From Pseudomonadota bacterium (GTDB taxonomy: Bacteria > Pseudomonadota > Alphaproteobacteria > Acetobacterales > Acetobacteraceae), in the NCBI GenBank assembly GCA_021845985.1, contig JAJZES010000041.1, forward strand, positions 1-64,000: a stretch of 64,000 nucleotides of DNA. Reading direction: 5' to 3'. Positions 1 through 64,000 of the stretch are shown in pieces (position 1 is the stretch's first letter; the number at the start of each line of letters is the position of its first letter). A model generated the notes under the pieces. That model saw only the letters and a program-made list of their open reading frames with translations. It was not told the DNA's origin and did no database searches. The position numbers and the translations under genes are program-made.

Positions 1-270
1 CCCGTGGCAACGACAGCGGCGCGGCCCCGAGCGCTCAGCTCGCCGCCCGTGGCAACGACAGCGGCGCGGCCCCGAGCGCTCAGCTCGCCGCCCGTGGCAA
101 CGACAGCGGCGCGGCCCCGAGTGCTCAGCTCGCCGCCCGTGGCAACGACAGCGGCGCGGCCCCGAGTGCTCAGCTCGCCGCCCGTGGCAACGACAGCGGC
201 GCGGCCCCGAGCGCTCAGCTCGCCGCCCGTAGCAACGACAGCGGCGCGGCCCCGAGCGCTCAGCTCGCTG
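1..270 (+). repeat. 45-bp direct tandem repeat, six copies
   Basis: Six contiguous 45-bp units start at 1, 46, 91, 136, 181 and 226. They are nearly identical: units 3 and 4 share one silent change (AGC to AGT) and unit 6 has GGC to AGC (Gly to Ser). The period is a multiple of three, so the reading frame is kept and copy number can vary without frameshift. The array may continue to the left of the window. Confidence 0.9.
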
Positions 271-290
271 CCGCTGCGACCTGCGAATAA
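1..290 (+). CDS. C-terminal part of a repeat-containing protein (5' end outside window)
   Basis: Partial gene read in the frame whose first full codon is at 3; it ends with TAA at 288-290. It encodes six copies of the 15-residue unit RGNDSGAAPSAQLAA followed by the tail AATCE. I prefer this frame over the other open plus frame (codons from 4, running to 408) because its third codon positions are almost all G or C, as in the neighbouring genes, its composition is balanced (Gly, Asn, Asp, Ser, Ala, Gln), and it stops 25 bases before a good rho-independent terminator. The function is unknown. The composition suggests a flexible, soluble or exported tail. The nearly identical DNA units point to recent repeat expansion. 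Confidence 0.6.
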   Translation, partial: RGNDSGAAPSAQLAARGNDSGAAPSAQLAARGNDSGAAPSAQLAARGNDSGAAPSAQLAARGNDSGAAPSAQLAARSNDSGAAPSAQLAAAATCE

Positions 291-315
291 CCTCGGCAGG
301 TTGACGATCTGGAAG

Positions 316-344
316 CGCCGGGCAGTCTCACCGCCCGGCGTTTT
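316..344 (+). terminator. Rho-independent terminator of the repeat-protein gene
   Basis: An 8-bp GC stem, CGCCGGGC (316-323) and GCCCGGCG (333-340), encloses a 9-base loop and is followed by TTTT (341-344). The T run lies on the plus-strand side, so it terminates rightward transcription. It sits between two convergent genes, the repeat protein ending at 290 and pncB ending at 350. Confidence 0.7.
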
Positions 345-349
345 CATGT

Positions 350-1498
350 TCAGCCGCCGCGGCGGCGCTCGCCGTTGCGGCGCAGCAGGAACTCACGGCC
401 GACCTTGACCATCGGCACCCCGTCATATTCGACGATATCGGCGGTGGCGTAGCTCTCGCTCCACAGATCGGGCAGAAAGCTGCCGGTGCCGACGAGATCG
501 ATTGGCGCCCGTGCGTCGGCCATCACCCGGCATTTATCGACGTTGAAGCCGGAACTGACGACGATCCGCACCCGCGGAAACCCGGCCTCGTCGAGCGTCT
601 GGCGCATGCGCCAGACCGCGGCGGCCGAAACCCCGGTGCCGACCAAATAGCGCAACTCGGTCTCGCTGCGGTAGCGGCGGATGGCTCCAGGCGCGCGACG
701 CTCCAGCACCGCGTAGCTCTCGGCCGGGTCCAGCCCCTCCAGGAAGCGGCCGCCATGCGTGTCGAGTCGCACCGCCAGCGCGCCCGACGCGGCAAGGTCG
801 GGGAAATGACGACATACCGCCAGCGCGTCCGTCACCTCGCGGCCGAAATAATCGACCAGCACCGTCAGCCCCTCGTTGGGGAAACGGGCATGAAACATCT
901 CGGCGGCGCGCACCGTCGAGCCGGCATAGCCGATCAGCGCATGCGGCATGGTGCCGCGCCCGCCCGGCGCGCCGAACCAGTGGGCGGTGCCGTCATTGGC
1001 ATTGCCGACGAAGCCGCGCGCCCCCTCGCGCTGCGCCGCGGCGCTGCCGACGCTGGCGGCATAGGCCATCGTCTCCTGCATCTCGGCGCCGGCACAGTGG
1101 CGCGCCTCCATCGCCAGGAAGCCGACCTGCGGCAGGGCGAGGCACATCTGATAGGCATTATGCGCGGCGACGCAGGCCGGGCCGAGTTTCTGCAGCAGGA
1201 TGGTTTCGAGGTCGGCAAGCTGCACCAGGCTGCCCGACAGATAGATGATCGGCTCGCCGGCGCCGGTCCAACTGCCCTCGGCATGCACCACGTCGATGTC
1301 GAAGCCCGTGTTACGGGCGGCGGCGACGCGGCCGAGCCAGTCGAGCATCAGCCGCGGCGCCGAGATCACCGGGCGGCGGAGAAACACCGCATAGGTGACG
1401 CGGCGGTCGCCGAACTGCGCCACCACCTCGCGGGTGCGGTTGAAATAGACATCGGTGCGCGCGGCGATGTCGCGTGCGAGGTCGTCAGCGTCCGACAT
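350..1498 (-). CDS. pncB: Nicotinate phosphoribosyltransferase family protein
   Basis: 382 residues. The family joins nicotinate and PRPP to give nicotinate mononucleotide in NAD salvage, in the cytoplasm. Recognisable blocks are GRGTMPHALIGY (about 180-191), VRLDTHGG (243-250), SSGFNVDKC (315-323) and IDLVGTGSF (333-341), which build the PRPP and phosphate pocket of type II phosphoribosyltransferase barrels. The length matches the shorter NAPRTase subfamily rather than the longer enterobacterial type. ATG start. The stop codon of the upstream aroG-type gene lies one base before this start, so the two are very probably co-transcribed. Nicotinamide phosphoribosyltransferase is a less likely alternative. 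Confidence 0.85.
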   Translation of the reverse strand: MSDADDLARDIAARTDVYFNRTREVVAQFGDRRVTYAVFLRRPVISAPRLMLDWLGRVAAARNTGFDIDVVHAEGSWTGAGEPIIYLSGSLVQLADLETILLQKLGPACVAAHNAYQMCLALPQVGFLAMEARHCAGAEMQETMAYAASVGSAAAQREGARGFVGNANDGTAHWFGAPGGRGTMPHALIGYAGSTVRAAEMFHARFPNEGLTVLVDYFGREVTDALAVCRHFPDLAASGALAVRLDTHGGRFLEGLDPAESYAVLERRAPGAIRRYRSETELRYLVGTGVSAAAVWRMRQTLDEAGFPRVRIVVSSGFNVDKCRVMADARAPIDLVGTGSFLPDLWSESYATADIVEYDGVPMVKVGREFLLRRNGERRRGG

Positions 1499-1499
1499 G

Positions 1500-2888
1500 C
1501 TACTGCGCCGCCACGGCGGGACGCTCGACCACCGGCAGGCGCCGCGCCTTCAGCTCCGCGGCGACCAGAAACGCCAGTTCGAGCGACTGCTCGGCGTTCA
1601 GCCGCGGATCGCAGAACGTCTCGTAGCTGCGCGACAGATCGGCCTCGGTCAGCCGGTGGGCGCCGCCGACGCATTCCGTCACCTCGCGGCCGGTCATCTC
1701 GACATGCACCCCGCCCGCCCACACCCCCTCGGCCGCCACCGCGTCGAAGAAGCCGCGCACCTCGGCCAGGATGGCATCGAAGCTGCGCGTCTTCAGCCGC
1801 GCCGCGGTGGAGATGGTGTTGCCGTGCATCGGGTCGCACAGCCACACCACCCGCCGCCCGTCGCGCTGCACCGCACGCAGCAGCGGCGGCAGCAGGCGCG
1901 CCACCTTCTCGGCGCCCATGCGCGCGATCAGCGTCAGCCGCCCCGGCTCGTCGGCCGGGTTGAGCGCGTCGATCAGCCGCAGCAGATCGTCGGGCGCGGT
2001 GGTCGGGCCGACTTTCAGCCCGATCGGGTTCTTCACCCCGCGCAGGAACTCGACATGCGCCCCGTCGGCCTGGCGCGTGCGGTCGCCGATCCACAGGAAA
2101 TGCGCCGAGCAGGCATACCAGTCGCCGGAGGTCGAATCGACGCGGGTGAGCGCCTGCTCATAGGGCAGCAGTAACGCCTCATGGCTGGTGAAGAAATCGG
2201 TCTCGCGGATTTGCGGTGTGCTGGCGCTGGTCATGCCGCAGGCGGCCATGAAGCCGAGCGTCTCGTCGATCCGGTGGGCGAGATCGCGGTAGCGTTCGGC
2301 CATCGGCGAGCGGGCGACGAAGCCGAGATTCCAGCGATGCACCTCATGCAGATCGGCATAGCCGCCGGTGGCGAAGGCGCGCAGCAGGTTGAGCGTGCCG
2401 GCCGACTGGAAATAGGCCGCCTCCATGCGCGCCGGGTCGGGCACGCGGGCGGCGCGGGTGAACTCCGGCCCGTTGACGATGTCGCCGCGATAGCTCGGCA
2501 GCGTCTCGTCGCCGACGGTCTCGGTGTCGGAACTGCGCGGCTTGGCGAACTGCCCGGCCATGCGGCCCATCTTCACCACCGGGACGGAGGCGCCGAAGGT
2601 CAGCACCACGGCCATCTGCAGCAGCACCCGGAAGGTGTCGCGGATGATGTTGGCGGTGAAGTCGGAAAAACTCTCGGCGCAGTCGCCGCCCTGCAGCACG
2701 AAGGCGCGGCCGTCGGCGACCTGCGCCAGCGCCGCCTTCAGCCGCCGCGCCTCGCCGGCGAACACCAGCGGCGGATAGCCGCGCAGCTTGTCCTCGGCGG
2801 CGGTGAGTTTGGCCGGATCCGGGTAGGCCGGAACCTGCTGGATCGGGCGACCACGCCAGGAATCCGGGGTCCAGAGCTTGGTGAGCAT
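1500..2888 (-). CDS. aroG: 3-deoxy-7-phosphoheptulonate synthase, class II
   Basis: 462 residues, the usual length for type II (plant/mycobacterial-type) DAHP synthases. It condenses phosphoenolpyruvate and erythrose 4-phosphate, the first step of the shikimate pathway. Diagnostic motifs are an N-terminal [18 protein letters not shown] (66-74, with the metal-binding Cys), KPRSSDTE (near 118), DPMHGNT, and [17 protein letters not shown] near the C-terminus, which carry the metal and PEP ligands. ATG start. It lies one base upstream of the pncB-like gene on the same strand. The symbol follows common usage for type II enzymes; enzymes of this class are called aroG, aroF or aroH in different genomes. 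Confidence 0.93.
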
Positions 2889-3020
2889 TGGCTGGGTACT
2901 CGCGCGGCAGACGGGTGCGCCTTATCCCGCGATTTTGACAGGTTGGCTACACCCGCGGCGGAAGCGGCAGGCAATCAGCGCTCCCCGCCGGCGTCTTGCG
3001 CCTCCCCTGGCCCGGCCCGT

Positions 3021-3869
3021 TCAGGCGGCGGCGCGGCGCGCCGCCGCCGCGGTTACCGTGTTTTCCAGCAGACAGGCAATGGTCATCGGCCCGACGCCGC
3101 CGGGTACCGGGGTGATCGCCGCGGCGACGCGCGCCGCCTCGGCCCCGGCGACGTCGCCGACCAGCGCGCCGTCGGCCCGCCGGTTGATGCCGACATCAAT
3201 GACCACGGCGCCCGGCGCGATCCAGTCGCCGCGCACCATCTCCGGCCGGCCGACGGCGGCCACCAGCACCTCGGCCCGGCGACATTCGGCGGCCAGATCG
3301 GCGGTGCGCGAATGAGCGATGGTCACCGTCGCGTCGGCCGCGGTCAGCAGCGCCGCCATCGGCTTGCCGACGATGGCCGAGCGCCCCAACACCAGCGCCC
3401 GCACGCCGCGCAGCGGCGTACCGGACGCCGCCAGCAGCTTCATCACCCCGAGCGGCGTGCACGGCACCAGACTGGCGACACCGTCATGCAGCCGGCCGAC
3501 ATTGATCGGGTGAAAGCCGTCCACGTCCTTGGCCGGGTCGATCGCCTCGATCACCGCGCGGGCGCGGATCTGCGGCGGCAGCGGCAGTTGCACCAGGATG
3601 CCATCGACCGCCGCGTCGGCGTTCAGCCCGGCGATGACCGCCAGCACCGCGGCCTCCGTGGTTGCCGCCGGCAGCCGGATGGTGCGCGCGGCGATGCCGG
3701 CGGCGTTGGCGGCGCGGTCCTTGTTGCGGACATAGACGCTGCTCGCCGGGTCGTCGCCGACCAGCACCACGACGAGGCCGGGCGTATAGCCGAGGCCGGC
3801 AGTGCGGGCGGCAACGCTGGCGCGCAGCTCGGCGGCGACCTGTTTGCCGTCGATGATGCGCGCGCTCAC
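3021..3869 (-). CDS. folD: Bifunctional methylene-THF dehydrogenase / methenyl-THF cyclohydrolase
   Basis: 282 residues, full length. FolD interconverts 5,10-methylene-, methenyl- and 10-formyl-tetrahydrofolate with NADP. Visible signatures are YVRNK (46-50, with the catalytic Tyr and Lys), [10 protein letters not shown] (90-99), [11 protein letters not shown] (115-125, catalytic Asp), GRSAIVGKP (162-170, cofactor loop) and the C-terminal [10 protein letters not shown]. The start is a GTG that overlaps the yggT stop codon as GTGA, so the gene is translationally coupled to yggT. Confidence 0.95.
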
Positions 3870-4180
3870 CGCACCAGGCCCTGCAGATCCCCAAAGGCGA
3901 TGGCGCCATACAGCCGGCCGAGCAGCATCTGCGCCGCCGAGATCAGCAGGATCAGGATGATCGGGCTGATGTCGATGCCGCCGAAATTGGGCAGGAAATT
4001 GCGGATCGGCCGCAGCGCCGGCTCGGTCAGCCGGTACAGGAAGTCCCCGATCGTCCAGACCATGCGGTTGCGCGTGTCGAGCACGCCGAACGACGCCAGC
4101 ATGCTGAACACGGCGGCGAGGATCACCGCCCAGCGATAGAGGTTGAGCAATTCGCTGGCGAACCAGAAAATGATGTACAC
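3866..4180 (-). CDS. yggT: YggT family integral membrane protein
   Basis: 104 residues with two hydrophobic helices (about 3-30 and 70-90) separated by the family signature with [14 protein letters not shown] and GIDISPI. YggT/CCB3-type proteins are small inner-membrane proteins; in other bacteria they have been linked to osmotic tolerance and to membrane or division functions, but the molecular role is not settled. GTG start with a purine-rich GGAGAGAG about eight bases upstream. The stop codon overlaps the folD start by four bases, giving a two-gene operon. Confidence 0.85.
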
Positions 4181-4250
4181 GCTAGGGCTCTCTCCGCGGC
4201 GGGCGGACCCTACAGGGCGGCAAATCGGATCGCAACCGGTGAGGCCACGC

Positions 4251-4278
4251 TTGACTCGGCCGACGCCGCTGGTAAACG
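4251..4278 (+). promoter_or_regulatory. Putative promoter of tRNA-Ala
   Basis: TTGACT (4251-4256) is separated by 16 bases from TAAACG (4273-4278), placing transcription start near 4285, about a dozen bases before the tRNA. The -35 element is good and the -10 is weak. This is a sequence match only. Confidence 0.4.
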
Positions 4279-4296
4279 TCCGGCCCCGCGAGGGAC

Positions 4297-4372
4297 GGGG
4301 CTGTAGCTCAGCTGGGAGAGCGCCTCGTTCGCAATGAGGAGGTCAGGGGTTCGATCCCCCTCAGCTCCACCA
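4297..4372 (+). tRNA. tRNA-Ala(CGC)
   Basis: A 76-nt cloverleaf. The acceptor arms GGGGCTG and CAGCTCC include the G3-U70 wobble pair that identifies alanine tRNAs. The anticodon loop TTCGCAA gives anticodon CGC, reading the GCG codon. The T arm is AGGGG TTCGATC CCCCT. The discriminator is A and the terminal CCA is encoded. It stands alone. The region downstream contains broken genes, so the locus may have been a target for past insertion and deletion. Confidence 0.97.
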
Positions 4373-4516
4373 TCGTCCCTCTGCGTCACTCCAGATCAAG
4401 CTGCTGCCTGCGGCGAATGACCGGCGAACAGACCGGGGCGTCGGGCACGATGCGGCCATTCTCCCCCATTGATCCTTGCGATTGAACGGGATCGTCGCCC
4501 GCGTGCCAATCTGCGG

Positions 4517-4756
4517 CAGGACCAGCAGGTCGGCCCGGTCCATCGGCGCCAGTTCGTCGGTGACGATCGCCGGCGGGGTCGCGGTCTCGGTCGCGTGCCG
4601 CTGTTCCCCCTGGGCGTCGAAACGGGCGGGGTCGGCACGATCGGCAAAATGCTCGGGCCGCTCGCAGGGGTCGAAGCCGAGCGCAGACAGGTCGGCGACG
4701 CAGACCGTCCAGCCGGCCGCGGCGAGTGCTGCGGCCCAGGCCGAGGGAGGTGTCAT
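4517..4756 (-). pseudogene. Remnant of a flavodoxin-fold NAD(P)H:quinone oxidoreductase
   Basis: Residues about 7-80 of this open frame, from AWAAALAAAGWTV through SALGFDP and EQRHATET to RADLLVL, read like the middle of the NQO/MdaB-type NAD(P)H quinone oxidoreductases. The N-terminal FMN-phosphate loop (normally a HPEPxS-type motif) is missing upstream. Similarity ends abruptly where the family continues with its QFPLWW segment. The fragment is therefore truncated on both sides and cannot make an active enzyme. It lies antisense, about 145 bases beyond the tRNA. The stretches on either side (4373-4516 and 4757-4890) show nothing else I can assign. Confidence 0.6.
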
Positions 4757-4890
4757 TCGGCGGTGTCAGGCGGTTGGCCGAAAATCGCCGACTTCGTGCC
4801 GGCGCGCCTTGTTGGTGCCAAATGCGACCGGGTTTGCGCCTGGCGAATCGGTGGCGCAATCTGTCCACAGCAGCGCAATTGGAGGGGGCG

Positions 4891-5523
4891 ATGTCCAGGG
4901 AACTCGATTTCTTTTTCTTTTTCGGCAGCGGCTACGCCTATCTCTCGGTGATGCGGATCGAGGCATTGGCGGCAAGAGCCGGCGTTACCGTGAACTGGCG
5001 CCCGTTCAGCGTCCGTGAACTGGTCAATGAGCAAGGCAACAACTTTCGCAACGTCGCGCCGCGCATGGCCTATCTCTGGCGCGACATCGAGCGGCGGGCG
5101 GCGCAGCACGGGGTGCCGTTCGTGCGCAAGCCCGTCTGGCCGACCGATCTCGATCAGCTCGCCAACCGCGTCGGCGTGCTCGCCGCGACCGAGGGCTGGT
5201 GTCCCGAATACAGCCGGGCGAGCTTCCGTTCGTGGTATCTGGGCGGCGAACCGCTCGGCGAGATTGCGCCTCTGTCTGCCGTGCTGCGCCAGATCGGCCG
5301 AGATCCTGACAGCGTGATCGCCCGCGCGAACAGCGCCGCCATCCGCGCCCGCTACGACGCCGAGACCGATGCGGCCCGCCAACTCGGCGCCTTTGGATCG
5401 CCGACGTTCACCGTCGGGGGCGAGATATTTTGGGGCGACGACCGACTGTCAGAAGCCCTGGCCTGGGCCACGGACACGCACCCCGCACAGCACGTCGGCC
5501 CCGCCAATCTTGCCGTGTCATAG
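4891..5523 (+). CDS. DsbA-family / 2-hydroxychromene-2-carboxylate isomerase-like protein
   Basis: 210 residues of the GST-kappa/DsbA-like thioredoxin fold. The N-terminus FFFFFGSGYAYLS corresponds to the family's first strand and active-site Ser loop, and the C-terminal part has LGAFGSPTFTVGGEIFWGDDRL, the cis-Pro and substrate region typical of 2-hydroxychromene-2-carboxylate isomerases (NahD) and related glutathione-dependent isomerases. I chose the ATG at 4891 because it follows a strong GGAGGGGG and matches the family N-terminus; longer frames upstream have no such support. No CXXC is present, so it is not a disulfide oxidoreductase. No aromatic ring-cleavage genes adjoin it, so the substrate is unknown. 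Confidence 0.8.
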   Translation: MSRELDFFFFFGSGYAYLSVMRIEALAARAGVTVNWRPFSVRELVNEQGNNFRNVAPRMAYLWRDIERRAAQHGVPFVRKPVWPTDLDQLANRVGVLAATEGWCPEYSRASFRSWYLGGEPLGEIAPLSAVLRQIGRDPDSVIARANSAAIRARYDAETDAARQLGAFGSPTFTVGGEIFWGDDRLSEALAWATDTHPAQHVGPANLAVS

Positions 5524-5580
5524 GTTTTTGCGGCGGTCGATGGGCGGCAGGGATTTCACGCGCCTGAACGCCAGTGCAAC

Positions 5581-5809
5581 CTGCCGGCGCAGCGCCTCGG
5601 CGCCGTGCGCGTCGCTCAGTTCAACATGCGCGAACCCGCCGCGTCCGCGATCAAACACGTTGTGCATGCGCCAGTCGGCGCCGGTGCTGCCCGACTGACT
5701 GACGCAACTGCCCTCGGCGAGGCGCCGGATGCGGCCGGATTGCCTGGCTCTCAAGCACCAGGCGATCAAGATCCAGACGCGCCAGCAGATCGGAGAACTG
5801 GTCGGTCAG
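5581..5809 (-). mobile_element. Remnant of an IS4-family transposase
   Basis: Two pieces in different frames, together far shorter than a transposase. The piece at 5581-5721 translates to a segment with GSCVSQSGSTGADWRMH and GRGGFAHVELSDAHGAEAL, resembling the first catalytic-Asp region of IS4-type transposases. The piece at 5732-5809 translates to LTDQFSDLLARLDLDRL, which resembles their N-terminal region. The roughly 60 residues normally between them are gone and the DDE core downstream is absent. No terminal inverted repeats are recognisable. The rest of 5524-5910 shows no other gene. The assignment rests on remembered family motifs. Confidence 0.5.
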
Positions 5810-5910
5810 GACAGATGCGGCGTCGTGCAGCTACCTCTGGAAGCAGACCGAGTCGTGTCGGGTCGAGACCTGTTTTGGCGCGCATGCCCCGCCGCCACGC
5901 CGCCGCCCGG

Positions 5911-6615
5911 TCAGCCGAGATAGGCCTCGCGCACGCGCGGATCGTCGGTCAGCGCCGCCGCCGCGTCCTCCAGCACGATGCGGCCCTGTTCCAGCACATA
6001 GCCGCGCCCGGCAACGGCCAGCGCCAGGGCGGTGTTCTGCTCGACCAGCAGCATTGTCATGCCGTCGCGGCGGATGTCGTCGAGCCGCGCGTACACCTCC
6101 TCGGCGATCAGCGGCGCCAGGCCGAGCGAGGGTTCATCGAGCAGCAGCACCCGCGGACGCGCCATCAGCGCCCGCCCGACCGCCAACATCTGCTGCTCGC
6201 CGCCCGACAGCGTCCAGCCATATTGCCGCTGCCGTTCGCCCAGCCGGGGGAACAGCGCCACCACCCGGTCCAGTTCGGCGGAAACCGACTGCCCCGCCCG
6301 CCGCCAGCCGGCGGTGGCCACCGTCAGGTTCTCGCGCACCGTCAGGCCGGGAAAGATCCGCCGCCGCTCCGGCACATGCGCCAGCCCGAGCCGCGCCCGC
6401 CGGTCGGGCGCCAGCGCGTCGATCGTCTGCCCGTCGAGCCGCACCGTGCCGCCCCGCATCCGCACCAGCCCCGACAGCGCCCGCAGCAGCGTCGTCTTGC
6501 CGGCACCGTTGGCGCCGAGCAGCGCCACGCACTCGCCCCGCCCGACCGTCAGGCTGACGCCGCGCAGCGCCGCCACCGGGCCGTACGACACCGCCAGATC
6601 ATCACACGCGAGCAT
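5911..6615 (-). CDS. livF: Branched-chain amino acid-type ABC transporter ATPase (LivF-like)
   Basis: 234 residues. Walker A is GANGAGKT (34-41), the signature is LSGGEQQM, and Walker B is VLLLDEPSLGLAP. Together with the LivG-like partner it energises uptake through the permeases encoded upstream. I chose the internal ATG at 6615, which gives the usual LivF N-terminus MLACDDLAVSYG; a longer frame adds 12 unlikely residues. It overlaps the livG-like gene by 14 bases and is the last gene of the catabolic operon. Liv-type ATPases serve many hydrophobic or aromatic carboxylates, so the amino-acid name is only a family label. Confidence 0.92.
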   Translation of the reverse strand: MLACDDLAVSYGPVAALRGVSLTVGRGECVALLGANGAGKTTLLRALSGLVRMRGGTVRLDGQTIDALAPDRRARLGLAHVPERRRIFPGLTVRENLTVATAGWRRAGQSVSAELDRVVALFPRLGERQRQYGWTLSGGEQQMLAVGRALMARPRVLLLDEPSLGLAPLIAEEVYARLDDIRRDGMTMLLVEQNTALALAVAGRGYVLEQGRIVLEDAAAALTDDPRVREAYLG

Positions 6616-7393
6616 CGGCCGCCCGGCGCCCGAGATAGGCTTCCACCACACGCGGATCGTCGCGCACCGCCTGCGGCGTGCCGGAGGCGATGCGGCGGCC
6701 GAAATTCAGCACCGTGATGTGGTCGGCAAGGCGCATCACCAGCCCCATGTTGTGCTCGATCAACAGCACCGACAGCCCGTCCTGGCGCAACTGCAGGATC
6801 AGCCGCCCCAGCTCCGCCACCTCGGCCGCATTCAGCCCGGCGGCGGGTTCGTCGAGCAGCAGCAGCTTCGGCCGCGAGATCAGCGCACGCGCAATCTCCA
6901 GCCGCCGCTGGCTGCCATAGGGCAGCGTGCCGACCTCGCGCGCCGCATCCTGCGCCATGCCGAGCCGGCCGAGCAGCCCGCCGGCATGCGCCACCAGCGC
7001 CGCCTCCTCGGCACGAAACCCCGGCAGCCGCAGCAGCGATGCGGCAAGCCCGGCGCGCAGCCGCGAATCGGCGCCGACCAGCACGTTCTCCAGCACCGAC
7101 AGCCGGGCGAACAGCCGCCCGTTCTGGAAGGTGCGCACCATGCCGGCGCGGGCCACGACATGCGCCGCCTTGCCGGCCAGTTCGACGCCGTCGAGACGGA
7201 TGCTGCCGGCGCTCGGCCGCAGCGCGCCGGTCAGCAGATTGATCGTCGTGCTCTTGCCGGCGCCGTTCGGGCCGATCAGCGCCAGAATGCCGCCGCGCGG
7301 CACATCGAGATCGAGCCCATCGACCGCGCGCAGCCCGCCGAAATGGCAGCACAATCCGCGCACGCTGAGGATCGCCGGCGATGCCTCAGACAT
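6602..7393 (-). CDS. livG: Branched-chain amino acid-type ABC transporter ATPase (LivG-like)
   Basis: 263 residues. Walker A is GPNGAGKS (41-48), the signature region reads LPYGSQRRLEIARAL with the shortened loop typical of LivG, and Walker B is LLLLDEPAAGLN. It pairs with the LivF-like ATPase on the cytoplasmic face. The start overlaps the end of the livM-like permease gene by eight bases. Confidence 0.92.
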   Translation of the reverse strand: MSEASPAILSVRGLCCHFGGLRAVDGLDLDVPRGGILALIGPNGAGKSTTINLLTGALRPSAGSIRLDGVELAGKAAHVVARAGMVRTFQNGRLFARLSVLENVLVGADSRLRAGLAASLLRLPGFRAEEAALVAHAGGLLGRLGMAQDAAREVGTLPYGSQRRLEIARALISRPKLLLLDEPAAGLNAAEVAELGRLILQLRQDGLSVLLIEHNMGLVMRLADHITVLNFGRRIASGTPQAVRDDPRVVEAYLGRRAADARV

Positions 7394-8333
7394 GGCGCGG
7401 CCGGCGCAGCCGGGCGAGCGCCCCGACCAGTCCCTGCGGCATCAGCACCAGCACCAGCAGCACCAGCACGCCGAACACCGAAAGATACGCCGCGCCGACG
7501 AAGCGCAGCCATTCCGGGGCGAAACTCACGATCACCGCCCCCGCCACCGCACCCGGCAACGACGCCTCGCCGCCGACAATCAGCATCACCAGCAGCGTGA
7601 TCGAATGCACCACGTCGAAATCGCCCGGCACCACGAAGCTGGCATAGGGGGCATACAGCGCCCCGCTCAGCCCGCCCAGCACCGCGGCCAGGACGAAGGC
7701 CAGCAGACGGACGCGAAACACCGGCACGCCGGCCGCCGCCGCCGCCAGTTCGTCGTCGCGCACCGCGATCATCGCCCGCCCGAAGCGCGAGCCGCGCAGC
7801 GCCGCGCCGAGCAGCAGCACGCCGAGCAGCACGGCGGCGGCGAACCAGTAGAAGGCGCGGTCCGAACCGATGCCGCCAATCCCCGGCACGCCGCCGAGCC
7901 CGTCATCGCCGCCGGTCAGCGCGGTCCAGTTCTTGGCGATGACGACCAGCGTTTCGTTGAACCCGACGGTCGCCAGCGCCAGATAATGGCCGCGCAGGCG
8001 CAGCAGCGGCGCGCCGATCAGCAGCGCGACGCCGCCGGCCAGCAGCATCGCCACCGGCGCCGCCGTCCAGACCGGCCACTGTGCCCGCGTGGTCAGCACG
8101 GCGACGCCATAGGCGCCGATGCCGACGAACCCCGCCTGGCCGAGATGCACCAGCCCGGCATAGCCGAAGGCGAACACCAGCCCGACCACGGCGACCGCGG
8201 CGATCAGCGCCAGATCGAGCAGACGCAGCGCATAGCCCGACAGCAGCAGCGGCGGCAGCACGCCGAGCAGCAGCACCGCCGCCGCCACGGCCGGTGCCGT
8301 TCGCCCTGTCGCCAGCCTAGACATCGCGGCCAC
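7386..8333 (-). CDS. livM: Branched-chain amino acid-type ABC transporter permease (LivM-like)
   Basis: About 315 residues with many hydrophobic helices and the LivM motifs GYAGLVHLGQAGFVGIGAYG and RLRGHYLALATVGFNE. It forms the membrane channel with the LivH-like protein. The start taken is a GTG; an ATG three codons later is an equally good choice. The predicted C-terminus is basic. It lies nine bases downstream of the livH-like gene. Confidence 0.9.
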   Translation of the reverse strand: MAAMSRLATGRTAPAVAAAVLLLGVLPPLLLSGYALRLLDLALIAAVAVVGLVFAFGYAGLVHLGQAGFVGIGAYGVAVLTTRAQWPVWTAAPVAMLLAGGVALLIGAPLLRLRGHYLALATVGFNETLVVIAKNWTALTGGDDGLGGVPGIGGIGSDRAFYWFAAAVLLGVLLLGAALRGSRFGRAMIAVRDDELAAAAAGVPVFRVRLLAFVLAAVLGGLSGALYAPYASFVVPGDFDVVHSITLLVMLIVGGEASLPGAVAGAVIVSFAPEWLRFVGAAYLSVFGVLVLLVLVLMPQGLVGALARLRRPRHV

Positions 8334-8342
8334 CGCGCGGCG

Positions 8343-9224
8343 TCATCCGCGCGCCCCGATGCGCTCGCCAAACAGCCCCTGCGGACGCAGCACCAGGAAG
8401 GCGATCATCAGCGCGAACACGAACGCGTCCTTGTAGTCGGAAGAGACGTAGGCGGCGCCGAGGATCTCGGCCAGACCGACGAGCACGCCGCCGCACACCG
8501 CGCCGGGAATGCTGCCGAAGCCGCCGATGATCGCCGCGGCAAACGCCTTCAGCGCCAGCGTGTCGCCCATCGTCACGTCGATGAACCACATCGGCGCCAG
8601 CAGCACCCCGGCGATCCCGGCGAGCAGCGCCACCAGCACCCAGATCATGCCATAGAGGCGCAGCGGGCGAATGCCCATCAGCAGCGCCGTCTCGGCATCC
8701 TGCGCCAGCGCGCGCATCTGCACGCCGAGCGGGGTGGCGTGCAGCAGCGCATGCACGACGCCGACCAGCGCCACGGTGACGGCGATGACGAACACCGCAT
8801 GCAGCGGCAGCGCGACGCCGGCGAGATGGATCGTGCCGCTGCCGACCGGCGAGCGCATCGCCACCGGCAGCGGCCCCCAGACGAGTTGCGCCACGTTCTG
8901 GATCACCATGCCGATGGCGATGGTGCCGATCACGATGGTCACCGGCGGCGCCCCGCGCAGCGGGCGGAACACCGCGGCGAAGAACGCCAGCCCGACCACC
9001 GCCATCGCCGCCGCCGTCGCCAGATACCCCACCGGCAGCCCACCATGCAGCCGCAGCAGCGCCAGCGCCGAGGCGCCGATCATCGCCCCCATCACCGCCA
9101 ACTGGCCGGTGGCGAAATTGACCACACCGGTCGATTCATAGGCCAGTTCGAAGCTCATCGCGATCAGCGCATAGATGCCGCCGACCGCCAGCGCATTGAC
9201 GACAAGCTGCGCGAGTTCGCCCAC
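8343..9224 (-). CDS. livH: Branched-chain amino acid-type ABC transporter permease (LivH-like)
   Basis: 293 residues, highly hydrophobic, with the LivH pattern GGIYALIAMSFELAYESTGVVNFATGQLAVMGA at the N-terminus and IIGGFGSIPGAVCGGVLVGLAE near the C-terminus. It is the second membrane subunit of the importer. Its start follows the binding-protein stop codon by one base, showing tight coupling. Confidence 0.9.
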   Translation of the reverse strand: MGELAQLVVNALAVGGIYALIAMSFELAYESTGVVNFATGQLAVMGAMIGASALALLRLHGGLPVGYLATAAAMAVVGLAFFAAVFRPLRGAPPVTIVIGTIAIGMVIQNVAQLVWGPLPVAMRSPVGSGTIHLAGVALPLHAVFVIAVTVALVGVVHALLHATPLGVQMRALAQDAETALLMGIRPLRLYGMIWVLVALLAGIAGVLLAPMWFIDVTMGDTLALKAFAAAIIGGFGSIPGAVCGGVLVGLAEILGAAYVSSDYKDAFVFALMIAFLVLRPQGLFGERIGARG

Positions 9225-9225
9225 C

Positions 9226-10395
9226 TCACGTCGCGCCCTGCTGGTGGGTCTCGATCAGTTTGAAGGTCTTGCCGCCGGGCACGAAGGCCGCCATCACCAC
9301 GCTGTGCGCCATGTTGCCGAGCGCATCGGTGGTGAAGCGGCGGGTGACGCCGGGATAGTCGGTGACATGGGCGAAATAGTCGCGGATCGCCACCCGGTCG
9401 GGGCCGACCTTGCGCAGCGCATCAGCCAGAATCATCGCCGCGTCGTAGAAGCAGGAGCCGAACGGATCGGCGCCCATGCCGAATTTCTGTTGGAATCGCT
9501 GCATGTAGGAAACGCTCTGCGGGCCGATCGTGTCGCCGAGCATCGCGTCGAGCTCCACCCAGACATCCTTGAGGTCGTCCGGCCCGACCAGATCGAGCAG
9601 CGACGGCACCACGAACGAGGTGTTGCCGATGAACGGCATGGTCAGGCCGAGCGTGTTGCGCTGGCGCAGCACCAGCGCGCCGTCGCGGATGTAGGAGAAG
9701 GCGATCAGCGCCTTGGCGCCAGCATTCTTCAGCGACAGCAGTTGCGGCGCATAGTCGCTGTCGCGCGCGTTGTAGCCGGCGGTCGCCACCACTTTGGCGC
9801 CGGCCTTGATCAGCGCCGCCTCGGTCGATTTCGCCGTCGCCGTGCCGTAATCGTCGAGCACATGGATGATGCCGATATCGGTAAGCCCTAGACGCTTGGC
9901 GGTGAATGCGCCGATCGCCTCGCCGGCCAGCGTATCCTGCGGCCGGATGCGGAACATCCACGGATCGTGCCGGGCGGCAATGGCGATGGCGCCGCCGGCA
10001 TAGACGGTCGGAATCGCCGCCCGCGCCACCTGCGGCTCGACGGCCAGATTCTGCACCGTGTAGCTGCTCAGGAAAATGAACGGCGGGGCGAGTTGCTCGG
10101 CCAGCTTGATGAAGGCGTTGACGGCAACGCTGGTGGAGGCGCCGGTATCCTCAAACGCGATGCGGAAGGTTTTGCCGTTGATGCCGCCGGCGGCGTTGAT
10201 GTCGGCCACGGCGAGCTGCAGTGCGTCGTAGTACTGCAGGCCGGAACTGGCCAGGATGCCGGTGATCGGCACCGTGGCGCCGACCACGATTTCGTCCGCC
10301 GCGCCGGCGCGGCGCCCGGCAAAGGCCGCCGCCGCCCCCGCCGCCGCCCCCGCCAGAACGCTGCGCCGCCGCACCCCTGTCCGCTCGTTCGCCAT
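9226..10395 (-). CDS. ABC transporter substrate-binding protein, Leu/Ile/Val-binding family
   Basis: 389 residues. The N-terminus VRRRSVLAG followed by an Ala-rich hydrophobic stretch looks like a twin-arginine signal peptide, with processing probably after AGA near residue 33. The mature part has the type I periplasmic binding fold of LivK/AmiC proteins, with IVVGATVPITGILASSG and an early ITGI/GLQYYDAL region. TAT export fits folded periplasmic delivery. The substrate is not evident; the downstream CoA ligase and oxidase suggest an organic acid or a hydrophobic ester rather than an amino acid. It lies ten bases after the FAD oxidase gene. Confidence 0.88.
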   Translation of the reverse strand: MANERTGVRRRSVLAGAAAGAAAAFAGRRAGAADEIVVGATVPITGILASSGLQYYDALQLAVADINAAGGINGKTFRIAFEDTGASTSVAVNAFIKLAEQLAPPFIFLSSYTVQNLAVEPQVARAAIPTVYAGGAIAIAARHDPWMFRIRPQDTLAGEAIGAFTAKRLGLTDIGIIHVLDDYGTATAKSTEAALIKAGAKVVATAGYNARDSDYAPQLLSLKNAGAKALIAFSYIRDGALVLRQRNTLGLTMPFIGNTSFVVPSLLDLVGPDDLKDVWVELDAMLGDTIGPQSVSYMQRFQQKFGMGADPFGSCFYDAAMILADALRKVGPDRVAIRDYFAHVTDYPGVTRRFTTDALGNMAHSVVMAAFVPGGKTFKLIETHQQGAT

Positions 10396-10405
10396 GCCGC
10401 CCTCC

Positions 10406-11938
10406 CTACAATCCGAGTACGCCTGGGTTCATTATCCGGTCCGGGTCCATCTGCCGCTTCAGCGCCGCCCAGGCGGTGCGCGTCCCGTCCGGCAGCCCGG
10501 CGGCGGCGTCGTAGTACCGGCCGATCTGGAAATGCGCCGCCCCGGCGGCGTCGAGCGCCGCGGTGATGCGCCGGCGCAGCGCATGCGCCGCGTCCCGCGC
10601 CGCCGGGTTGGCCGGGCGGGCGCCATAGGCCGCCACCTGCTCCGGCGTCACCAGCCGGCGCTGCAGCGGTGCCAGCGCATCGGGCCAGAACAGTTGCGGC
10701 TCGATCACCACACGACTGCCCATCAGCACCATCAGCAAACTGGCGCGGATGGCGTGCGCGCGCATGTCGTCCGCCGCCGCAGCCAGTGCCGCGGTGGCGG
10801 CGGCGAAGCCGGCGGCGGCGACATCGCGCGCGAACACGCCATGCAGCGGCAACCACGCCTCGCCGTCCGGGCCGAGCAGCGCCTTGATGCGGCGGAACGG
10901 GCGGGCGCGGGTGACGCGCGGCAGCGTGTCGGGCAGCATCTCGCCGCCCAGCGCCGCGGCATGCGCCGCGGCGGCGGCAAGCGTCTCGGCCACTGCCGCG
11001 GCGCTGCCGTCGGCGGAAAGATTGAGCGACCAGCGCAGATCGGCGACGAAGGCGCGTCCGGCGCGCGCCGTGCGCAGCATTCCGCCGACGCGCCCGAGCA
11101 GGCCGCCCGGCGCGCGCAGCAGGTCGCCGGCCAGCGCCGCGCTTTCCAGCACCGAGAAGCCGCTGCGCGCAAGATTGGCGTGGGTCAGCGGATCGAACAC
11201 GAAGGCCTCGCCGAGACCGGGCAGCGCGGCGACCGCCAGCAGCGCGGCGAGCGCCGCCTCGCCGGTGTCGAAGCCGAAGGCGGCGAAGCCGGTCGCCGCC
11301 GGCGCCGCCATCAGGCCGAGCGTCACCGCGGTACGGATGCCGAAGGCGCCGCAATCGCCGGCCAGCGGCTGCGGCGCGGCGCGGCCGCCGATGCGCGCGT
11401 CGCGGCCGATCCGCCGCAATTCGCCGGTGCCGTCCACCAGCTCGCTCGCAAGCAGCGTCGCATCGCCCAGCGCGCCATGGCCGGCGGCGCCGAAGAACCC
11501 GCCATTCTGCGCCGCCAGCCCGCCCAGCGTGGCGCCGATGCCGGACAGCGGGCCGAAGCTCGGCACCCGCAGCCCGTGCTCCTCCAGCGCCGCATGCAGC
11601 GCCGCCCAGGTGGTGCCGGCGCCGGCGGTAACGGTCATCGCCGCGCGGTCGATGGCGATGTCGTGCAGCGCCTGCGTCGCCACCACCGCGGCCGGCGCCT
11701 CGCCCGGCGTGACGCCGCCGGTATAGGACCAGCCGCCGCCGCGCGGCACCAGCGCAATCCCCTCGCGGCGCGCCACCCGCACCAGCGCCGCCACCTGCCC
11801 GGCATCCGCCGGCTGCAGCACCGCGACGTCGGGTGCCGCCGCCGGGCCGGCAAGGTCGGAGGAAAGCACGGCGCAGTCGGCAGCATCCGTGACGATGCGC
11901 AGACCGGGCAGCGCGGCGCGAAAGGCGGCGGCGCTCAT
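10406..11938 (-). CDS. FAD-linked oxidase (GlcD/D-lactate dehydrogenase-like)
   Basis: 510 residues. The FAD-binding type 4 domain spans about 30-165, with LVPRGGGWSYTGG and FGPLSGIGATLGGLAAQNGG, the dinucleotide and pyrophosphate-contacting motifs of the vanillyl-alcohol oxidase superfamily. The C-terminal end KRQMDPDRIMNPGVLGL is the usual closing motif of glycolate/D-lactate oxidases and related flavoenzymes. It should oxidise a hydroxy acid, alcohol or phenolic substrate. The start overlaps the stop of the double hydrolase gene as ATGA. Its exact substrate cannot be read from sequence. Confidence 0.85.
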   Translation of the reverse strand: MSAAAFRAALPGLRIVTDAADCAVLSSDLAGPAAAPDVAVLQPADAGQVAALVRVARREGIALVPRGGGWSYTGGVTPGEAPAAVVATQALHDIAIDRAAMTVTAGAGTTWAALHAALEEHGLRVPSFGPLSGIGATLGGLAAQNGGFFGAAGHGALGDATLLASELVDGTGELRRIGRDARIGGRAAPQPLAGDCGAFGIRTAVTLGLMAAPAATGFAAFGFDTGEAALAALLAVAALPGLGEAFVFDPLTHANLARSGFSVLESAALAGDLLRAPGGLLGRVGGMLRTARAGRAFVADLRWSLNLSADGSAAAVAETLAAAAAHAAALGGEMLPDTLPRVTRARPFRRIKALLGPDGEAWLPLHGVFARDVAAAGFAAATAALAAAADDMRAHAIRASLLMVLMGSRVVIEPQLFWPDALAPLQRRLVTPEQVAAYGARPANPAARDAAHALRRRITAALDAAGAAHFQIGRYYDAAAGLPDGTRTAWAALKRQMDPDRIMNPGVLGL

Positions 11939-13542
11939 CGCCCCGTCTCGGCCAGGATTGCCCCGGCGAGGATCGCGGCGGCGAGATCGCGCGGATCATC
12001 CGGCAGCACCGCGGTCGGCAGGCCGAGCGGTGTCAGCAGCGCCGCCCAGGGATGTCCTGGCCGGGTCAGCAGATGCGTCCCCGGCGGCGGGCGGAGCGGT
12101 TCGGCGAGCACCGCGGCGAGGGTGGCGCGCCCGGCGGTGCCGCCGCGCAGCCAGTCGGTCAGCACCGCCTGCATGGCGCCGAGATCGGCCTCGCTGCCGG
12201 CATCAATGGCGTGCGACGGCGTCCGCGTGTGCCACGGCCGCCACAGCCCGGCGTCGCGCAACTGATGCCAGGCGGCGAGCAGGTGGCCGCCATGCTCGCA
12301 CGGCGCGACGTCGGCGAAATGCTGCAGCACGCCGTCCCGCGCCGCATCCGGCAGCGGATCGACCAGCACCAGCGGGCAGCCCGAAGCCGTGGCCAGGGCG
12401 CCACCGACGGCGCCGCTCTCGCCGATCGCCGCGACCAGATCGGGCGGTGCGGGGAGCGCCGCGCCGATCGCCTGCGCCATTGCGGCCGGGGTGGCGGCGT
12501 CGGCCAGCGCCGAGGCGCCGAAACCCGGCAGGTCGGCGGCAATCACCGTCCACTCGGCGTCGAATGCCCGCCCGAGCGGCGCCAGCGCCCGCGCGCTGCC
12601 GGGGATCGGCGGCAGCAGCACCAGCCGCCGCTTGCCGCTCCCCCAGCGTCGCAGGCCGATCACCCCGCCCGGCACCCGCGCCACCAAATCCGCCGGCGCG
12701 GCGCTGCCGCCCTCTCCCGCGTCACCGGCGGCCAGCGCGGCGGCGATGGCGTCGGCCCAGGCCGCATTATCGACGCCGAGCCGGCGCACGCCGATATGCG
12801 CCGGCAGCGGCGGCAGCGCGTCGAGATGGCTGAACAGCAGATCGTCCTGGCGCGCCATCACCGTCGTCGGCACCGCGACACGCGCCAGCGCCGCCGCGCC
12901 GGGGAAGCGGAACGCCGCCGCATAGGCGGCGCGATAGGCGTCGCCAGCGGCGAGGAAATCCACCACCCCCGCCTGGCGCACCGCCAGCGACGCCAGCGGG
13001 CGGTCCAGCCGGGCACAGTCGGCGCGCAGGTCCCACGGGAACACGGTGAACTGGTCCTTCACCCGGCTCCACAGCCACGCCAGATGGCTGCCGTCCCAGT
13101 GCGGGCGGAACGGCGCCAGATAGCCGCCGAGACAGGCCGCCGCCTCGGCCGGCTGGAACAGCGCGTAGCCGTCCAGCGCCAGCGCCGTCACCCGCTCCGG
13201 CCAGCCGAGCGCCGCGGCGACGGCAATCGCCGCGCCGGTGTGGCTGCCATAAAGCGCCAGCCGGCCGATGCCGAGCGCGTCGCAGGTCGCCATCAGCGCG
13301 GCGGCAAAATCCGTCGCGTCCGGCCGCGGCAGCGCCAGCGGAGCGGACCAGCCGAAGCCGGGGGTATCGAAGGCATACACGGTGAAGCGCCCGGCCAGCG
13401 CGGCGCCGAGCCGCAGCAACGCCACCGCCGAGCGCGGCGAGGCATGCAGCAGCCCGACCGGCGGACCGGCGCCGAAGCGACGATAGCCGACCTCGCGGCC
13501 ATCGGCCGTGGTGACGATGCGCGGGGCGGTATCGAGTTGCAT
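11935..13542 (-). CDS. Tandem two-domain alpha/beta-hydrolase
   Basis: 535 residues, about twice the usual length, made of two alpha/beta-hydrolase folds. The first (about 1-275) has an oxyanion-type GLLHASPRS, DTPGFGWS, and an elbow reading G99-S-H101-T-G103, which puts His where the nucleophilic Ser normally sits. The second (about 285-535) has LPPIPGS, ADLPGFGAS and the elbow G374-E-S376-G-A378, a normal serine position. One domain may thus be catalytically altered and the other active as an esterase, thioesterase or C-C hydrolase. ATG start two bases after the acyl-CoA ligase stop codon. Located between ligase and oxidase genes, it should act in the same catabolic route. Confidence 0.8.
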   Translation of the reverse strand: MQLDTAPRIVTTADGREVGYRRFGAGPPVGLLHASPRSAVALLRLGAALAGRFTVYAFDTPGFGWSAPLALPRPDATDFAAALMATCDALGIGRLALYGSHTGAAIAVAAALGWPERVTALALDGYALFQPAEAAACLGGYLAPFRPHWDGSHLAWLWSRVKDQFTVFPWDLRADCARLDRPLASLAVRQAGVVDFLAAGDAYRAAYAAAFRFPGAAALARVAVPTTVMARQDDLLFSHLDALPPLPAHIGVRRLGVDNAAWADAIAAALAAGDAGEGGSAAPADLVARVPGGVIGLRRWGSGKRRLVLLPPIPGSARALAPLGRAFDAEWTVIAADLPGFGASALADAATPAAMAQAIGAALPAPPDLVAAIGESGAVGGALATASGCPLVLVDPLPDAARDGVLQHFADVAPCEHGGHLLAAWHQLRDAGLWRPWHTRTPSHAIDAGSEADLGAMQAVLTDWLRGGTAGRATLAAVLAEPLRPPPGTHLLTRPGHPWAALLTPLGLPTAVLPDDPRDLAAAILAGAILAETGR

Positions 13543-13544
13543 GG

Positions 13545-15083
13545 CTAGACCTGCTGCCGCAGTTCGGTCTTCAGCACCTTGCCGGCGGCGTTGCGCGGCA
13601 GCGCCTCGATGAAGGCGATCTGCCGCGGCACTTTGTGCCCGGCCAGCGACTGCTTGCAGGCGGCGAGCAAATCCGCCGCCGCCAGCGCCGCCCCCGGCTG
13701 CGGCACGACGAAGGCGCGGCCGACCTCGCCCCAGTAATCGTCCGGCACGCCGACCACCGCGGCTTCCTTGACGCCGGGCAGGCGGAACAGGAACTCCTCG
13801 ATCTCGCGCGGATAGACGTTGACGCCGCCGGAGATGTACATGTCCTTCTTGCGATCGACGAGATAGAAAAATCCCTCGTCGTCCTGGCGCGCCAGATCGC
13901 CGGCCGAGAACCAGCCGTCACGCAGGCTCGCCGCCGTCGCCTCCGGCTGATTCCAATAGCCGAGGAACAGGCAGGGTGACTCGTTGTACAGCTCACCGAC
14001 CGCGCCCGGCGCCACCGGGGCGCCGGCATCGTCGAGCAGGCGAATCCGGTTGAGCGGAAACGGCTGGCCGACGCACTGGGTCTTTCGCAACTGGTCGGCC
14101 GGGCGCAGGCTGCTGACGACGCCGCCCTCGGTCGAGCCGTAGCATTCGTGCAGAATGCCGTCGCCAAAATAGCCGACGATGCGCTCCTTGGTCGCCTGCG
14201 CCAGCGGCGCCGCGTTGGACACCAGCGCCTTCAGCGCGACGCCGCGCCAGCGGTCGAGCACGGGTGCCTCCAGCGCGAAGATGGCGTGGAAATGCGTCGG
14301 CACCATGAACGTCCCGGCGGCGCCGCTCTCGTGCAACTTGCGCAGCGCCGTCTCCGGCTCGAAGCGCGCCAGGATCTCGCAGGAACCGCCGAAGAACACC
14401 GCGGCATGGGCGAAGCTGAAGCCGGCGCCATGGAACAGCGGCGCAATGGCCAGATAGTGGTCATCGGGTCCGTAGCAGCCGTATTCGGAGGCCATGCAGA
14501 ACGCCACCATGACGCGCGAGCGGTGCGGCAGCACCACGCCGCGCGGCTTGCCGGTGGTGCCCGAGGTATAGGGCATGCAGAACGCATCCCATTCGGCGAC
14601 CGGCGGCAGCACCGGCGCGCCATGCGCCGTGGCCAGCAGCGCCTCGTAGTCGGGGCCGATGACGATGATGCGTTCCAGCGCCGGGCAATCGGCATCGGCC
14701 AGCAGCGACGCCGTCTCGGGCGTGGCGAAGGCGACGCGGGCGCCGCAATCATTGAGGATGTAGGCCAGTTCTGCGGTGGTCTGGCGCGGGTTGGGGGTGG
14801 CGACGATGATGCCGGCCTCGGACAGTCCATCGACGATCTCGATGAACTCCAGGCAGTTGCCGGCGACGATCGCGGCGCGGTCGCCCGGCCGCAGCCCCAG
14901 CCCCTGCAGCGCCAGAATGGAAACTTTGTCGATGCGCGCGACAAGCTGCGCGTAGCTCAAACGGCGCTCGCCGCAGATCAGCGCAGTCTTGCCGGGATGG
15001 CGCGCCATGCTGGCCTTGATCCCCGACGCCATGGTGATCGGGCGGAAGGTTGCCGGCAGCGTGACGCTGCGCGCGCCGCTCAT
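13545..15083 (-). CDS. AMP-forming acyl-CoA synthetase
   Basis: 512 residues of the adenylate-forming (ANL) superfamily. The phosphate loop is TSGTTGKPRGV (173-183), the adenine motif is ECYGSTEGG, the hinge region reads GWFSAGDLARQDDEGFFYLVDRKKDMYISGGVNVYPREIE-like (about 395-435), and the catalytic lysine lies in NAAGKVLK near the C-terminus. It should activate a carboxylate as its CoA thioester. I chose the ATG at 15083 because it overlaps the amidohydrolase stop codon as ATGA; the longer open frame upstream overlaps that gene. Medium or long-chain, aryl or branched acids are all possible. Confidence 0.9.
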   Translation of the reverse strand: MSGARSVTLPATFRPITMASGIKASMARHPGKTALICGERRLSYAQLVARIDKVSILALQGLGLRPGDRAAIVAGNCLEFIEIVDGLSEAGIIVATPNPRQTTAELAYILNDCGARVAFATPETASLLADADCPALERIIVIGPDYEALLATAHGAPVLPPVAEWDAFCMPYTSGTTGKPRGVVLPHRSRVMVAFCMASEYGCYGPDDHYLAIAPLFHGAGFSFAHAAVFFGGSCEILARFEPETALRKLHESGAAGTFMVPTHFHAIFALEAPVLDRWRGVALKALVSNAAPLAQATKERIVGYFGDGILHECYGSTEGGVVSSLRPADQLRKTQCVGQPFPLNRIRLLDDAGAPVAPGAVGELYNESPCLFLGYWNQPEATAASLRDGWFSAGDLARQDDEGFFYLVDRKKDMYISGGVNVYPREIEEFLFRLPGVKEAAVVGVPDDYWGEVGRAFVVPQPGAALAAADLLAACKQSLAGHKVPRQIAFIEALPRNAAGKVLKTELRQQV

Positions 15084-15958
15084 GCGTCGGCGCCGCCGGC
15101 GGTCGGTGGCAGGCGGAACACCCGCTCGGCGGCGTCGCGCAGCAGCGCCCGCCGCGACTCCGGGCGCAGATTCAGCGCCGCAATCTCGCGCATCGCCCGC
15201 TCCGGGTCGATCACCGGCCAGTCGGTGCCGAACAGCACCTTGCCCCGGCCATAGCTGTCGAGATAGCGCACGAGCTGTTTCGGCCAGTGCTTGGGTGCGT
15301 AGGCATCGACGCCGATGAAGACGTTCTCGTGCTTCCACGCCATGGCGATCATCTCATCGGTCCACGGCACGCCGACATGAATGCCGAGCAGCCGCAGTTC
15401 GGGGAAGTCGATGGCGACGGTGTCCAGACAGATCGGCCGGCCAACACTCGGCAGCCGGCGCTCGCGCGAATAGACGAGGTTCTGGCCGACCTGCATCATG
15501 ATCGGGATGTCGAGCTCGCAGCATTTGGCGTAGTACGGATAGTAGCGGGCATGGTCGGGGGCCAGCCCGAACCAGTGCGGATAGAGATGCGCGCCGACGA
15601 AGCCGTAGTCCTTGACTGCGGATTCCAGATCGCGCAGGCCCGCCATGCCGCGCGTCGGGTCGATGCCGGCAAGGCCGGAAAAGCGCTCGGGATGACTCTG
15701 GCAAACTTCCGCGACGCGCTGATAGGGAATCTCGAACGAGCCGCGCATGTTGAGATCGCCGGCGCGCACCGCGATCAGCAGCGCGCGGGCGATGCCGGCG
15801 CGGTCCATCTTGAGCAGATAGTCGCTGACCGGAACGCCGTCGCGCATTTCGGGTGGCATGCGCACCTGTTCCTTGAACGCCGCGTCGAGGCCGGTGCGGT
15901 TGAGCCGCACCTCCTCCGGCGTGAACAGGTTGCAGACGATGTCGATCGCTAAGACCAT
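15080..15958 (-). CDS. Amidohydrolase-2 family protein, atypical metal motif
   Basis: 292 residues with the TIM-barrel layout of amidohydrolase family 2 (ACMSD/gamma-resorcylate decarboxylase relatives): VGAHLYPHWFG, GIHVGVPW and FGTDWPV carry the usual barrel His and Asp. The first strand reads IDIVCNLFTP (5-14), where most members have an HxH (or ExH) zinc motif, so the usual first metal ligands are absent. It might be metal-independent, bind metal differently, or be non-catalytic. It is the first gene of the operon, transcribed from the promoter at 15985-16014, divergently from the IclR regulator. Confidence 0.8.
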   Translation of the reverse strand: MVLAIDIVCNLFTPEEVRLNRTGLDAAFKEQVRMPPEMRDGVPVSDYLLKMDRAGIARALLIAVRAGDLNMRGSFEIPYQRVAEVCQSHPERFSGLAGIDPTRGMAGLRDLESAVKDYGFVGAHLYPHWFGLAPDHARYYPYYAKCCELDIPIMMQVGQNLVYSRERRLPSVGRPICLDTVAIDFPELRLLGIHVGVPWTDEMIAMAWKHENVFIGVDAYAPKHWPKQLVRYLDSYGRGKVLFGTDWPVIDPERAMREIAALNLRPESRRALLRDAAERVFRLPPTAGGADA

Positions 15959-15984
15959 CGCGCTTCCGCCTTGTTGGGCGGGTC

Positions 15985-16014
15985 ATTTAGCGGCCCCTGC
16001 GCCGCCGCTGTCAA
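15985..16014 (-). promoter_or_regulatory. Putative promoter of the catabolic operon
   Basis: Read on the minus strand, TTGACA (complement of 16009-16014) and CTAAAT (complement of 15985-15990) are 18 bases apart, with transcription expected to start near 15978, about 20 bases before the amidohydrolase ATG. The -35 is a perfect match. The operator-like sites lie just upstream of it, an arrangement that fits activation by an IclR-type protein. Confidence 0.5.
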
Positions 16015-16027
16015 CGGCGATTTGTGC

Positions 16028-16068
16028 TATACGAAATTACCAGGGGCCATGATTCCGTTATACGGAAT
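16028..16068. promoter_or_regulatory. Operator-like palindrome plus half-site in the IclR/operon intergenic region
   Basis: ATTCCGTTATACGGAAT at 16052-16068 is a perfect inverted repeat (7-base arms ATTCCGT/ACGGAAT around TAT). A related sequence TATACGAAAT at 16028-16037 repeats the centre and right arm. The two TAT centres are 31 bases apart, three helical turns, so bound proteins would sit on the same face of DNA. The pair lies between the divergent amidohydrolase operon and the IclR gene, about 15-55 bases upstream of the operon -35 box. Binding by the adjacent regulator is inference. Confidence 0.6.
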
Positions 16069-16110
16069 TATGCCTTGACCGGCCCGCCCCGGCGCGGCAC
16101 CTCATCGGTC

Positions 16111-16980
16111 ATGGAACAGCGATCGACGGCGCGACGCGGTGGCGGGGCGCAGACGGTGGACCGGGCGCTCGGATTGCTGCGGCTGATCGCCGCCGGCCCG
16201 GTGGAGGGCATGCGCCTGTCCGATCTCGCCGTGCAGGCGGCACTCGACCCCGCCACCACCCACCGGCTGGTCACCAGCCTGGTGCGCAACGGCTTCGCCG
16301 AGCAGGACGCGGCGACGCGGCGCTATGTGCTCGGCCTGGAACTGTATTCGCTCGCCGCCACTGCCTCCAACCGCCACGATCTGGTGGCGGTGGCGCGTGA
16401 GGCGCTGCGCCGGCTGAGTGCGGCGACCGGCGACACCGCGACGCTGTGTCTGCGCGCCGGCAATGATCTGGTCTGCGTCGATGTCGAGACCGGCGATTTC
16501 CCGATCCGCACGCTGCCGATGGATCTCGGCTCGCGCCGGCCGATCGGCGCCGGCGCCTCGGGCCTCGCGGTGCTGGCGGCGCTGCCCGCGTTCGAGGCGG
16601 CGCGGGTGCTGGAACGCAATGCCCCGCGGCTCGCCGGCGTTCCCGGACAGGATGCGCAGACCCGGCAGGACGCGCTGGCCGCCTGCCGCGCCGCCGGCTA
16701 TGCGCTGGCGCCGGAGGAACCGCTCGGCCGCATCCTGGGCATTGCCGTGGCGCTGAGCAACCGGCGCGGCTGGCCGCAATCGGCGCTGACGCTGAGCGGC
16801 ATTCCAGAGCGCTTCGCCGGCACCCGGGCCGCCGAACTGGCGGCACTGGTGATCGCCGAGGCGCGCGCCATCGAACAAACCATGTGGCGCATCCCCGATG
16901 CGAACCGCCACAACTCACGCTGGTCGCCACGGGCCGGCGCCGCCCGCCCGGCACCGGCGCCGTCCGCCGACCCCGACTGA
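16111..16980 (+). CDS. IclR family transcriptional regulator
   Basis: 289 residues. The N-terminal winged helix (about 12-75) has TVDRALGLLRLIAAGP, MRLSDLAVQAALDPATTHRLVTSLVRNGF, and the C-terminal IclR effector domain follows (about 85-255, with LRAGNDLVCVDVETG and LGSRRPIGAGASGLAVLAALP). I chose the ATG at 16111; the frame is open further upstream, but that would place the operator sequence inside the coding region. It is divergent from the catabolic operon and very probably controls it, with a substrate or intermediate of that pathway as effector. The last 25 residues are Pro/Ala-rich and probably disordered. Confidence 0.9.
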   Translation: MEQRSTARRGGGAQTVDRALGLLRLIAAGPVEGMRLSDLAVQAALDPATTHRLVTSLVRNGFAEQDAATRRYVLGLELYSLAATASNRHDLVAVAREALRRLSAATGDTATLCLRAGNDLVCVDVETGDFPIRTLPMDLGSRRPIGAGASGLAVLAALPAFEAARVLERNAPRLAGVPGQDAQTRQDALAACRAAGYALAPEEPLGRILGIAVALSNRRGWPQSALTLSGIPERFAGTRAAELAALVIAEARAIEQTMWRIPDANRHNSRWSPRAGAARPAPAPSADPD

Positions 16981-17088
16981 CCGGCATTACCCTCTCCGGC
17001 TTCACCCGCGACGAAAGCTCAAACGCATTGCGCATGGCCCCCGATCGCGACGCCCGGCGGGCGGCGGCGCAGTTTCTCTACGGCGCCG

Positions 17089-18237
17089 TCACAACTCCTC
17101 GTCGGCGCCGTCCGCCTCGACGTCGCGGTGGACATGCGCGCTCATCAGCACGCCGAAGCCGATCATCACCATGATCATCGCCGAGCCGCCATGCGACACC
17201 AGCGGCAGCGGCACGCCGCCGACCGGAATGGCGCCCATCACCATGGCCACATTGACGAACACGTACATGAACACATTGACCGAAATGCCGAGCGCCACCA
17301 GCCGCCCATAGGGATGCCGGCAGCGCAGCGCCATCGCCATCCCGGCGGTGACGATCAGCGCCAGCAGGCCGAGCACGGCGAAGCTGCCGACCAGACCGAA
17401 CTCCTCGGCGATGATGGTAAAGACGAAATCGGTCTGCTTCTCCGGCAGAAAGTTGAGATGGTTCTGCGTCCCCTGCATGAACCCCTTGCCCCACATGCCG
17501 CCGGAGCCGAGCGCGATTTTCGACTGGATGATGTTGTAGCCGGCGCCGAGCGGATCGCTCTCGGGATTGAGGAAGGTGGTGATGCGGGCGCGCTGGTAGT
17601 CGTGCATATGGCTGTAGGCGACCGGCGCCGCGGCGCCGACTGCGACGATGATCAGCGCCACTTTCCACCAGCGCAGTCCGGCACCGAGAAACACGCTGGC
17701 GCCGACGACGGCGGTGATGAACGCAGTGCCGAGATTGGGTTCCTTGAGGATCAGGCCGACCGGGATCAGCACGGCGATGGCGGGCGGCAGCAGGAACAGC
17801 GGGTTGCCCATCCGCTCCCACGACGCCCGGCGGAACCACGCGGCGAGCGCCAGCACCAGCGCCAGTTTCATGAACTCGCTCGGCTGCCACTGCATCCCGC
17901 CAAGCTCGATCCAGCGTTGCGCACCCTTGCCGACATGGCCCATGCCGGCGACCAGCAGCAGCAGCCCGACGCCGAGCGCATAGGCCGGCCACGACAGCCG
18001 GGCGATGAAGCGGATGTCGATCAGCGCGATGCCGAGCATCAGCATCAGCCCGAAGGCAAAGCGCATGGCATGCCGCGTCGCATACGGCTCCGGCCCGCCG
18101 CCGGCGGAATACAGCGCGGTGTAGCCGACCGCCGCGAGCAGACAGAGCAGCAGCACGAAGCCCCAACTGATCTGCCAGATCTTCGCCGTCAGGCCGAAAT
18201 TGGTCTCGCGGATCAGACGCCGTTCGAGCAGGCTCAC
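17089..18237 (-). CDS. mrdB: Peptidoglycan glycosyltransferase RodA (MrdB)
   Basis: 382 residues, a SEDS-family polytopic membrane protein that polymerises lipid II during lateral wall growth. Landmarks are IELGGMQWQPSEFMKLALVLALA, LKEPNLGTAFI, the large periplasmic loop with FLNPESDPLGAGYNIIQSKIALGSGGMWGKG, and PEKQTDFVFTIIAEEFG, which carry the conserved residues of RodA/FtsW. It lies next to its partner PBP2; the start overlaps the mrdA stop codon by four bases. The acidic C-terminus is unremarkable. Confidence 0.96.
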   Translation of the reverse strand: MSLLERRLIRETNFGLTAKIWQISWGFVLLLCLLAAVGYTALYSAGGGPEPYATRHAMRFAFGLMLMLGIALIDIRFIARLSWPAYALGVGLLLLVAGMGHVGKGAQRWIELGGMQWQPSEFMKLALVLALAAWFRRASWERMGNPLFLLPPAIAVLIPVGLILKEPNLGTAFITAVVGASVFLGAGLRWWKVALIIVAVGAAAPVAYSHMHDYQRARITTFLNPESDPLGAGYNIIQSKIALGSGGMWGKGFMQGTQNHLNFLPEKQTDFVFTIIAEEFGLVGSFAVLGLLALIVTAGMAMALRCRHPYGRLVALGISVNVFMYVFVNVAMVMGAIPVGGVPLPLVSHGGSAMIMVMIGFGVLMSAHVHRDVEADGADEEL

Positions 18238-20099
18238 GCCGCACTCCCGCCCGCCATCCGCTGCGGCGGCGTGTCGCGCAGCGCCGCCGGATCGCGGTTG
18301 AGCACGTCGGTCATGATGTCGCGGGCGATCGGCCCGGCCATCGCCGCCCCGGCATTGCCGTGCTCGACCACCACCGACAGCGCATAGCGCGGCGCGTCAT
18401 AGGGGGCGAAGGCGACGAACAGCGCGTGCGGGCGGAACTCCCACGGCAGGTTCTCCGACTTGAAGCCATGCTCGCGCGCCTCGCGCGACACCCGGCGCAC
18501 CTGCGAGGAGCCGGTCTTGCCGGCCATCTGAATATTGGCGAACGGCAGTTTCGCCAGCGGCGCGGTGCCGTCATGCTCATTGACCACCGCCCACATGCCC
18601 TCACGCACCATGCGCAATTCGCGCTCGGGCAGGTTCATCAGCGGCCATTCGGTCGCCTCCCCGCCCGGCTGTACCACGCCGGCGATGGCGCGAGTCAGAT
18701 GCGGCTCGACGGCGCGGCCGGTGGCGATGCGCGCCGCCATCGTCGCCAGCGACAGCGGCGTCAGTTGCAGAAACCCCTGGCCGATGCCGTGGACGATGGT
18801 GTCGCCGATGTTCCACGGCTTGCCCTGGGCGATGCGCCATTCGCGCGTCGGCACCAGACCGCGCCGCACCCCCGGCAGCTCGATGTCGAGTTTGACGCCG
18901 AGGCCAAAGCGGTTGGCCATCGCCGCGATATGGTCCATGCCGGTGCGCCGCGCCGTCTCATAGAAAAACACGTCGCAACTGTTCTTCAGCCCGCCGCGCA
19001 GATTGAGCGGTCCGTGGCCGCCTTTGCGCCAGCAATGAAACCGGGTGTCGCCGAGATCGAGATAGCCCGGACAGTCGATCCGATCGGACGGCCCGATCGC
19101 CCTGGCCTCCAGCCCGGCCAGTGCCACCACCATCTTGAACGTCGAGCCGGGCGCGTAGAGGCCGGCGCTGGCCTTGTCGATCAACGGCGCGCGGCGGTTG
19201 CTGGTCCATTCCACCCATTGCGCCTGCGACACGCCGGAGTTGAACAGGCTCGGGTCGAAGCTCGGGTTGCTGGCCATCGCCAGCACCTCGCCGTTGCGCG
19301 CGTCGAGCACCACGGCGCTGGCGCTCTCGTCGCCGAGATGATCGAGCACCTGCTGCTGGAGAGTGGCGTCGATGGTCAACTGGATGTCGGCGCCGGGCAC
19401 CCCCTCCTGGCGATCCAGCTCGCGGATGACCCGGCCGACCGCGTTGACTTCGAGCTGCACCGCGCCGGCGCGGCCGCGCAGCGCCAGTTCGTGATGCTCC
19501 TCCAGCCCGGCCCGGCCGACGCGGATGCCGGGCAGCGCCAGCATCGGGTCGCCGCCCATATCGGCCTCGTTCGGCGGCGCCACATAGCCGACGACATGGG
19601 CCAGCAGCGGGCCGAATTTATACTGCCGCGTGGTGCCGACATCGATCAGGATGCCGGGCAGGTCCGGCGCATTGACCTCGATCGCCGCCATTTCCTGCCA
19701 GGTCAGGAACTCGCGCAGCGTCACCGGGATGAACCGGCGATGGCGCCGCACCTCGCGCTCGATGCGGGCGCGCTCATGGTCAGCGAGCGGCACGAAGCGG
19801 GCGAACGCATCCAGCGTGGCGCCGACATTCTCGGTCTGCTCGGCGATCAGCAGGGCGCGCCAGTTCTGGTTGTTGCCGCCCACCGGATCGCCGCCGCGAT
19901 CGAGCAGCCGGCCGCGCGGCGGCGCGATCAGCCGCGCGCTGATGCGGTTGGTCTCGGCCAGCGTGGCGTATTTGCCGCCCTGCACCACCTGCACCTGATA
20001 GAGCTTGGCGGCGAGCCCGCCGAACGCGGCAAGCTGGGCGCCGCCGATCAGCAGGGCGCGACGGGTGAATACGCCGGTGCGCTTGCCCTCGCGCCGCAT
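18234..20099 (-). CDS. mrdA: Penicillin-binding protein 2 (peptidoglycan transpeptidase)
   Basis: 621 residues, a class B PBP that crosslinks the elongating wall together with RodA. A short cytoplasmic N-terminus and one membrane anchor (about 14-35) precede the pedestal domain (ISARLIAPPRGRLLDRGG, 53-70) and the transpeptidase domain. The active-site motifs are S319TFK, S374CD and KTGSSQ (about 528). SCD instead of the commoner SxN is usual for PBP2. ATG start one base after the mreD stop. The gene order mreB-mreC-mreD-mrdA-mrdB is the classical elongasome cluster. Confidence 0.96.
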   Translation of the reverse strand: MRREGKRTGVFTRRALLIGGAQLAAFGGLAAKLYQVQVVQGGKYATLAETNRISARLIAPPRGRLLDRGGDPVGGNNQNWRALLIAEQTENVGATLDAFARFVPLADHERARIEREVRRHRRFIPVTLREFLTWQEMAAIEVNAPDLPGILIDVGTTRQYKFGPLLAHVVGYVAPPNEADMGGDPMLALPGIRVGRAGLEEHHELALRGRAGAVQLEVNAVGRVIRELDRQEGVPGADIQLTIDATLQQQVLDHLGDESASAVVLDARNGEVLAMASNPSFDPSLFNSGVSQAQWVEWTSNRRAPLIDKASAGLYAPGSTFKMVVALAGLEARAIGPSDRIDCPGYLDLGDTRFHCWRKGGHGPLNLRGGLKNSCDVFFYETARRTGMDHIAAMANRFGLGVKLDIELPGVRRGLVPTREWRIAQGKPWNIGDTIVHGIGQGFLQLTPLSLATMAARIATGRAVEPHLTRAIAGVVQPGGEATEWPLMNLPERELRMVREGMWAVVNEHDGTAPLAKLPFANIQMAGKTGSSQVRRVSREAREHGFKSENLPWEFRPHALFVAFAPYDAPRYALSVVVEHGNAGAAMAGPIARDIMTDVLNRDPAALRDTPPQRMAGGSAA

Positions 20100-20100
20100 C

Positions 20101-20661
20101 TCAGGCCCGCTCGGGCGCCGCGAGCGACTGATGGGCGCGGGTCAGCAGCATCGCCAGCGCCGGATAGATGCCGCAGCTCAGCGCCGCCTGAAACAGCGCC
20201 GGTCCGGGCGCCAGCAGGCGGAAGGTGAGCAGCGCGGTCAGCGCCCAGTCGAGCAGCGCCGCGCCGGTGGCGACCACGGCAAACACCAGCCAGACGGTCA
20301 GAAACCCCTGCCGCACCAGCACCCGGCGGAAGCGAAAGGCAATGCCGCCGGCCAGCAGCAGCGACAGTACGCCAACCCCCGGCGGCGCATAGCCGAGCAG
20401 GTCGGCGAGCAGCCCGAGCAGGAACACCAGCACCGGCGGCATCGCAGCGGGGCGGAACAGCGACCAGAAGAACACCGAGGCGAGCGCCACCGCTGCCTGC
20501 AGCTCCGCCTGCCCCGGCACGCCGAACGGCGCCGCCGTGGCGAGCAGCAACAGCGCCGTGATGGCGCCGGGAAACGCCCAGCGCGCCGCCATGTCGAGCG
20601 CCCGGCCAACACTCGGCCGCGGGCGGATGCCGGGATGGCGAAAGCTCGGCGGATCATCCAT
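20101..20661 (-). CDS. mreD: Rod shape-determining protein MreD
   Basis: 186 residues, hydrophobic, with about five membrane helices between residues 25 and 180; LLGLLADLLGYAPPGVGVLSLLLAGG is the recognisable MreD core. It bridges MreC and the RodA/PBP2 synthase. The ATG shares its first base with the last base of the mreC TGA stop (TGATG), so translation is coupled. A longer open frame exists upstream but lies wholly inside mreC. Confidence 0.88.
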   Translation of the reverse strand: MDDPPSFRHPGIRPRPSVGRALDMAARWAFPGAITALLLLATAAPFGVPGQAELQAAVALASVFFWSLFRPAAMPPVLVFLLGLLADLLGYAPPGVGVLSLLLAGGIAFRFRRVLVRQGFLTVWLVFAVVATGAALLDWALTALLTFRLLAPGPALFQAALSCGIYPALAMLLTRAHQSLAAPERA

Positions 20662-21548
20662 CAGCGCCGCCGCTCCGCCGCCGCCGCGGCGGCCGTGGCC
20701 TGCGCCCGCGCCACCGGCGATTCCGGGGCGACGATGCCCTGCAGCCCGTAATCGAAGATCCGCACCACCTCCAACCGGTCGAGTCGCGCCGCCGGCACCA
20801 CCTCGGCGGTATTGCGGCTGGTGTAATGCACGCTGCCGATCGGCAGGCCGGCGGGAAACACGCCGGCCTCGGCGCTGGTGACGACGCGCTCGCCCTCCTG
20901 CGGCGGCGTCTCCTCCGGCCAGTAGGCGAGGCGCGGGCGCGGCCCGTTGGTGCCGATCAGGATGGCGCGGCCACGACTGGTCTCCAGAGTCACCGGAATG
21001 CGGCTGTTGATGTCGGTGATCAGCAGCACCCGCGCGCTGCGCGTGCCGACCTCGGTGACCCGCCCGGCCAGACCGCGCGCGTCGAGCGCCACCTGTCCCT
21101 TGGTGATATGCGGGTTGGGGCCGGTGGAGAGCAGCACGGCGCGGGCATAGACCCCGCCGGCATCGGCGACGACGCGGGCGGTGACATAGCTGGCCGCCGG
21201 ATCGGGGATCCAGTGCAGATTGGCCTTCAGGCTGGCATTCTCGGCGTCGAGCGCCAGCGCCACCGACTGCCATTGCCGCAGCCGGGCGTTCTCCTCGCGC
21301 AACCGCGCATTCTCGGCATGCAGGACGAACATGTCGCCGACCCCGTCGAGCGCCGCGCGGACGCTGCCGAGCGGCTCGGCCAGCACGCCATAAAGCGGCG
21401 CCAGCGCATCGGCCACCGCCACCCGGCCACGCTCGGCCAGCACCGCATCCGCCTTGCCGAGCAGCATCAGCGCGAACGACGCCGCGATCAGCACCGGCAG
21501 CGTCAGCTTGGCCAGCGCCTGGCGCAGCGGGATCGACAGCCGGATCAC
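20661..21548 (-). CDS. mreC: Rod shape-determining protein MreC
   Basis: 295 residues. A short cytoplasmic start and one transmembrane segment (about 17-35) are followed by a coiled-coil-prone segment (about 70-105, HAENARLREENARLRQW) and the periplasmic beta-barrel domains (VTARVVADAGG, VALDARGLAGRVTEVG, LEVVRIFDYGLQG). MreC organises PBP2 and MreB. The C-terminal 20 residues are Ala/Arg-rich. ATG start. It lies 65 bases downstream of mreB. Confidence 0.93.
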   Translation of the reverse strand: MIRLSIPLRQALAKLTLPVLIAASFALMLLGKADAVLAERGRVAVADALAPLYGVLAEPLGSVRAALDGVGDMFVLHAENARLREENARLRQWQSVALALDAENASLKANLHWIPDPAASYVTARVVADAGGVYARAVLLSTGPNPHITKGQVALDARGLAGRVTEVGTRSARVLLITDINSRIPVTLETSRGRAILIGTNGPRPRLAYWPEETPPQEGERVVTSAEAGVFPAGLPIGSVHYTSRNTAEVVPAARLDRLEVVRIFDYGLQGIVAPESPVARAQATAAAAAAERRR

Positions 21549-21613
21549 GAACGCCCTGTCCTCATCCCCACGGGTCCGTCATCTTGCCCGAGATGGCCGC
21601 TCCGACGCGAGGC

Positions 21614-22786
<1,173 letters not shown>

Positions 22787-22822
22787 TTACCGCAGATCAT
22801 TGACCGGCATGGAGTGAGATGC

Positions 22823-23038
22823 ATGCGACGCAGGATTGCGACTGCCTTGACCTTGGGCCTGCTGAGCCTGGGACTGGCCGGCTGCGGCGATGACCCGCTG
22901 ACCCGCGGTGTCACCGGCGGCGCGATCGGCGCCGGTGCGGGGGCCGGGGTCGGCGCGCTGACCGGGGTGGGTGTCGGAACCGGCGCGCTGGTCGGCGGCG
23001 GCGCCGGCGCCCTGGGCGGCGCCCTGACCTCGCCCTGA
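22823..23038 (+). CDS. Small glycine-rich lipoprotein
   Basis: 71 residues. The signal peptide MRRRIATALTLGLLSLGLAGC ends in a lipobox (LAGC, Cys21), so the protein should be lipid-modified and membrane-anchored. The mature part is mainly Gly/Ala/Val in GxxxG-like steps ([16 protein letters not shown]), resembling glycine-zipper proteins of the outer membrane. GGAGTGAG lies four bases before the ATG at 22823; the open frame extends upstream, but the lipobox and RBS fix this start. Function unknown. It is divergent from mreB and convergent with leuA. Confidence 0.75.
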   Translation: MRRRIATALTLGLLSLGLAGCGDDPLTRGVTGGAIGAGAGAGVGALTGVGVGTGALVGGGAGALGGALTSP

Positions 23039-23048
23039 CGGCTCTCGT

Positions 23049-23081
23049 CCAGCCCTCTCCCTTGGTAAGGGAGAGGGCTGG
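23049..23081. terminator. Hairpin between convergent lipoprotein and leuA genes
   Basis: A perfect 15-bp inverted repeat, CCAGCCCTCTCCCTT (23049-23063) and AAGGGAGAGGGCTGG (23067-23081), has a 3-base loop. It lies ten bases after the lipoprotein stop and ten bases before the leuA stop, so it can serve both strands. No T run follows on either side. The CTCTCCC/GGGAGAG core recurs at 42717-42760, so it may be a genome-wide repetitive hairpin rather than a dedicated terminator. Confidence 0.6.
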
Positions 23082-23090
23082 CGCGAGGGA

Positions 23091-24677
23091 TCAGGCCGAC
23101 ATCGCGGTGGTGATGTCCTGCGGCACGCTGCGGGTGCGCTTGACCAGCAGCTTGTTCAGCGCGTGGACATAGGCGCGCGCCGAGGCGACGATGGTGTCGG
23201 TGTCGGCGCCCTGGCCATCGACCAGCTTGCCGTCCTCCTCCAGCCGCACGGTGACGCGCGCCTGGGCATCGGTGCCCTCGGTCACCGCGCCGACCGAAAA
23301 CAGCCGCAGCGTCGCCTCATGCGGGAACAGCAGGCGCAGCGCGTTGAAGGTGGCATCGACCGGCCCGTCGCCGGTGGCGGTTGCGGCAACGGCGCGGCCG
23401 TCGATCTCCAGCTCCAGCTCGGCCCGCGCCGGGCCGCGCGATCCGGCATGGACATCGAGCGCGGTGAAGCGGATGCGATCGTTGTCACGCATCACCGCGT
23501 CATCGACCAGGGCCAGGATGTCGTCGTCATAGACGACCTTCTTGCGGTCGGCGAGATCCTTGAACCGGCGGAAGGCGTCGTTGAGCTGGTTGTCGCCGAC
23601 CTCGCCATAGCCGAGCGCGCGCAGCTTGTCGCGGAACGCGGCGCGGCCGGAATGCTTGCCCATGACCAGCGAGGAGCGGCTCCAGCCGACGCTTTCCGGG
23701 GTCATGATTTCATAGGTCGCGGCATTCTTCAGCACGCCGTCCTGATGGATGCCGCTCTCATGGGCGAAGGCGTTGCGGCCGACGATGGCCTTGTTCGGCT
23801 GCACGTCAAAGCCGGTGATGCCGGTGAGCAGCCGCGAGGTCTTCAGAATATGCTGCGTGGCGATGCCGGTGCGGCAGGCCAGCGCGTCGTGGCGGGTGTG
23901 GATCGCCATCGCCACCTCTTCCAGCGAGGCGTTGCCGGCACGCTCGCCGATGCCGTTGATGGTGCATTCGATCTGCCGCACCCCGGCGGCGACCGCGGCC
24001 AGGGTGTTGGCCACCGCGAGGCCGAGATCGTTATGGTTGTGGGTCGAGAAAATCACCCGCTCGGCCCCCGGCACCCGGGCGCGCAGCATGCTGAACATGC
24101 GGTGCATGTCTGCCGGCACCGCATAGCCGACGGTGTCGGGCAGATTGATCGTGGTGGCGCCGGCGCGAATGGCGATCTCGACGCAGCGGCAGAGGAAATC
24201 GGGGTCCGACCGGGTGGCGTCCATGCCCGACCATTCGACGTCGTCGGTATGCTGGCGGGCGAGGCCGACCGTCTCGGCAATCGCCTCCAGCACCTGATCG
24301 GGCTGCATGCGGAGCTGAAACTCCATGTGCAGCGGGCTGGTGCCGATGAAGGTGTGGATGCGTTTGCGCTCGGCCGGCGCCACCGCCTCGGCGGCGCGCA
24401 GGATGTCCACCCTGGCGGCGCGGGCGAGGCCGGCAATGACCGGGCCGCGGACGCGCTGGGCGATCAGCCGCACACTCTCGAAATCGCCGTCCGAGGCGAT
24501 CGGGAAGCCGGCCTCGATGACATCGACGCCGAGCTCGGCCAGCGCCTCGGCCATGCGCAGCTTCTCGTCGAGATTCATCGAAAACCCGGGCGACTGCTCG
24601 CCGTCGCGCAGCGTGGTGTCGAAGATGATGACGCGGTCTTCGGGCAGTTTGCCGAAGTTGGGATGGTCCAGTGTCAT
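23091..24677 (-). CDS. leuA: 2-isopropylmalate synthase
   Basis: 528 residues. It condenses acetyl-CoA with 2-oxoisovalerate, the first committed step of leucine synthesis. Motifs are FDTTLRDGEQSPG (19-31, metal Asp and catalytic Arg), HNHNDLG (about 203, metal His pair) and GIHQDGVLKN. The C-terminal regulatory domain (about 395-528) that binds leucine is complete, so feedback inhibition is expected. I chose the ATG at 24677 giving MTLDHPNFGKLPEDRVIIFD; a 48-residue upstream extension is not conserved in the family. The 249-base region upstream (24678-24926) shows no leucine-rich leader peptide or convincing attenuator. Confidence 0.95.
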   Translation of the reverse strand: MTLDHPNFGKLPEDRVIIFDTTLRDGEQSPGFSMNLDEKLRMAEALAELGVDVIEAGFPIASDGDFESVRLIAQRVRGPVIAGLARAARVDILRAAEAVAPAERKRIHTFIGTSPLHMEFQLRMQPDQVLEAIAETVGLARQHTDDVEWSGMDATRSDPDFLCRCVEIAIRAGATTINLPDTVGYAVPADMHRMFSMLRARVPGAERVIFSTHNHNDLGLAVANTLAAVAAGVRQIECTINGIGERAGNASLEEVAMAIHTRHDALACRTGIATQHILKTSRLLTGITGFDVQPNKAIVGRNAFAHESGIHQDGVLKNAATYEIMTPESVGWSRSSLVMGKHSGRAAFRDKLRALGYGEVGDNQLNDAFRRFKDLADRKKVVYDDDILALVDDAVMRDNDRIRFTALDVHAGSRGPARAELELEIDGRAVAATATGDGPVDATFNALRLLFPHEATLRLFSVGAVTEGTDAQARVTVRLEEDGKLVDGQGADTDTIVASARAYVHALNKLLVKRTRSVPQDITTAMSA

Positions 24678-24926
24678 GGGCCGGCGGCCTTTCGCAGCTT
24701 GTCTTACCAGGAACGCCGGGCAGGCCGGCGGCGTCTCCCCCTGGGCGGAGCCGGCGCGGAGGATGGCCGCGCGGGCGCTAGGCCCAGGGGCGGGTAAGTC
24801 GCAGCCCGAGTCGCGCACCAAGGGCGCGGGCGATCGGGCACAAAATTGCGATACCGGGGGCCATGTCCACCGCGTAGCCGGTCAGCGGCGCGGATGCAAG
24901 TCCCGCCGGCCGACCGATCGGTCGCG

Positions 24927-25168
24927 TCAGGCCAGCATGGCCGCCACGATCCGTGCGAAGTTCGCCGCCACCGCCGCCCTGTCGCCGGCGGCGAGGGTGC
25001 CGAGCCGAACCGCATCGCGCGCGTCGATGGTGGCGATCTTTTCGGTGCGCACGACCGACGCTGCCAGCAGCCCGGCAGCGGCCAGGTCAGGTACATCAAC
25101 ATCCGCCGGCCAGCGGCGGTCTTTTGTTGACGGTCGGTTCAAGGATAACGAACCCTAACGACGGTCCA
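24927..25168 (-). pseudogene. Degenerate MazF/PemK-type toxin gene
   Basis: The 3' part (24927 to about 25109) encodes RRWPADVDV and ASVVRTEKIATIDARDAVRLG, resembling the C-terminal half of MazF/PemK mRNA interferases. Upstream, in another frame (25121-25168), the reading VVRVRYP, stop, TDRQQK resembles the toxin N-terminus, which begins just after the antitoxin gene. The central part is deleted, the halves are out of frame, and there is a stop codon, so no active toxin can be made. It lies immediately downstream of the AbrB-type antitoxin gene, the normal order for such pairs. Confidence 0.6.
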
Positions 25169-25181
25169 GGCGCCGATCGGT

Positions 25182-25403
25182 TCAGAGTCCGGCGTAGGCA
25201 CGGCTGTCGGCGTCCGACGCCCACTCGGCAGAGCTGCGAAACGGATCGTCGCGCCAGCCGACAGGGGATGATCTGGTGATCACCACGCGCGCGCCCTCGA
25301 TGACATAGGCGATCGTGTCCCCCTCCAGCAGCTGCAGTGCCGCGCGCACAGGCTGCGGGATCGTCGTCTGCGCCTTGCCTCTCAGCTTGCTGGTGATCAC
25401 CAT
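25182..25403 (-). CDS. AbrB/MazE-family antitoxin
   Basis: 73 residues. Residues 1-45 form a SpoVT/AbrB swapped-hairpin DNA-binding domain: KLRGKAQTTIPQPVRAALQL, then GDTIAYVIEGARVVIT. The C-terminal tail (about 50-73, with several acidic residues and WASDADSRAYAGL) is the part that would bind the toxin. ATG start. Its partner toxin downstream is broken, so this is now an orphan that may still bind DNA. It lies 58 bases from the end of korB. Confidence 0.8.
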   Translation of the reverse strand: MVITSKLRGKAQTTIPQPVRAALQLLEGDTIAYVIEGARVVITRSSPVGWRDDPFRSSAEWASDADSRAYAGL

Positions 25404-25461
25404 TGCCGCCCTCGCCTGCCCCCGGATGTAGGCGGGTGTCCTGCCTGCGGCAAGCGTCGGC

Positions 25462-26517
25462 TCACCGCAGCCCGGCGTTGAGCGCCGTCAGCGCCGCCGC
25501 GCCCGGACACAGGTCGGCGTCGCCGAGGGCGTTCAGCGGCGTCGCCACCGTGTGCAGATGGCTGTGCAACTCCTCCGGCGCCGGATCGACATACAGCAGG
25601 CCGGTGACGATCTCCCCCGCCGCGGTGCGCTCCTGCAGATAGGAGATCGCCGAGGTGCGGTCATGCGGATCGTAATCGGTGGCGAGCTTGCGCAGGGTCA
25701 GCCGCGAGCCGTCATGCTGCTGCACCACCTCGACGTTGCCCGGCGCATAATCGGTGGTGATCTCGTCGCGGCCGGAGATGAAATCCAGCCGGTTCACCGC
25801 CTCGTTGTGCTCGCGCACATAGTCGAAGCTTTTGGTGCTGCCGACATGGTTGTTGAACTGCACGCAGGGCGAGATGCAGTCGATGAACGCGGCGCCCTCA
25901 TGCTGCAGCGCCGCGCGGATCAGCGGCACCAGTTGCGTCTTGTCGCCCGAGAAGCTGCGCGCGACGAAGGTGGCGCCGAGCTGCAGCGCCAGACCAACGA
26001 GGTCGATCGCCGAATCGGTGTTGGCGACACCGTTCTTGTTCTTCGCCCCCTTGTCGGAGGTGGCGGAGAACTGACCCTTGGTCAGCCCGTAAACGCCATT
26101 GTTCTCGACGATATAGACCATGTTGACGCCGCGCCGCAGGGCGTGGGCGAACTGGCCGAGGCCGATCGAGGCGCTGTCGCCGTCGCCCGACACGCCGAGA
26201 TAGGTCAGCTCGCGATTGGCCAGATTGGCACCGGTCAGCACGCTCGGCATGCGGCCGTGCACGCTGTTGAAGCCATGCGAGGCGCCGAGGAAATAGGTCG
26301 GCGTCTTTGACGAACAGCCGATGCCGGACAATTTGGCGATGCGGTGCGGCGGCAGCGCCAGCTCATGGCAGGCACGGATGATCGCGGCGCTGATCGAATC
26401 GTGGCCGCAGCCGGCACACAGCGTCGAGATGGCGCCCTCATAGTCGCGGCGGGTGTAGCCGAGCGCGTTGACGGCCAGTTCCGGGTGATGCAGCTTCGGC
26501 TTGGGCAGGAAGGTCAT
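25462..26517 (-). CDS. korB: 2-oxoacid:ferredoxin oxidoreductase, beta subunit
   Basis: 351 residues. It carries thiamine diphosphate and a 4Fe-4S cluster. Visible are C34AGC37 in STLCAGCGHDS, a third Cys in GIGCSSKTP, a fourth in SPCVQFNN, and the TPP/Mg motif GVSGDGDSASIG with NNGVYGLTKGQ. With the KorA subunit it decarboxylates 2-oxoglutarate (or a related 2-oxoacid) to the acyl-CoA, reducing ferredoxin. The start overlaps the korA stop as ATGA. The Lys/Asn-rich TSDKGAKNKNG loop is usual for this family. Substrate assignment to 2-oxoglutarate is by family resemblance. Confidence 0.9.
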   Translation of the reverse strand: MTFLPKPKLHHPELAVNALGYTRRDYEGAISTLCAGCGHDSISAAIIRACHELALPPHRIAKLSGIGCSSKTPTYFLGASHGFNSVHGRMPSVLTGANLANRELTYLGVSGDGDSASIGLGQFAHALRRGVNMVYIVENNGVYGLTKGQFSATSDKGAKNKNGVANTDSAIDLVGLALQLGATFVARSFSGDKTQLVPLIRAALQHEGAAFIDCISPCVQFNNHVGSTKSFDYVREHNEAVNRLDFISGRDEITTDYAPGNVEVVQQHDGSRLTLRKLATDYDPHDRTSAISYLQERTAAGEIVTGLLYVDPAPEELHSHLHTVATPLNALGDADLCPGAAALTALNAGLR

Positions 26518-28337
26518 CGCGACACCTGTGGAGCGGATTTGCGCAGTTTGACGATCTTCACCGCCTCGGTAATGGCGGCGGCGATGAAGCGGGCGGTGAT
26601 CGGCGTGCCATCGTAGTGCAGCACGCGCACCAGCCGCGCCGGGTCGATCTCGCCCTCATTGACCAGCAGCGTGCGCAGTTGCGCGTCGCGGTTCTGCTCG
26701 ACGACGAACACCCGGTCATGGTCGGCGACGAAATCGAGCACGTCATCGTGGAACGGAAAGGCGCGCACGCGCAGCAGGTCGAGCGCCACTCCCTGCGCCG
26801 CCAGCAGCGACACCGCCTCATCCATCGCCGCGGCCGTCGAGCCGTAGTAGATCGCACCGATCCGCGCCGGCTGGTCGGCATCACGGCGGATCGGCCGCGG
26901 CACCAGCGACTTCGCCGTCTCGAACTTGTGCAGCAGCCTCTCCATGTTGCGCTGATAGGCGGCGCCGTCCTCGGTATAGCGGGCATATTCGTCGCGGCTG
27001 GTGCCGCGGGTGAAAAACGCCCCCTTGGTCGGGTGGGTGCCGGGCAGCGTGCGCCAGGGAATGCCGTCGCCATCGACATCGCGATAGCGGCCGAAATCGG
27101 CGCCATCGGACAGCGCCTGTGCGGTCATCACCTTGCCGCGGTCCATCCGCCGCGCATCGTCCCACGCGAACGGCGCACACAGCCGCTCGTTCATGCCGAT
27201 ATCGAGGTCGAGCAGCACGAACACCGGCGTCTGCAGCCGGTCCGCCAGATCGAACGCGTCGGCGGAGAAGGTGAAGCACTCGTGCGGGTCTTCGGGAAAC
27301 AGCACGACATGCTTGGTGTCGCCGTGCGAGGCATAGGCGGCGGCCAGCACGTCGCATTGCTGGGTGCGCGTCGGCATGCCGGTCGATGGCCCGGCCCGCT
27401 GCACGTCGAAGATCACCGCCGGGATCTCGGCGAAATAGGCGAGGCCGAGAAACTCCTGCATCAGCGAGATGCCGGGGCCGGAGGTGGCGGTGAACGCCCG
27501 CGCCCCGTTCCAGGCGGCGCCGATGACCATGCCGATCGAGGCCAGTTCGTCCTCCGCCTGGACGATGGCGCAGCGCCGCTCGCCGGTCGTCTTGTCGGTG
27601 CGGTAGCGGGCGCAGTAGCGCATGAACGCTTCGGCCAGCGAGGTCGAAGGGGTGATCGGATACCACGCCGCGACCGTCGCCCCGCCATAGACGGCGCCCA
27701 GACCGGCGGCGCTGTTGCCGTCGATGAAGATGCGGTCGCCGACGGCATCGGCGCGCTGCACGCGCAGACCGATCGGGCACGGCAGATGCGCCAGCGCATG
27801 CTCGCGGCCGAGCCGCATCGCCTGCACGTTCGGCGCGATCAGCTTGTTTTTCGCTTTGAACTGCTCGGCGATCAGCGTCTCGATCACCGTCGGGTCGATG
27901 TCGAGCAGCGCCGACAATGCGCCGACATACATGATGTTCTTGAAGATCTGCCGCTGCCGCGGATCGCTGTAGGCGGCGTTGCACAGCGCCGTCAGCGGCA
28001 CGCCGAGCACGGTGATGTCGTCGCGCAGGTCGCGTGCCGGCCGCGTCGAATCATAGAACAGAAAGCCGCCCGGATCGATCGCCGCGACATCCTGCGCCCA
28101 GGTCTGCGGGTTCATCGCCACCATCAGGTCGGTGCCGCCACGCGCCCCGGCATGCCCGTCCTGCGAGATGCGCACCTCGTACCAAGTCGGCAGCCCCTGG
28201 ATATTGGAGGGGAAGATGTTGCGCGGTGTCGCCGGCACGCCCATGCGCAGCACCGCGCGGGTGAACAACTGGTTGGCGCTGGCCGAACCGGAGCCGTTGA
28301 CGTTGGCGAAGCGGACGACGAAATCGTTGACCTTCAT
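26514..28337 (-). CDS. korA: 2-oxoacid:ferredoxin oxidoreductase, fused gamma-alpha subunit
   Basis: 607 residues: an N-terminal gamma domain (about 1-190, FANVNGSGSASANQLFTRA, GGTDLMVAMN) followed by the alpha domain (about 215-600, AAWYPITPSTSLAEAF, IGAAWNGARAFTATSGPGISLMQEF, GPSTGMPTRTQQCD). It binds CoA and completes the TPP active site with KorB. I chose the ATG at 28337 (MKVNDFVVRFANVNG); a longer frame runs into the upstream gene. It lies four bases after the stop of the FAD/Fe-S gene. The three genes form one operon. Confidence 0.9.
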   Translation of the reverse strand: MKVNDFVVRFANVNGSGSASANQLFTRAVLRMGVPATPRNIFPSNIQGLPTWYEVRISQDGHAGARGGTDLMVAMNPQTWAQDVAAIDPGGFLFYDSTRPARDLRDDITVLGVPLTALCNAAYSDPRQRQIFKNIMYVGALSALLDIDPTVIETLIAEQFKAKNKLIAPNVQAMRLGREHALAHLPCPIGLRVQRADAVGDRIFIDGNSAAGLGAVYGGATVAAWYPITPSTSLAEAFMRYCARYRTDKTTGERRCAIVQAEDELASIGMVIGAAWNGARAFTATSGPGISLMQEFLGLAYFAEIPAVIFDVQRAGPSTGMPTRTQQCDVLAAAYASHGDTKHVVLFPEDPHECFTFSADAFDLADRLQTPVFVLLDLDIGMNERLCAPFAWDDARRMDRGKVMTAQALSDGADFGRYRDVDGDGIPWRTLPGTHPTKGAFFTRGTSRDEYARYTEDGAAYQRNMERLLHKFETAKSLVPRPIRRDADQPARIGAIYYGSTAAAMDEAVSLLAAQGVALDLLRVRAFPFHDDVLDFVADHDRVFVVEQNRDAQLRTLLVNEGEIDPARLVRVLHYDGTPITARFIAAAITEAVKIVKLRKSAPQVSR

Positions 28338-28341
28338 GGCG

Positions 28342-30135
28342 CTACGCCACCACCCTGCGGCGCGCCGGCGCCACCTGCGCCATGTCGAACAGAAAACGCT
28401 GCATGTCCCACGCCCCGGTCGGGCAACGCTCGGCGCAAAGTCCACAATGCAGGCATACGTCTTCGTCCTTCGCCATCACCCGGCCGGTTTTCAGCCCGCC
28501 GGCGACATAGAGATCCTGCGACAGATTATGCGCCGGCGCGTTGAGCCGGCGGCGCAGCTCCGCCTCCTCGCCGTCCGGCGTGAAGGTGATGCAGTCGGTC
28601 GGACAGATATCGACGCAGGCATCGCACTCGATGCACAGCTTCGGGGCAAACACCGTCTGGACATCGCAATTGAGGCAACGCTGCGCCTCCTTGAAGGCCA
28701 GCTCGACATCAAAGCCGAGTTCCACCTCGGCGCCGATGTCCGACAGCGCGCGTCCCTTCTCGATGTGCGGCACCTTGAAGCGCAGGTCGATCGACACCGC
28801 GTTGTCATAGCTCCATTCGTGCAGCCCCATCTTCTGGCTGACCAGCGTTGCCATCGGCGGCGGCCGGTCATGCGGCTCCGCGCCGCGCAGCATCAGGTCG
28901 ATGGAGATCGCCGCCTGATGCCCGTGCGCCACCGCCCAGATGATGTTCTTCGGCCCGAACGCCGCATCGCCGCCGAAGAACACCCGCGCATGCGTCGATT
29001 GCAGCGTCACCGGATCGAGCACCGGCAGCCCGTTGCGCTCGAAGGCGATGCCGGCATCGCGCTCGATCCACGGAAAGGCATTTTCCTGGCCGACCGCGAC
29101 CAGCACGTCGTCGGCCGGCAGAAACACGTCCGGCTCGCCGGTCGGCAGCAGCGTGCGCCGCCCGGCCGCGTCATAGACGGCCTGCATCCGCTCGAACACC
29201 ATCCCGGTCAGCCGGCCGCCCTCATGGACGAAATGCTTCGGCGAATGGAAATTGAGGATCGGGATGTCTTCCCCCATCGCGTCCTCCTTTTCCCACGGCG
29301 AGGCCTTCATCTCCTCGAAGCCGGAGCGCACCACGACGCGCACCTCGGCGCCGCCGAGCCGCCGCGCCGAGCGGCAGCAATCCATCGCCGTGTTGCCGCC
29401 GCCGAGCACCAGCACGCGTCGGCCGATGGATTTGACATGGCCGAAACTGACCGAGGCGAGCCAGTCGATGCCGAGATGGATGTTGGCCGCCGCCTCGGCG
29501 CGGCCCGGCAGATCGAGGTCGCGCCCGCGCGGCGCGCCGCAGCCGACGAACACCGCATCATAGCCCTCGTCCAGCAGCCCTTTGAGGCTCGGCACGCGCT
29601 GACCGAGCCGGGTGGCGACGCCGAGGCCGAGGATGTAGCCGACCTCCTCGTCAATGACGCTTTCGGGCAGGCGGAAACGCGGGATCTGAAAGCGGATGAA
29701 GCCTCCGGCCTTGGCCTCGGCGTCGAACACCGTCACCTCATGCCCGGCGACGGCAAGATCGCGCGCCACGGTCAACGAGGCCGGGCCAGCGCCGACGCAG
29801 GCGATGCGCTTGCCGCTGCGCATATCCGCCGGCAGCGGCATCAGCGGCATCACGTCGCCCTTGTTGTCGGCGGCGACGCGCTTTAGCCGGCAGATGGCGA
29901 CCGGCGCCTCCTCCACCCGCCCGCGCCGGCATGCCGGCTCGCACGGCCGGTCGCAGGTGCGGCCGAGAATGCCGGGGAAGACGTTGGATTGCCAGTTGAC
30001 CATATAGGCGTCGGCATACCGGCCCGCGGCAATCAGCCGGATATATTCCGGCACCGGGGTATGGGCGGGACAGGCCCATTGGCAATCGACGACTTTGTGG
30101 AAGTAATCCGGAGTCCCGATGTCGGTCGGCTGCAA
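28342..30135 (-). CDS. FAD-dependent oxidoreductase with two 4Fe-4S clusters (GltD-like), partner of KorAB
   Basis: 597 residues. The N-terminal part resembles the glutamate-synthase small-subunit/DPYD Fe-S domain (Cys18, Cys22, Cys61, Cys65, Cys69). FAD-binding CVGAGPASLTVARDLA and NAD(P)-binding VLVLGGGNTAMDCCRSA follow. Near the C-terminus lie two ferredoxin motifs, CIECDACVDICPTDC and CLHCGLCAERCPTG. This architecture suits electron transfer between NAD(P)H and the KorAB active site or a ferredoxin pool. It is the first gene of the operon. Its presence suggests the 2-oxoacid enzyme is tied to NAD(P) rather than relying only on free ferredoxin. Confidence 0.85.
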   Translation of the reverse strand: MQPTDIGTPDYFHKVVDCQWACPAHTPVPEYIRLIAAGRYADAYMVNWQSNVFPGILGRTCDRPCEPACRRGRVEEAPVAICRLKRVAADNKGDVMPLMPLPADMRSGKRIACVGAGPASLTVARDLAVAGHEVTVFDAEAKAGGFIRFQIPRFRLPESVIDEEVGYILGLGVATRLGQRVPSLKGLLDEGYDAVFVGCGAPRGRDLDLPGRAEAAANIHLGIDWLASVSFGHVKSIGRRVLVLGGGNTAMDCCRSARRLGGAEVRVVVRSGFEEMKASPWEKEDAMGEDIPILNFHSPKHFVHEGGRLTGMVFERMQAVYDAAGRRTLLPTGEPDVFLPADDVLVAVGQENAFPWIERDAGIAFERNGLPVLDPVTLQSTHARVFFGGDAAFGPKNIIWAVAHGHQAAISIDLMLRGAEPHDRPPPMATLVSQKMGLHEWSYDNAVSIDLRFKVPHIEKGRALSDIGAEVELGFDVELAFKEAQRCLNCDVQTVFAPKLCIECDACVDICPTDCITFTPDGEEAELRRRLNAPAHNLSQDLYVAGGLKTGRVMAKDEDVCLHCGLCAERCPTGAWDMQRFLFDMAQVAPARRRVVA

Positions 30136-30216
30136 GACATCATCCTTCCCAGGCCCCGCGCACTGTCGGCGACGGTTCCCTTACTATGCAGCAGCGTGTC
30201 GGCAATGCACAGACCC

Positions 30217-30242
30217 CGCCCGCCGCCGCCGCCGCCGCCGCC
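30217..30242. repeat. GCC trinucleotide run
   Basis: A run of about eight CCG/GCC units in the 286-base region between the FAD/Fe-S gene and phhB. The rest of that region holds no convincing gene; a 23-codon plus-strand open frame at 30363-30434 is noted separately as doubtful. Confidence 0.6.
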
Positions 30243-30421
30243 CGCGGCGCCGCCCGGCGGCATCGGTTCCCGATCGGCATCAACCCCGCATAACGCCAGC
30301 ATTCCGGCGGCTTCGCCCGGCGGCGAGAGCGGGCCAAGCCATCCACCGGCGGGATAGCAGACATGCCCTGGATCGATGATCTGGCGCCGCCGATCACCGC
30401 CGCCGACGGCTGGACGGCGGC

Positions 30422-30802
30422 TCAGTCGTCGTAGATGATGTAGCCGGCGGCGGCATCTGTCGTCGGCGTGCCGTCCAGTGCGCCGCCCTCGCGCCCCGGC
30501 TGCCAGTGCACGACAGCCTCGATCTTGCGTGCCAGGGCGAAATCTTTGGCGGTGATGCCCTTGGCCGAATGGGTCTGCAGCTTCACCTCGACCCGCGCAT
30601 AGGACACGCTCAGATCGGGATGGTGCCACGCCGCCTCGGCCAGATGGCCGACGACGTTGACCACCATCAGCGTGCCCTTCCAGGAATGGGTGCGATAGCT
30701 GCGGCGCAGCCAGCCGCCGCCATAGGTCCAGTGCGGCAGCGCGGTGAGCTGTTGGGCAATCTCCGCCTCCGACAGGGCCACATCGGCCTTTGCTGTGGTC
30801 AT
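30422..30802 (-). CDS. phhB: 4a-hydroxytetrahydrobiopterin dehydratase (pterin carbinolamine dehydratase)
   Basis: 126 residues. It dehydrates the 4a-carbinolamine of tetrahydropterin produced by aromatic amino acid hydroxylases; related proteins also occur beside molybdopterin or folate genes. The family signature is clear: H60HPD63 in the segment AAWHHPDLSVSYARVEVKL, followed by THSAKGITAKDFALA. I chose the ATG at 30802, which gives the normal length; the open frame extends about 19 codons further through an 11-bp direct repeat. No phenylalanine hydroxylase gene is in the window. It is divergent from the folB-fusion gene, a pterin-biosynthesis neighbour. Confidence 0.9.
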   Translation of the reverse strand: MTTAKADVALSEAEIAQQLTALPHWTYGGGWLRRSYRTHSWKGTLMVVNVVGHLAEAAWHHPDLSVSYARVEVKLQTHSAKGITAKDFALARKIEAVVHWQPGREGGALDGTPTTDAAAGYIIYDD

Positions 30803-30815
30803 GCGTGGTACCTCC

Positions 30816-30848
30816 CGCTCGCCGGCCGCTCGCCGGCCGCTCGCCGGC
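30816..30848. repeat. 11-bp direct repeat, three copies
   Basis: CGCTCGCCGGC is repeated three times head to tail just upstream of the phhB start, in the 225-base intergenic region between phhB and the divergent fusion gene. It may affect promoter spacing; no function can be read from it. Confidence 0.8.
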
Positions 30849-31027
30849 CGCGCCGCCACTCCCGGCGCGACGCGATGGCCGGTTGCGCACCGCCGGGATT
30901 GGACGTTTCATGCGCCGACAATGAGCACCACACTCCCCGCATACAAGGCACCGGCAAACAACACGCCGGCATGCACCGCCTCGACGCGGCTGCTGCCGCC
31001 GCCCGGACCGATCGCGCCGGCCGCGCC

Positions 31028-32095
31028 ATGACGCTGATGCTGGCCAGCGTCAGCGACGCCGCCGAGGCGGCGGTGGCGCTCGATGCTGGCGCCGACGTGA
31101 TCGACCTGATCCCCCCGGCTCAGGCGGCGCCCGGCGGGGTGGCGCCGGCGCTGACCGCGGCAATCGTCGCCCAGCTCGGCGGCCGGTGCGTGGTCAGCGC
31201 GCTGGCCGGCGATCTGGCGGCCGAGCCGCCCGCATTGGCGGCGGCGGTGCGGGCGCTGGCGGCGGCGGGCGCGGGGTGGATCCGGGTCGGCCTGCCGGCG
31301 GGCGACGACCTGCCGGCGCGGCTCGCCGTGCTGACCCCGCTCAGCCGCAATATCCGCCTGATCGGCATGCTGTATGCCGATGAGCAGGCGGATTTCACCG
31401 CCGTTGCCGCGCTGGCGGCGGCGGGCTTCGCCGGCGCCATGCTCGACACCCCGCCGCCGCAGGGCGGCCGTCTGCTCGACCAGCTCGATCTGCCGGCGCT
31501 CGCCCGCTTCGTCGCCGCCTGCGGCACTGGCGGCCTGCTGTGCGGCCTCGCCGGCGCGCTGGAGACGCCGGACCTTCCCCGCCTGCTGCTGCTGGCGCCC
31601 GGTCTGCTGCTGTGCCGCGCCGCGCCCGGCGCCCGCGGACGCGCCGGCGGGATCGACCCGGCGCGGCTGCGGCTGCTGCGCGCGCTGATCCCCGCGCCCA
31701 CCACCGCGGACCGCGCCGCCGCCCGCGGCGGGCCGGTCACCGCCGCGGTCACCGATACGCTGTTCGTGCGCGACTTCGTGCTGCCGGTCGAGATCGGCGC
31801 CTATTCCAGCGAGCGCGGCCGGACCCACCGGGTGCGCTTCGATGTCAGTGTGCTGGTGGCGCGGGCCGGGCCGACGCGCGACATGCGCGATGTCTATTCC
31901 TACGACCTGATCAGCGACGGCATCCGCATCCTGGTCGCCGCCGGCCATGTCGATTTCGTCGAGACCCTGGCCGAACGCATCGCCGCGATGCTGCTCGGCG
32001 ACGCGCGGGTGGTCAAGGCGATGGTGCAGGTGACCAAGCTGGAGACCGGCTCGGGCGAAGTCGGCGTGGCCATCGAGCGCAGCCGCGCCCCATGA
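31028..32095 (+). CDS. Fusion: MfnB-like (furan methyl-phosphate synthase family) domain + dihydroneopterin aldolase
   Basis: 355 residues. Residues 1-230 form a TIM-barrel domain of the (5-formylfuran-3-yl)methyl phosphate synthase family (formerly DUF556), known from methanofuran synthesis and from methylotroph C1 gene clusters. Residues 238-355 are a dihydroneopterin aldolase (FolB): DTLFVRDFVLPVEIGAYSSERGR, VYSYDLISDGI and KLETGSGEVGV contain the expected Tyr and Lys. In the first domain the family motif D-(L/V)-K-(D/N)-P reads D26-L-I28-P-P, the (Y/W)-(V/I)-K-(I/V)-G motif has R86, and the later lysine is also missing. It may therefore be catalytically dead or altered while FolB is intact. 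The ATG overlaps the stop of a 36-codon open frame (30921-31031). Confidence 0.75.
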   Translation: MTLMLASVSDAAEAAVALDAGADVIDLIPPAQAAPGGVAPALTAAIVAQLGGRCVVSALAGDLAAEPPALAAAVRALAAAGAGWIRVGLPAGDDLPARLAVLTPLSRNIRLIGMLYADEQADFTAVAALAAAGFAGAMLDTPPPQGGRLLDQLDLPALARFVAACGTGGLLCGLAGALETPDLPRLLLLAPGLLLCRAAPGARGRAGGIDPARLRLLRALIPAPTTADRAAARGGPVTAAVTDTLFVRDFVLPVEIGAYSSERGRTHRVRFDVSVLVARAGPTRDMRDVYSYDLISDGIRILVAAGHVDFVETLAERIAAMLLGDARVVKAMVQVTKLETGSGEVGVAIERSRAP

Positions 32096-32139
32096 TGCGC
32101 CCCCGTGACGGGCGCCCCAGACGATCCTATGATGGGAAC

Positions 32140-32499
32140 ATGCAACCGACGCCGGACCACGATCAGCCGCCCGCCCCGCCGGAACCGCCGCCCGCCCCGT
32201 CGGAACCTCCGCGCGCGATGCACGACATCGGCGGCGTGCCGCGCTTCCTCTGCGAGCCGGTCGATGTCTCGCCGCACGCCCTGACCGGCTTCGACAAGCA
32301 GGCCGACGCGCTGCGCCAGATTCTCGGCGCCAAAGGCATCATGTCGGTCGATGAACTGCGCCGCGGCATCGAGGCGATCCCCGAGGCGGAGTACCACCGG
32401 CTCGGCTATTATCAGCGCTGGGTCCGCGCCATGGCCGAAACCCTGCTGCGCAAGGGCGTGCTGAGCGAGGCCGAATTGCGCGCGGCGCTCGCCACATGA
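32140..32499 (+). CDS. Nitrile hydratase beta-subunit N-terminal-like / thiocyanate hydrolase-type subunit
   Basis: 119 residues. After a Pro-rich N-terminus (about 1-28), the sequence MHDIGGVPRFLCEP and EAEYHRLGYYQRWVRAMAETLLRKGVLSEAELRAAL matches the helical N-terminal half of nitrile hydratase beta subunits, which is a separate gene in thiocyanate hydrolase. The stop overlaps the start of the next gene as ATGA, and all three genes are coupled. Its role would be structural, helping to form the active-site interface. The product is clear as a family; the substrate is not. Confidence 0.75.
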   Translation: MQPTPDHDQPPAPPEPPPAPSEPPRAMHDIGGVPRFLCEPVDVSPHALTGFDKQADALRQILGAKGIMSVDELRRGIEAIPEAEYHRLGYYQRWVRAMAETLLRKGVLSEAELRAALAT

Positions 32500-32780
32500 C
32501 GCTCGCCCCCGGCTGCGCCGTGCGCGTGCGCGACGACTGGCCGGAGCGGCGCGGCCCCTGCCATATCCGCACGCCGCATTACCTGCGCGGCCATGTCGGC
32601 GAAGTGGTGCGCCATCTCGGCGACTTCGCCAACCCCGAGGATCTCGCCTTCGGCCGGCCGGCGCCGCCGCGTCCGCTCTATCATGTCCGCTTTCAGCAGA
32701 CCGCGCTGTGGCCCGATGGGCGCGCCGGCGACGAGCTGCTGGTGGAGATTTTCGCCCATTGGCTGGAGCCGACGCAGTGA
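32496..32780 (+). CDS. Nitrile hydratase beta-subunit C-terminal-like / thiocyanate hydrolase-type subunit
   Basis: 94 residues of the SH3-like C-terminal half of nitrile hydratase beta: PGCAVRVRDDWPERRGPCHIRTPHYLRGHVGEVVRHLGDFANPE, then PLYHVRFQQTALWPD and ELLVEIFAHWLEP. In ordinary nitrile hydratases this is fused to the N-terminal half; here they are two coupled genes, as in thiocyanate hydrolase. ATG overlaps the previous stop (ATGA), and its own TGA overlaps the GTG start of the next gene (GTGA). Confidence 0.85.
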   Translation: MTLAPGCAVRVRDDWPERRGPCHIRTPHYLRGHVGEVVRHLGDFANPEDLAFGRPAPPRPLYHVRFQQTALWPDGRAGDELLVEIFAHWLEPTQ

Positions 32781-33382
32781 GCCTCGCCGCCGACATCGAC
32801 AGCCCGCGCCTGCTCGCCGCCCTGCTCGACGTGCTGGCGGCCAAAGGCATCGCCGCGCCCGAGGAGATCGCCGCGCGCATCGAGATCACCGACCGCGCCT
32901 CGCCGGCGCTCGGCGCGGCGATGGTGGCGCGCGCCTGGACCGACCCCGCCTATCGCGCCTTGCTGCTCGCCGACGGCAGCCGCGCCGCCGAGGCGCTCGG
33001 CATCACCATGCGCGGCCTGCCGCCGCTCGGCGTGCTGGCCAATGGCGACGGCGTGCATCACCTCGTCGTCTGCACGCTCTGCAGCTGCTATCCGCGCGCC
33101 GTGCTCGGCTACCCGCCGTTCTGGTTCAAATCCGCCGGCTACCGCGCCCGCGCCGTGCGCGACCCGCGCGGCCTGCTGGCCGATTTCGGCACCGTGCTGG
33201 CGCCGACGACGCGCATCCGGGTGGTGGACAGCACCGCCGATTATCGCTGGATGGTGCTGCCCGAACGTCCGGCCGGCACCGAGGGATGGGACGCAGCGCG
33301 CCTCGCGGCGCTGGTCCGGGAGGGCGACATGATCGGCGTGACCCTGGTTCAGGTCGGGGTGCCGACCGGATCACCGTCCTGA
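32777..33382 (+). CDS. Nitrile hydratase alpha-like / thiocyanate hydrolase gamma-like metal subunit
   Basis: 201 residues. The metal-binding claw is C99-TLC102-SC104 in the context VVCTLCSCYPRAVLGYPPFWFK; the Thr after the first Cys is the cobalt-type pattern (iron enzymes have Ser). The middle and last Cys of the claw are the ones usually oxidised to sulfinic and sulfenic acids. The N-terminal helical part and the C-terminal IRVVDSTADYRWMVLPERPAGTEGW are typical. GTG start overlapping the previous stop. It hydrates nitriles to amides, or converts thiocyanate to carbonyl sulfide; the sequence alone does not decide. No dedicated activator/chaperone gene is adjacent. Confidence 0.85.
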   Translation: MSLAADIDSPRLLAALLDVLAAKGIAAPEEIAARIEITDRASPALGAAMVARAWTDPAYRALLLADGSRAAEALGITMRGLPPLGVLANGDGVHHLVVCTLCSCYPRAVLGYPPFWFKSAGYRARAVRDPRGLLADFGTVLAPTTRIRVVDSTADYRWMVLPERPAGTEGWDAARLAALVREGDMIGVTLVQVGVPTGSPS

Positions 33383-35121
33383 TCCGCCCCCTGCTCGCCG
33401 CGCTGCTGCTCGGCGCCGCTCCCGCCGCCGCCGCATCACCGCCGGCGTCCGAGGGCGCGCATTTCATGGTGGTGTCGGCGCAGCGCCTCGCCTCCGCGGT
33501 CGGCGCCGACATCCTGCGCCAGGGCGGCAATGCGGTCGATGCCGCGGTCGCCGTCGGCTATGCGCTGGCGGTGGTCGATCCGTGCTGCGGCAATATCGGC
33601 GGCGGCGGCTTCATGACGCTGCATCTGGCCGACGGCCGCGACGTGTTCGTCAATTTCCGCGAAACCGCGCCCGCCACGGCGACCCCGACCATGTATCAGG
33701 ACGCCGCCGGCAACGTCGCGACGGATGCCAGCCTGGTCGGCTGGCGCGCCGTCGGCGTGCCCGGCACGGTGCTCGGCCTGGATACCGCGCTGCGCAAATA
33801 CGGCACCATGACGCGGACCCAGGTGATGACGCCGGCGATCCGGCTGGCCGAGGGCGGCTTCGTGCTGACCGCTGCCGACACCGATCTGCTCGGCCATTTC
33901 GGCGCCCGCCTCGCCGCCGATCCGCAGGCGGCGCATGTCTTCTTTCGCCCCGACGGCAGCGCGCTTGCCGTCGGCGAACGGCTGCGGCAACCGGCACTCG
34001 CCCGCACCCTCGGCGCCATCGCCGAGCATGGGCCGGACGCCTTCTATCACGGGGCCATTCCGGCGGCGATCGCAGCGGCGGCGCGGGCCGGCGGCGGGCT
34101 GCTCACCGAGGCGGATTTCGCCGCCTACCGGGTGAGCGAATCCGCCCCGCTGCGCTGCACCTATCGCGGCTGGCTGGTGCTCTCGGCGCCGCCGCCATCC
34201 TCCGGCGGGGTGACGCTGTGCGAATTGCTGAATATCCTGGAGGGCTACGACCTGCGCGCGATGGGCTTCCACTCGGCGCAGACGGTGCATGTCATGGCCG
34301 AGGCGATGCGCCAGGCCTATGTGGATCGCAACAGCGATCTCGGCGACCCGGATTTTGTCAGCGACCCGGTGGACCGGCTGCTGTCGAAGGACTACGCCGC
34401 CGCCATCCGCGCCACCATCGGCCCGCGCGCCACCCCCTCCGACCTGCTGACCGCGGCGACGCCGCCGCATGAGCGCCCGGAGACGACGCAGTATTCCGTG
34501 CTCGACGCCGCCGGCACCGCGGTTTCCGTCACCTTCACGCTGAACGGTGCCTACGGTGCCGGCGTGATGGCGCCGGACGCCGGCTTCCTGCTCAACGACG
34601 AGATGGACGATTTCACCATCAAGCCCGGCCGGCCGAACCTGTTCGGGCTGGTGCAGGGCAGCGCCAACGCCATCGCCCCGGGCAAACGCCCGCTGTCGTC
34701 GATGGCGCCGACGATCGTGCTGCGCGACGGCCATGTCGCGCTGGTGCTCGGCTCGCCGGGCGGCGCCCGGATCATTACCATTGTGCTGCAGACGGCGCTG
34801 AACCTGCTCGATTTCGGCATGGCGCCGCAGGAGGCGGTGGACGCCCCGCGCATCCATCAGCAATGGCTGCCCGACGTGATCTTCGCCGAGCCGCACGCCC
34901 TCTCGCCGGACACCCAGGCGGTGCTGCACGACATGGGCTACACCATCACCACCCAGACGCCGTGGGGCGCGGCCGAGATCATCGCGGTCGGCGCGGCGCT
35001 GGGCGATGCCGCGCCGCCGTCCTCGGGCAACGATGCGGCTGCCTCGACGCGGATGCAGCCGGGGGCGATTTACGGCGCCAGCGACCCGCGCCGGCCGAAC
35101 GGCGGCGCGGCGGGCGAATAG
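33379..35121 (+). CDS. ggt: Gamma-glutamyltransferase (glutathione hydrolase), probable CTG start
   Basis: 580 residues, full length. Signal-like N-terminus IRPLLAALLLGAAPAAAA directs it to the periplasm. The precursor cleaves itself before the catalytic Thr369 in E-T-T-Q-Y-S, producing two subunits; DAAVAVGYALAVVDPCCGNIGGGGF and LGSPGGARIITIVLQ are family motifs. In this frame no ATG, GTG or TTG lies near the mature start. CTG at 33379 overlaps the TGA of the preceding gene (CTGA), mimicking the ATGA junctions of its neighbours, so I take it as the start. The C-terminal 35 residues are low complexity. Confidence 0.85.
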   Translation: MIRPLLAALLLGAAPAAAASPPASEGAHFMVVSAQRLASAVGADILRQGGNAVDAAVAVGYALAVVDPCCGNIGGGGFMTLHLADGRDVFVNFRETAPATATPTMYQDAAGNVATDASLVGWRAVGVPGTVLGLDTALRKYGTMTRTQVMTPAIRLAEGGFVLTAADTDLLGHFGARLAADPQAAHVFFRPDGSALAVGERLRQPALARTLGAIAEHGPDAFYHGAIPAAIAAAARAGGGLLTEADFAAYRVSESAPLRCTYRGWLVLSAPPPSSGGVTLCELLNILEGYDLRAMGFHSAQTVHVMAEAMRQAYVDRNSDLGDPDFVSDPVDRLLSKDYAAAIRATIGPRATPSDLLTAATPPHERPETTQYSVLDAAGTAVSVTFTLNGAYGAGVMAPDAGFLLNDEMDDFTIKPGRPNLFGLVQGSANAIAPGKRPLSSMAPTIVLRDGHVALVLGSPGGARIITIVLQTALNLLDFGMAPQEAVDAPRIHQQWLPDVIFAEPHALSPDTQAVLHDMGYTITTQTPWGAAEIIAVGAALGDAAPPSSGNDAAASTRMQPGAIYGASDPRRPNGGAAGE

Positions 35122-35165
35122 GCGGCGGCGTTGCAACCGCCGCCGCCATAGCCACATCTGCCGCC

Positions 35166-35324
35166 ATGACCGAGACCGCAACGCCCAAGCCGCCCCGCCC
35201 TGCCGCCGACTCCACGGCCGAACCCGCCCCGCCGGCCAAGCCGGCCGAAATCGGCGGCCCGCCGGGGCCGGAGCCGACCCGCTACGGCGACTGGGAGCGC
35301 AAGGGCCGCTGTATCGACTTCTGA
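35166..35324 (+). CDS. DUF1674 / SDHAF4-like succinate dehydrogenase assembly factor
   Basis: 52 residues. The Pro/Ala-rich N-terminus is variable, and the C-terminus GPEPTRYGDWERKGRCIDF is the conserved signature of DUF1674, the bacterial relatives of mitochondrial SDHAF4, which helps mature the flavoprotein subunit of succinate dehydrogenase. ATG at 35166. It lies 44 bases after ggt on the same strand. No sdh genes are in the window. Confidence 0.85.
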   Translation: MTETATPKPPRPAADSTAEPAPPAKPAEIGGPPGPEPTRYGDWERKGRCIDF

Positions 35325-35337
35325 GCCGCCGCGCCGC

Positions 35338-36075
35338 TCAGGCGAGGTAGTCGAACACCACCTCGCCCAGCCCTAGGGTGATATCGGCCAGGATATGCGT
35401 CGCCGAGAGCACCTCGCGCACCGGCAATTCGGCGACCGGCGCCAGCGCGTGCGGATGCAGCTCCAGCGCCGCCGGCCCGGTCCAGGCGCCCTTCAGCGTG
35501 ATGTCCTGCAGGTAGTAGCGCACCAGCTCGCACACCCGCGCGCTGCCATCGACATGCGGGATCACCTTCACCAGATATTGCGGCTCATGCAGCGCCGCCA
35601 ACACCGTGTCGGCCGGCAGCGTGCGGTGCTTGTAGCCCATGGTGCCGACGGCGATGCGCAGCTTGCCGTAATCCAGCGTGCCGACCAGCGTATCGACATC
35701 GACTTCGAGCGTCGGATTGGCGAGCTTCTTCGGAAACCCCCACAATTCCCGCCCGCCGGCGATCGGCGGATGGTCGTTGAGGAACATCGCGTGGGTATAG
35801 GCCCCGCGCTTGCCCTGCCAGGTCACCGGGATCACCTGCCCGGATTCGGTGTAGTCGCCGAATCCGGTGCTGTCGGGCATGCGGATGAACTCGTATTTCA
35901 CCACGTCATCGGCGATTTCCAGCGGCGCCGGCACCACCCGTTCCAGCGCCGCGCGATCGGTGCGGTAGGTGATGATCATGTATTCCCGATTGACGAACCG
36001 ATAGGGCCCGACCGGAAAGGCCGGGTTGGTCAACGGCATCGCGAACGCCGTCTTGCGGACGGTGTCGATGTCCAT
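35338..36075 (-). CDS. adc: Acetoacetate decarboxylase family protein
   Basis: 245 residues. The active-site segment [11 protein letters not shown] places the Schiff-base lysine at about 116 (its pKa-tuning neighbour at 117), as in clostridial acetoacetate decarboxylase. Glu64 and Arg65 in [10 protein letters not shown] are also family residues. It converts acetoacetate to acetone and CO2, and paired with ketone-body or polyhydroxybutyrate metabolism this would dispose of acetoacetate. ATG start. It is preceded on the same strand by a patatin gene 22 bases away, probably one operon. Confidence 0.9.
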
Positions 36076-36097
36076 GGTCGCCTCCGTATTGGGTGGA

Positions 36098-37234
36098 TCA
36101 GAGTTGCTTGCGCGCCGGGCTGAGCACGTCGAAGGTGCGGAATCCGGCCTCCGGCGGTGCCGGATGCTTCCACGGCGCCACCGTCAGCGTGTGCCGCGCA
36201 TCCCCCAGCCCCTTTTGCCAGCGCCGCTCCATGGTGGTGCGATCGAACTGAAAATCCTTCTGCGCCCCCTGCGGTTCCGTCGGATGATAGATCAGATGGG
36301 CGACGTCGAACTGCGCCGGGCAGGAGAAGGCGCGCAGATGCTTGACCGCCGGGTCATCCTGCAGCTCGGCCGGCAGACGATCGAGGAAGCTGGCGACGGC
36401 GCGCCGCTGGTTGTGCACGTCGCGCGACGCATCGGTGCCGGTGCGGGTGCGGCTCGAATAGCGGATGTCCTTGTCGCGCTCGGCCACTTCGTCGAGATTG
36501 GTCGGCCGCTTGCCGCGCGCCGGAAACAGATCGACCTGAAACACCAGACTGTCGCGCCGCGGCATGTCGGAGGTGACGTATTGCAGCGGGGTGTTGGAGA
36601 CGAGGCCGCCATCCCAATAGGCTGAGCCGTCGATCTCCACCGCCGACAGCCCCGGCGGCAGCGCGCCGCTGGCCATCACATGCTCTGGACGCAGCTTGGT
36701 GGTGGTGTTGTCGAAATAGATCATGTTGCCGGTTTCGACCTGCACCGCGCCCACCGACAGGCGGGTCGGGCCGGCATTGATGCGGTCGAAATCGACCAGT
36801 TCCTCAAGCGTCGCGCGCAGATGGCTGGTGTCGTAGAAACTCACCGGCGGCGTATGGCTCAGCCACTCCAGCGGCGGGCGCGGGCGGAAAAACCCCGGCT
36901 GGCCAAACAGCACCGCCGACAAGGCACCGAGCCGCTGCTCGGCCTGTCGCACCGCTTCCAGATTGACCCCCGGCCACAACGCCACCGGTGCGGTGATGCG
37001 CGACCAGAACGCCCGCAGCTTGTCCACCCGATGCCCCGGCGCGTTGCCGACGATCAGGCTGGCGTTGATGGCGCCGATCGACACCCCCGCCACCCAATCA
37101 GGCGTCAGCCCAAACTCCGCCAGCCCTTCGAACACGCCGGCCTGATAGGAGCCGAGCGCGCCACCCCCCTGCAGCACCAGCACAGTACGGCGGTCGCGAT
37201 GCGCGTCGATCGGCGGAGTGGCGGGCTGAGCCAT
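36098..37234 (-). CDS. Patatin-like phospholipase with DUF3734 C-terminal domain
   Basis: 378 residues. The patatin domain has [20 protein letters not shown] (oxyanion loop, 19-38), the nucleophile elbow G50-V-S52-I-G54 and the catalytic Asp motif YWDGGLVSN. The C-terminal half (about 250-378, with [14 protein letters not shown] and [30 protein letters not shown]) is the DUF3734 extension. Such proteins commonly sit with acetoacetate decarboxylase and 3-hydroxybutyrate dehydrogenase genes and are suspected to act on lipids or polyhydroxybutyrate granules. AAGGAC lies upstream of the ATG. Confidence 0.88.
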
Positions 37235-37295
37235 CGCATGCGGTCCTTGCGGATGAGCGCCAAAGATATGGCGCCCCCCCCCACGGCGCCACCCC

Positions 37296-37712
37296 TCAAC
37301 CGCTGATCTGCATTAACCATTCAGACAGATTGTAGTGGTTTGCAATGAAGCTGACCCGCCCGTCGCGCAGCGTGAAGAAGGCGCCAGCCGCCAGCGTATA
37401 GCGCTGCCCGCGCGCCGGCGGCGTGCCGTGCGGCAGCCCCGGATCGGTGGCCAGATAGGTGCCATGAACGGTGAACGTGGCGGCGGCATGGCGGCCGCTG
37501 GCTTCGCTCAGCACCACCAGGTCGCCGATCCGCTCGCGGTAGCAGCGGTTCATCGCGCCGAGAAAGCGTCGGAAGGCGTCGCGCCCGATCTCCCGCCCGC
37601 CCTGGTTGATGTCGTGGACTACATCCTCGGTCAGCAGCGCCAGAAAGGCTTCGACATCGCCGGCGTTGAAGGCGGCGTAGTAGGCGCGCACGAGGCATTC
37701 GCTGTCGCTCAT
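37296..37712 (-). CDS. SnoaL/ketosteroid-isomerase-like (NTF2-fold) protein
   Basis: 138 residues of the NTF2-like cone fold: LVRAYYAAFNAGDVEAFLALLTEDVVHDINQGG at the N-terminus, then GRDAFRRFLGAMNRCYRERI and FFTLRDGRVSFIANHYNLSEWL. Members include polyketide cyclases, ketosteroid isomerases and many proteins of unknown activity. The ATG overlaps the stop of the 2OG-Fe oxygenase gene, so the two are translated as a unit. The substrate is unknown. Confidence 0.8.
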   Translation of the reverse strand: MSDSECLVRAYYAAFNAGDVEAFLALLTEDVVHDINQGGREIGRDAFRRFLGAMNRCYRERIGDLVVLSEASGRHAAATFTVHGTYLATDPGLPHGTPPARGQRYTLAAGAFFTLRDGRVSFIANHYNLSEWLMQISG

Positions 37713-38341
37713 GCCGCGGCGGTCAGACGCTTGAGAAACGCCGAAATCCGATGCCGCCGCAGCTCCGAGCGGGCGGCGGCGTCGCGCGTCATGTAGTTGA
37801 GCTGCACGGTATAGCGCGGGCCGACATGCTGCTTATGACCATGCCACGCCGTCGGGCCGTTGGGAAACACCAGCAGCGTGCCGTCGATCGGCGGCACCTC
37901 GACGACATAGTCCTCGATGTCGCGGCCCGAGCGCAGCAGCCGCAGACAGCCGGCCTGGCTGCTCCAGGCGTCGCTGGCCTGATTGAGATAGAGCAGCACG
38001 GTGACGCGCTTGGCGATGCTGTCGGTGTGGATCTGCCCGTCGCGCGCGCGGGTCTGGCCGCGCAGCGTCAGCATGGTCGGCGCGCCGGACAGATCGAGCT
38101 GAAACTTGGCGCCGATCGCCTCGCGCAGCGCCGGCCCCTCCATCTCCGCCACCAGCGCGCGCGCCGCCGGGCCGAGCCTGAGCGAGCCGGGCGGGAACGA
38201 CCCGCGCTGCGCCATCGGCGGCAGATCGCGGATCACCGCGGGCAGCATGTCGGGCGGCACGAAATTGCGGATGACGACATGCGCGAACGGGTCGGTTGCC
38301 GCCGGGGTGGCGCGCAGCGCGTCGAAATTGAGCCGGATCAT
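37709..38341 (-). CDS. 2-oxoglutarate/Fe(II)-dependent oxygenase family protein
   Basis: 210 residues with the double-stranded beta-helix signature: H105-T-D107 in GQIHTDSIAKRVTVLLYLN, a distal His (167 or 169) in WHGHKQHVG and the 2-oxoglutarate-binding R176 in PRYTVQLNYM. It should hydroxylate a small molecule or protein using O2 and 2-oxoglutarate. I chose the ATG at 38341 (MIRLNFDALR); a longer frame upstream is not supported. ATGA overlap with the SnoaL-like gene. The sequence does not identify the substrate. Confidence 0.78.
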   Translation of the reverse strand: MIRLNFDALRATPAATDPFAHVVIRNFVPPDMLPAVIRDLPPMAQRGSFPPGSLRLGPAARALVAEMEGPALREAIGAKFQLDLSGAPTMLTLRGQTRARDGQIHTDSIAKRVTVLLYLNQASDAWSSQAGCLRLLRSGRDIEDYVVEVPPIDGTLLVFPNGPTAWHGHKQHVGPRYTVQLNYMTRDAAARSELRRHRISAFLKRLTAAA

Positions 38342-38511
38342 GCGTCCCTCCCTGTCCGTCGCCACCATAGCCAGGCCGCGCGGCGCGGCAACCGCACCGC
38401 GCGGCGGATGTTGCACCGACCGCCTTGCCGCTGCCGGCCGCGCCGCGGTATAGGCCCGACCTCGCCCGGCCGGTCGGGATCGGCGGGGCCTTGTGCGCAG
38501 GAGCGGGACCA

Positions 38512-38736
38512 ATGAAGGCGGGCATCCACCCGGATTACCACGAGATCAACGTGATCATGACCGACGGCACCACGTTCACGACGCGGTCGTGCTCGGGCAA
38601 GCCCGGCGACACGCTGCGCCTGGACATCGACACCAAGTCGCATCCCGCCTGGACCGGCGTGCAGCGGATCATGGACACCGGCGGCCAGGTGGCCAAGTTC
38701 AACAAGCGCTTCGCCGGCCTCGGGGTCAAGACGTAG
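38512..38736 (+). CDS. rpmE: 50S ribosomal protein L31
   Basis: 74 residues, beginning [19 protein letters not shown] with SHPAWTG and [11 protein letters not shown]. Only one Cys (27) is present, so this is the zinc-free type of L31 usual in alphaproteobacteria; the zinc ligands Cys16, Cys18, Cys37 and Cys40 of zinc-type L31 are absent. GGAGCGGG lies five bases before the ATG at 38512. Monocistronic by layout. Confidence 0.97.
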
Positions 38737-38839
38737 CGGTCGCGCGGGGCGCCGCTCAACCCGGCGCCTGCCGCCTGATTTTGCCGCAATCCTCTGCCAT
38801 GTCTGTCCAACGCCGGACGGCGCGAAGGGACTGACGGTG

Positions 38840-39463
38840 ATGAGCATGCGCGGCACCCACCCTGGACGCAACGTCGTTGCGGCGGCGCTGCTGCTCGGAC
38901 TGGGCGGCTGCGTCGTCTATCCGGGTGGCCAGGTCTATGGCGGCGGCTACGGCTATGCCGCCCCGCCCGCCGCCGGCTACGCCCCAGGCACCGCCGACGG
39001 CGCCCCGCCCGCCTATTTCGCCCAACCGGGCTACGCCCAACCGGGCTACGCCCAACCGGGCTATGCCCAACCGGGCTATGCCCAACCGGGCTATGCCCAA
39101 CCGGGCTATGCCCAACCAGTCTTCGTCCAGCCGGGCTATGCCCAACCAGTCTTCGTCCAGCCGGGCTATGCCGGCTACGCCCCCGGCTTCATCGCCCCGC
39201 CGGTGATCGGTTTCGGCTTTGGCGGCGGCGGCTGGTCGGGCGGCGACTATCGCGACGGCGGCAACTGGCACGGCGGCGGGCCGGGTGGCTGGCAGGGTCA
39301 GGGCGGGCCGCGCCCGAACGACGCCGCCCAGAACCGCCAGCAACCGCACCCATGGGCGCGCGGCGGGCAGCAGACGGCGCAGCCGACCCGCTTCGCCCCG
39401 GCCGCCGCGCCGCAACAGCGCGGCGGCGAGCAGCGGCCGAACCCGAACCAGAACGGGCACTGA
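38840..39463 (+). CDS. Repeat-rich Pro/Gln/Gly/Tyr lipoprotein
   Basis: 207 residues. The signal peptide ends in the lipobox LGGC (Cys24), so it should be membrane-anchored by lipid. A central run has six AQPGY units followed by two AQPVFVQPGY units (about 61-110), then Gly/Trp-rich and Gln/Asn/Pro-rich tails, all predicted disordered. Several ATG codons stand at the start; I take the one at 38840. Function unknown. The composition resembles surface-exposed or cell-wall-adherent low-complexity proteins. No close operon partner; the next gene is convergent. Confidence 0.75.
   Translation: MSMRGTHPGRNVVAAALLLGLGGCVVYPGGQVYGGGYGYAAPPAAGYAPGTADGAPPAYFAQPGYAQPGYAQPGYAQPGYAQPGYAQPGYAQPVFVQPGYAQPVFVQPGYAGYAPGFIAPPVIGFGFGGGGWSGGDYRDGGNWHGGGPGGWQGQGGPRPNDAAQNRQQPHPWARGGQQTAQPTRFAPAAAPQQRGGEQRPNPNQNGH
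39020..39169 (+). repeat. 15-bp tandem repeats in the lipoprotein gene
   Basis: Six 15-bp units GCCCAACCGGGCTAY (39020-39109) are followed by two 30-bp units (39110-39139, 39140-39169) that combine a variant GCCCAACCAGTCTTC with GTCCAGCCGGGCTAT. The array is in frame. Its near-identity suggests recent expansion by slippage or unequal exchange. Confidence 0.9.
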
Positions 39464-39472
39464 CCGCCGCGC

Positions 39473-41026
39473 TCAGTCGATCACCGCGGGATGCGCCGCG
39501 TCCGGCTTGGCGGTCGCGGCGACCGGCCGCCGCATCACCAGCAGCAGCAGCAGCGCCAGCAGCGTCGTCAGCATCATGAACTTGTAATCGTCGATATAGG
39601 CGATGATCAGCGCCTGATTGTTGATCAGCGCGTCGAGCACCTGCGCCCCGGCGCTGCGCCCCGGATTGAGCAGATGCGTCACCGCCCCGCCCGCCTGCAG
39701 CGCCCGGTTGAACGGCGTGACGAAGGCGCCCAATTCGCTGTGCACCACTTGCACGTTGCGCGCCAGCAGCGCCGAGGTGACGGAAATGCCGATCGCGCTG
39801 CCGACATTGCGGAACAGGCTGAGCAGCGCCGTGCCGTCGGTGCGCAGCGCCGCCGGCAGCGTCGCAAACGCCAGCACCTGCAGCGGGATGAACACGAAGC
39901 CGAGCGCCGCGCCCTGCACCATCAGCGTGCCAATCAGGCTGCTGGCGCCGATATCGGGGGTCCAGGTGGTGCTCTCATAAAGCGACCAGGTCAGCAGCAG
40001 CAACCCGAACGCCATCAGCTTGCGCGGGTCGAAGCGGGCGGCGAGCCGCCCGGCCAGCAGCATCGAGGCCATCGTGCCGATGCCGCGCGGCGCCATCACC
40101 AGCCCGGCCGTCGCCACCGGATAATTGCCCAGCGTCTGCAGCCATGGCGCCAGCAGCGCCGAGGTCGCCAGCAACACCACGCCAATGGCAAACATCATCG
40201 CCAGCGCAGCGGAGAAATTAACGTCCTTGAAGATGCGCGGCGAGATGAACGGCTTGTCAAAGGTCAGCAGATGCACCAGGAACAGATAGATGCCGAGACC
40301 GGCCAGCACCGCCTCGGTAATCACCTCGCCGGAGGAGAACCAGTCTTTGTCCTGGCCGCGGTCGAGCATCATCTGCAGCGCGCCTAGGCCGAGCGCCAGC
40401 ACGCCGAACCCGGTCCAGTCGAAGCGCAGCGCCGCGTTGATCGGCGATTTCGGCATGAACACCGCCAGCCCGGTGATCGCCAGCAGACCAAACGGCAGAT
40501 TGACGTAGAACACATAGCGCCAGTTATAAACGTCGGTCAGATAGCCGCCGAGCGTCGGACCCAGGATCGGGCCGACCATCACCCCCATGCCCCACACCGC
40601 CATCGCCGTGCCGCGCATCGCCGGCGGATAAATGTCGAGCATCAGCGCCTGCGACAGCGGCACCAGCGCCGCGCCGAACACGCCCTGCAGCAGCCGAAAC
40701 GCCACCATCTGCGGCAGCGACTGCGCCACCCCGCACAGCATCGAGGCGACGGTGAACCCGACCAGGCACAGCAGGAACAGGTTCTTGCGGCCAAACCGCG
40801 CCGCCAGCCAGCCGACCGGCGCGGTCATGATGGCGGCGGCGACGACGTAGGAGGTCAGCACCCAGGTAATCTGATCCGATGTCGCCGACAGGCTGCCCTG
40901 CATATACGGCAGCGCGACGTTGGCGATCGTCGAGTCGAGTGCCTGCATCAGCGTCGCCACCATCGCGCAGACGGTGATGATCGCCCGGTGCGGCACCGGG
41001 CGATCCTCGCTCGGGGCTGCGCTCAC
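39473..41026 (-). CDS. emrB: DHA2-family (14-TMS) multidrug MFS transporter, EmrB-like
   Basis: 517 residues, about 14 hydrophobic segments. Motifs are MQALDSTIANVALPYMQGSL (motif D1 with the proton-coupling Asp), GWLAARFGRKNLFL (motif A) and MGVMVGPILGPTLGGYL (motif C of drug/proton antiporters). It should export hydrophobic compounds together with the HlyD-type protein and an outer-membrane channel. The start overlaps the emrA stop as ATGA. It ends the MarR-EmrA-EmrB operon. Confidence 0.93.
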   Translation of the reverse strand: MSAAPSEDRPVPHRAIITVCAMVATLMQALDSTIANVALPYMQGSLSATSDQITWVLTSYVVAAAIMTAPVGWLAARFGRKNLFLLCLVGFTVASMLCGVAQSLPQMVAFRLLQGVFGAALVPLSQALMLDIYPPAMRGTAMAVWGMGVMVGPILGPTLGGYLTDVYNWRYVFYVNLPFGLLAITGLAVFMPKSPINAALRFDWTGFGVLALGLGALQMMLDRGQDKDWFSSGEVITEAVLAGLGIYLFLVHLLTFDKPFISPRIFKDVNFSAALAMMFAIGVVLLATSALLAPWLQTLGNYPVATAGLVMAPRGIGTMASMLLAGRLAARFDPRKLMAFGLLLLTWSLYESTTWTPDIGASSLIGTLMVQGAALGFVFIPLQVLAFATLPAALRTDGTALLSLFRNVGSAIGISVTSALLARNVQVVHSELGAFVTPFNRALQAGGAVTHLLNPGRSAGAQVLDALINNQALIIAYIDDYKFMMLTTLLALLLLLVMRRPVAATAKPDAAHPAVID

Positions 41027-42114
41027 GGCAACAGATCGGAGAAATGCCGGACATGCCCGGTGTCGATATCGGCCTCGACGCTCATGCCGGCGCGCAGGTC
41101 CGGCGCGCCGGGCGGGCGCTCGACCAGGATGCGCACCGGCAGACGCTGCACCACCTTGACCCAGTTGCCCGAGGAGTTCTGTGCCGGCAACACCGAGAAC
41201 TCCGACGCGCTGGCCGGCGCAATGCTCTGCACCGTGCCGTGCCAGACGCGGCCGGGGAAGGTATCGACGGTGATCTCCACCGGATCACCGACCTTGACAT
41301 GGGTCAGCTCGGTCTCTTTCGGATTCGCCTCGACCCAGACATGCTCGTCGGAGACGAGACCAAACGCCGCGGTGGCGTCGGCGAGATACATGCCGGGCTG
41401 CGTCGATTCGACATTGGTGACGGTGCCGCTGAACGGTGCGCGGATGACGGTGTGATCGAGCTGACGCTGCTGCTCCTCGACCCGCGCCTGCGCCTCCAGG
41501 TATTGCGGCGTCGTCTTGACATCGACATTGGCGTCGCCACCGAGCCGGGCAAGCTGCACATCGGCCTGCTCGCGCAGGCTCTCCGCCGCCGCCTTGTCGG
41601 AGGCGAGTTTGAAGCGGGCATCATCATATTCGACGCGGGTGACGCCGCCGCTCCTGACCAGATTGGCGTAGCGGTCGAAATTCGCCTGATCGGCATCGAC
41701 CTGCGCCTGGCGGGTGGCGATGTCGCTCAGCATGCGCCGATAATCGTGCTTCATCGCCTCCATGGTCAGCGCCGTCTCGGCCAGATTGGCCTTCGCCCCG
41801 GCCAGCGCGATGCGCACCTGCCGGTCACGCAGCCGCAGCAGCACGTCGCCGGTGTTGACGTGCTGACCCTCCTTGACATCGACCTCGCCGACGATGCCGG
41901 AAATATCGTCGGAAATGGCGAGCTTGCTGGCGTGCACATAGGAATCGTCGATGTTCATGTAGCGGCCGCCCTGCAGCCACCAGTAGCCGGCGCCAACGGC
42001 GACGACGACGATGCCGCCCAGCATCAGGATCGGCCGCAGCAGCCGCGTGCGCGACTGCCGTGCGGTGCTGCCGGGAAGCACGAGATTACCGGGTGCGGTG
42101 GTTGCCGAGGCCAT
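41023..42114 (-). CDS. emrA: HlyD/EmrA-family membrane fusion protein
   Basis: 363 residues. One N-terminal membrane anchor (about 27-47, LRPILMLGGIVVVAVGAGYWW) precedes a biotinyl-lipoyl half motif (VGEVDVKEGQHVNTGDVLLRL), a coiled-coil hairpin (about 100-210) and the second lipoyl half (VIRAPFSGTVTNVESTQPGMYL). It bridges EmrB and an outer-membrane factor. I chose the ATG at 42114, which shares its A with the TGA stop of the marR gene (TGATG); a longer frame overlaps marR. Confidence 0.93.
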   Translation of the reverse strand: MASATTAPGNLVLPGSTARQSRTRLLRPILMLGGIVVVAVGAGYWWLQGGRYMNIDDSYVHASKLAISDDISGIVGEVDVKEGQHVNTGDVLLRLRDRQVRIALAGAKANLAETALTMEAMKHDYRRMLSDIATRQAQVDADQANFDRYANLVRSGGVTRVEYDDARFKLASDKAAAESLREQADVQLARLGGDANVDVKTTPQYLEAQARVEEQQRQLDHTVIRAPFSGTVTNVESTQPGMYLADATAAFGLVSDEHVWVEANPKETELTHVKVGDPVEITVDTFPGRVWHGTVQSIAPASASEFSVLPAQNSSGNWVKVVQRLPVRILVERPPGAPDLRAGMSVEADIDTGHVRHFSDLLP

Positions 42115-42587
42115 CAGGCGACATCCTTCATGCGCGGGGCGCGTTCGGCCCCGCGGTTGCGGCATTCGCTGAGCAGCGTCGCCTTCATCCGTTGCAGTCC
42201 TTCGATCATGGTCCGCTCAAGGTCTTGAGGAATATTCAGTGTCGCCACTTCAAGGATGGCAGCGCGTTCGCTGTGCAGTTCACCCAGCACCTCGGCACTG
42301 GGCGGCAGCAGATGCAGCCGCCAGATGCGCCGGTCCTTCGGGTCCGGCCGGCGCTCGACCATGCCGCGCGCCTCCAGCCGATCGATCAGCCGGGCCACAG
42401 TAATCGGCTCGACCTCCAAAATCTCGGACAATTCCTTCTGCGACAACCCCGGCTGGCGTTCGAGCCAGAACAGGATCACCCATTGCGCCCGCGTCATCCC
42501 GCGCCCGGCCGCCCGCTTGTCCGACTCATGGCGCAGCAGCCGGGCGACATCGTGCAGCAGGAACAGCAGGTCGGTGTTTTGGGTCAC
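42114..42587 (-). CDS. MarR family transcriptional regulator
   Basis: 157 residues with a winged helix (about 28-100): GMTRAQWVILFWLERQPGLSQKELSEILEVEPITVARLIDRLEARGMVERRPDPKDRR-like order, split here by its turn and wing. GTG start. First gene of the operon with emrA and emrB, so it probably represses that operon and is released by a drug or phenolic ligand. A palindromic site lies just upstream (42596-42620). Confidence 0.92.
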   Translation of the reverse strand: MTQNTDLLFLLHDVARLLRHESDKRAAGRGMTRAQWVILFWLERQPGLSQKELSEILEVEPITVARLIDRLEARGMVERRPDPKDRRIWRLHLLPPSAEVLGELHSERAAILEVATLNIPQDLERTMIEGLQRMKATLLSECRNRGAERAPRMKDVA

Positions 42588-42595
42588 AGCGACAT

Positions 42596-42620
42596 ATAAT
42601 AAGCGGCGTTATGGTATTAT
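42596..42620. promoter_or_regulatory. Probable MarR operator / promoter region
   Basis: Inverted repeat ATAATA (42596-42601) and TATTAT (42615-42620) with a 13-base spacer. Nested inside is ATAA-GCGGCG-TTAT (42599-42612). This AT-rich island stands out in the local 70% GC sequence. It ends nine bases before the MarR GTG, so a bound MarR dimer would block its own promoter. Operator identity is inferred. Confidence 0.45.
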
Positions 42621-42716
42621 GGAGTGGTCATCGTATGCGCTTATGGCATGGGTGCCGCGTGCGGCTGCCGGACACCGCCCCGGCGCCAGACGCCAGTCCA
42701 CCGTCAAGCGTCTTGA

Positions 42717-42760
42717 CTTCTCCCCTCCCCCTGCCCCCTCCCACGAGGGGAGGGGAGAAG
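42717..42760. repeat. CT-rich long hairpin
   Basis: A perfect 14-bp stem CTTCTCCCCTCCCC (42717-42730) and GGGGAGGGGAGAAG (42747-42760) encloses a 16-base pyrimidine-rich loop. It sits in the 233-base intergenic region between the divergent marR gene and the unknown plus-strand gene. The same CTCTCCC/GGGAGAG theme recurs at 23049-23081, so it may belong to a dispersed hairpin family. Confidence 0.7.
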
Positions 42761-42820
42761 AAACCAACACCCGCAAAATCCACTTGCCCAGCCAGCCTCC
42801 TCCATGTTCTTGTTCCGTTC

Positions 42821-43423
42821 GTGACCCCCGTACCCCCACCCGCGGCCGAACGCCTCGCCCGCATCCTCGACGATCTGTGCAAGGCGGTGGCCGCGCGCGG
42901 CCCCGGCGGCTTCCTGCCGATCCCGCTGCTGGTGCTGGTGTGGACACGCATACGGCGGGCCTCCCTGCGCATCGCCCGCCTCGCCGCCCGCGCCGCCGCC
43001 GGCAAACCCCCCATCGTCCTGCGCGCCCCGCGCGCCGCACCGCAAAACTCCGCGCCGAGAAAACCCGCACGCCGCCTGCCCCGGCGCGCCGGCTGGCTGA
43101 TCGGGCCGGTGCCGGCGGCCGGCGGCTACGCCTCGCAACTGCACCATCTGCTGACCCAGCCGGACATGGTCGCCCTGCTCGACGCCGCCCCCGGCATCGA
43201 CCGGCTGCTGCGCCCGCTCTGCCGCATGCTCGGGGTCGCACGCCCCAAACTGCCACCGCGGCCCACCACGCGCCGGCCAACCCCGCGCCAGCCGCCGCAC
43301 GCCCCGGCCGTGCCGCCCACGCGCGCCATCCCGCGCGACAGCATCCTGCGCGACCGGCCACGCGCCGCCCGCGCCCCGCCGCAAACCCTCCGCCGCTTCA
43401 CCCGGCCGCCGTTTCCCGCGTGA
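42821..43423 (+). CDS. Arg/Pro-rich protein of unknown function
   Basis: 200 residues, strongly basic. Two conserved-looking blocks stand out: an N-terminal amphipathic and hydrophobic segment (about 5-55, ERLARILDDLCKAVAARG then GGFLPIPLLVLVWTRIRRA) and a central block (about 95-145, GWLIGPVPAAGGYASQLHHLL, then LDAAPGIDRLLRPLCRML). The C-terminal 55 residues are Arg/Pro-rich and low complexity. This pattern resembles lineage-specific hypothetical proteins I associate with Acetobacterales, from memory only. GTG at 42821 is the likely start; the open frame begins upstream but there it runs through the hairpin. No function inferred. Confidence 0.55.
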   Translation: MTPVPPPAAERLARILDDLCKAVAARGPGGFLPIPLLVLVWTRIRRASLRIARLAARAAAGKPPIVLRAPRAAPQNSAPRKPARRLPRRAGWLIGPVPAAGGYASQLHHLLTQPDMVALLDAAPGIDRLLRPLCRMLGVARPKLPPRPTTRRPTPRQPPHAPAVPPTRAIPRDSILRDRPRAARAPPQTLRRFTRPPFPA

Positions 43424-43542
43424 CGCCGCGGCGCCGACGCGCGTCTGCGGCGCCGCTGTCCGGCGGCCGGCGATGGATTGACAAGGCCGGGCGCCCGCGT
43501 TCTGGTAGGTGGAACGCATAATAACAGCAAGGAACGTCCGCC

Positions 43543-44571
43543 TTGTCCGGCAAGATGCCGTCGATCCGTACCGTCGCCGCGCTTGCCGGGGTCTCGACGG
43601 CCACTGTCTCGAATGTGCTCAACGCGCGCCGCAGCGTCGCGCCCGACCTTGTTGCGCGCGTTCAGTCGGCGGTGGCGGAACTCGGCTACATCGCCGATCT
43701 TGGCGCCTCCCGCCTGCGCTCGCGCCGCTCGACCGTGGTTGGCGTGGTGGTGCCGGACATCGCCAATCCGTTTTTCGGCACGCTGGTCGCGGCGCTGGAG
43801 GATGCGGCGCGGCGCGATGGCTACGATCTGCTGGTGGTCTCCTCGGGCGAGGACCCGGCGCTGGAAACCGCGCGGCTTCGCACGCTGCTGACCTGGCGTC
43901 CGGCCGGGCTGATCGTCGCCCCCTGCGACGACCGGCTGGCCGGACGTGCCCTGGTGCAGGCGGCCGGCGTGCCGATGGTCTGCGCCGACCGGGTGCCCGC
44001 CGATCCGGCCTTCGATGTCGTCACCGTCGATAACCGCACCATCGCCGCCGAGGTCGGGCGGCATCTGGTCGCCACCGGCCGGCGGCGCATCCTGATCGCC
44101 GCCGCCAACCTCGCCATCGGCAACAACCGCGACCGCTGCGCCGGCGTCCGCGACACCGCCGAACCCGCCGGCGCCACGGTGGAAATCATCGAGGTCGGGG
44201 TGCGTCTGGCCGAGAGCCGCGCCCGGCTGACCCGCCGGCTGACCTTCGGCCCGGTGCCGGATGCGCTGTTCACGCTGAACAATGTCGGCACCGTCGCCGC
44301 CCTCTCCGCGCTGGCCGAGGTGCGGCTCGCGGTGCCGGAGGATCTCGCTTTGGTCGGCTTTGACGATGCCGAATGGATGCGCGCGGTGTCGCCGCCGCTG
44401 AGCACCGTGCATCAGCCGCTGGAACAGATGGCACGCGCCGCCTGGGGGCGGCTGATGGCGCGCATCGGCGGCGACACTTCGCCCCCGCATCACCTGCGCC
44501 TCGCCTGCCGGCTCGACTCCCGCGCCTCCTCGGCGCCGGCGCGGCGGCTGGCGCTGGCCCACTGGCACTGA
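43543..44571 (+). CDS. LacI family transcriptional regulator
   Basis: 342 residues. The LacI helix-turn-helix with hinge (about 7-60) has IRTVAALAGVSTATVSNVLN and VQSAVAELGYIAD, and a periplasmic-binding-protein-like effector domain follows (VVGVVVPDIANPFF, LALVGFDDAEWMRAVSPPLSTVHQP). The start taken is TTG at 43543 after AAGGAA; an ATG four codons later (43555) also fits. It lies 12 bases upstream of a sugar kinase operon and should repress it, with a pentose or deoxyhexose derivative as inducer. Confidence 0.9.
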   Translation: MSGKMPSIRTVAALAGVSTATVSNVLNARRSVAPDLVARVQSAVAELGYIADLGASRLRSRRSTVVGVVVPDIANPFFGTLVAALEDAARRDGYDLLVVSSGEDPALETARLRTLLTWRPAGLIVAPCDDRLAGRALVQAAGVPMVCADRVPADPAFDVVTVDNRTIAAEVGRHLVATGRRRILIAAANLAIGNNRDRCAGVRDTAEPAGATVEIIEVGVRLAESRARLTRRLTFGPVPDALFTLNNVGTVAALSALAEVRLAVPEDLALVGFDDAEWMRAVSPPLSTVHQPLEQMARAAWGRLMARIGGDTSPPHHLRLACRLDSRASSAPARRLALAHWH

Positions 44572-44583
44572 TAGCGTGGCGCG

Positions 44584-46059
44584 GTGAGCTGTTTCCTCGG
44601 CCTTGATCTCGGAACCTCGGCGATCAAGGCAGTGATCGTGGACGACGCCGAGACTCTGCTGGCCGCGGCGGAGGTCAAACTCAGCGTCCACGCCCCCTGC
44701 CCGCTCGCCTCGGAACAGGACCCGCGCGACTGGTGGCGGGCGGTGGAACTGGCGCTCGACCGGCTGGGTGCCGAGGCCCCCGGCGCGATGGCGCGGGTGG
44801 TGGCGATCGGCCTGTCGGGACAGATGCACGCCGCCGTGCTGCTCGACGCCGCCGACCTGCCGGTGCGCCCGGCGATGCTGTGGAATGACGGCCGCGCCCA
44901 TGCCGAGGCGGCCGACCTCAAGCGCCTCGGCAGCGAGCTTGCCGCCGAGCTGGGCGTGCCGGCGCTGGCCGGGTTCACCGCGCCGAAACTGCTCTGGCTG
45001 GCCCGCCATGAGCCGGCCAGCCTCGCCCGCGCCCGGTCCCTGCTGCTGCCCAAGGACTACATCCGCCTGCAGCTGACCGGCGAGCGCGCCACCGACCCGT
45101 CGGACGCCGCCGGCACCTGGCTGCTCGATGAGGCCCGGCGGGTGTGGAGCGCGCGCGCCATCGCCGCCGTCGCCATCGACCCGGCGTTGCTGCCGCCGAT
45201 CATCGAGGGCAGCGCCCCGGCCGGGCGGCTGCGCGCCGGCGTCGCCGCCCGTTTCGGCCTGCCGCCCGGCATCGTCGTCGCCTGCGGCGGCGGCGACACC
45301 ATGACCGGCGGCGTCGGCATCGGCGCGGTGGAGGACGGCCGCGCCTTCGTCGGCCTGTCCACCTCGGCGCAATTGTTCGTCGCCGCGGCGGCCCACCGGC
45401 CGGCGCCGGAGCGTCTGGTGCATGCCTTCTGCCATGCCGTCCCCGGCCGCTGGTGCCAGATGGCGGCGATGCTGAACGGCGCCGGGGTGCTCGCCGCCAT
45501 CGCCCATCTGCTCGGCGACGCCGACATCCCGGCGCTGCTGGCCGAGGTCGAGGCGCGGTTCACCGGTCCCGGCCGGCTGCTCGTGTTGCCCTATCTCTCC
45601 GGCGAGCGCACGCCGCACGACGACCCGCATGCGCGCGGCGTGGTGTTCGGCCTGACCCCCGACACCGCGCGCGTCGAACTGGTACAGGCGGCGCTGGAAG
45701 GGGTGGCGTTCAGCCTCGCCGATGCCCGCGCGGCGCTGTCGGCCGCCGGCACCGTCATCGACAGCGCCGGCATCGTCGGCGGCGGGGCGCGCAGCCTGTT
45801 CTGGACCCGGCTGATCGCCAGCGTCCTCGGCATCGAGTTGCGCGTCTATGCCGGCGGCGCGCGCGGCCCGGCGTTCGGCGCGGCGCGGCTCGGCCGGCTG
45901 GCCGCCGGCGGCGACCCGGCAACGGTGCTGGCCGAGCCGCCGGTGCTGCGCGTCGTGCCGCCCGATCCGGCGCTGACCGACGCCTATGCCCCGCGCATCG
46001 CCGCCTTTCGCCGACTCTATGCCGCGCTGCGCCCCGAGTTCGCCCGGGGTGCGGCATGA
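44584..46059 (+). CDS. xylB: Xylulokinase (FGGY family)
   Basis: 491 residues. Motifs are GLDLGTSAIKAVIVD (phosphate loop 1), GLSGQMHAAVLLD (the MHG-type XylB signature) and MLWNDGRA, then VACGGGDTMTGGVGIG and SAGIVGGGARSLFW in the C-terminal domain. It phosphorylates D-xylulose or a related ketopentose. GTG start, 12 bases after the lacI-type gene. No xylose isomerase or transporter is nearby, so the physiological substrate could be another ketose from which xylulose-like sugars arise. Confidence 0.88.
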   Translation: MSCFLGLDLGTSAIKAVIVDDAETLLAAAEVKLSVHAPCPLASEQDPRDWWRAVELALDRLGAEAPGAMARVVAIGLSGQMHAAVLLDAADLPVRPAMLWNDGRAHAEAADLKRLGSELAAELGVPALAGFTAPKLLWLARHEPASLARARSLLLPKDYIRLQLTGERATDPSDAAGTWLLDEARRVWSARAIAAVAIDPALLPPIIEGSAPAGRLRAGVAARFGLPPGIVVACGGGDTMTGGVGIGAVEDGRAFVGLSTSAQLFVAAAAHRPAPERLVHAFCHAVPGRWCQMAAMLNGAGVLAAIAHLLGDADIPALLAEVEARFTGPGRLLVLPYLSGERTPHDDPHARGVVFGLTPDTARVELVQAALEGVAFSLADARAALSAAGTVIDSAGIVGGGARSLFWTRLIASVLGIELRVYAGGARGPAFGAARLGRLAAGGDPATVLAEPPVLRVVPPDPALTDAYAPRIAAFRRLYAALRPEFARGAA

Positions 46060-47453
46060 TCGCGGTGCTCGACATCGGCAAAACCAACGTCAAGCTCAGC
46101 ATCACCGATGCCGATGGCACCGTGCTGGACTCGCTGGCGACGCCCAACACGCCGCGCCCGGCGCCGCCCTATGCGCATCACGATCTGGCGGCGCTGGAGC
46201 ACTGGACGCTGGCGGCGCTGACGACGCTCGGCCGGCGCCACCCGATCACCGCGATCGTCGCCGCCGGCCACGGCTCCGGCGGAGTGTTGGTCGATGACGC
46301 CGGGCCGGTGATGCCGATGGTCGATTACGAGGGCGAGATGCCGCCCGAGATCGCCCGCCGCTACCTGACACTGGCCGGCGACTACCGCATGCGCGGCAGC
46401 CCGATCCTGCTCGGCGCCTCGCACACCGCGCGGCAGATGCTGTGGATCGAGACCGCATGGCCGGCCGCGTTCGCCCGCGCGCGGCATTTCCTCGGCCTGC
46501 CGCAATACTGGGCTTGGCGCCTCGGTGGCCGCCCGGCTTCCGAGGCGACCATCCTGGCGGCGCAGTCGCATCTGTGGTCGGTGCGCGATGCGGCGTTCAC
46601 GCCGATCGTGGCGGCGCGCGGCTGGGCCCATCTGCTGCCGCCGCTCGCCCCGGCCTGGGCGACGCTCGGCACGCTGCGCGCCGACCTCGCCGCCCGCGCC
46701 GGGCTGCCGGCCAGCACCCGGCTGATCTGCGGCGGGCATGACAGCAGCGTCAATTTCTACCGCTATCAGGCGGCCGGCCTCGCCGGGCTGACGGTGGTGT
46801 CCACCGGCACCTGGATCGTCGCGCTCAGCGATGCCGCCGATCTCGACGCGCTCGATGAGCGGCGCGGCATGACCTGCAACGCCGATCCGGCGGCGCGCCC
46901 GCTGGCCGGGGCGCTGACCATGGGCGGGCGGGAATTCGCGCTGATCGCCGGCGCCCAGCCGGACGGCGCCGCCGGCGATGCCGCGGTCGCGGCGCGGCTG
47001 GTGGCGCGCGCCACCCTGCCGCTGCCGTTCTTCGGCGAGGACGACGCCATTCTGCCGGGCCGCGCCGGTCAGGGCCGCATCGCCGGCCCGCCGCCGCAGG
47101 ACGCCGCCGAGCGGCGGGCGCTGGCACTGCTCGCCGCGGCGCTGCTGACCGACCTGCTGCTCGACACGCTCGGCGCCGCCGGTGAGGTGGTGCTCGACGG
47201 CAGTTTCGTCCGCGACCCGCTCTATCCGGCGCTGGTCGCGGCGCTGCGGCCGGCGACGCGGCTGCGCTTCAACCTGGAGACCGACGGCGTCGCCGCCGGC
47301 TGCGCCCTGCTGGCCGGCCACACCACGCGCAGCCGCCCGGCGCCGCTGGCGTTGCAGACCCCAGCGCCGCTGACGATCCCCTCGCTTGCCGATTACCGCG
47401 CCCGCTGGCGCCGCCTGGCCGGTGCCGCGCCGGAACAGAAAGAGCAACCATGA
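46056..47453 (+). CDS. FGGY-family carbohydrate kinase (rhamnulokinase/fuculokinase-like)
   Basis: 465 residues, the second FGGY kinase of the operon. Signatures are VLDIGKTNVKLSI (phosphate 1), AAGHGSGGVLVD, GGHDSSVNFYRY, VSTGTWIVAL and GEVVLDGSFVRDPLYPALVAAL. The DIGKTN pattern resembles the RhaK/FucK-like subgroup rather than XylB. It should phosphorylate a 1-hydroxyl of a deoxyketose, producing the substrate of the adjoining class II aldolase. The ATG overlaps the xylB stop as ATGA, and its own stop overlaps the aldolase ATG in the same way. Confidence 0.82.
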   Translation: MIAVLDIGKTNVKLSITDADGTVLDSLATPNTPRPAPPYAHHDLAALEHWTLAALTTLGRRHPITAIVAAGHGSGGVLVDDAGPVMPMVDYEGEMPPEIARRYLTLAGDYRMRGSPILLGASHTARQMLWIETAWPAAFARARHFLGLPQYWAWRLGGRPASEATILAAQSHLWSVRDAAFTPIVAARGWAHLLPPLAPAWATLGTLRADLAARAGLPASTRLICGGHDSSVNFYRYQAAGLAGLTVVSTGTWIVALSDAADLDALDERRGMTCNADPAARPLAGALTMGGREFALIAGAQPDGAAGDAAVAARLVARATLPLPFFGEDDAILPGRAGQGRIAGPPPQDAAERRALALLAAALLTDLLLDTLGAAGEVVLDGSFVRDPLYPALVAALRPATRLRFNLETDGVAAGCALLAGHTTRSRPAPLALQTPAPLTIPSLADYRARWRRLAGAAPEQKEQP

Positions 47454-48172
47454 GCAAATCCGCCGACAGCAAAACATCCGAACACACGCTGCGCCGCGAC
47501 ATGGTGGAAACCTGCCGCCGGATGAACGCCAGCGGCATCAATCAGGGCACCTCGGGCAATCTCTCGGCGCGCTGCGGCGACGGCTTCCTGATCACCCCGT
47601 CCTCGCTCGCCTATGACGCGATGAAGCCGCACGACATCATGCGCATGGCGTTCGACGGCAGCTATGAGGGCGAACACCGCCCGTCCTCGGAATGGCGCTT
47701 TCATCGCGACATTCTGCGCGCGCGCAGCGATGTCAACGTGGTGCTGCACTGCCACTCGGTCTATGCGACGACGCTGGCCTGCCAGCACCGGATGATCCCG
47801 GCCTTTCATTACATGGTCGGCGTCGCCGGCGGCACGACGATCCGCTGCGCCCGCTATGCCACGTTCGGCACTCAGGCGCTGTCGGATGCGGCGCTGGAGG
47901 CGCTGGACGATCGGCTGGCCTGCCTGCTCGGCCAGCACGGGCAGATCGCGCTCGGCAACAGCCTCGGCGCGGCGCTGTGGCTGGCGATCGAGGTCGAGAC
48001 GCTGGCGCGGATCTATGTCCAGGCGCTGCCGCTCGGCACGCCGCCGGTGCTCGACGACGCCGAGATGGCGCGGGTGCTGGACCAGATGCGGCGGATGAGC
48101 TACGGCCAGATGCCGGAACCCGAGGGCAGCAACGACGTGGCCCGGCCCAAAGGCAAGCAGAAGGCCGGCTGA
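47450..48172 (+). CDS. Class II aldolase/adducin family protein (fuculose-phosphate aldolase-like)
   Basis: 240 residues. The zinc-dependent aldolase residues are visible: Glu in PSSEWRFH, the His pair in VVLHCHSVYATTLACQ, and a third His in LLGQHGQIAL, where most members have NHG. NQGTSGNLSAR is the phosphate-binding N-terminal motif. It should cleave a ketose 1-phosphate into dihydroxyacetone phosphate and an aldehyde. The last gene of the LacI-controlled operon. The Lys/Gly-rich C-terminus is an extension. Confidence 0.85.
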   Translation: MSKSADSKTSEHTLRRDMVETCRRMNASGINQGTSGNLSARCGDGFLITPSSLAYDAMKPHDIMRMAFDGSYEGEHRPSSEWRFHRDILRARSDVNVVLHCHSVYATTLACQHRMIPAFHYMVGVAGGTTIRCARYATFGTQALSDAALEALDDRLACLLGQHGQIALGNSLGAALWLAIEVETLARIYVQALPLGTPPVLDDAEMARVLDQMRRMSYGQMPEPEGSNDVARPKGKQKAG

Positions 48173-48255
48173 ACCCACCCCGGCCAGTCGCCGGGTTGAC
48201 ACGGACCGCGGCAGACCGGCCCACTCGCCGCCGTTTTGCCGGCCAAGGACACCGC

Positions 48256-49674
48256 GTGACCGCCACCCATCCCAACGCCCGCTTCGTCGAGGGATCGACG
48301 CTGCGCCATGTCGCGGTCATGGCCAGCACCGGCGCGGTCGGGCTGATCGCGGTGTTTGCGGTCGATCTGCTCAACCTGTTCTACATCTCGCTGCTCGGCA
48401 GCAAGCCGACCTCCGCCGCCATCGGCTTTGCCGGCGCCGTCGGGTTTTTCCAGACTGCGCTGTGCATCGGCCTGACCATCGGCGTCGGCGCCACCGTCTC
48501 GCGCCGCATCGGCGCCGGGGACGATGCCGGGGCGCGCCGCATCGCCAGCGCCAGCCTCGCGGTGATGCTGGTGCTGACGGCGATCGTCGGCGTGGTCACG
48601 GCGCTGCTGCTCAATCCTGTGCTCGACGCGCTCGGCGCCGCCGGGCCGACGCGCGACGCCGCCGCCGGGTTTCTGCTGATCGCCTCGCCGTCGCTGCCGC
48701 TGCTCGCCGGCGGCATGGTCTGCTCGGCGCTGCTGCGCTCGGCGGGCGATGCGCGGCGGGCGCTCAATGTCACGCTCTATGCCGCGATCGGCGCGGCGGC
48801 GTTCGACCCGCTGTTCATCTTCGGCCTGCATCTGGGGCTGACCGGGGCGGCGATCAGCACCGTGCTGTCGCGCGGCGTGCTGTTCGCCATCGGCCTGCAG
48901 GGGGCGCGCTGGCAGCATGGCTTGCTCGGCCGCATCGACATCGCGGCGATGCCGGCCGATCTGCGGCTGGTCTCCGCGGTTGCCGGGCCGGCGGTGCTGG
49001 CCAATCTGGCGACCCCGTTCGCCGGCGCCTACGTCACCCGCAGCATGGCGGTGTTCGGCCCCTCGGCGCTGGCCGGACAGGCCAGCATCGACCGCATCGC
49101 CCCGGTCGCCTTCGGTCTGGTGTTCGCGCTGACCGGCGCGGTCGGCCCGATTCTGGCGCAGAATCTCGGCGCCGGACGGTTCGACCGGGTGCGCGCGACG
49201 CTGCGCGACAGCCTGTTGTTCGTCATCGCCGCGGTCTGCGGCGCTTGGCTGGTGCTGTTCCTGGCGCAGGACCTGCTGGTCCGGGCGCTGTCGGCGAGCG
49301 GCGAGACGGCGGCGCTGATCCGGCTGTTCTGCACCTGGCTGGCCGGAAGTTTCCTGTTCACCGGCACGCTGTTCGTCGCCAATGCCTCGTTCAACAATCT
49401 CGGCTTCCCGCTGCTGGCGACGGCGTTCAACTGGGGCCGGGCGACCCTCGGCACCATTCCCCTGGTCATGCTCGGCCGGCCGTACGGTGCGGTCGGGGTG
49501 ATGTGGGGGCAGGCCGGCGGCTCCTTCGTGTTCGGCATCGCCGCGGTGGTGGTGGCGTTTCACGTCACCGCCCGGCTCGACCGTCGCGGGCCGCCGTGGC
49601 GGGGCGCGATCCCGCTGCCGGCAGCCGAGCCTCCGCTCCCCCCCAAACCGGAGCCAGAGCGTGCAACAGCATAA
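48256..49674 (+). CDS. MATE family efflux transporter
   Basis: 472 residues with about twelve membrane helices in two repeats. Recognisable are LIAVFAVDLLNLFYISLLG (first helix), FLLIASPSLPLLAGGMVCSALLRSAGDAR and LFVANASFNNLGFPLLATAFNWGRATLGTIPLV, the MATE/NorM pattern. It should export cationic compounds with H+ or Na+. The start is GTG at 48256 preceded by AAGGAC; the longer open frame overlaps the aldolase gene. The C-terminus is Pro-rich. The KirBac gene begins inside its last 14 bases. Confidence 0.87.
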   Translation: MTATHPNARFVEGSTLRHVAVMASTGAVGLIAVFAVDLLNLFYISLLGSKPTSAAIGFAGAVGFFQTALCIGLTIGVGATVSRRIGAGDDAGARRIASASLAVMLVLTAIVGVVTALLLNPVLDALGAAGPTRDAAAGFLLIASPSLPLLAGGMVCSALLRSAGDARRALNVTLYAAIGAAAFDPLFIFGLHLGLTGAAISTVLSRGVLFAIGLQGARWQHGLLGRIDIAAMPADLRLVSAVAGPAVLANLATPFAGAYVTRSMAVFGPSALAGQASIDRIAPVAFGLVFALTGAVGPILAQNLGAGRFDRVRATLRDSLLFVIAAVCGAWLVLFLAQDLLVRALSASGETAALIRLFCTWLAGSFLFTGTLFVANASFNNLGFPLLATAFNWGRATLGTIPLVMLGRPYGAVGVMWGQAGGSFVFGIAAVVVAFHVTARLDRRGPPWRGAIPLPAAEPPLPPKPEPERATA

Positions 49675-50590
49675 TCCGCAACCGCCGCCCGCCTCGCGGC
49701 CGCGGCGGCGGCCGGCGGCGACCATGCGGGTCCGCCTCGGCGCCTTTGAACTGCGCAAGCGCGGCGCCGTCCGCTTTGACCTGCGCGAGCCCTATCATTT
49801 CGCCGTCTCGCTGAGCTGGCCGCATTTCGCGCTGCTGTTTCTGTGTCTCAATCTGGCGATCAACGTGCTGTTCGCCGGCTTCTATCTGCTGCAGCCGGGC
49901 AGCGTCGCCAATGCGCGCAGCGGGTCCTACAGCGACGTGTTCTTCTTCAGCATGGAGACGCTGGCGACGGTCGGCTACGGCGCCATGTCGCCGGCGACCT
50001 TCTATGGCCATGTCGTCTCGGCCTCCGAGATCATCACCGGCATGGCCTTCACCGCCATCATGACCGGCCTCACCTTCGTCCGCTTCTCGCGCGGACGGGC
50101 GCGGATTCTCTATGCCGACAAGGCGGTGATCGCCAATTACAACGGCGTGCCGACGCTGATGGTCCGCATTGCCAACGGCCGCACCAGCATGATGACCAAC
50201 GGCCGCGCCGAATTGTCGGCGCTGATCGGCGAGCTGACGCAGGAGGGCCAGTTCTACCGCCGCGTCCGCGACCTGCAACTGAGCCGCGCGCGGCTGCCGA
50301 TGTTTCCGCTGACCTGGACGCTGATGCACCAGATCGACGCGACATCGCCGCTGCACGGCTGGGACGCCGAGGCCTTCGTCACCCGGCAGTTGCGCCTCGT
50401 GCTGACCGTCGAGGTGCACGACCTGGCGCTCGGCGCCGATGTGCGCGACATCAAGGATTACGGCGGCGCCGATATTGCCATCGGCATGCGCTACACCGAT
50501 GCGGTGTCGATCGACGAGCACGGCCACACCATCGCCGATCTCGGCCTGCTCAGCGATCTCGAACCGGACAGCGGCACCAGCTTCGCGTAA
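49661..50590 (+). CDS. KirBac-type inward-rectifier potassium channel
   Basis: 309 residues. Slide helix and first membrane helix (about 52-78) are followed by the pore loop with selectivity filter T103VGYG107 in FFFSMETLATVGYGAMSP, a second helix (about 118-142) and the cytoplasmic immunoglobulin-like domain (about 150-300) with MVRIANGRTSMMTNGRAELSA and FPLTWTLMHQIDATSPLHGW typical of Kir channels. It would conduct K+ across the inner membrane. GTG start at 49661 overlapping the MATE gene; the ATG at residue 22 is an alternative. Confidence 0.92.
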   Translation: MQQHNPQPPPASRPRRRPAATMRVRLGAFELRKRGAVRFDLREPYHFAVSLSWPHFALLFLCLNLAINVLFAGFYLLQPGSVANARSGSYSDVFFFSMETLATVGYGAMSPATFYGHVVSASEIITGMAFTAIMTGLTFVRFSRGRARILYADKAVIANYNGVPTLMVRIANGRTSMMTNGRAELSALIGELTQEGQFYRRVRDLQLSRARLPMFPLTWTLMHQIDATSPLHGWDAEAFVTRQLRLVLTVEVHDLALGADVRDIKDYGGADIAIGMRYTDAVSIDEHGHTIADLGLLSDLEPDSGTSFA

Positions 50591-50647
50591 CCACTCGGCA
50601 ACATCGCGCCGGCATCATGGAGTCTTGTTTGCCCAGGGTGAACCCGG

Positions 50648-52351
50648 ATGGCCGTACTGCGCTGGCGCCTCGCCGACCGGATCGGGATTGTGCCGCGCCT
50701 GCTGATGCTCTCGCTCGCTGCGCTGGTGCTGGCGGTGGTGCTGGTGCAGGGCTGGACCCTGCGCGCGGTGCAGGACGGCGCGACGCAGCAGGCGCAGACG
50801 GCGCTCGACGCCAGCCTGGCGCTGCTGCATCTGCGGCTGGCGCCGCTCGGCACCGGCTGGGCGGACGCTGCCGACGGGCTGACGCTGGGCGGCCATAAAC
50901 TTGCCGGGCGCAATGATCTGGTCGATGACGTCAAGGCGGTGACCGGCGCCGTCGCCACCATCTTCGCCGGCGACCTGCGCGTCGCCACCAATGTCAGCAA
51001 GCCGGACGGCACCCGCGGCGTCGGCACGCGGCTCGCCCCCGGCCCGGCCTATGACAGCGTGTTCCGCAGCGGCATCGCCTATCGCGGGCGTAACGTGATC
51101 CTCGGCGCCGCGCATCTGACGGTCTATGAACCGGTGCGCGACGCCAGCGGGCGGACGGTCGGCATCCTGTTTGTCGGCGTGCCGCTGGCCAGCGTCGAGA
51201 CGACGGTGGCGGCGGTGATGCGCGAGGCGGTGGCGGCCGGCGGCGCCGTCGCCGTCGCCGTCGGGCTGACCCTGCTGTGGCTGCTGCGCCGCACCCTGCG
51301 CCCGCTGGAGACGCTCGCCGCCCGACTGCACGACATCGCCGGCGGCGCGCTGGAGGGCGCGGTGCCGTGTACTTTGCGGCGCGACCAGATCGGCGCCATC
51401 GCCCGCGGCCTCGCCGCCCTGCGCGAAGCCGCGCTGCAGGCGCGCAGCCTGGAGCGCGCGGCGGAGACGGCACGCGCCCTGGCGGCGGCGGAGAAACGAG
51501 CGGCCCTGGCGGCGCTGGCAACCACGGTGGAACAGGCGACCGAAACGGTTGCCGCCGAGGTGGCACAGGGCGGCGGCGCCCTCGCCGGCATCGCCGACGG
51601 CATGGCGACCTCGGCCGCACGCACCGACGAGAGCGCCCGCGCCGCCGCCGCGGCGGCCGGCCGCGCGCTCAGCAACGCCCAGGGCGTCGCCGCCACCGTC
51701 GAGCAATTCGCCGCCGCCATCGCCGAAATCACCACCCAGACCGGCCATTCCGGCGCCGCGATCGAGGCCGCGATAACCGAGGGCCGCGGCACCCGCATCG
51801 CGATCGAGGCGCTGACCAGCCGTGTCGGCCGCATCGGCGCCGTCGCCGACCTGATCGCCGAGGTCGCCAGCCGCACCAATCTGCTGGCGCTCAACGCCAC
51901 CATCGAGGCGGCGCGCGCCGGCGAGGCCGGCCGCGGCTTCGCCGTGGTGGCCGGCGAGGTCAAGCAGCTTGCCGCCCAGACCGCACAGTCAACCGAGGAG
52001 ATCACCCGCCAGATCGCCGAGGTGCGCATGGCGACCGAGGCCGCGGTGGCCGCGGTCGGCCGGATCGACGACAGCATCGCCCGCATCGACGCCATCGCCG
52101 CCGCCATCGCCGCGGCGGTGCGCCAGGAGGGTCTGGCGAGCAGCGAGATTGCCCGGCTGATCGCCGAAACCGCGCAGATGGCCGAGGACGTCGCCAGCCG
52201 GATTGACAGCGTATCGGCCGAGGCGGCGCGCACCGGACGCGCCGCCGGCGCGGTGCATGACGGCGCCGAGGCGCTGCAGCGCGCCGTCAGCGGTCTGCGG
52301 CAGACGGTGCAGCAGGCGCTGCATGGCTCGGCCGCGGCGATCGCGGCCTGA
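50648..52351 (+). CDS. Methyl-accepting chemotaxis protein with periplasmic Cache domain
   Basis: 567 residues. Membrane helix 1 (about 18-37), a periplasmic sensor of the Cache_3/Cache_2 type (about 38-190, with [14 protein letters not shown] and [19 protein letters not shown]), helix 2 (about 192-213), HAMP (about 214-270) and the cytoplasmic signalling coiled coil follow. The CheA/CheW hairpin tip is [34 protein letters not shown] (about 400-435). Ligand unknown; Cache_3 sensors often bind organic acids. No C-terminal CheR pentapeptide. ATG start. Confidence 0.92.
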
Positions 52352-52373
52352 TGCGCCGACCGGCGCCGCCGGC

Positions 52374-53105
52374 TCAGGGCGGAGCGGACGGCGCCAGCAT
52401 GTGCGCCAACACCTGACCGAGGCAGGTGCGCAGCCGATCGGCGGTGCGCCGACGCTCCGGCCGGGGGCTTTGCTCCAGGTCGATCTTCCCGTCATCGACC
52501 CAGGCACGCATCAGCGCATAGCGGGGAAACAGCATCACGCCGGGACGCAGCGCCACCTCGGTCAACGCCGCGCGATACGGGTCGAGATCGGCCGATCGGG
52601 CCAGCAGGCGGCTGAACGGCAGGTCGATCAGCACCAGATCGACACCCGCGGCGGCGGCGGCGGCGGCCCCGTCGGCCAGGGTGCGGCGGAACTGCTCGGG
52701 CGGCTGGCGGCGCAGCGCCTCGACCGTGCCGGTCTGCCACAGCACCAGTTGATAGGGGTGCATGGCCAGTTCGCGTCTGAGTGTCGCCAGCATGTCGCCG
52801 GCCGACTCGGCGCGGGCGGCGCGCAAGGTCAGATGCGTCTGCAGCGCCGGCGCCCCGGCATGCAGCGTCTGCAACAGGCGATCGGGCATCGATCCGTCCG
52901 GCCCGCCGCGCCCGCCGAGCAAGCCGGCCGAGCCGATCGCCAGCACATCGAGCCGGCCGCCGCCCGCCAGCGCCGCCGCGACATGCGGCAGCGGCCGCGT
53001 GGTGAGGGTCAGTGACGCTGGCGTGCTGCAGGCCGGCGGCGCCGCGGCGTGCCCGACGCCGGGCAACGCCAGTCCGATCGCAACGAGGCAGACAAGCACC
53101 CTCAT
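52374..53105 (-). CDS. Secreted SGNH/GDSL-like hydrolase family protein
   Basis: 243 residues. The N-terminal signal peptide MRVLVCLVAIGLALPGVGHA is cleaved after AHA/GHA near residue 20. The mature part follows the SGNH layout: RLDVLAIGSAGLLG (block I, GSA in place of GDS), YQLVLWQTGTVEAL (block III, with T in place of N) and VDLVLIDLPFS. The last block with catalytic Asp-His is not clear, so the activity may be lost or altered. I chose the ATG at 53105 because of the signal peptide. It is convergent with the chemoreceptor and lies 83 bases downstream of atpC on the same strand. Confidence 0.6.
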   Translation of the reverse strand: MRVLVCLVAIGLALPGVGHAAAPPACSTPASLTLTTRPLPHVAAALAGGGRLDVLAIGSAGLLGGRGGPDGSMPDRLLQTLHAGAPALQTHLTLRAARAESAGDMLATLRRELAMHPYQLVLWQTGTVEALRRQPPEQFRRTLADGAAAAAAAGVDLVLIDLPFSRLLARSADLDPYRAALTEVALRPGVMLFPRYALMRAWVDDGKIDLEQSPRPERRRTADRLRTCLGQVLAHMLAPSAPP

Positions 53106-53188
53106 GCCGCGCTCGCTACCCGGCCCAACCATCTGCAACAAGCGCCCGTTCGGCATCACCGCGATGCGGCGGCGGGCCGCGGAACCGG

Positions 53189-53595
53189 CTAGCCCGCCGG
53201 CGCCGCCTCGATCATGGCGCGCGCCGACTGCATCCGGTCCATCGCCGCATCGAGCGCGGCGACATCCATCTTGTCGGCCGCGGCATAGTCGGCCTCGGCC
53301 GCGGCCAACCGGCGGTCGCCCTCGGCGCGCGAGACCTGCGCCACCGGCGTCGCCTCATCGGCCAGCACGGTGACGCGCGCCGGCGTCACCTCGGCGAAGC
53401 CGCCGGAGACGAACAGCCGGTCGATCACGTTGGCGCCCTCATAGAGCCGGATCGTGCCGCCGCGCAGCAGCACGATCATCGGCGCATGGTTGACCATGAC
53501 GCCAAGCTCGCCCTCCGCCGCCGGCAGCACCACCATATCGACGGGGCGCGACAGCAGCAATTTTTCCGGCGAGACGATCTCCAGATCGACCGGCA

Positions 53596-53596
<1 letters not shown>
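53189..53596 (-). CDS. atpC: ATP synthase F1 subunit epsilon
   Basis: 135 residues. N-terminal beta-barrel with VSPEKLLLSRPVDMVVLPAAEGELGVMVNHAPMI and RLYEGANVIDRLFVSGGFAEV, then the helical C-terminal pair. It couples rotation to the F0 ring and can inhibit ATPase activity. Its ATG shares one base with the atpD stop codon. Last gene of the atpHAGDC operon. Confidence 0.95.
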
Positions 53597-55945
<2,349 letters not shown>

Positions 55946-55955
55946 CGGCGCACCC

Positions 55956-57485
55956 TCAGGCGAAGGATTTCACGAACCCGTCGAGGAAGCCGATCAGCTT
56001 CTTCTCCGTCTCCGGCTTGATCTCGCGCTCGCTGCGGATGGCCTCCAGGATGCCCGGTTCGCGCGCCCGCACCGCGCCGAGCATCGCTTTCTCGAAGCGG
56101 TTGATCTTGCCGACCTCGATGCCGTCGAGATAGCCGCGCACGCCGGCAAAAATGGCGACCACCTGGTCCTCCACCGCAACCGGCGCGAATTGCGGCTGCT
56201 TGAGCAATTCGGTCAAACGCGCGCCGCGTGCCAGCAATTTCTGCGTCGAGGCGTCGAGGTCGGAGGCGAATTGCGAGAACGCCGCCATTTCGCGGTACTG
56301 CGCCAGTTCCAGCTTGATGCGGCCAGCGACCTGCTTCATCGCCTTGATCTGCGCCGCCGAGCCGACGCGCGAGACCGACAGCCCGACATTGACCGCCGGG
56401 CGGATGCCCTTGAAGAACAACTCCGTCTCAAGGAAGATCTGCCCGTCGGTGATCGAGATCACGTTGGTCGGGATGTAGGCGGAAACGTCGCCCGCCTGCG
56501 TCTCGATCACCGGCAGCGCCGTCAGGCTGCCGGCGCCGTGCGCGTCGCTCATCTTCGCCGCCCGCTCCAGCAGGCGCGAATGCAGATAGAACACGTCACC
56601 CGGATAGGCCTCACGGCCCGGCGGGCGGCGCAGCAGCAGCGACATCTGGCGATAGGCGACGGCCTGCTTGGACAGGTCGTCGTAGAACATCACCGCGTGC
56701 ATGCCGTTGTCGCGGAAATACTCGCCCATGGCGCAGCCGGTATAGGGGGCGAGGAACTGCATCGGCGCCGGGTCCGAGGCGGTGGCGGCGACGACGATGG
56801 AGTATTCCATCGCGCCGTATTCCTCCAGCGTGCGCACGAGCTGCGCCACGGTGGAGCGCTTTTGGCCGATGGCGACATAGATGCAATAGAGCCGCTTGGA
56901 CTCGTCGTCGCTGGCGTTGATCGTCTTCTGGTTGATAATGGTGTCGATGATCACCGCGGTCTTGCCGGTCTGCCGGTCGCCGATGACCAATTCGCGCTGG
57001 CCGCGGCCGATCGGGATCAGCGCGTCGATCGCCTTGATGCCGGTCTGCATCGGCTCATGCACCGATTTGCGCGGAATGATGCCCGGCGCCTTGACCTCGA
57101 CCTGACGGCGTTCGCCGACGATCGGCCCCTTGCCGTCGATCGGCTGGCCGAGACCATCGACGACGCGGCCGAGCAGCCCCTTGCCGACCGGCACATCGAC
57201 GATGCGCCCGGTGCGGCTCACCGTGTCGCCCTCGCGGATGCCGCGGTCGTCGCCGAACACCACGACGCCGACGTTGTCCGTCTCCAGGTTCAGCGCCATG
57301 CCCTTGAGGCCGACCGAGGGAAACTCGACCAGCTCGCCCGCCATCACGTTCTGCAGCCCGAACACGCGCGCGATGCCGTCACCGACACTCAGCACCTGCC
57401 CGGTCTCGGCGACGTTCGCCTCGGTGTCGAACGAAGCGATCTGCTGCTTCAGGATGTCGGAGATTTCGGCGGGACGGATGTCCAT
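55956..57485 (-). CDS. atpA: ATP synthase F1 subunit alpha
   Basis: 509 residues. N-terminal crown [44 protein letters not shown], non-catalytic nucleotide site GDRQTGKT (about 169-176), and the region [18 protein letters not shown] with the arginine finger. ATG start, one base after atpH. Standard length and complete. Confidence 0.98.
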
Positions 57486-57486
57486 C

Positions 57487-58056
57487 TCAGGCGGTTCCCT
57501 TCATGGCGTACTGCAGGCGCTGCAGCCGGGACTTAAGGCTCGAATCATAGAGGCGGGCACCGATCTGCACCACCAGGCCGCCGAGCAGCCCGGGATCGAC
57601 CCGTTTTTGGATGTTGACGCTGCCGTAGCCGGCCTCGATCAGCCGGGCGCGCAGCGACTGCTCCTGCACCTCGGTCAGCGGATGGGCGGTGGCGACCTCG
57701 GCCACCACTTGGCCACGCTTGGACGCCACCAGAGCGGAAAACGCACTGACCACCCCGCGCAGCGCCCGCTGCCGCCGGTTGGCGACCACGACGCCGGCGA
57801 AATCCTGCACGATCTTGCCGAAACCCTGGCCGGCGAGCACCGCACGCACCGCGGCCTGCCCGGTCTGCACGTCGATCAGCGGGCTGTCGAGCAGCCGGCG
57901 CAGCTCGGCGCTCTGGTCGATCAGCCGGCCGAGCGCATCCATCTGCTCGACGGTCGCGTCCAACGCGTGCGCGTCCTCGGCATACGAATAAAGCGCGGTG
58001 GCGTAGCGATCGAGCAGCCCGCCACCGGTTGAGACTGTTGCGCCGCCAGAGGCCAC
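57487..58056 (-). CDS. atpH: ATP synthase F1 subunit delta
   Basis: 189 residues. N-terminal helical bundle with [26 protein letters not shown], then the family motif region [34 protein letters not shown] and [28 protein letters not shown] near the C-terminus. It holds the F1 head to the peripheral stalk. GTG start at 58056. First gene of the F1 operon; the F0 genes are elsewhere, as usual in alphaproteobacteria. Confidence 0.95.
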
Positions 58057-58253
58057 CGTTGCAATTCCATGCTGAAAAGGCCGCGCGCGACGCAGCCGGA
58101 TACGAGGCCGGGCAAGGCAACCGCGGCGGCGCGGCGTCTAGCATGGGTACATGACAGAGGCAACACGGCGGATCACCCGGCCGCGGCGGTCGGGCGGGGA
58201 TATTCGCCATCCGGCGCACATGCTACGCAGCGCCATCGCGGACCAGGACTGCC

Positions 58254-59390
58254 ATGCCCGAGACACTCCTGACCAACGCCCTGCTGGTGCTGGATTCCAC
58301 CGTCGAGCGGGGAACCCTGGTGCTGCGGGACGGGCGCATCGCCGAGCTGCAGCCCGGCCGCAGCCACGCCGCGGCGGCGATCGACCTCGATGGCGATACG
58401 CTGATACCCGGCATCGTCGATCTGCATACCGACAATCTGGAGCGCCAGGTGATGCCGCGGCTGACGGCGCGCTGGCCGTCGCGCTCGGCGCTGCTGGCGC
58501 ATGACGCGCAATGCGCCGGCGCCGGCGTGACCACGGTGCTGGATGCGCTGTGCGTCGGCGATCTCGGCTTCGACAGCGGGCGGGTGCGCACCCTGCGTGA
58601 GGGGGTCGCCGACCTGGACGCGATGCTGCACACCGGCCTGCTCAAGAGCGAGCACCATTTGCATCTGCGCTGCGAAATGGTGGCGGAGAATGTGCTCGAA
58701 CTGGTGGACCAAGTGATCGCCCATCAGCGGGTGCGGATGATCAGCCTGATGGACCACTCCCCCGGCGTCGGGCAATACGCCAGCCTTGACCGGTTCCGCC
58801 TGATGCGCCGCAAGGAGGGCCAGGAGGATGCCGCGATCGAGGCGCAGATCGACCGGCTGACGGCGCAGCGGGCGCGGCTGCGCGCCCCCAACCGTCGCGC
58901 GTTGCTCGCCCGCGCCGTCCCGCTCGGCGTGGCGCTGGCCAGCCATGACGACAGCAGCGCCGCCGACATCGCCGAAAATCTGGCCGACGGCATCCGCATC
59001 AGCGAGTTCCCGGTGACCCTGGCGGCGGCGCGGGCGGCGCGGGCGCACGGCATGGCGGTGATCGCCGGGGCGCCGAACATCGTGCGCGGCGGCTCGCATT
59101 CCGGCAACGTCGCGGCGGCCGAGCTGCTCGCCGCCGGCGCCGTCGATGCGCTCGCCTCCGACTATGTGCCGGCCAGTCTGGTTGAGGCGGCGTTCCGCGC
59201 CGCCGCCGGCGGTGGCGTCACCCTGCCGGCGGCGGTGGCGCTGGTCACCCTGCGGCCGGCCCGCATGGCCGGACTCGACGACCGCGGCCGGCTGGCGCCG
59301 GGGCTGCGCGCCGATCTGGTGCGGGTGCGGCTGTTCGAGGGGCTGCCGGTGGTGCGGCAGGTCTGGCGCGACGGCGAGCGTGTGGCATGA
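58254..59390 (+). CDS. phnM: Alpha-D-ribose 1-methylphosphonate 5-triphosphate diphosphatase PhnM
   Basis: 378 residues, amidohydrolase superfamily. Metal motifs are VDLHTDNLE (His58, Asp60), KSEHHLHLRCEM, SLMDHSPGVGQY, SHDDSSAADI and the C-terminal ASDYVPASLVEAAF. It removes pyrophosphate from the ribosyl-methylphosphonate triphosphate intermediate of the C-P lyase pathway. The ATG at 58254 follows AGGAC. No phnG-L C-P lyase genes are in the window, so this is a detached member of the pathway or has a different role. ATGA overlap joins it to the next gene. Confidence 0.93.
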   Translation: MPETLLTNALLVLDSTVERGTLVLRDGRIAELQPGRSHAAAAIDLDGDTLIPGIVDLHTDNLERQVMPRLTARWPSRSALLAHDAQCAGAGVTTVLDALCVGDLGFDSGRVRTLREGVADLDAMLHTGLLKSEHHLHLRCEMVAENVLELVDQVIAHQRVRMISLMDHSPGVGQYASLDRFRLMRRKEGQEDAAIEAQIDRLTAQRARLRAPNRRALLARAVPLGVALASHDDSSAADIAENLADGIRISEFPVTLAAARAARAHGMAVIAGAPNIVRGGSHSGNVAAAELLAAGAVDALASDYVPASLVEAAFRAAAGGGVTLPAAVALVTLRPARMAGLDDRGRLAPGLRADLVRVRLFEGLPVVRQVWRDGERVA

Positions 59391-60076
59391 GCTTCGGTCC
59401 GCAGGCGCGGGTGGCGCTCTATTATGCGCCGGCCGCGGACGATCCGCTGTGGCAGGCCGGCACCGCCTGGCTCGGCCGCGACCCGGCCAGCGGGGCCGGG
59501 TGCAGTCAGCCGCCGGTCGCCGGTCTCGCCGCGATCACCGCCGAGGCGCGGCGCTACGGGTTCCACGCCACGCTCAAGCCGCCGATGCGGCTGCGCGCCG
59601 GCCTCGGCTGGGCGGACCTGCGCAGCGCCGCCGCCGAGATCGCCGCCGCGGTTCCGGTATTTACCCTGCCGCGGCTGGAGGTCGCCGATCTCGACGGGTT
59701 CCTGGCGCTGCGCGAAACCACGCCCTGCCCGCCGCTGCAGGCGCTGGCCGATCTCAGCGTCGCCATTGCCGACCCGTTGCGCGCGCCACCCGACCGCGAC
59801 GAACTGGCCCGCCGGCGGGCCAGCGTGCGCAGCCCGGCGCAGGCGGCCAATCTGGTGCGCTGGGGCTATGCCCATGTGTTCACGGCGTGGTTTTTCCACA
59901 TGACGCTGACCCGCCGGCTGGACGACGCGGAGCGCGCCCGGCTGCAGCCGCAGGCCGAGGCGTATTTCGCCCCCGCCCTGACCGTCCGCCGCCTCGTCGC
60001 CGACATCGCCCTGTTCGTTCAGCCCGACGCCGCCGCCGATTTCATCCTGACCGAGCGGTTCACCCTACGCGGCTGA
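59387..60076 (+). CDS. DUF1045 family 2H-phosphoesterase-like protein (phosphonate metabolism)
   Basis: 229 residues. Two HxTx motifs, H60-A-T62-L and H171-M-T173-L, are the catalytic pair of the 2H phosphoesterase fold. DUF1045 proteins co-occur with phnM and phnN in phosphonate clusters and may act on a cyclic phosphate intermediate such as ribosyl 1,2-cyclic phosphate, in place of PhnP. The ATG overlaps the phnM stop (ATGA). Ends just before degP, which is convergent. Confidence 0.88.
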   Translation: MSFGPQARVALYYAPAADDPLWQAGTAWLGRDPASGAGCSQPPVAGLAAITAEARRYGFHATLKPPMRLRAGLGWADLRSAAAEIAAAVPVFTLPRLEVADLDGFLALRETTPCPPLQALADLSVAIADPLRAPPDRDELARRRASVRSPAQAANLVRWGYAHVFTAWFFHMTLTRRLDDAERARLQPQAEAYFAPALTVRRLVADIALFVQPDAAADFILTERFTLRG

Positions 60077-60094
60077 GCGCCAGGGAGCGCCCGC

Positions 60095-61642
60095 CTACCC
60101 CGGCTGGCGCGTCGCGTCCGGCTTGATCGACAGCGGCACCCAGCGCAACCCGTCGCTGCTCTGCACCAGCAGCAGCACCGAGGCGCGGCCGGATTTGCGC
60201 ACTTTCTCGATGCGGTCCTGCACCTCGGCCGGGGTGGCAACCTCCTCCTGCTGAACCTCGACGATCACGTCGCCCGGCTTCAATCCGCGATCGGCGGCCG
60301 GCGTGCCCTGGCCAACATCGGTGATCAGCACGCCCTTCTGATCCTGGGCGATCTGGTACTTGTCGCGCTGGTCCTGGGTGATCGGCGCCAGTTGCAGGCC
60401 GAGCCCGGACAGTTCCAGCGGCTTGGCCGGCGCCGGCTTGTCGGCGCTGGCCGATGCGGTCTGCGTCTGCTGGTCGTCGGGCAGTTCGCCGACGGTGACC
60501 TCCAGCGACTGCTGCTTGCCGTCGCGCCAGACGCTGACCGGCACCTGCTTGTTGATCTCGGTCTCGGCGACGATGCGCGGCAGGTTGCGCATCTCTTTGA
60601 CATCCTGATCGGCGAATTTGAGGATGATGTCGCCGGTGTGCAGATTGCCCTTGGCCGCCGGGCCGTTGGCATCGACGCCGGCGACCAACGCCCCGCCCGG
60701 CTCTTTCAGCCCCAGGCTCTCGGCGATGTCGGGCGTCACCTGCTGGATTTTCACCCCCAGCCAGCCGCGCCGCGGATGGCCAAAATCGCGCAACTGCTCG
60801 ACCACTGTTTTGGCGAGATTGGAGGGAATCGAGAAGCCGATGCCGATCGAGCCGCCGGAGGGCGAGTAGATCGCGGTGTTGATGCCGATGACATCGCCGT
60901 CCATGTTGAACAGCGGGCCGCCGGAATTGCCGCGATTGATCGGCGCGTCGGTCTGGATGAAATTGTCGTAAGGTCCCTGCTGGATGTCGCGGCCGCGCGC
61001 CGAGACGATGCCGGCGGTGACGGTGCCGCCCAGGCCGAACGGGTTGCCGATCGCCAGCACCCAGTCGCCGACGCGCGAGGCGTCGGAATCGCCGAAGTTC
61101 AGCGCCGGCAGCGGCTTTTCCGACACGACCTTGAGCACCGCGAGGTCGGTCTTGGTGTCGCGGCCGATCAGCGTCGCCTTCAGCGTGGTGCCGTCCTGCA
61201 GCGTCACGCTGATCTCGTCGGCGCCGTCGATGACGTGGTTGTTGGTCACCACGATGCCCTTCGGGTCGATGATGAAGCCCGAACCGAGGCTCTGCATCTT
61301 GCGCGGCGGCGCCTGCGGGTTGTCGCGGTTGCGGTGGTTGCGTTCCATGAAGTCGCGGAACAGTTGCTCGAACGGCGAGCCGGGCGGGAACAGCGGCATC
61401 TCCGGCCCGGCGCCCGGCCGGTCGCCGTTCTGCGCGGTTACCGTCTGGCTCGACGAGATGTTGACCACCGCCGGCAGCAGCCGGGCCGCGAGATCGGCGA
61501 AGCTGTCCGGCGCCGGCCGGGCCAGCGCCGGCGGCAGGAACCCAGGCACCGCCGGCAGCGCCAGCACGGTCGCCACAGCCAGCGATACGGCCCGGATTTT
61601 GGCCAGATGGGCAGAACGGAAGGTCACGGGGCGCATGGGCAT
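60095..61642 (-). CDS. degP: DegP/HtrA-type periplasmic serine protease
   Basis: 515 residues from the ATG at 61642. Signal peptide (about 1-42, ending ALA), protease domain with His136 (TNNHVID), Asp166 (TKTDLAVL) and Ser240 (RGNSGGPL), then PDZ1 (about 300-390, RRGWLGVKIQQVTPDIAESLGL) and PDZ2 (about 430-515). It degrades or refolds misfolded envelope proteins. The start has AAGGGA upstream; an earlier ATG at 61699 overlaps the hflC stop as ATGA but would add an 18-residue extension to the signal peptide. It is the last gene of the hflK-hflC-degP operon. Confidence 0.93.
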   Translation of the reverse strand: MPMRPVTFRSAHLAKIRAVSLAVATVLALPAVPGFLPPALARPAPDSFADLAARLLPAVVNISSSQTVTAQNGDRPGAGPEMPLFPPGSPFEQLFRDFMERNHRNRDNPQAPPRKMQSLGSGFIIDPKGIVVTNNHVIDGADEISVTLQDGTTLKATLIGRDTKTDLAVLKVVSEKPLPALNFGDSDASRVGDWVLAIGNPFGLGGTVTAGIVSARGRDIQQGPYDNFIQTDAPINRGNSGGPLFNMDGDVIGINTAIYSPSGGSIGIGFSIPSNLAKTVVEQLRDFGHPRRGWLGVKIQQVTPDIAESLGLKEPGGALVAGVDANGPAAKGNLHTGDIILKFADQDVKEMRNLPRIVAETEINKQVPVSVWRDGKQQSLEVTVGELPDDQQTQTASASADKPAPAKPLELSGLGLQLAPITQDQRDKYQIAQDQKGVLITDVGQGTPAADRGLKPGDVIVEVQQEEVATPAEVQDRIEKVRKSGRASVLLLVQSSDGLRWVPLSIKPDATRQPG

Positions 61643-61695
61643 CGGGTCCCTTGAGGAACGGGCAGTCTCGGGCAGGCGGGGCGTCGCTTCAAGCG

Positions 61696-62592
61696 TCATG
61701 GCGGCGTGGTCGGCGGCGGATCGGCCGCCCGCGGCGCCCGATCGAGCAATTTGAGGAAATCGTCGCCCGGCGTCAGCACCAGCCGCGAGGTGCCGCCGGC
61801 GAAGGCATCGCGATAGGCCTGCAGCGTCCGCCAAGTCTGGAAGAACCACGGATCGCGCTGCACCGCATCGGCATAGAGGGCGATCGAGCGTGCCTCGCCC
61901 TCGCCGCGCAGCGTGTCGGCGGTGGCGCGCGCCTCGGCGAGCAGGACGGTGCGGTCGCGCTCGGCATCGGCCTTGATGCGCGCGGCCGCCTCGGCACCTT
62001 CGGCGCGCGCCTGTTTGGCGACACGCTCGCGCTCGGACTGCATGCGCGACAGCACCGCCTGGGTATTCTCCTCCGGCAGGTCGGCGCGGCGGATGCGCAC
62101 GTCCTCGACGGTGACGCCGAAACCGTGCATCTCGGCGTTCGACTGGTCGCGGATCAGCCCCATGATGCGGCCGCGCTGCGATGACAGCACATTGAGCAAC
62201 TGCTCGTTGCCGAGCACGCGGCGCAGCGACGACGACACCACCGAATTGAGCCGCGCCCGGATCGCCTCCTCGGTGACGCCCGCCGCCTGATAATAGCGCA
62301 GCGGATCGACGATGCGGAACCGCGCGAAACTATCGACAATCAGCCGCCGCTGATCGCCCAGGATCACTTCCTCGGGCGGCACTTCATAATCCAGCAGCCG
62401 ACGATCGAAGCCGATCACCGTCTGCACCAGCGGCAGTTTGACGTGCAGTCCGGGCGTGGTGATCACCCGCACCGGCTGGCCGAACTGCGTCACCAGCGCC
62501 TGCTCGGTCTGCGTGACGGTGAACAGACTGGCATCGGCGATGATCAGCAGCACCGCCGCAGCCGCCAGCACGATGATCAGGGTGCGCTTCAT
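61696..62592 (-). CDS. hflC: FtsH protease modulator HflC
   Basis: 298 residues of the SPFH/prohibitin family. N-terminal membrane anchor (about 4-24), SPFH domain (VTQTEQALVTQFGQPVRV, RFRIVDPLRYYQA), then a long coiled coil (about 165-250, AVLSRMQSERERVAKQARAEGAEAAARIKADAERD). It forms a periplasm-facing cage with HflK around FtsH. The ATG overlaps the hflK stop as ATGA. The Pro/Thr-rich C-terminal tail is variable. Confidence 0.95.
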   Translation of the reverse strand: MKRTLIIVLAAAAVLLIIADASLFTVTQTEQALVTQFGQPVRVITTPGLHVKLPLVQTVIGFDRRLLDYEVPPEEVILGDQRRLIVDSFARFRIVDPLRYYQAAGVTEEAIRARLNSVVSSSLRRVLGNEQLLNVLSSQRGRIMGLIRDQSNAEMHGFGVTVEDVRIRRADLPEENTQAVLSRMQSERERVAKQARAEGAEAAARIKADAERDRTVLLAEARATADTLRGEGEARSIALYADAVQRDPWFFQTWRTLQAYRDAFAGGTSRLVLTPGDDFLKLLDRAPRAADPPPTTPP

Positions 62593-63794
62593 TTCACCGC
62601 TCCCGGCTTCATCGCATCGGGCTTCATCGCATCGGGTGACAGCGGCAGATAGGGCACCACGCCCTGCAGCTTCTGATCGACGATGACCGACGACGTATGC
62701 GTCAGGATGTCCTGCATGGTCTCGATATAGAGCCGCTGGAGGGTGACATCCTTGGCCGCGTCATAGGCTTTCAGCACCGACAGGAAGCGCTGCGCCTGCC
62801 CGGTCGCCTCGGCGATGGCGGCCTGACGCTGGCCCTGTGCCTCGGCGGTGATGCGCGCGGCATCGCCGCGGGCGCGCGGCACGATGTCGTTACGGTAGCT
62901 CTCGGCCTCGTTGCGCATCCGGTCGGCATCGGTGTTGGCGCGCTGCACGTCGCGGAAACTGTCGATCACCGCGGCCGGCGGATCGACCTTCTGCAACTGC
63001 ACCTGGGTAATCTCGACGCCGGTGCCGTACTGGTCGAGGATCGCCTGCACGCCGGACATCACGTCGGTTTCGATTTTGGCGCGGCCGAGCGTCAGTGCGA
63101 ACTGGATCGGGGTGCGGCCGATCACCTCGCGCATCACGCTCTCGGCGGCCGATTTGACCGTGTAGGCGGGGTTGCGGGTGTTGAACAGATAGGCCGCGGC
63201 GTCGTTGATCCGCCAGAACACGGCGAAGTCGATGTCGATGATGTTCTCGTCGCCGGTCAGCATCAGGCTTTCCGCCAGCACATCGCGCCCGGCGGCGTCG
63301 CGCCCCTCCTCGACCCGTGTATCGCCGCTACCCGAGCGATAGCCGATCTCGACGCGGTTGATGCGCGTCACCTGCGGGCGCAGCACGTCCTCCACCGGCC
63401 AGGGAATATGGTAGTTCAGCCCGGGCAGCGAGGTGCGGTTGAAGGCGCCGAAGCGCAGCACCACGCCCTGCTCATCGGGCTGCACCCGATAAAAGCCGCT
63501 GGCCAGCCAGATCGCCACCACGGCGACGACCAGCAGCACCAGCCCGCGCCCGCCGCCGCCGCCACCCCCGCCGCCGAGCCGCCGGCCGCCGAAGCCCGGC
63601 GGCAGGAAGCCGCGCAGCCACGCCTGCAGCCGGGCGATCACCTCGTCGAGATCGGGCACCGGGCCGCCCGGTCCCGGCCCGGTGGGACGCCGCGGCGGCT
63701 CCCGTCGCGGGCCATCACCGGGCGCACCCGGCTGCGGCCCCCACGGGCCGCCGCCGGCTGGGCCGCCATTCGGGCCGCCATTGTTCCAGGGCAT
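62589..63794 (-). CDS. hflK: FtsH protease modulator HflK
   Basis: 401 residues. Gly/Pro/Asn-rich cytoplasmic N-terminus (MPWNNGGPNGGP, about 1-75) followed by a GGGGGGGGG run and one membrane helix (about 84-100), the SPFH domain (YRVQPDEQGVVLRFGAFNRT) and a coiled coil (about 280-345). Three C-terminal PDAMKP/PGAVK near-repeats end the protein. I chose the ATG at 63794; the longer open frame extends into the upstream region. First gene of the operon. Confidence 0.95.
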   Translation of the reverse strand: MPWNNGGPNGGPAGGGPWGPQPGAPGDGPRREPPRRPTGPGPGGPVPDLDEVIARLQAWLRGFLPPGFGGRRLGGGGGGGGGRGLVLLVVAVVAIWLASGFYRVQPDEQGVVLRFGAFNRTSLPGLNYHIPWPVEDVLRPQVTRINRVEIGYRSGSGDTRVEEGRDAAGRDVLAESLMLTGDENIIDIDFAVFWRINDAAAYLFNTRNPAYTVKSAAESVMREVIGRTPIQFALTLGRAKIETDVMSGVQAILDQYGTGVEITQVQLQKVDPPAAVIDSFRDVQRANTDADRMRNEAESYRNDIVPRARGDAARITAEAQGQRQAAIAEATGQAQRFLSVLKAYDAAKDVTLQRLYIETMQDILTHTSSVIVDQKLQGVVPYLPLSPDAMKPDAMKPGAVK

Positions 63795-63930
63795 CGTGAA
63801 GGCGTGCTCCTTGCGATCGCGCGGGCGCGCCGGCACCATCGGCACCGGCATTGGCAGGACGCCGCGCGGGCGCCATATCGGCGTCGCGGCGCCGCTGCAT
63901 ATTGACCACGGCCAAAAGGTTTTCAAGCGT

Positions 63931-64000
63931 ATGAGCACTTCCCTGCCCCCGGAGCCGCTGATCCCCGAGCTTTTGCGCGAGGCGCTGCGCGATATCGCCG
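63931..64000 (+). CDS. 5' end of an unidentified gene (runs past window)
   Basis: The frame starts at ATG 63931 and encodes MSTSLPPEPLIPELLREALRDIA before the window ends. GC3 is high and it is divergent from hflK, with a 136-base region between that should hold both promoters. The N-terminus is too short to assign a family; NadC-like proteins have a similar length to the first helix, but the match is not convincing. Confidence 0.45.
   Translation, partial: MSTSLPPEPLIPELLREALRDIA

Follow-up and report, generated by a model that had tools for sequence, protein, structure and literature searches.

The fusion gene and its surroundings

The gene analysed here is an open reading frame on the forward strand of the window (the whole 64-kb stretch of DNA that was analysed), with its ATG at 31028 and its stop codon ending at 32095. 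Its product of 355 amino acids joins two domains: Pfam 4HFCP_synth (PF04476, the MfnB family) at residues 4-215 (E 4.6e-40) and FolB (PF02152) at residues 246-349 (E 6.7e-15). Both matches exceed the curated cut-offs, at about 138.2-139.7 bits against 22.4 for the first and about 56-59.2 bits against 31.8 for the second. A TIM-barrel fold and the Pfam score alike place the first half in the MfnB homologous family, and the fusion of an MfnB-like domain to dihydroneopterin aldolase, which the first-pass annotation had read from the letters, is borne out by Pfam in both halves. The features to which we refer below are the following.

30422-30802, minus strand: pterin-4a-carbinolamine dehydratase, divergent from the fusion (predicted start; the reading frame is open to 30859)
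31028-32095, plus strand: fusion of MfnB-type barrel and FolB, 355 codons (open reading frame, Pfam, Foldseek)
31037-31672, plus strand: MfnB (4HFCP_synth) domain, lysine-free (Pfam bits; lysine count 0)
31109-31111, plus strand: Ile28 codon, aligned with MJ1099 Lys27 (family alignment)
31283-31285, plus strand: Arg86 codon, aligned with MJ1099 Lys85 (family alignment)
31457-31459, plus strand: Pro144 codon, aligned with MJ1099 Lys155 (family alignment)
31763-32074, plus strand: FolB domain with E262, Y292, E312 and K337 (Pfam, alignment)

The genome under study (G000; relatives' genomes are numbered likewise, and its family is f1) is assembled in 45 contigs, 98.93% complete and 0% contaminated. 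The fusion gene lies inside a contig of 158 kb, and the codon scores of its two halves fall inside the span seen for the genes of the window. A consensus scan for a promoter and a terminator gave one promoter-like site at 32105, downstream of the gene, and one terminator-like site within it; neither was of use, and both were set aside.

The divergent dehydratase gene has a homologue, 66% identical, about 5 kb from the fusion in a genome of the same genus (G003). A working partnership between the two genes was considered and set aside, as the arrangement differs in G003 and no match is found in the stretch read from a second member of the genus, G002. Directly downstream of the fusion lie nitrile-hydratase-type genes (32218-32499, 32496-32780 and 32777-33382, plus strand), the beta subunit being split over two short overlapping frames (NHase_beta_N and the C-terminal part) that are followed by an alpha-type subunit; these reach neither the nitrile hydratase nor the thiocyanate hydrolase cut-off of NCBIfam. 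Further on, at 38840-39463 (plus strand), the protein predicted from the frame contains a series of QPGYA-type repeats.

A lysine-free barrel and a conserved FolB domain

In the family alignment the three lysines of MJ1099 (PDB 4rc1/4u9p) are all replaced. Lys27 and Lys85, which we take to be active-site residues, fall on Ile28 (ATC, from 31109) and Arg86 (CGG, from 31283), and Lys155 falls on Pro144 (CCG, from 31457); the stretches DVKNP, YIKVG and LDTAIKDGK of MJ1099 read DLIPP, WIRVG and LDTPPPQGG in the fusion. Each of the replacements proposed earlier, namely D-L-I in place of a DLK motif, arginine for a second lysine and a residue other than lysine at the third position, is thereby recovered. 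Lys155 is described as catalytic and substrate-binding in PMC11365854. Lysines at shifted positions are excluded, since residues 1-223 contain none and the only two of the protein, K330 and K337, are both in FolB; a separate, complete mfnB is excluded as well, the fusion being the sole PF04476 match in the genome.

The barrel shares its family, its fold and the equivalents of Asp25 and Asp151 (D26 and D140) with MfnB, as represented by MJ1099 and by Orf22 of Methylorubrum extorquens, but it differs in having no lysine and in reading LLCRAAPG where lysine-bearing barrels read LGFRGALC. Some residues that do not vary among ten lysine-bearing fusions are changed in it, among others D29P, F116Y, G195L, F196C, L200P and C201G. 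The barrels of G002, G016 and G038 contain exactly three lysines each, at the K27, K85 and K155 positions. Of these three lysines, which we would expect in a working furan synthase, the G000 barrel has none, and its sequence suggests that it is probably inactive in that reaction.

The FolB half, on the other hand, looks intact, as had been supposed: the Pfam match is above cut-off, and the alignment finds E262, Y292, E312 and K337, presumably the catalytic-type Glu, Tyr, Glu and Lys positions known from E. coli and S. aureus FolB. Compared with the dihydroneopterin aldolase 3v9o, the protein keeps these positions but carries an N-terminal extension of 240 residues and misses the cut-off of the NCBIfam equivalog TIGR00525 (72.15 bits), scoring 44.8 as a whole and 48.7 for the FolB domain alone; the FolB of lysine-bearing G002 likewise lies under it, at 54.9 bits. 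On its sequence, this half probably retains aldolase (or epimerase) activity for folate or another pterin.

We also examined the predicted fold. AlphaFold2, run on an alignment of 11 rows, gives a mean pLDDT of 78.5 and a pTM of 0.62, with most barrel blocks above 80. The dips in the barrel are at blocks 31-40, 141-150 and 201-210 (64, 69 and 57), which are the former active-site loops around Lys27, Lys155 and the GFRG stretch; in lysine-bearing L004 the same blocks reach 89, 78 and 84. The best Foldseek matches are 4rc1/4u9p (MJ1099) for the barrel and 3v9o for FolB. According to this model, the G000 barrel probably still folds.

The genome has two FolB matches, the fusion and a copy on contig C28 (L033 7796-8972; G000:C28, near 159795-160971). 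By eye, the latter closes a run of cobalamin-type genes; it lies after a short-chain dehydrogenase with the stretch TGGGQRLG and before a uvrC-like gene. The dehydrogenase thus carries the FolM-type motif TGX3RXG, which PMC1971073 assigns to pteridine reductases of the FolM/PTR1 type. It may be that the C28 FolB serves a tetrahydromonapterin branch and the fusion serves folate, or vice versa. No FolB other than the fusion is found in six relatives (G002, G003, G004, G016, G066 and G078). In G045 a second FolB is present, and the FolB of the fusion there is without its N-terminal half, a loss that is the expected next step after erosion of the barrel.

The C1 gene cluster in relatives and its traces in G000

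Of 11 related loci retrieved, seven carry the fusion at full length and an eighth, L008, carries part of it. Most belong to Hyphomicrobiales; one, L006, belongs to the genus of the window and is the G003 copy (public record JAKAZX010000066.1). On the plasmid NZ_CP088274.1 of Phyllobacterium sp. T1293 the fusion is a single CDS of 1170 bases, annotated as furan synthase, with the FolB match inside it; it heads a run with a flavoprotein, DUF6513 and DUF447, and fae and mch are nearby. In G002 the fusion is followed by matches to MfnE, a dihydromethanopterin reductase-like flavoprotein, the dihydropteroate-synthase-like DUF6513 and DUF447; an MfnF-like gene, Fae and Mch are found within the same 20 kb. 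Since mfnB and folB are separate genes within this cluster in G038, the fusion joins two cluster genes. For M. extorquens, PMC8141765 names Orf22, Orf21 and Orf9 as homologues of MfnB, MfnE and MfnF. The G000 protein matches that of Phyllobacterium in its two domains and their order, but its gene stands alone, without flavoprotein, DUF6513, DUF447, fae or mch as neighbours. The MfnB-FolB fusion is known in kind; what is unusual is the lysine-free state after an apparent loss of the pathway.

The reference fusions also share a linker motif of the D.R.LLAARGY type at residues 234-243, found in ten of them (for example in L024 near 9748-9774); a motif of the D.R.L.ARGY type is absent from G000, G003 and G045. 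We considered this absence as a mark of relics and dropped it, since L008 is without the motif, by eye, yet keeps its readable lysines.

A working furan synthase would also be expected to come with the methylofuran/tetrahydromethanopterin pathway, for which we took Fae (PF08714), Mch (PF01913) and FTR/FhcD (PF02289) as markers; none of the three has a match in the G000 genome, 98.93% complete as it is. Open reading frames of the G002 cluster stretch match the fusion gene and nothing else in the 64-kb window, and the G004 stretch adds one further frame, an ABC-type ATPase by eye, which matched in two places. Judged from Fae, Mch and FTR genome-wide and from the other cluster genes in the window, this branch of C1 metabolism looks to have been lost. 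The link to it that the first-pass annotation had drawn from a fusion of furan and pterin enzymes therefore holds for the origin of the gene, since the fusion heads that very cluster in relatives, and fails for G000 itself, where the suggested search, made for Fae, Mch and FTR/FhcD, found no match.

How does the state of the lysines relate to the pathway in other genomes? A search of 147 relatives found PF04476 in 10 genomes (G000 included, and nine of the 10 in family f1), Fae in six and Mch in six. Fae and Mch occur together in G002, G004, G016, G038 and G066. A further genome, G078 (87% complete, 820 contigs), has no match to either, and its contig has cluster neighbours. All six keep the three lysines and have cluster neighbours (identified by Pfam for G002, by eye for the others). 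In G000, G003 and G045 neither Fae nor Mch is found, and the stretches read show no cluster neighbours; these absences are weaker for the fragmented genomes G003 and G045. The barrels of these three are without at least Lys27 and Lys85. Among the nine f1 genomes lysine state thus tracks cluster context, six against three (Fisher 0.012). The three altered barrels are not alike: at the Lys27, Lys85 and Lys155 positions G000 reads I-R-P, G003 A-R-K and G045 gap-I-gap, and over five positions DKKDK of MJ1099 becomes DIRDP, EARDK and E-ID- respectively. G001, of the same genus as G000 and 94% complete, matches neither PF04476 nor FolB.

We also sampled 385 genomes across the class, of which 20 have PF04476; all 19 genomes other than G000 with a readable barrel keep the three lysines (the partial copy in G158, too short for these positions, was left out), so that the loss of lysines goes beyond chance. 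Fae is present in 17 of the 19, the exceptions being G203 (100% complete) and G259 (69% complete). Over 28 genomes, Fae is found in 22 of the 25 with lysines and in none of the three without (Fisher 0.006, kinship being ignored). The rule is imperfect: G097 has Fae without Mch, G043 has Mch without PF04476 or Fae, and G203 has MfnB without Fae. The last of these copies (G203:C19:61385-62062, L047) is the best-scoring MfnB of the class sample and keeps its lysines, with no Fae match in the genome. The Mch of G043 (G043:C1086:2200-3135, L046) is found in a genome 87% complete and in 1240 contigs, and the missing PF04476, Fae and FolB matches there may reflect incompleteness.

Erosion of the barrel and its interpretation

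Did G000 and G003, two members of one genus, lose the pathway together? In an rpoB tree of six genomes and 766 shared positions (no rpoB was found for G001, G038 and G045 and that of G016 is partial, so that these four were left out), G003 groups with pathway-bearing G002 rather than with G000, with a support of 94 for bases and 83 for protein. The fusion tree puts G000 beside G002, and neither tree joins G000 with G003. A single loss common to both is therefore disfavoured. Given this grouping and the presence of the cluster in G002, G004, G066 and G078, the simplest account is that G000 and G003 each lost it separately and that a third loss took place in G045, which belongs to another genus.

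The two halves of the G000 protein have evolved at different rates. On the protein tree the branches of G000 and G002 measure 0.72 against 0.14 for the barrel (about fivefold) and 0.23 against 0.15 for FolB (1.6-fold). Relative-rate tests of the same pair count 42 against 13 and 49 against 13 unique changes in the barrel (p 9e-5 and 5e-6), compared with 14 against 7 and 12 against 11 in FolB (p 0.13 and 0.83). With G004 as the partner, p is 0.015 for the barrel and 0.0018 for FolB (19 against 4 changes), so the FolB of G000 is not wholly unaccelerated. The barrel of G003 is also faster than that of G002 (p 0.003). Conserved columns lost in G000 number 11 of 53 in the barrel and 2 of 30 in FolB, a difference that is not significant (Fisher p 0.12). 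In G+C at first and second codon positions together, the three relic barrels are the highest of eight (0.717, 0.712 and 0.714 against 0.663-0.697), as would be expected if a GC-rich drift were less opposed in them.

Codon models point the same way in part, their omegas being rough because neutral branch lengths of about 1.5-5.4 mean that silent sites are saturated. In a joint model with shared branch lengths, omega of the G000 barrel is 0.27 or 0.26 under two topologies against a background of 0.14 (p 0.0023 and 0.0046), and it stays below 1 (p about 3e-7); G000 is the sole branch of seven with a barrel p below 0.05, uncorrected, the smallest among the other six being 0.08. Modelled domain by domain, the G000 barrel has an omega of 0.16, no different from background (p 0.64), and the G003 barrel shows no excess in either the separate or the joint models.

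We consider it fairly likely that the fusion is a stranded relic of a methylofuran/tetrahydromethanopterin cluster, kept for its FolB half, with a barrel that is dead yet foldable. In relatives, homology with MfnB and FolB suggests that the barrel of the ancestral fusion would make the furan precursor and the FolB half 6-hydroxymethyl-dihydropterin. If the G000 lineage lost the cluster, as the lack of Fae, Mch and FTR matches suggests, the product of the barrel would no longer be needed, and the gene would stay for the dihydroneopterin aldolase, for folate or another pterin, that its FolB half supplies. The barrel lies upstream of FolB in one frame, and the frame would remain open through the eroding barrel because selection for FolB maintains it while the chemistry of the barrel goes. 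That the fusion can outlive the pathway would follow from its being the sole FolB found in six genomes, of which G003 is such a case. Judging from its sequence, FolB is probably active and the reason for retention. Besides the null and adverse results of the rate and codon tests above, some observations count against this relic reading: with a second FolB on C28 the fusion need not be essential in G000, and constraint on the barrel exceeds what neutral drift over the whole branch would leave, which also fits a recent loss on a long branch. Decay, one of the fates first suggested for the barrel, is thus the best fit as far as loss of furan synthase function goes, and fits less well with a dN/dS still well below 1.

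That same low ratio, about 0.23-0.27 for the barrel, could mean instead that the lysine-free barrel folds as a pseudoenzyme and is retained because it governs the oligomeric state, stability or regulation of FolB. G000 keeps 40 of 43 variable all-hydrophobic barrel columns hydrophobic and 42 of 53 conserved columns, and the predicted barrel folds with MJ1099 as its best match, its low-confidence blocks lying at former active-site places. The other eroded barrels argue otherwise: G003, an independent relic, has barrel deletions and keeps 34 of the 43 hydrophobic columns, and G045 keeps 32 and has also lost half of FolB. Moreover, AlphaFold2 with 11 rows is a weak test of folding, the FolB blocks of the G000 model are lower too, and an averaged omega below 1 can arise on a branch with a recent loss. 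The scaffold role proposed at first therefore keeps the support of constraint and loses that of the G003 and G045 barrels, and we think it unlikely for G000. As a broader evolutionary course, in which a bifunctional C1-cofactor enzyme becomes, more than once, a monofunctional one whose silent barrel shapes or regulates FolB, it seems to us conceivable but doubtful.

A new, lysine-independent reaction of the barrel, also suggested at first, could draw on the retained D26 and D140, the open frame and the persisting constraint, but I28, P29, R86, P144, L195, C196, P200 and G201 form no recognisable motif and the three lysine-poor f1 barrels changed differently, with no common new site or motif, so we give it very little credence. 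An artefact, whether from faulty assembly or binning or from foreign DNA in the bin, would gain something from the fragmented state of G003 and G045, where absences are weaker, but is hardly credible for a gene with the contig, completeness and codon scores described above and with its like in those two genomes.

Taken as a relic, the fusion bears on how genomes are read. Annotation pipelines label these fusions by their barrel, as "(5-formylfuran-3-yl)methyl phosphate synthase", so that a lysine-free relic could be miscounted as evidence of methylofuran or methylotrophy in genomes without either. A literature search, thin in its coverage of subscription papers, found no lysine-free or relic MfnB-FolB fusion, which is weak evidence that this one is unpublished. 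The genomes moreover form a graded series: the fusion is intact in its cluster in G002, G004, G016, G066 and G078; its barrel is eroded in G003, where it is still the only FolB found; in G000 the barrel is lysine-free and a second FolB is present; in G045 both halves are broken up; and in G001 no MfnB or FolB is found. With such a series it becomes possible to test whether an inactive enzyme domain persists through its fusion to a partner that is needed. A label of a different kind is found on the Phyllobacterium plasmid, where the gene after the fusion (L083 9399-10034; NZ_CP088274.1 67278-67913) is annotated "dihydroneopterin aldolase", a name that may belong to the preceding fusion; the G002 gene that matches it in place is an amino-acid-kinase/MfnE-type protein.
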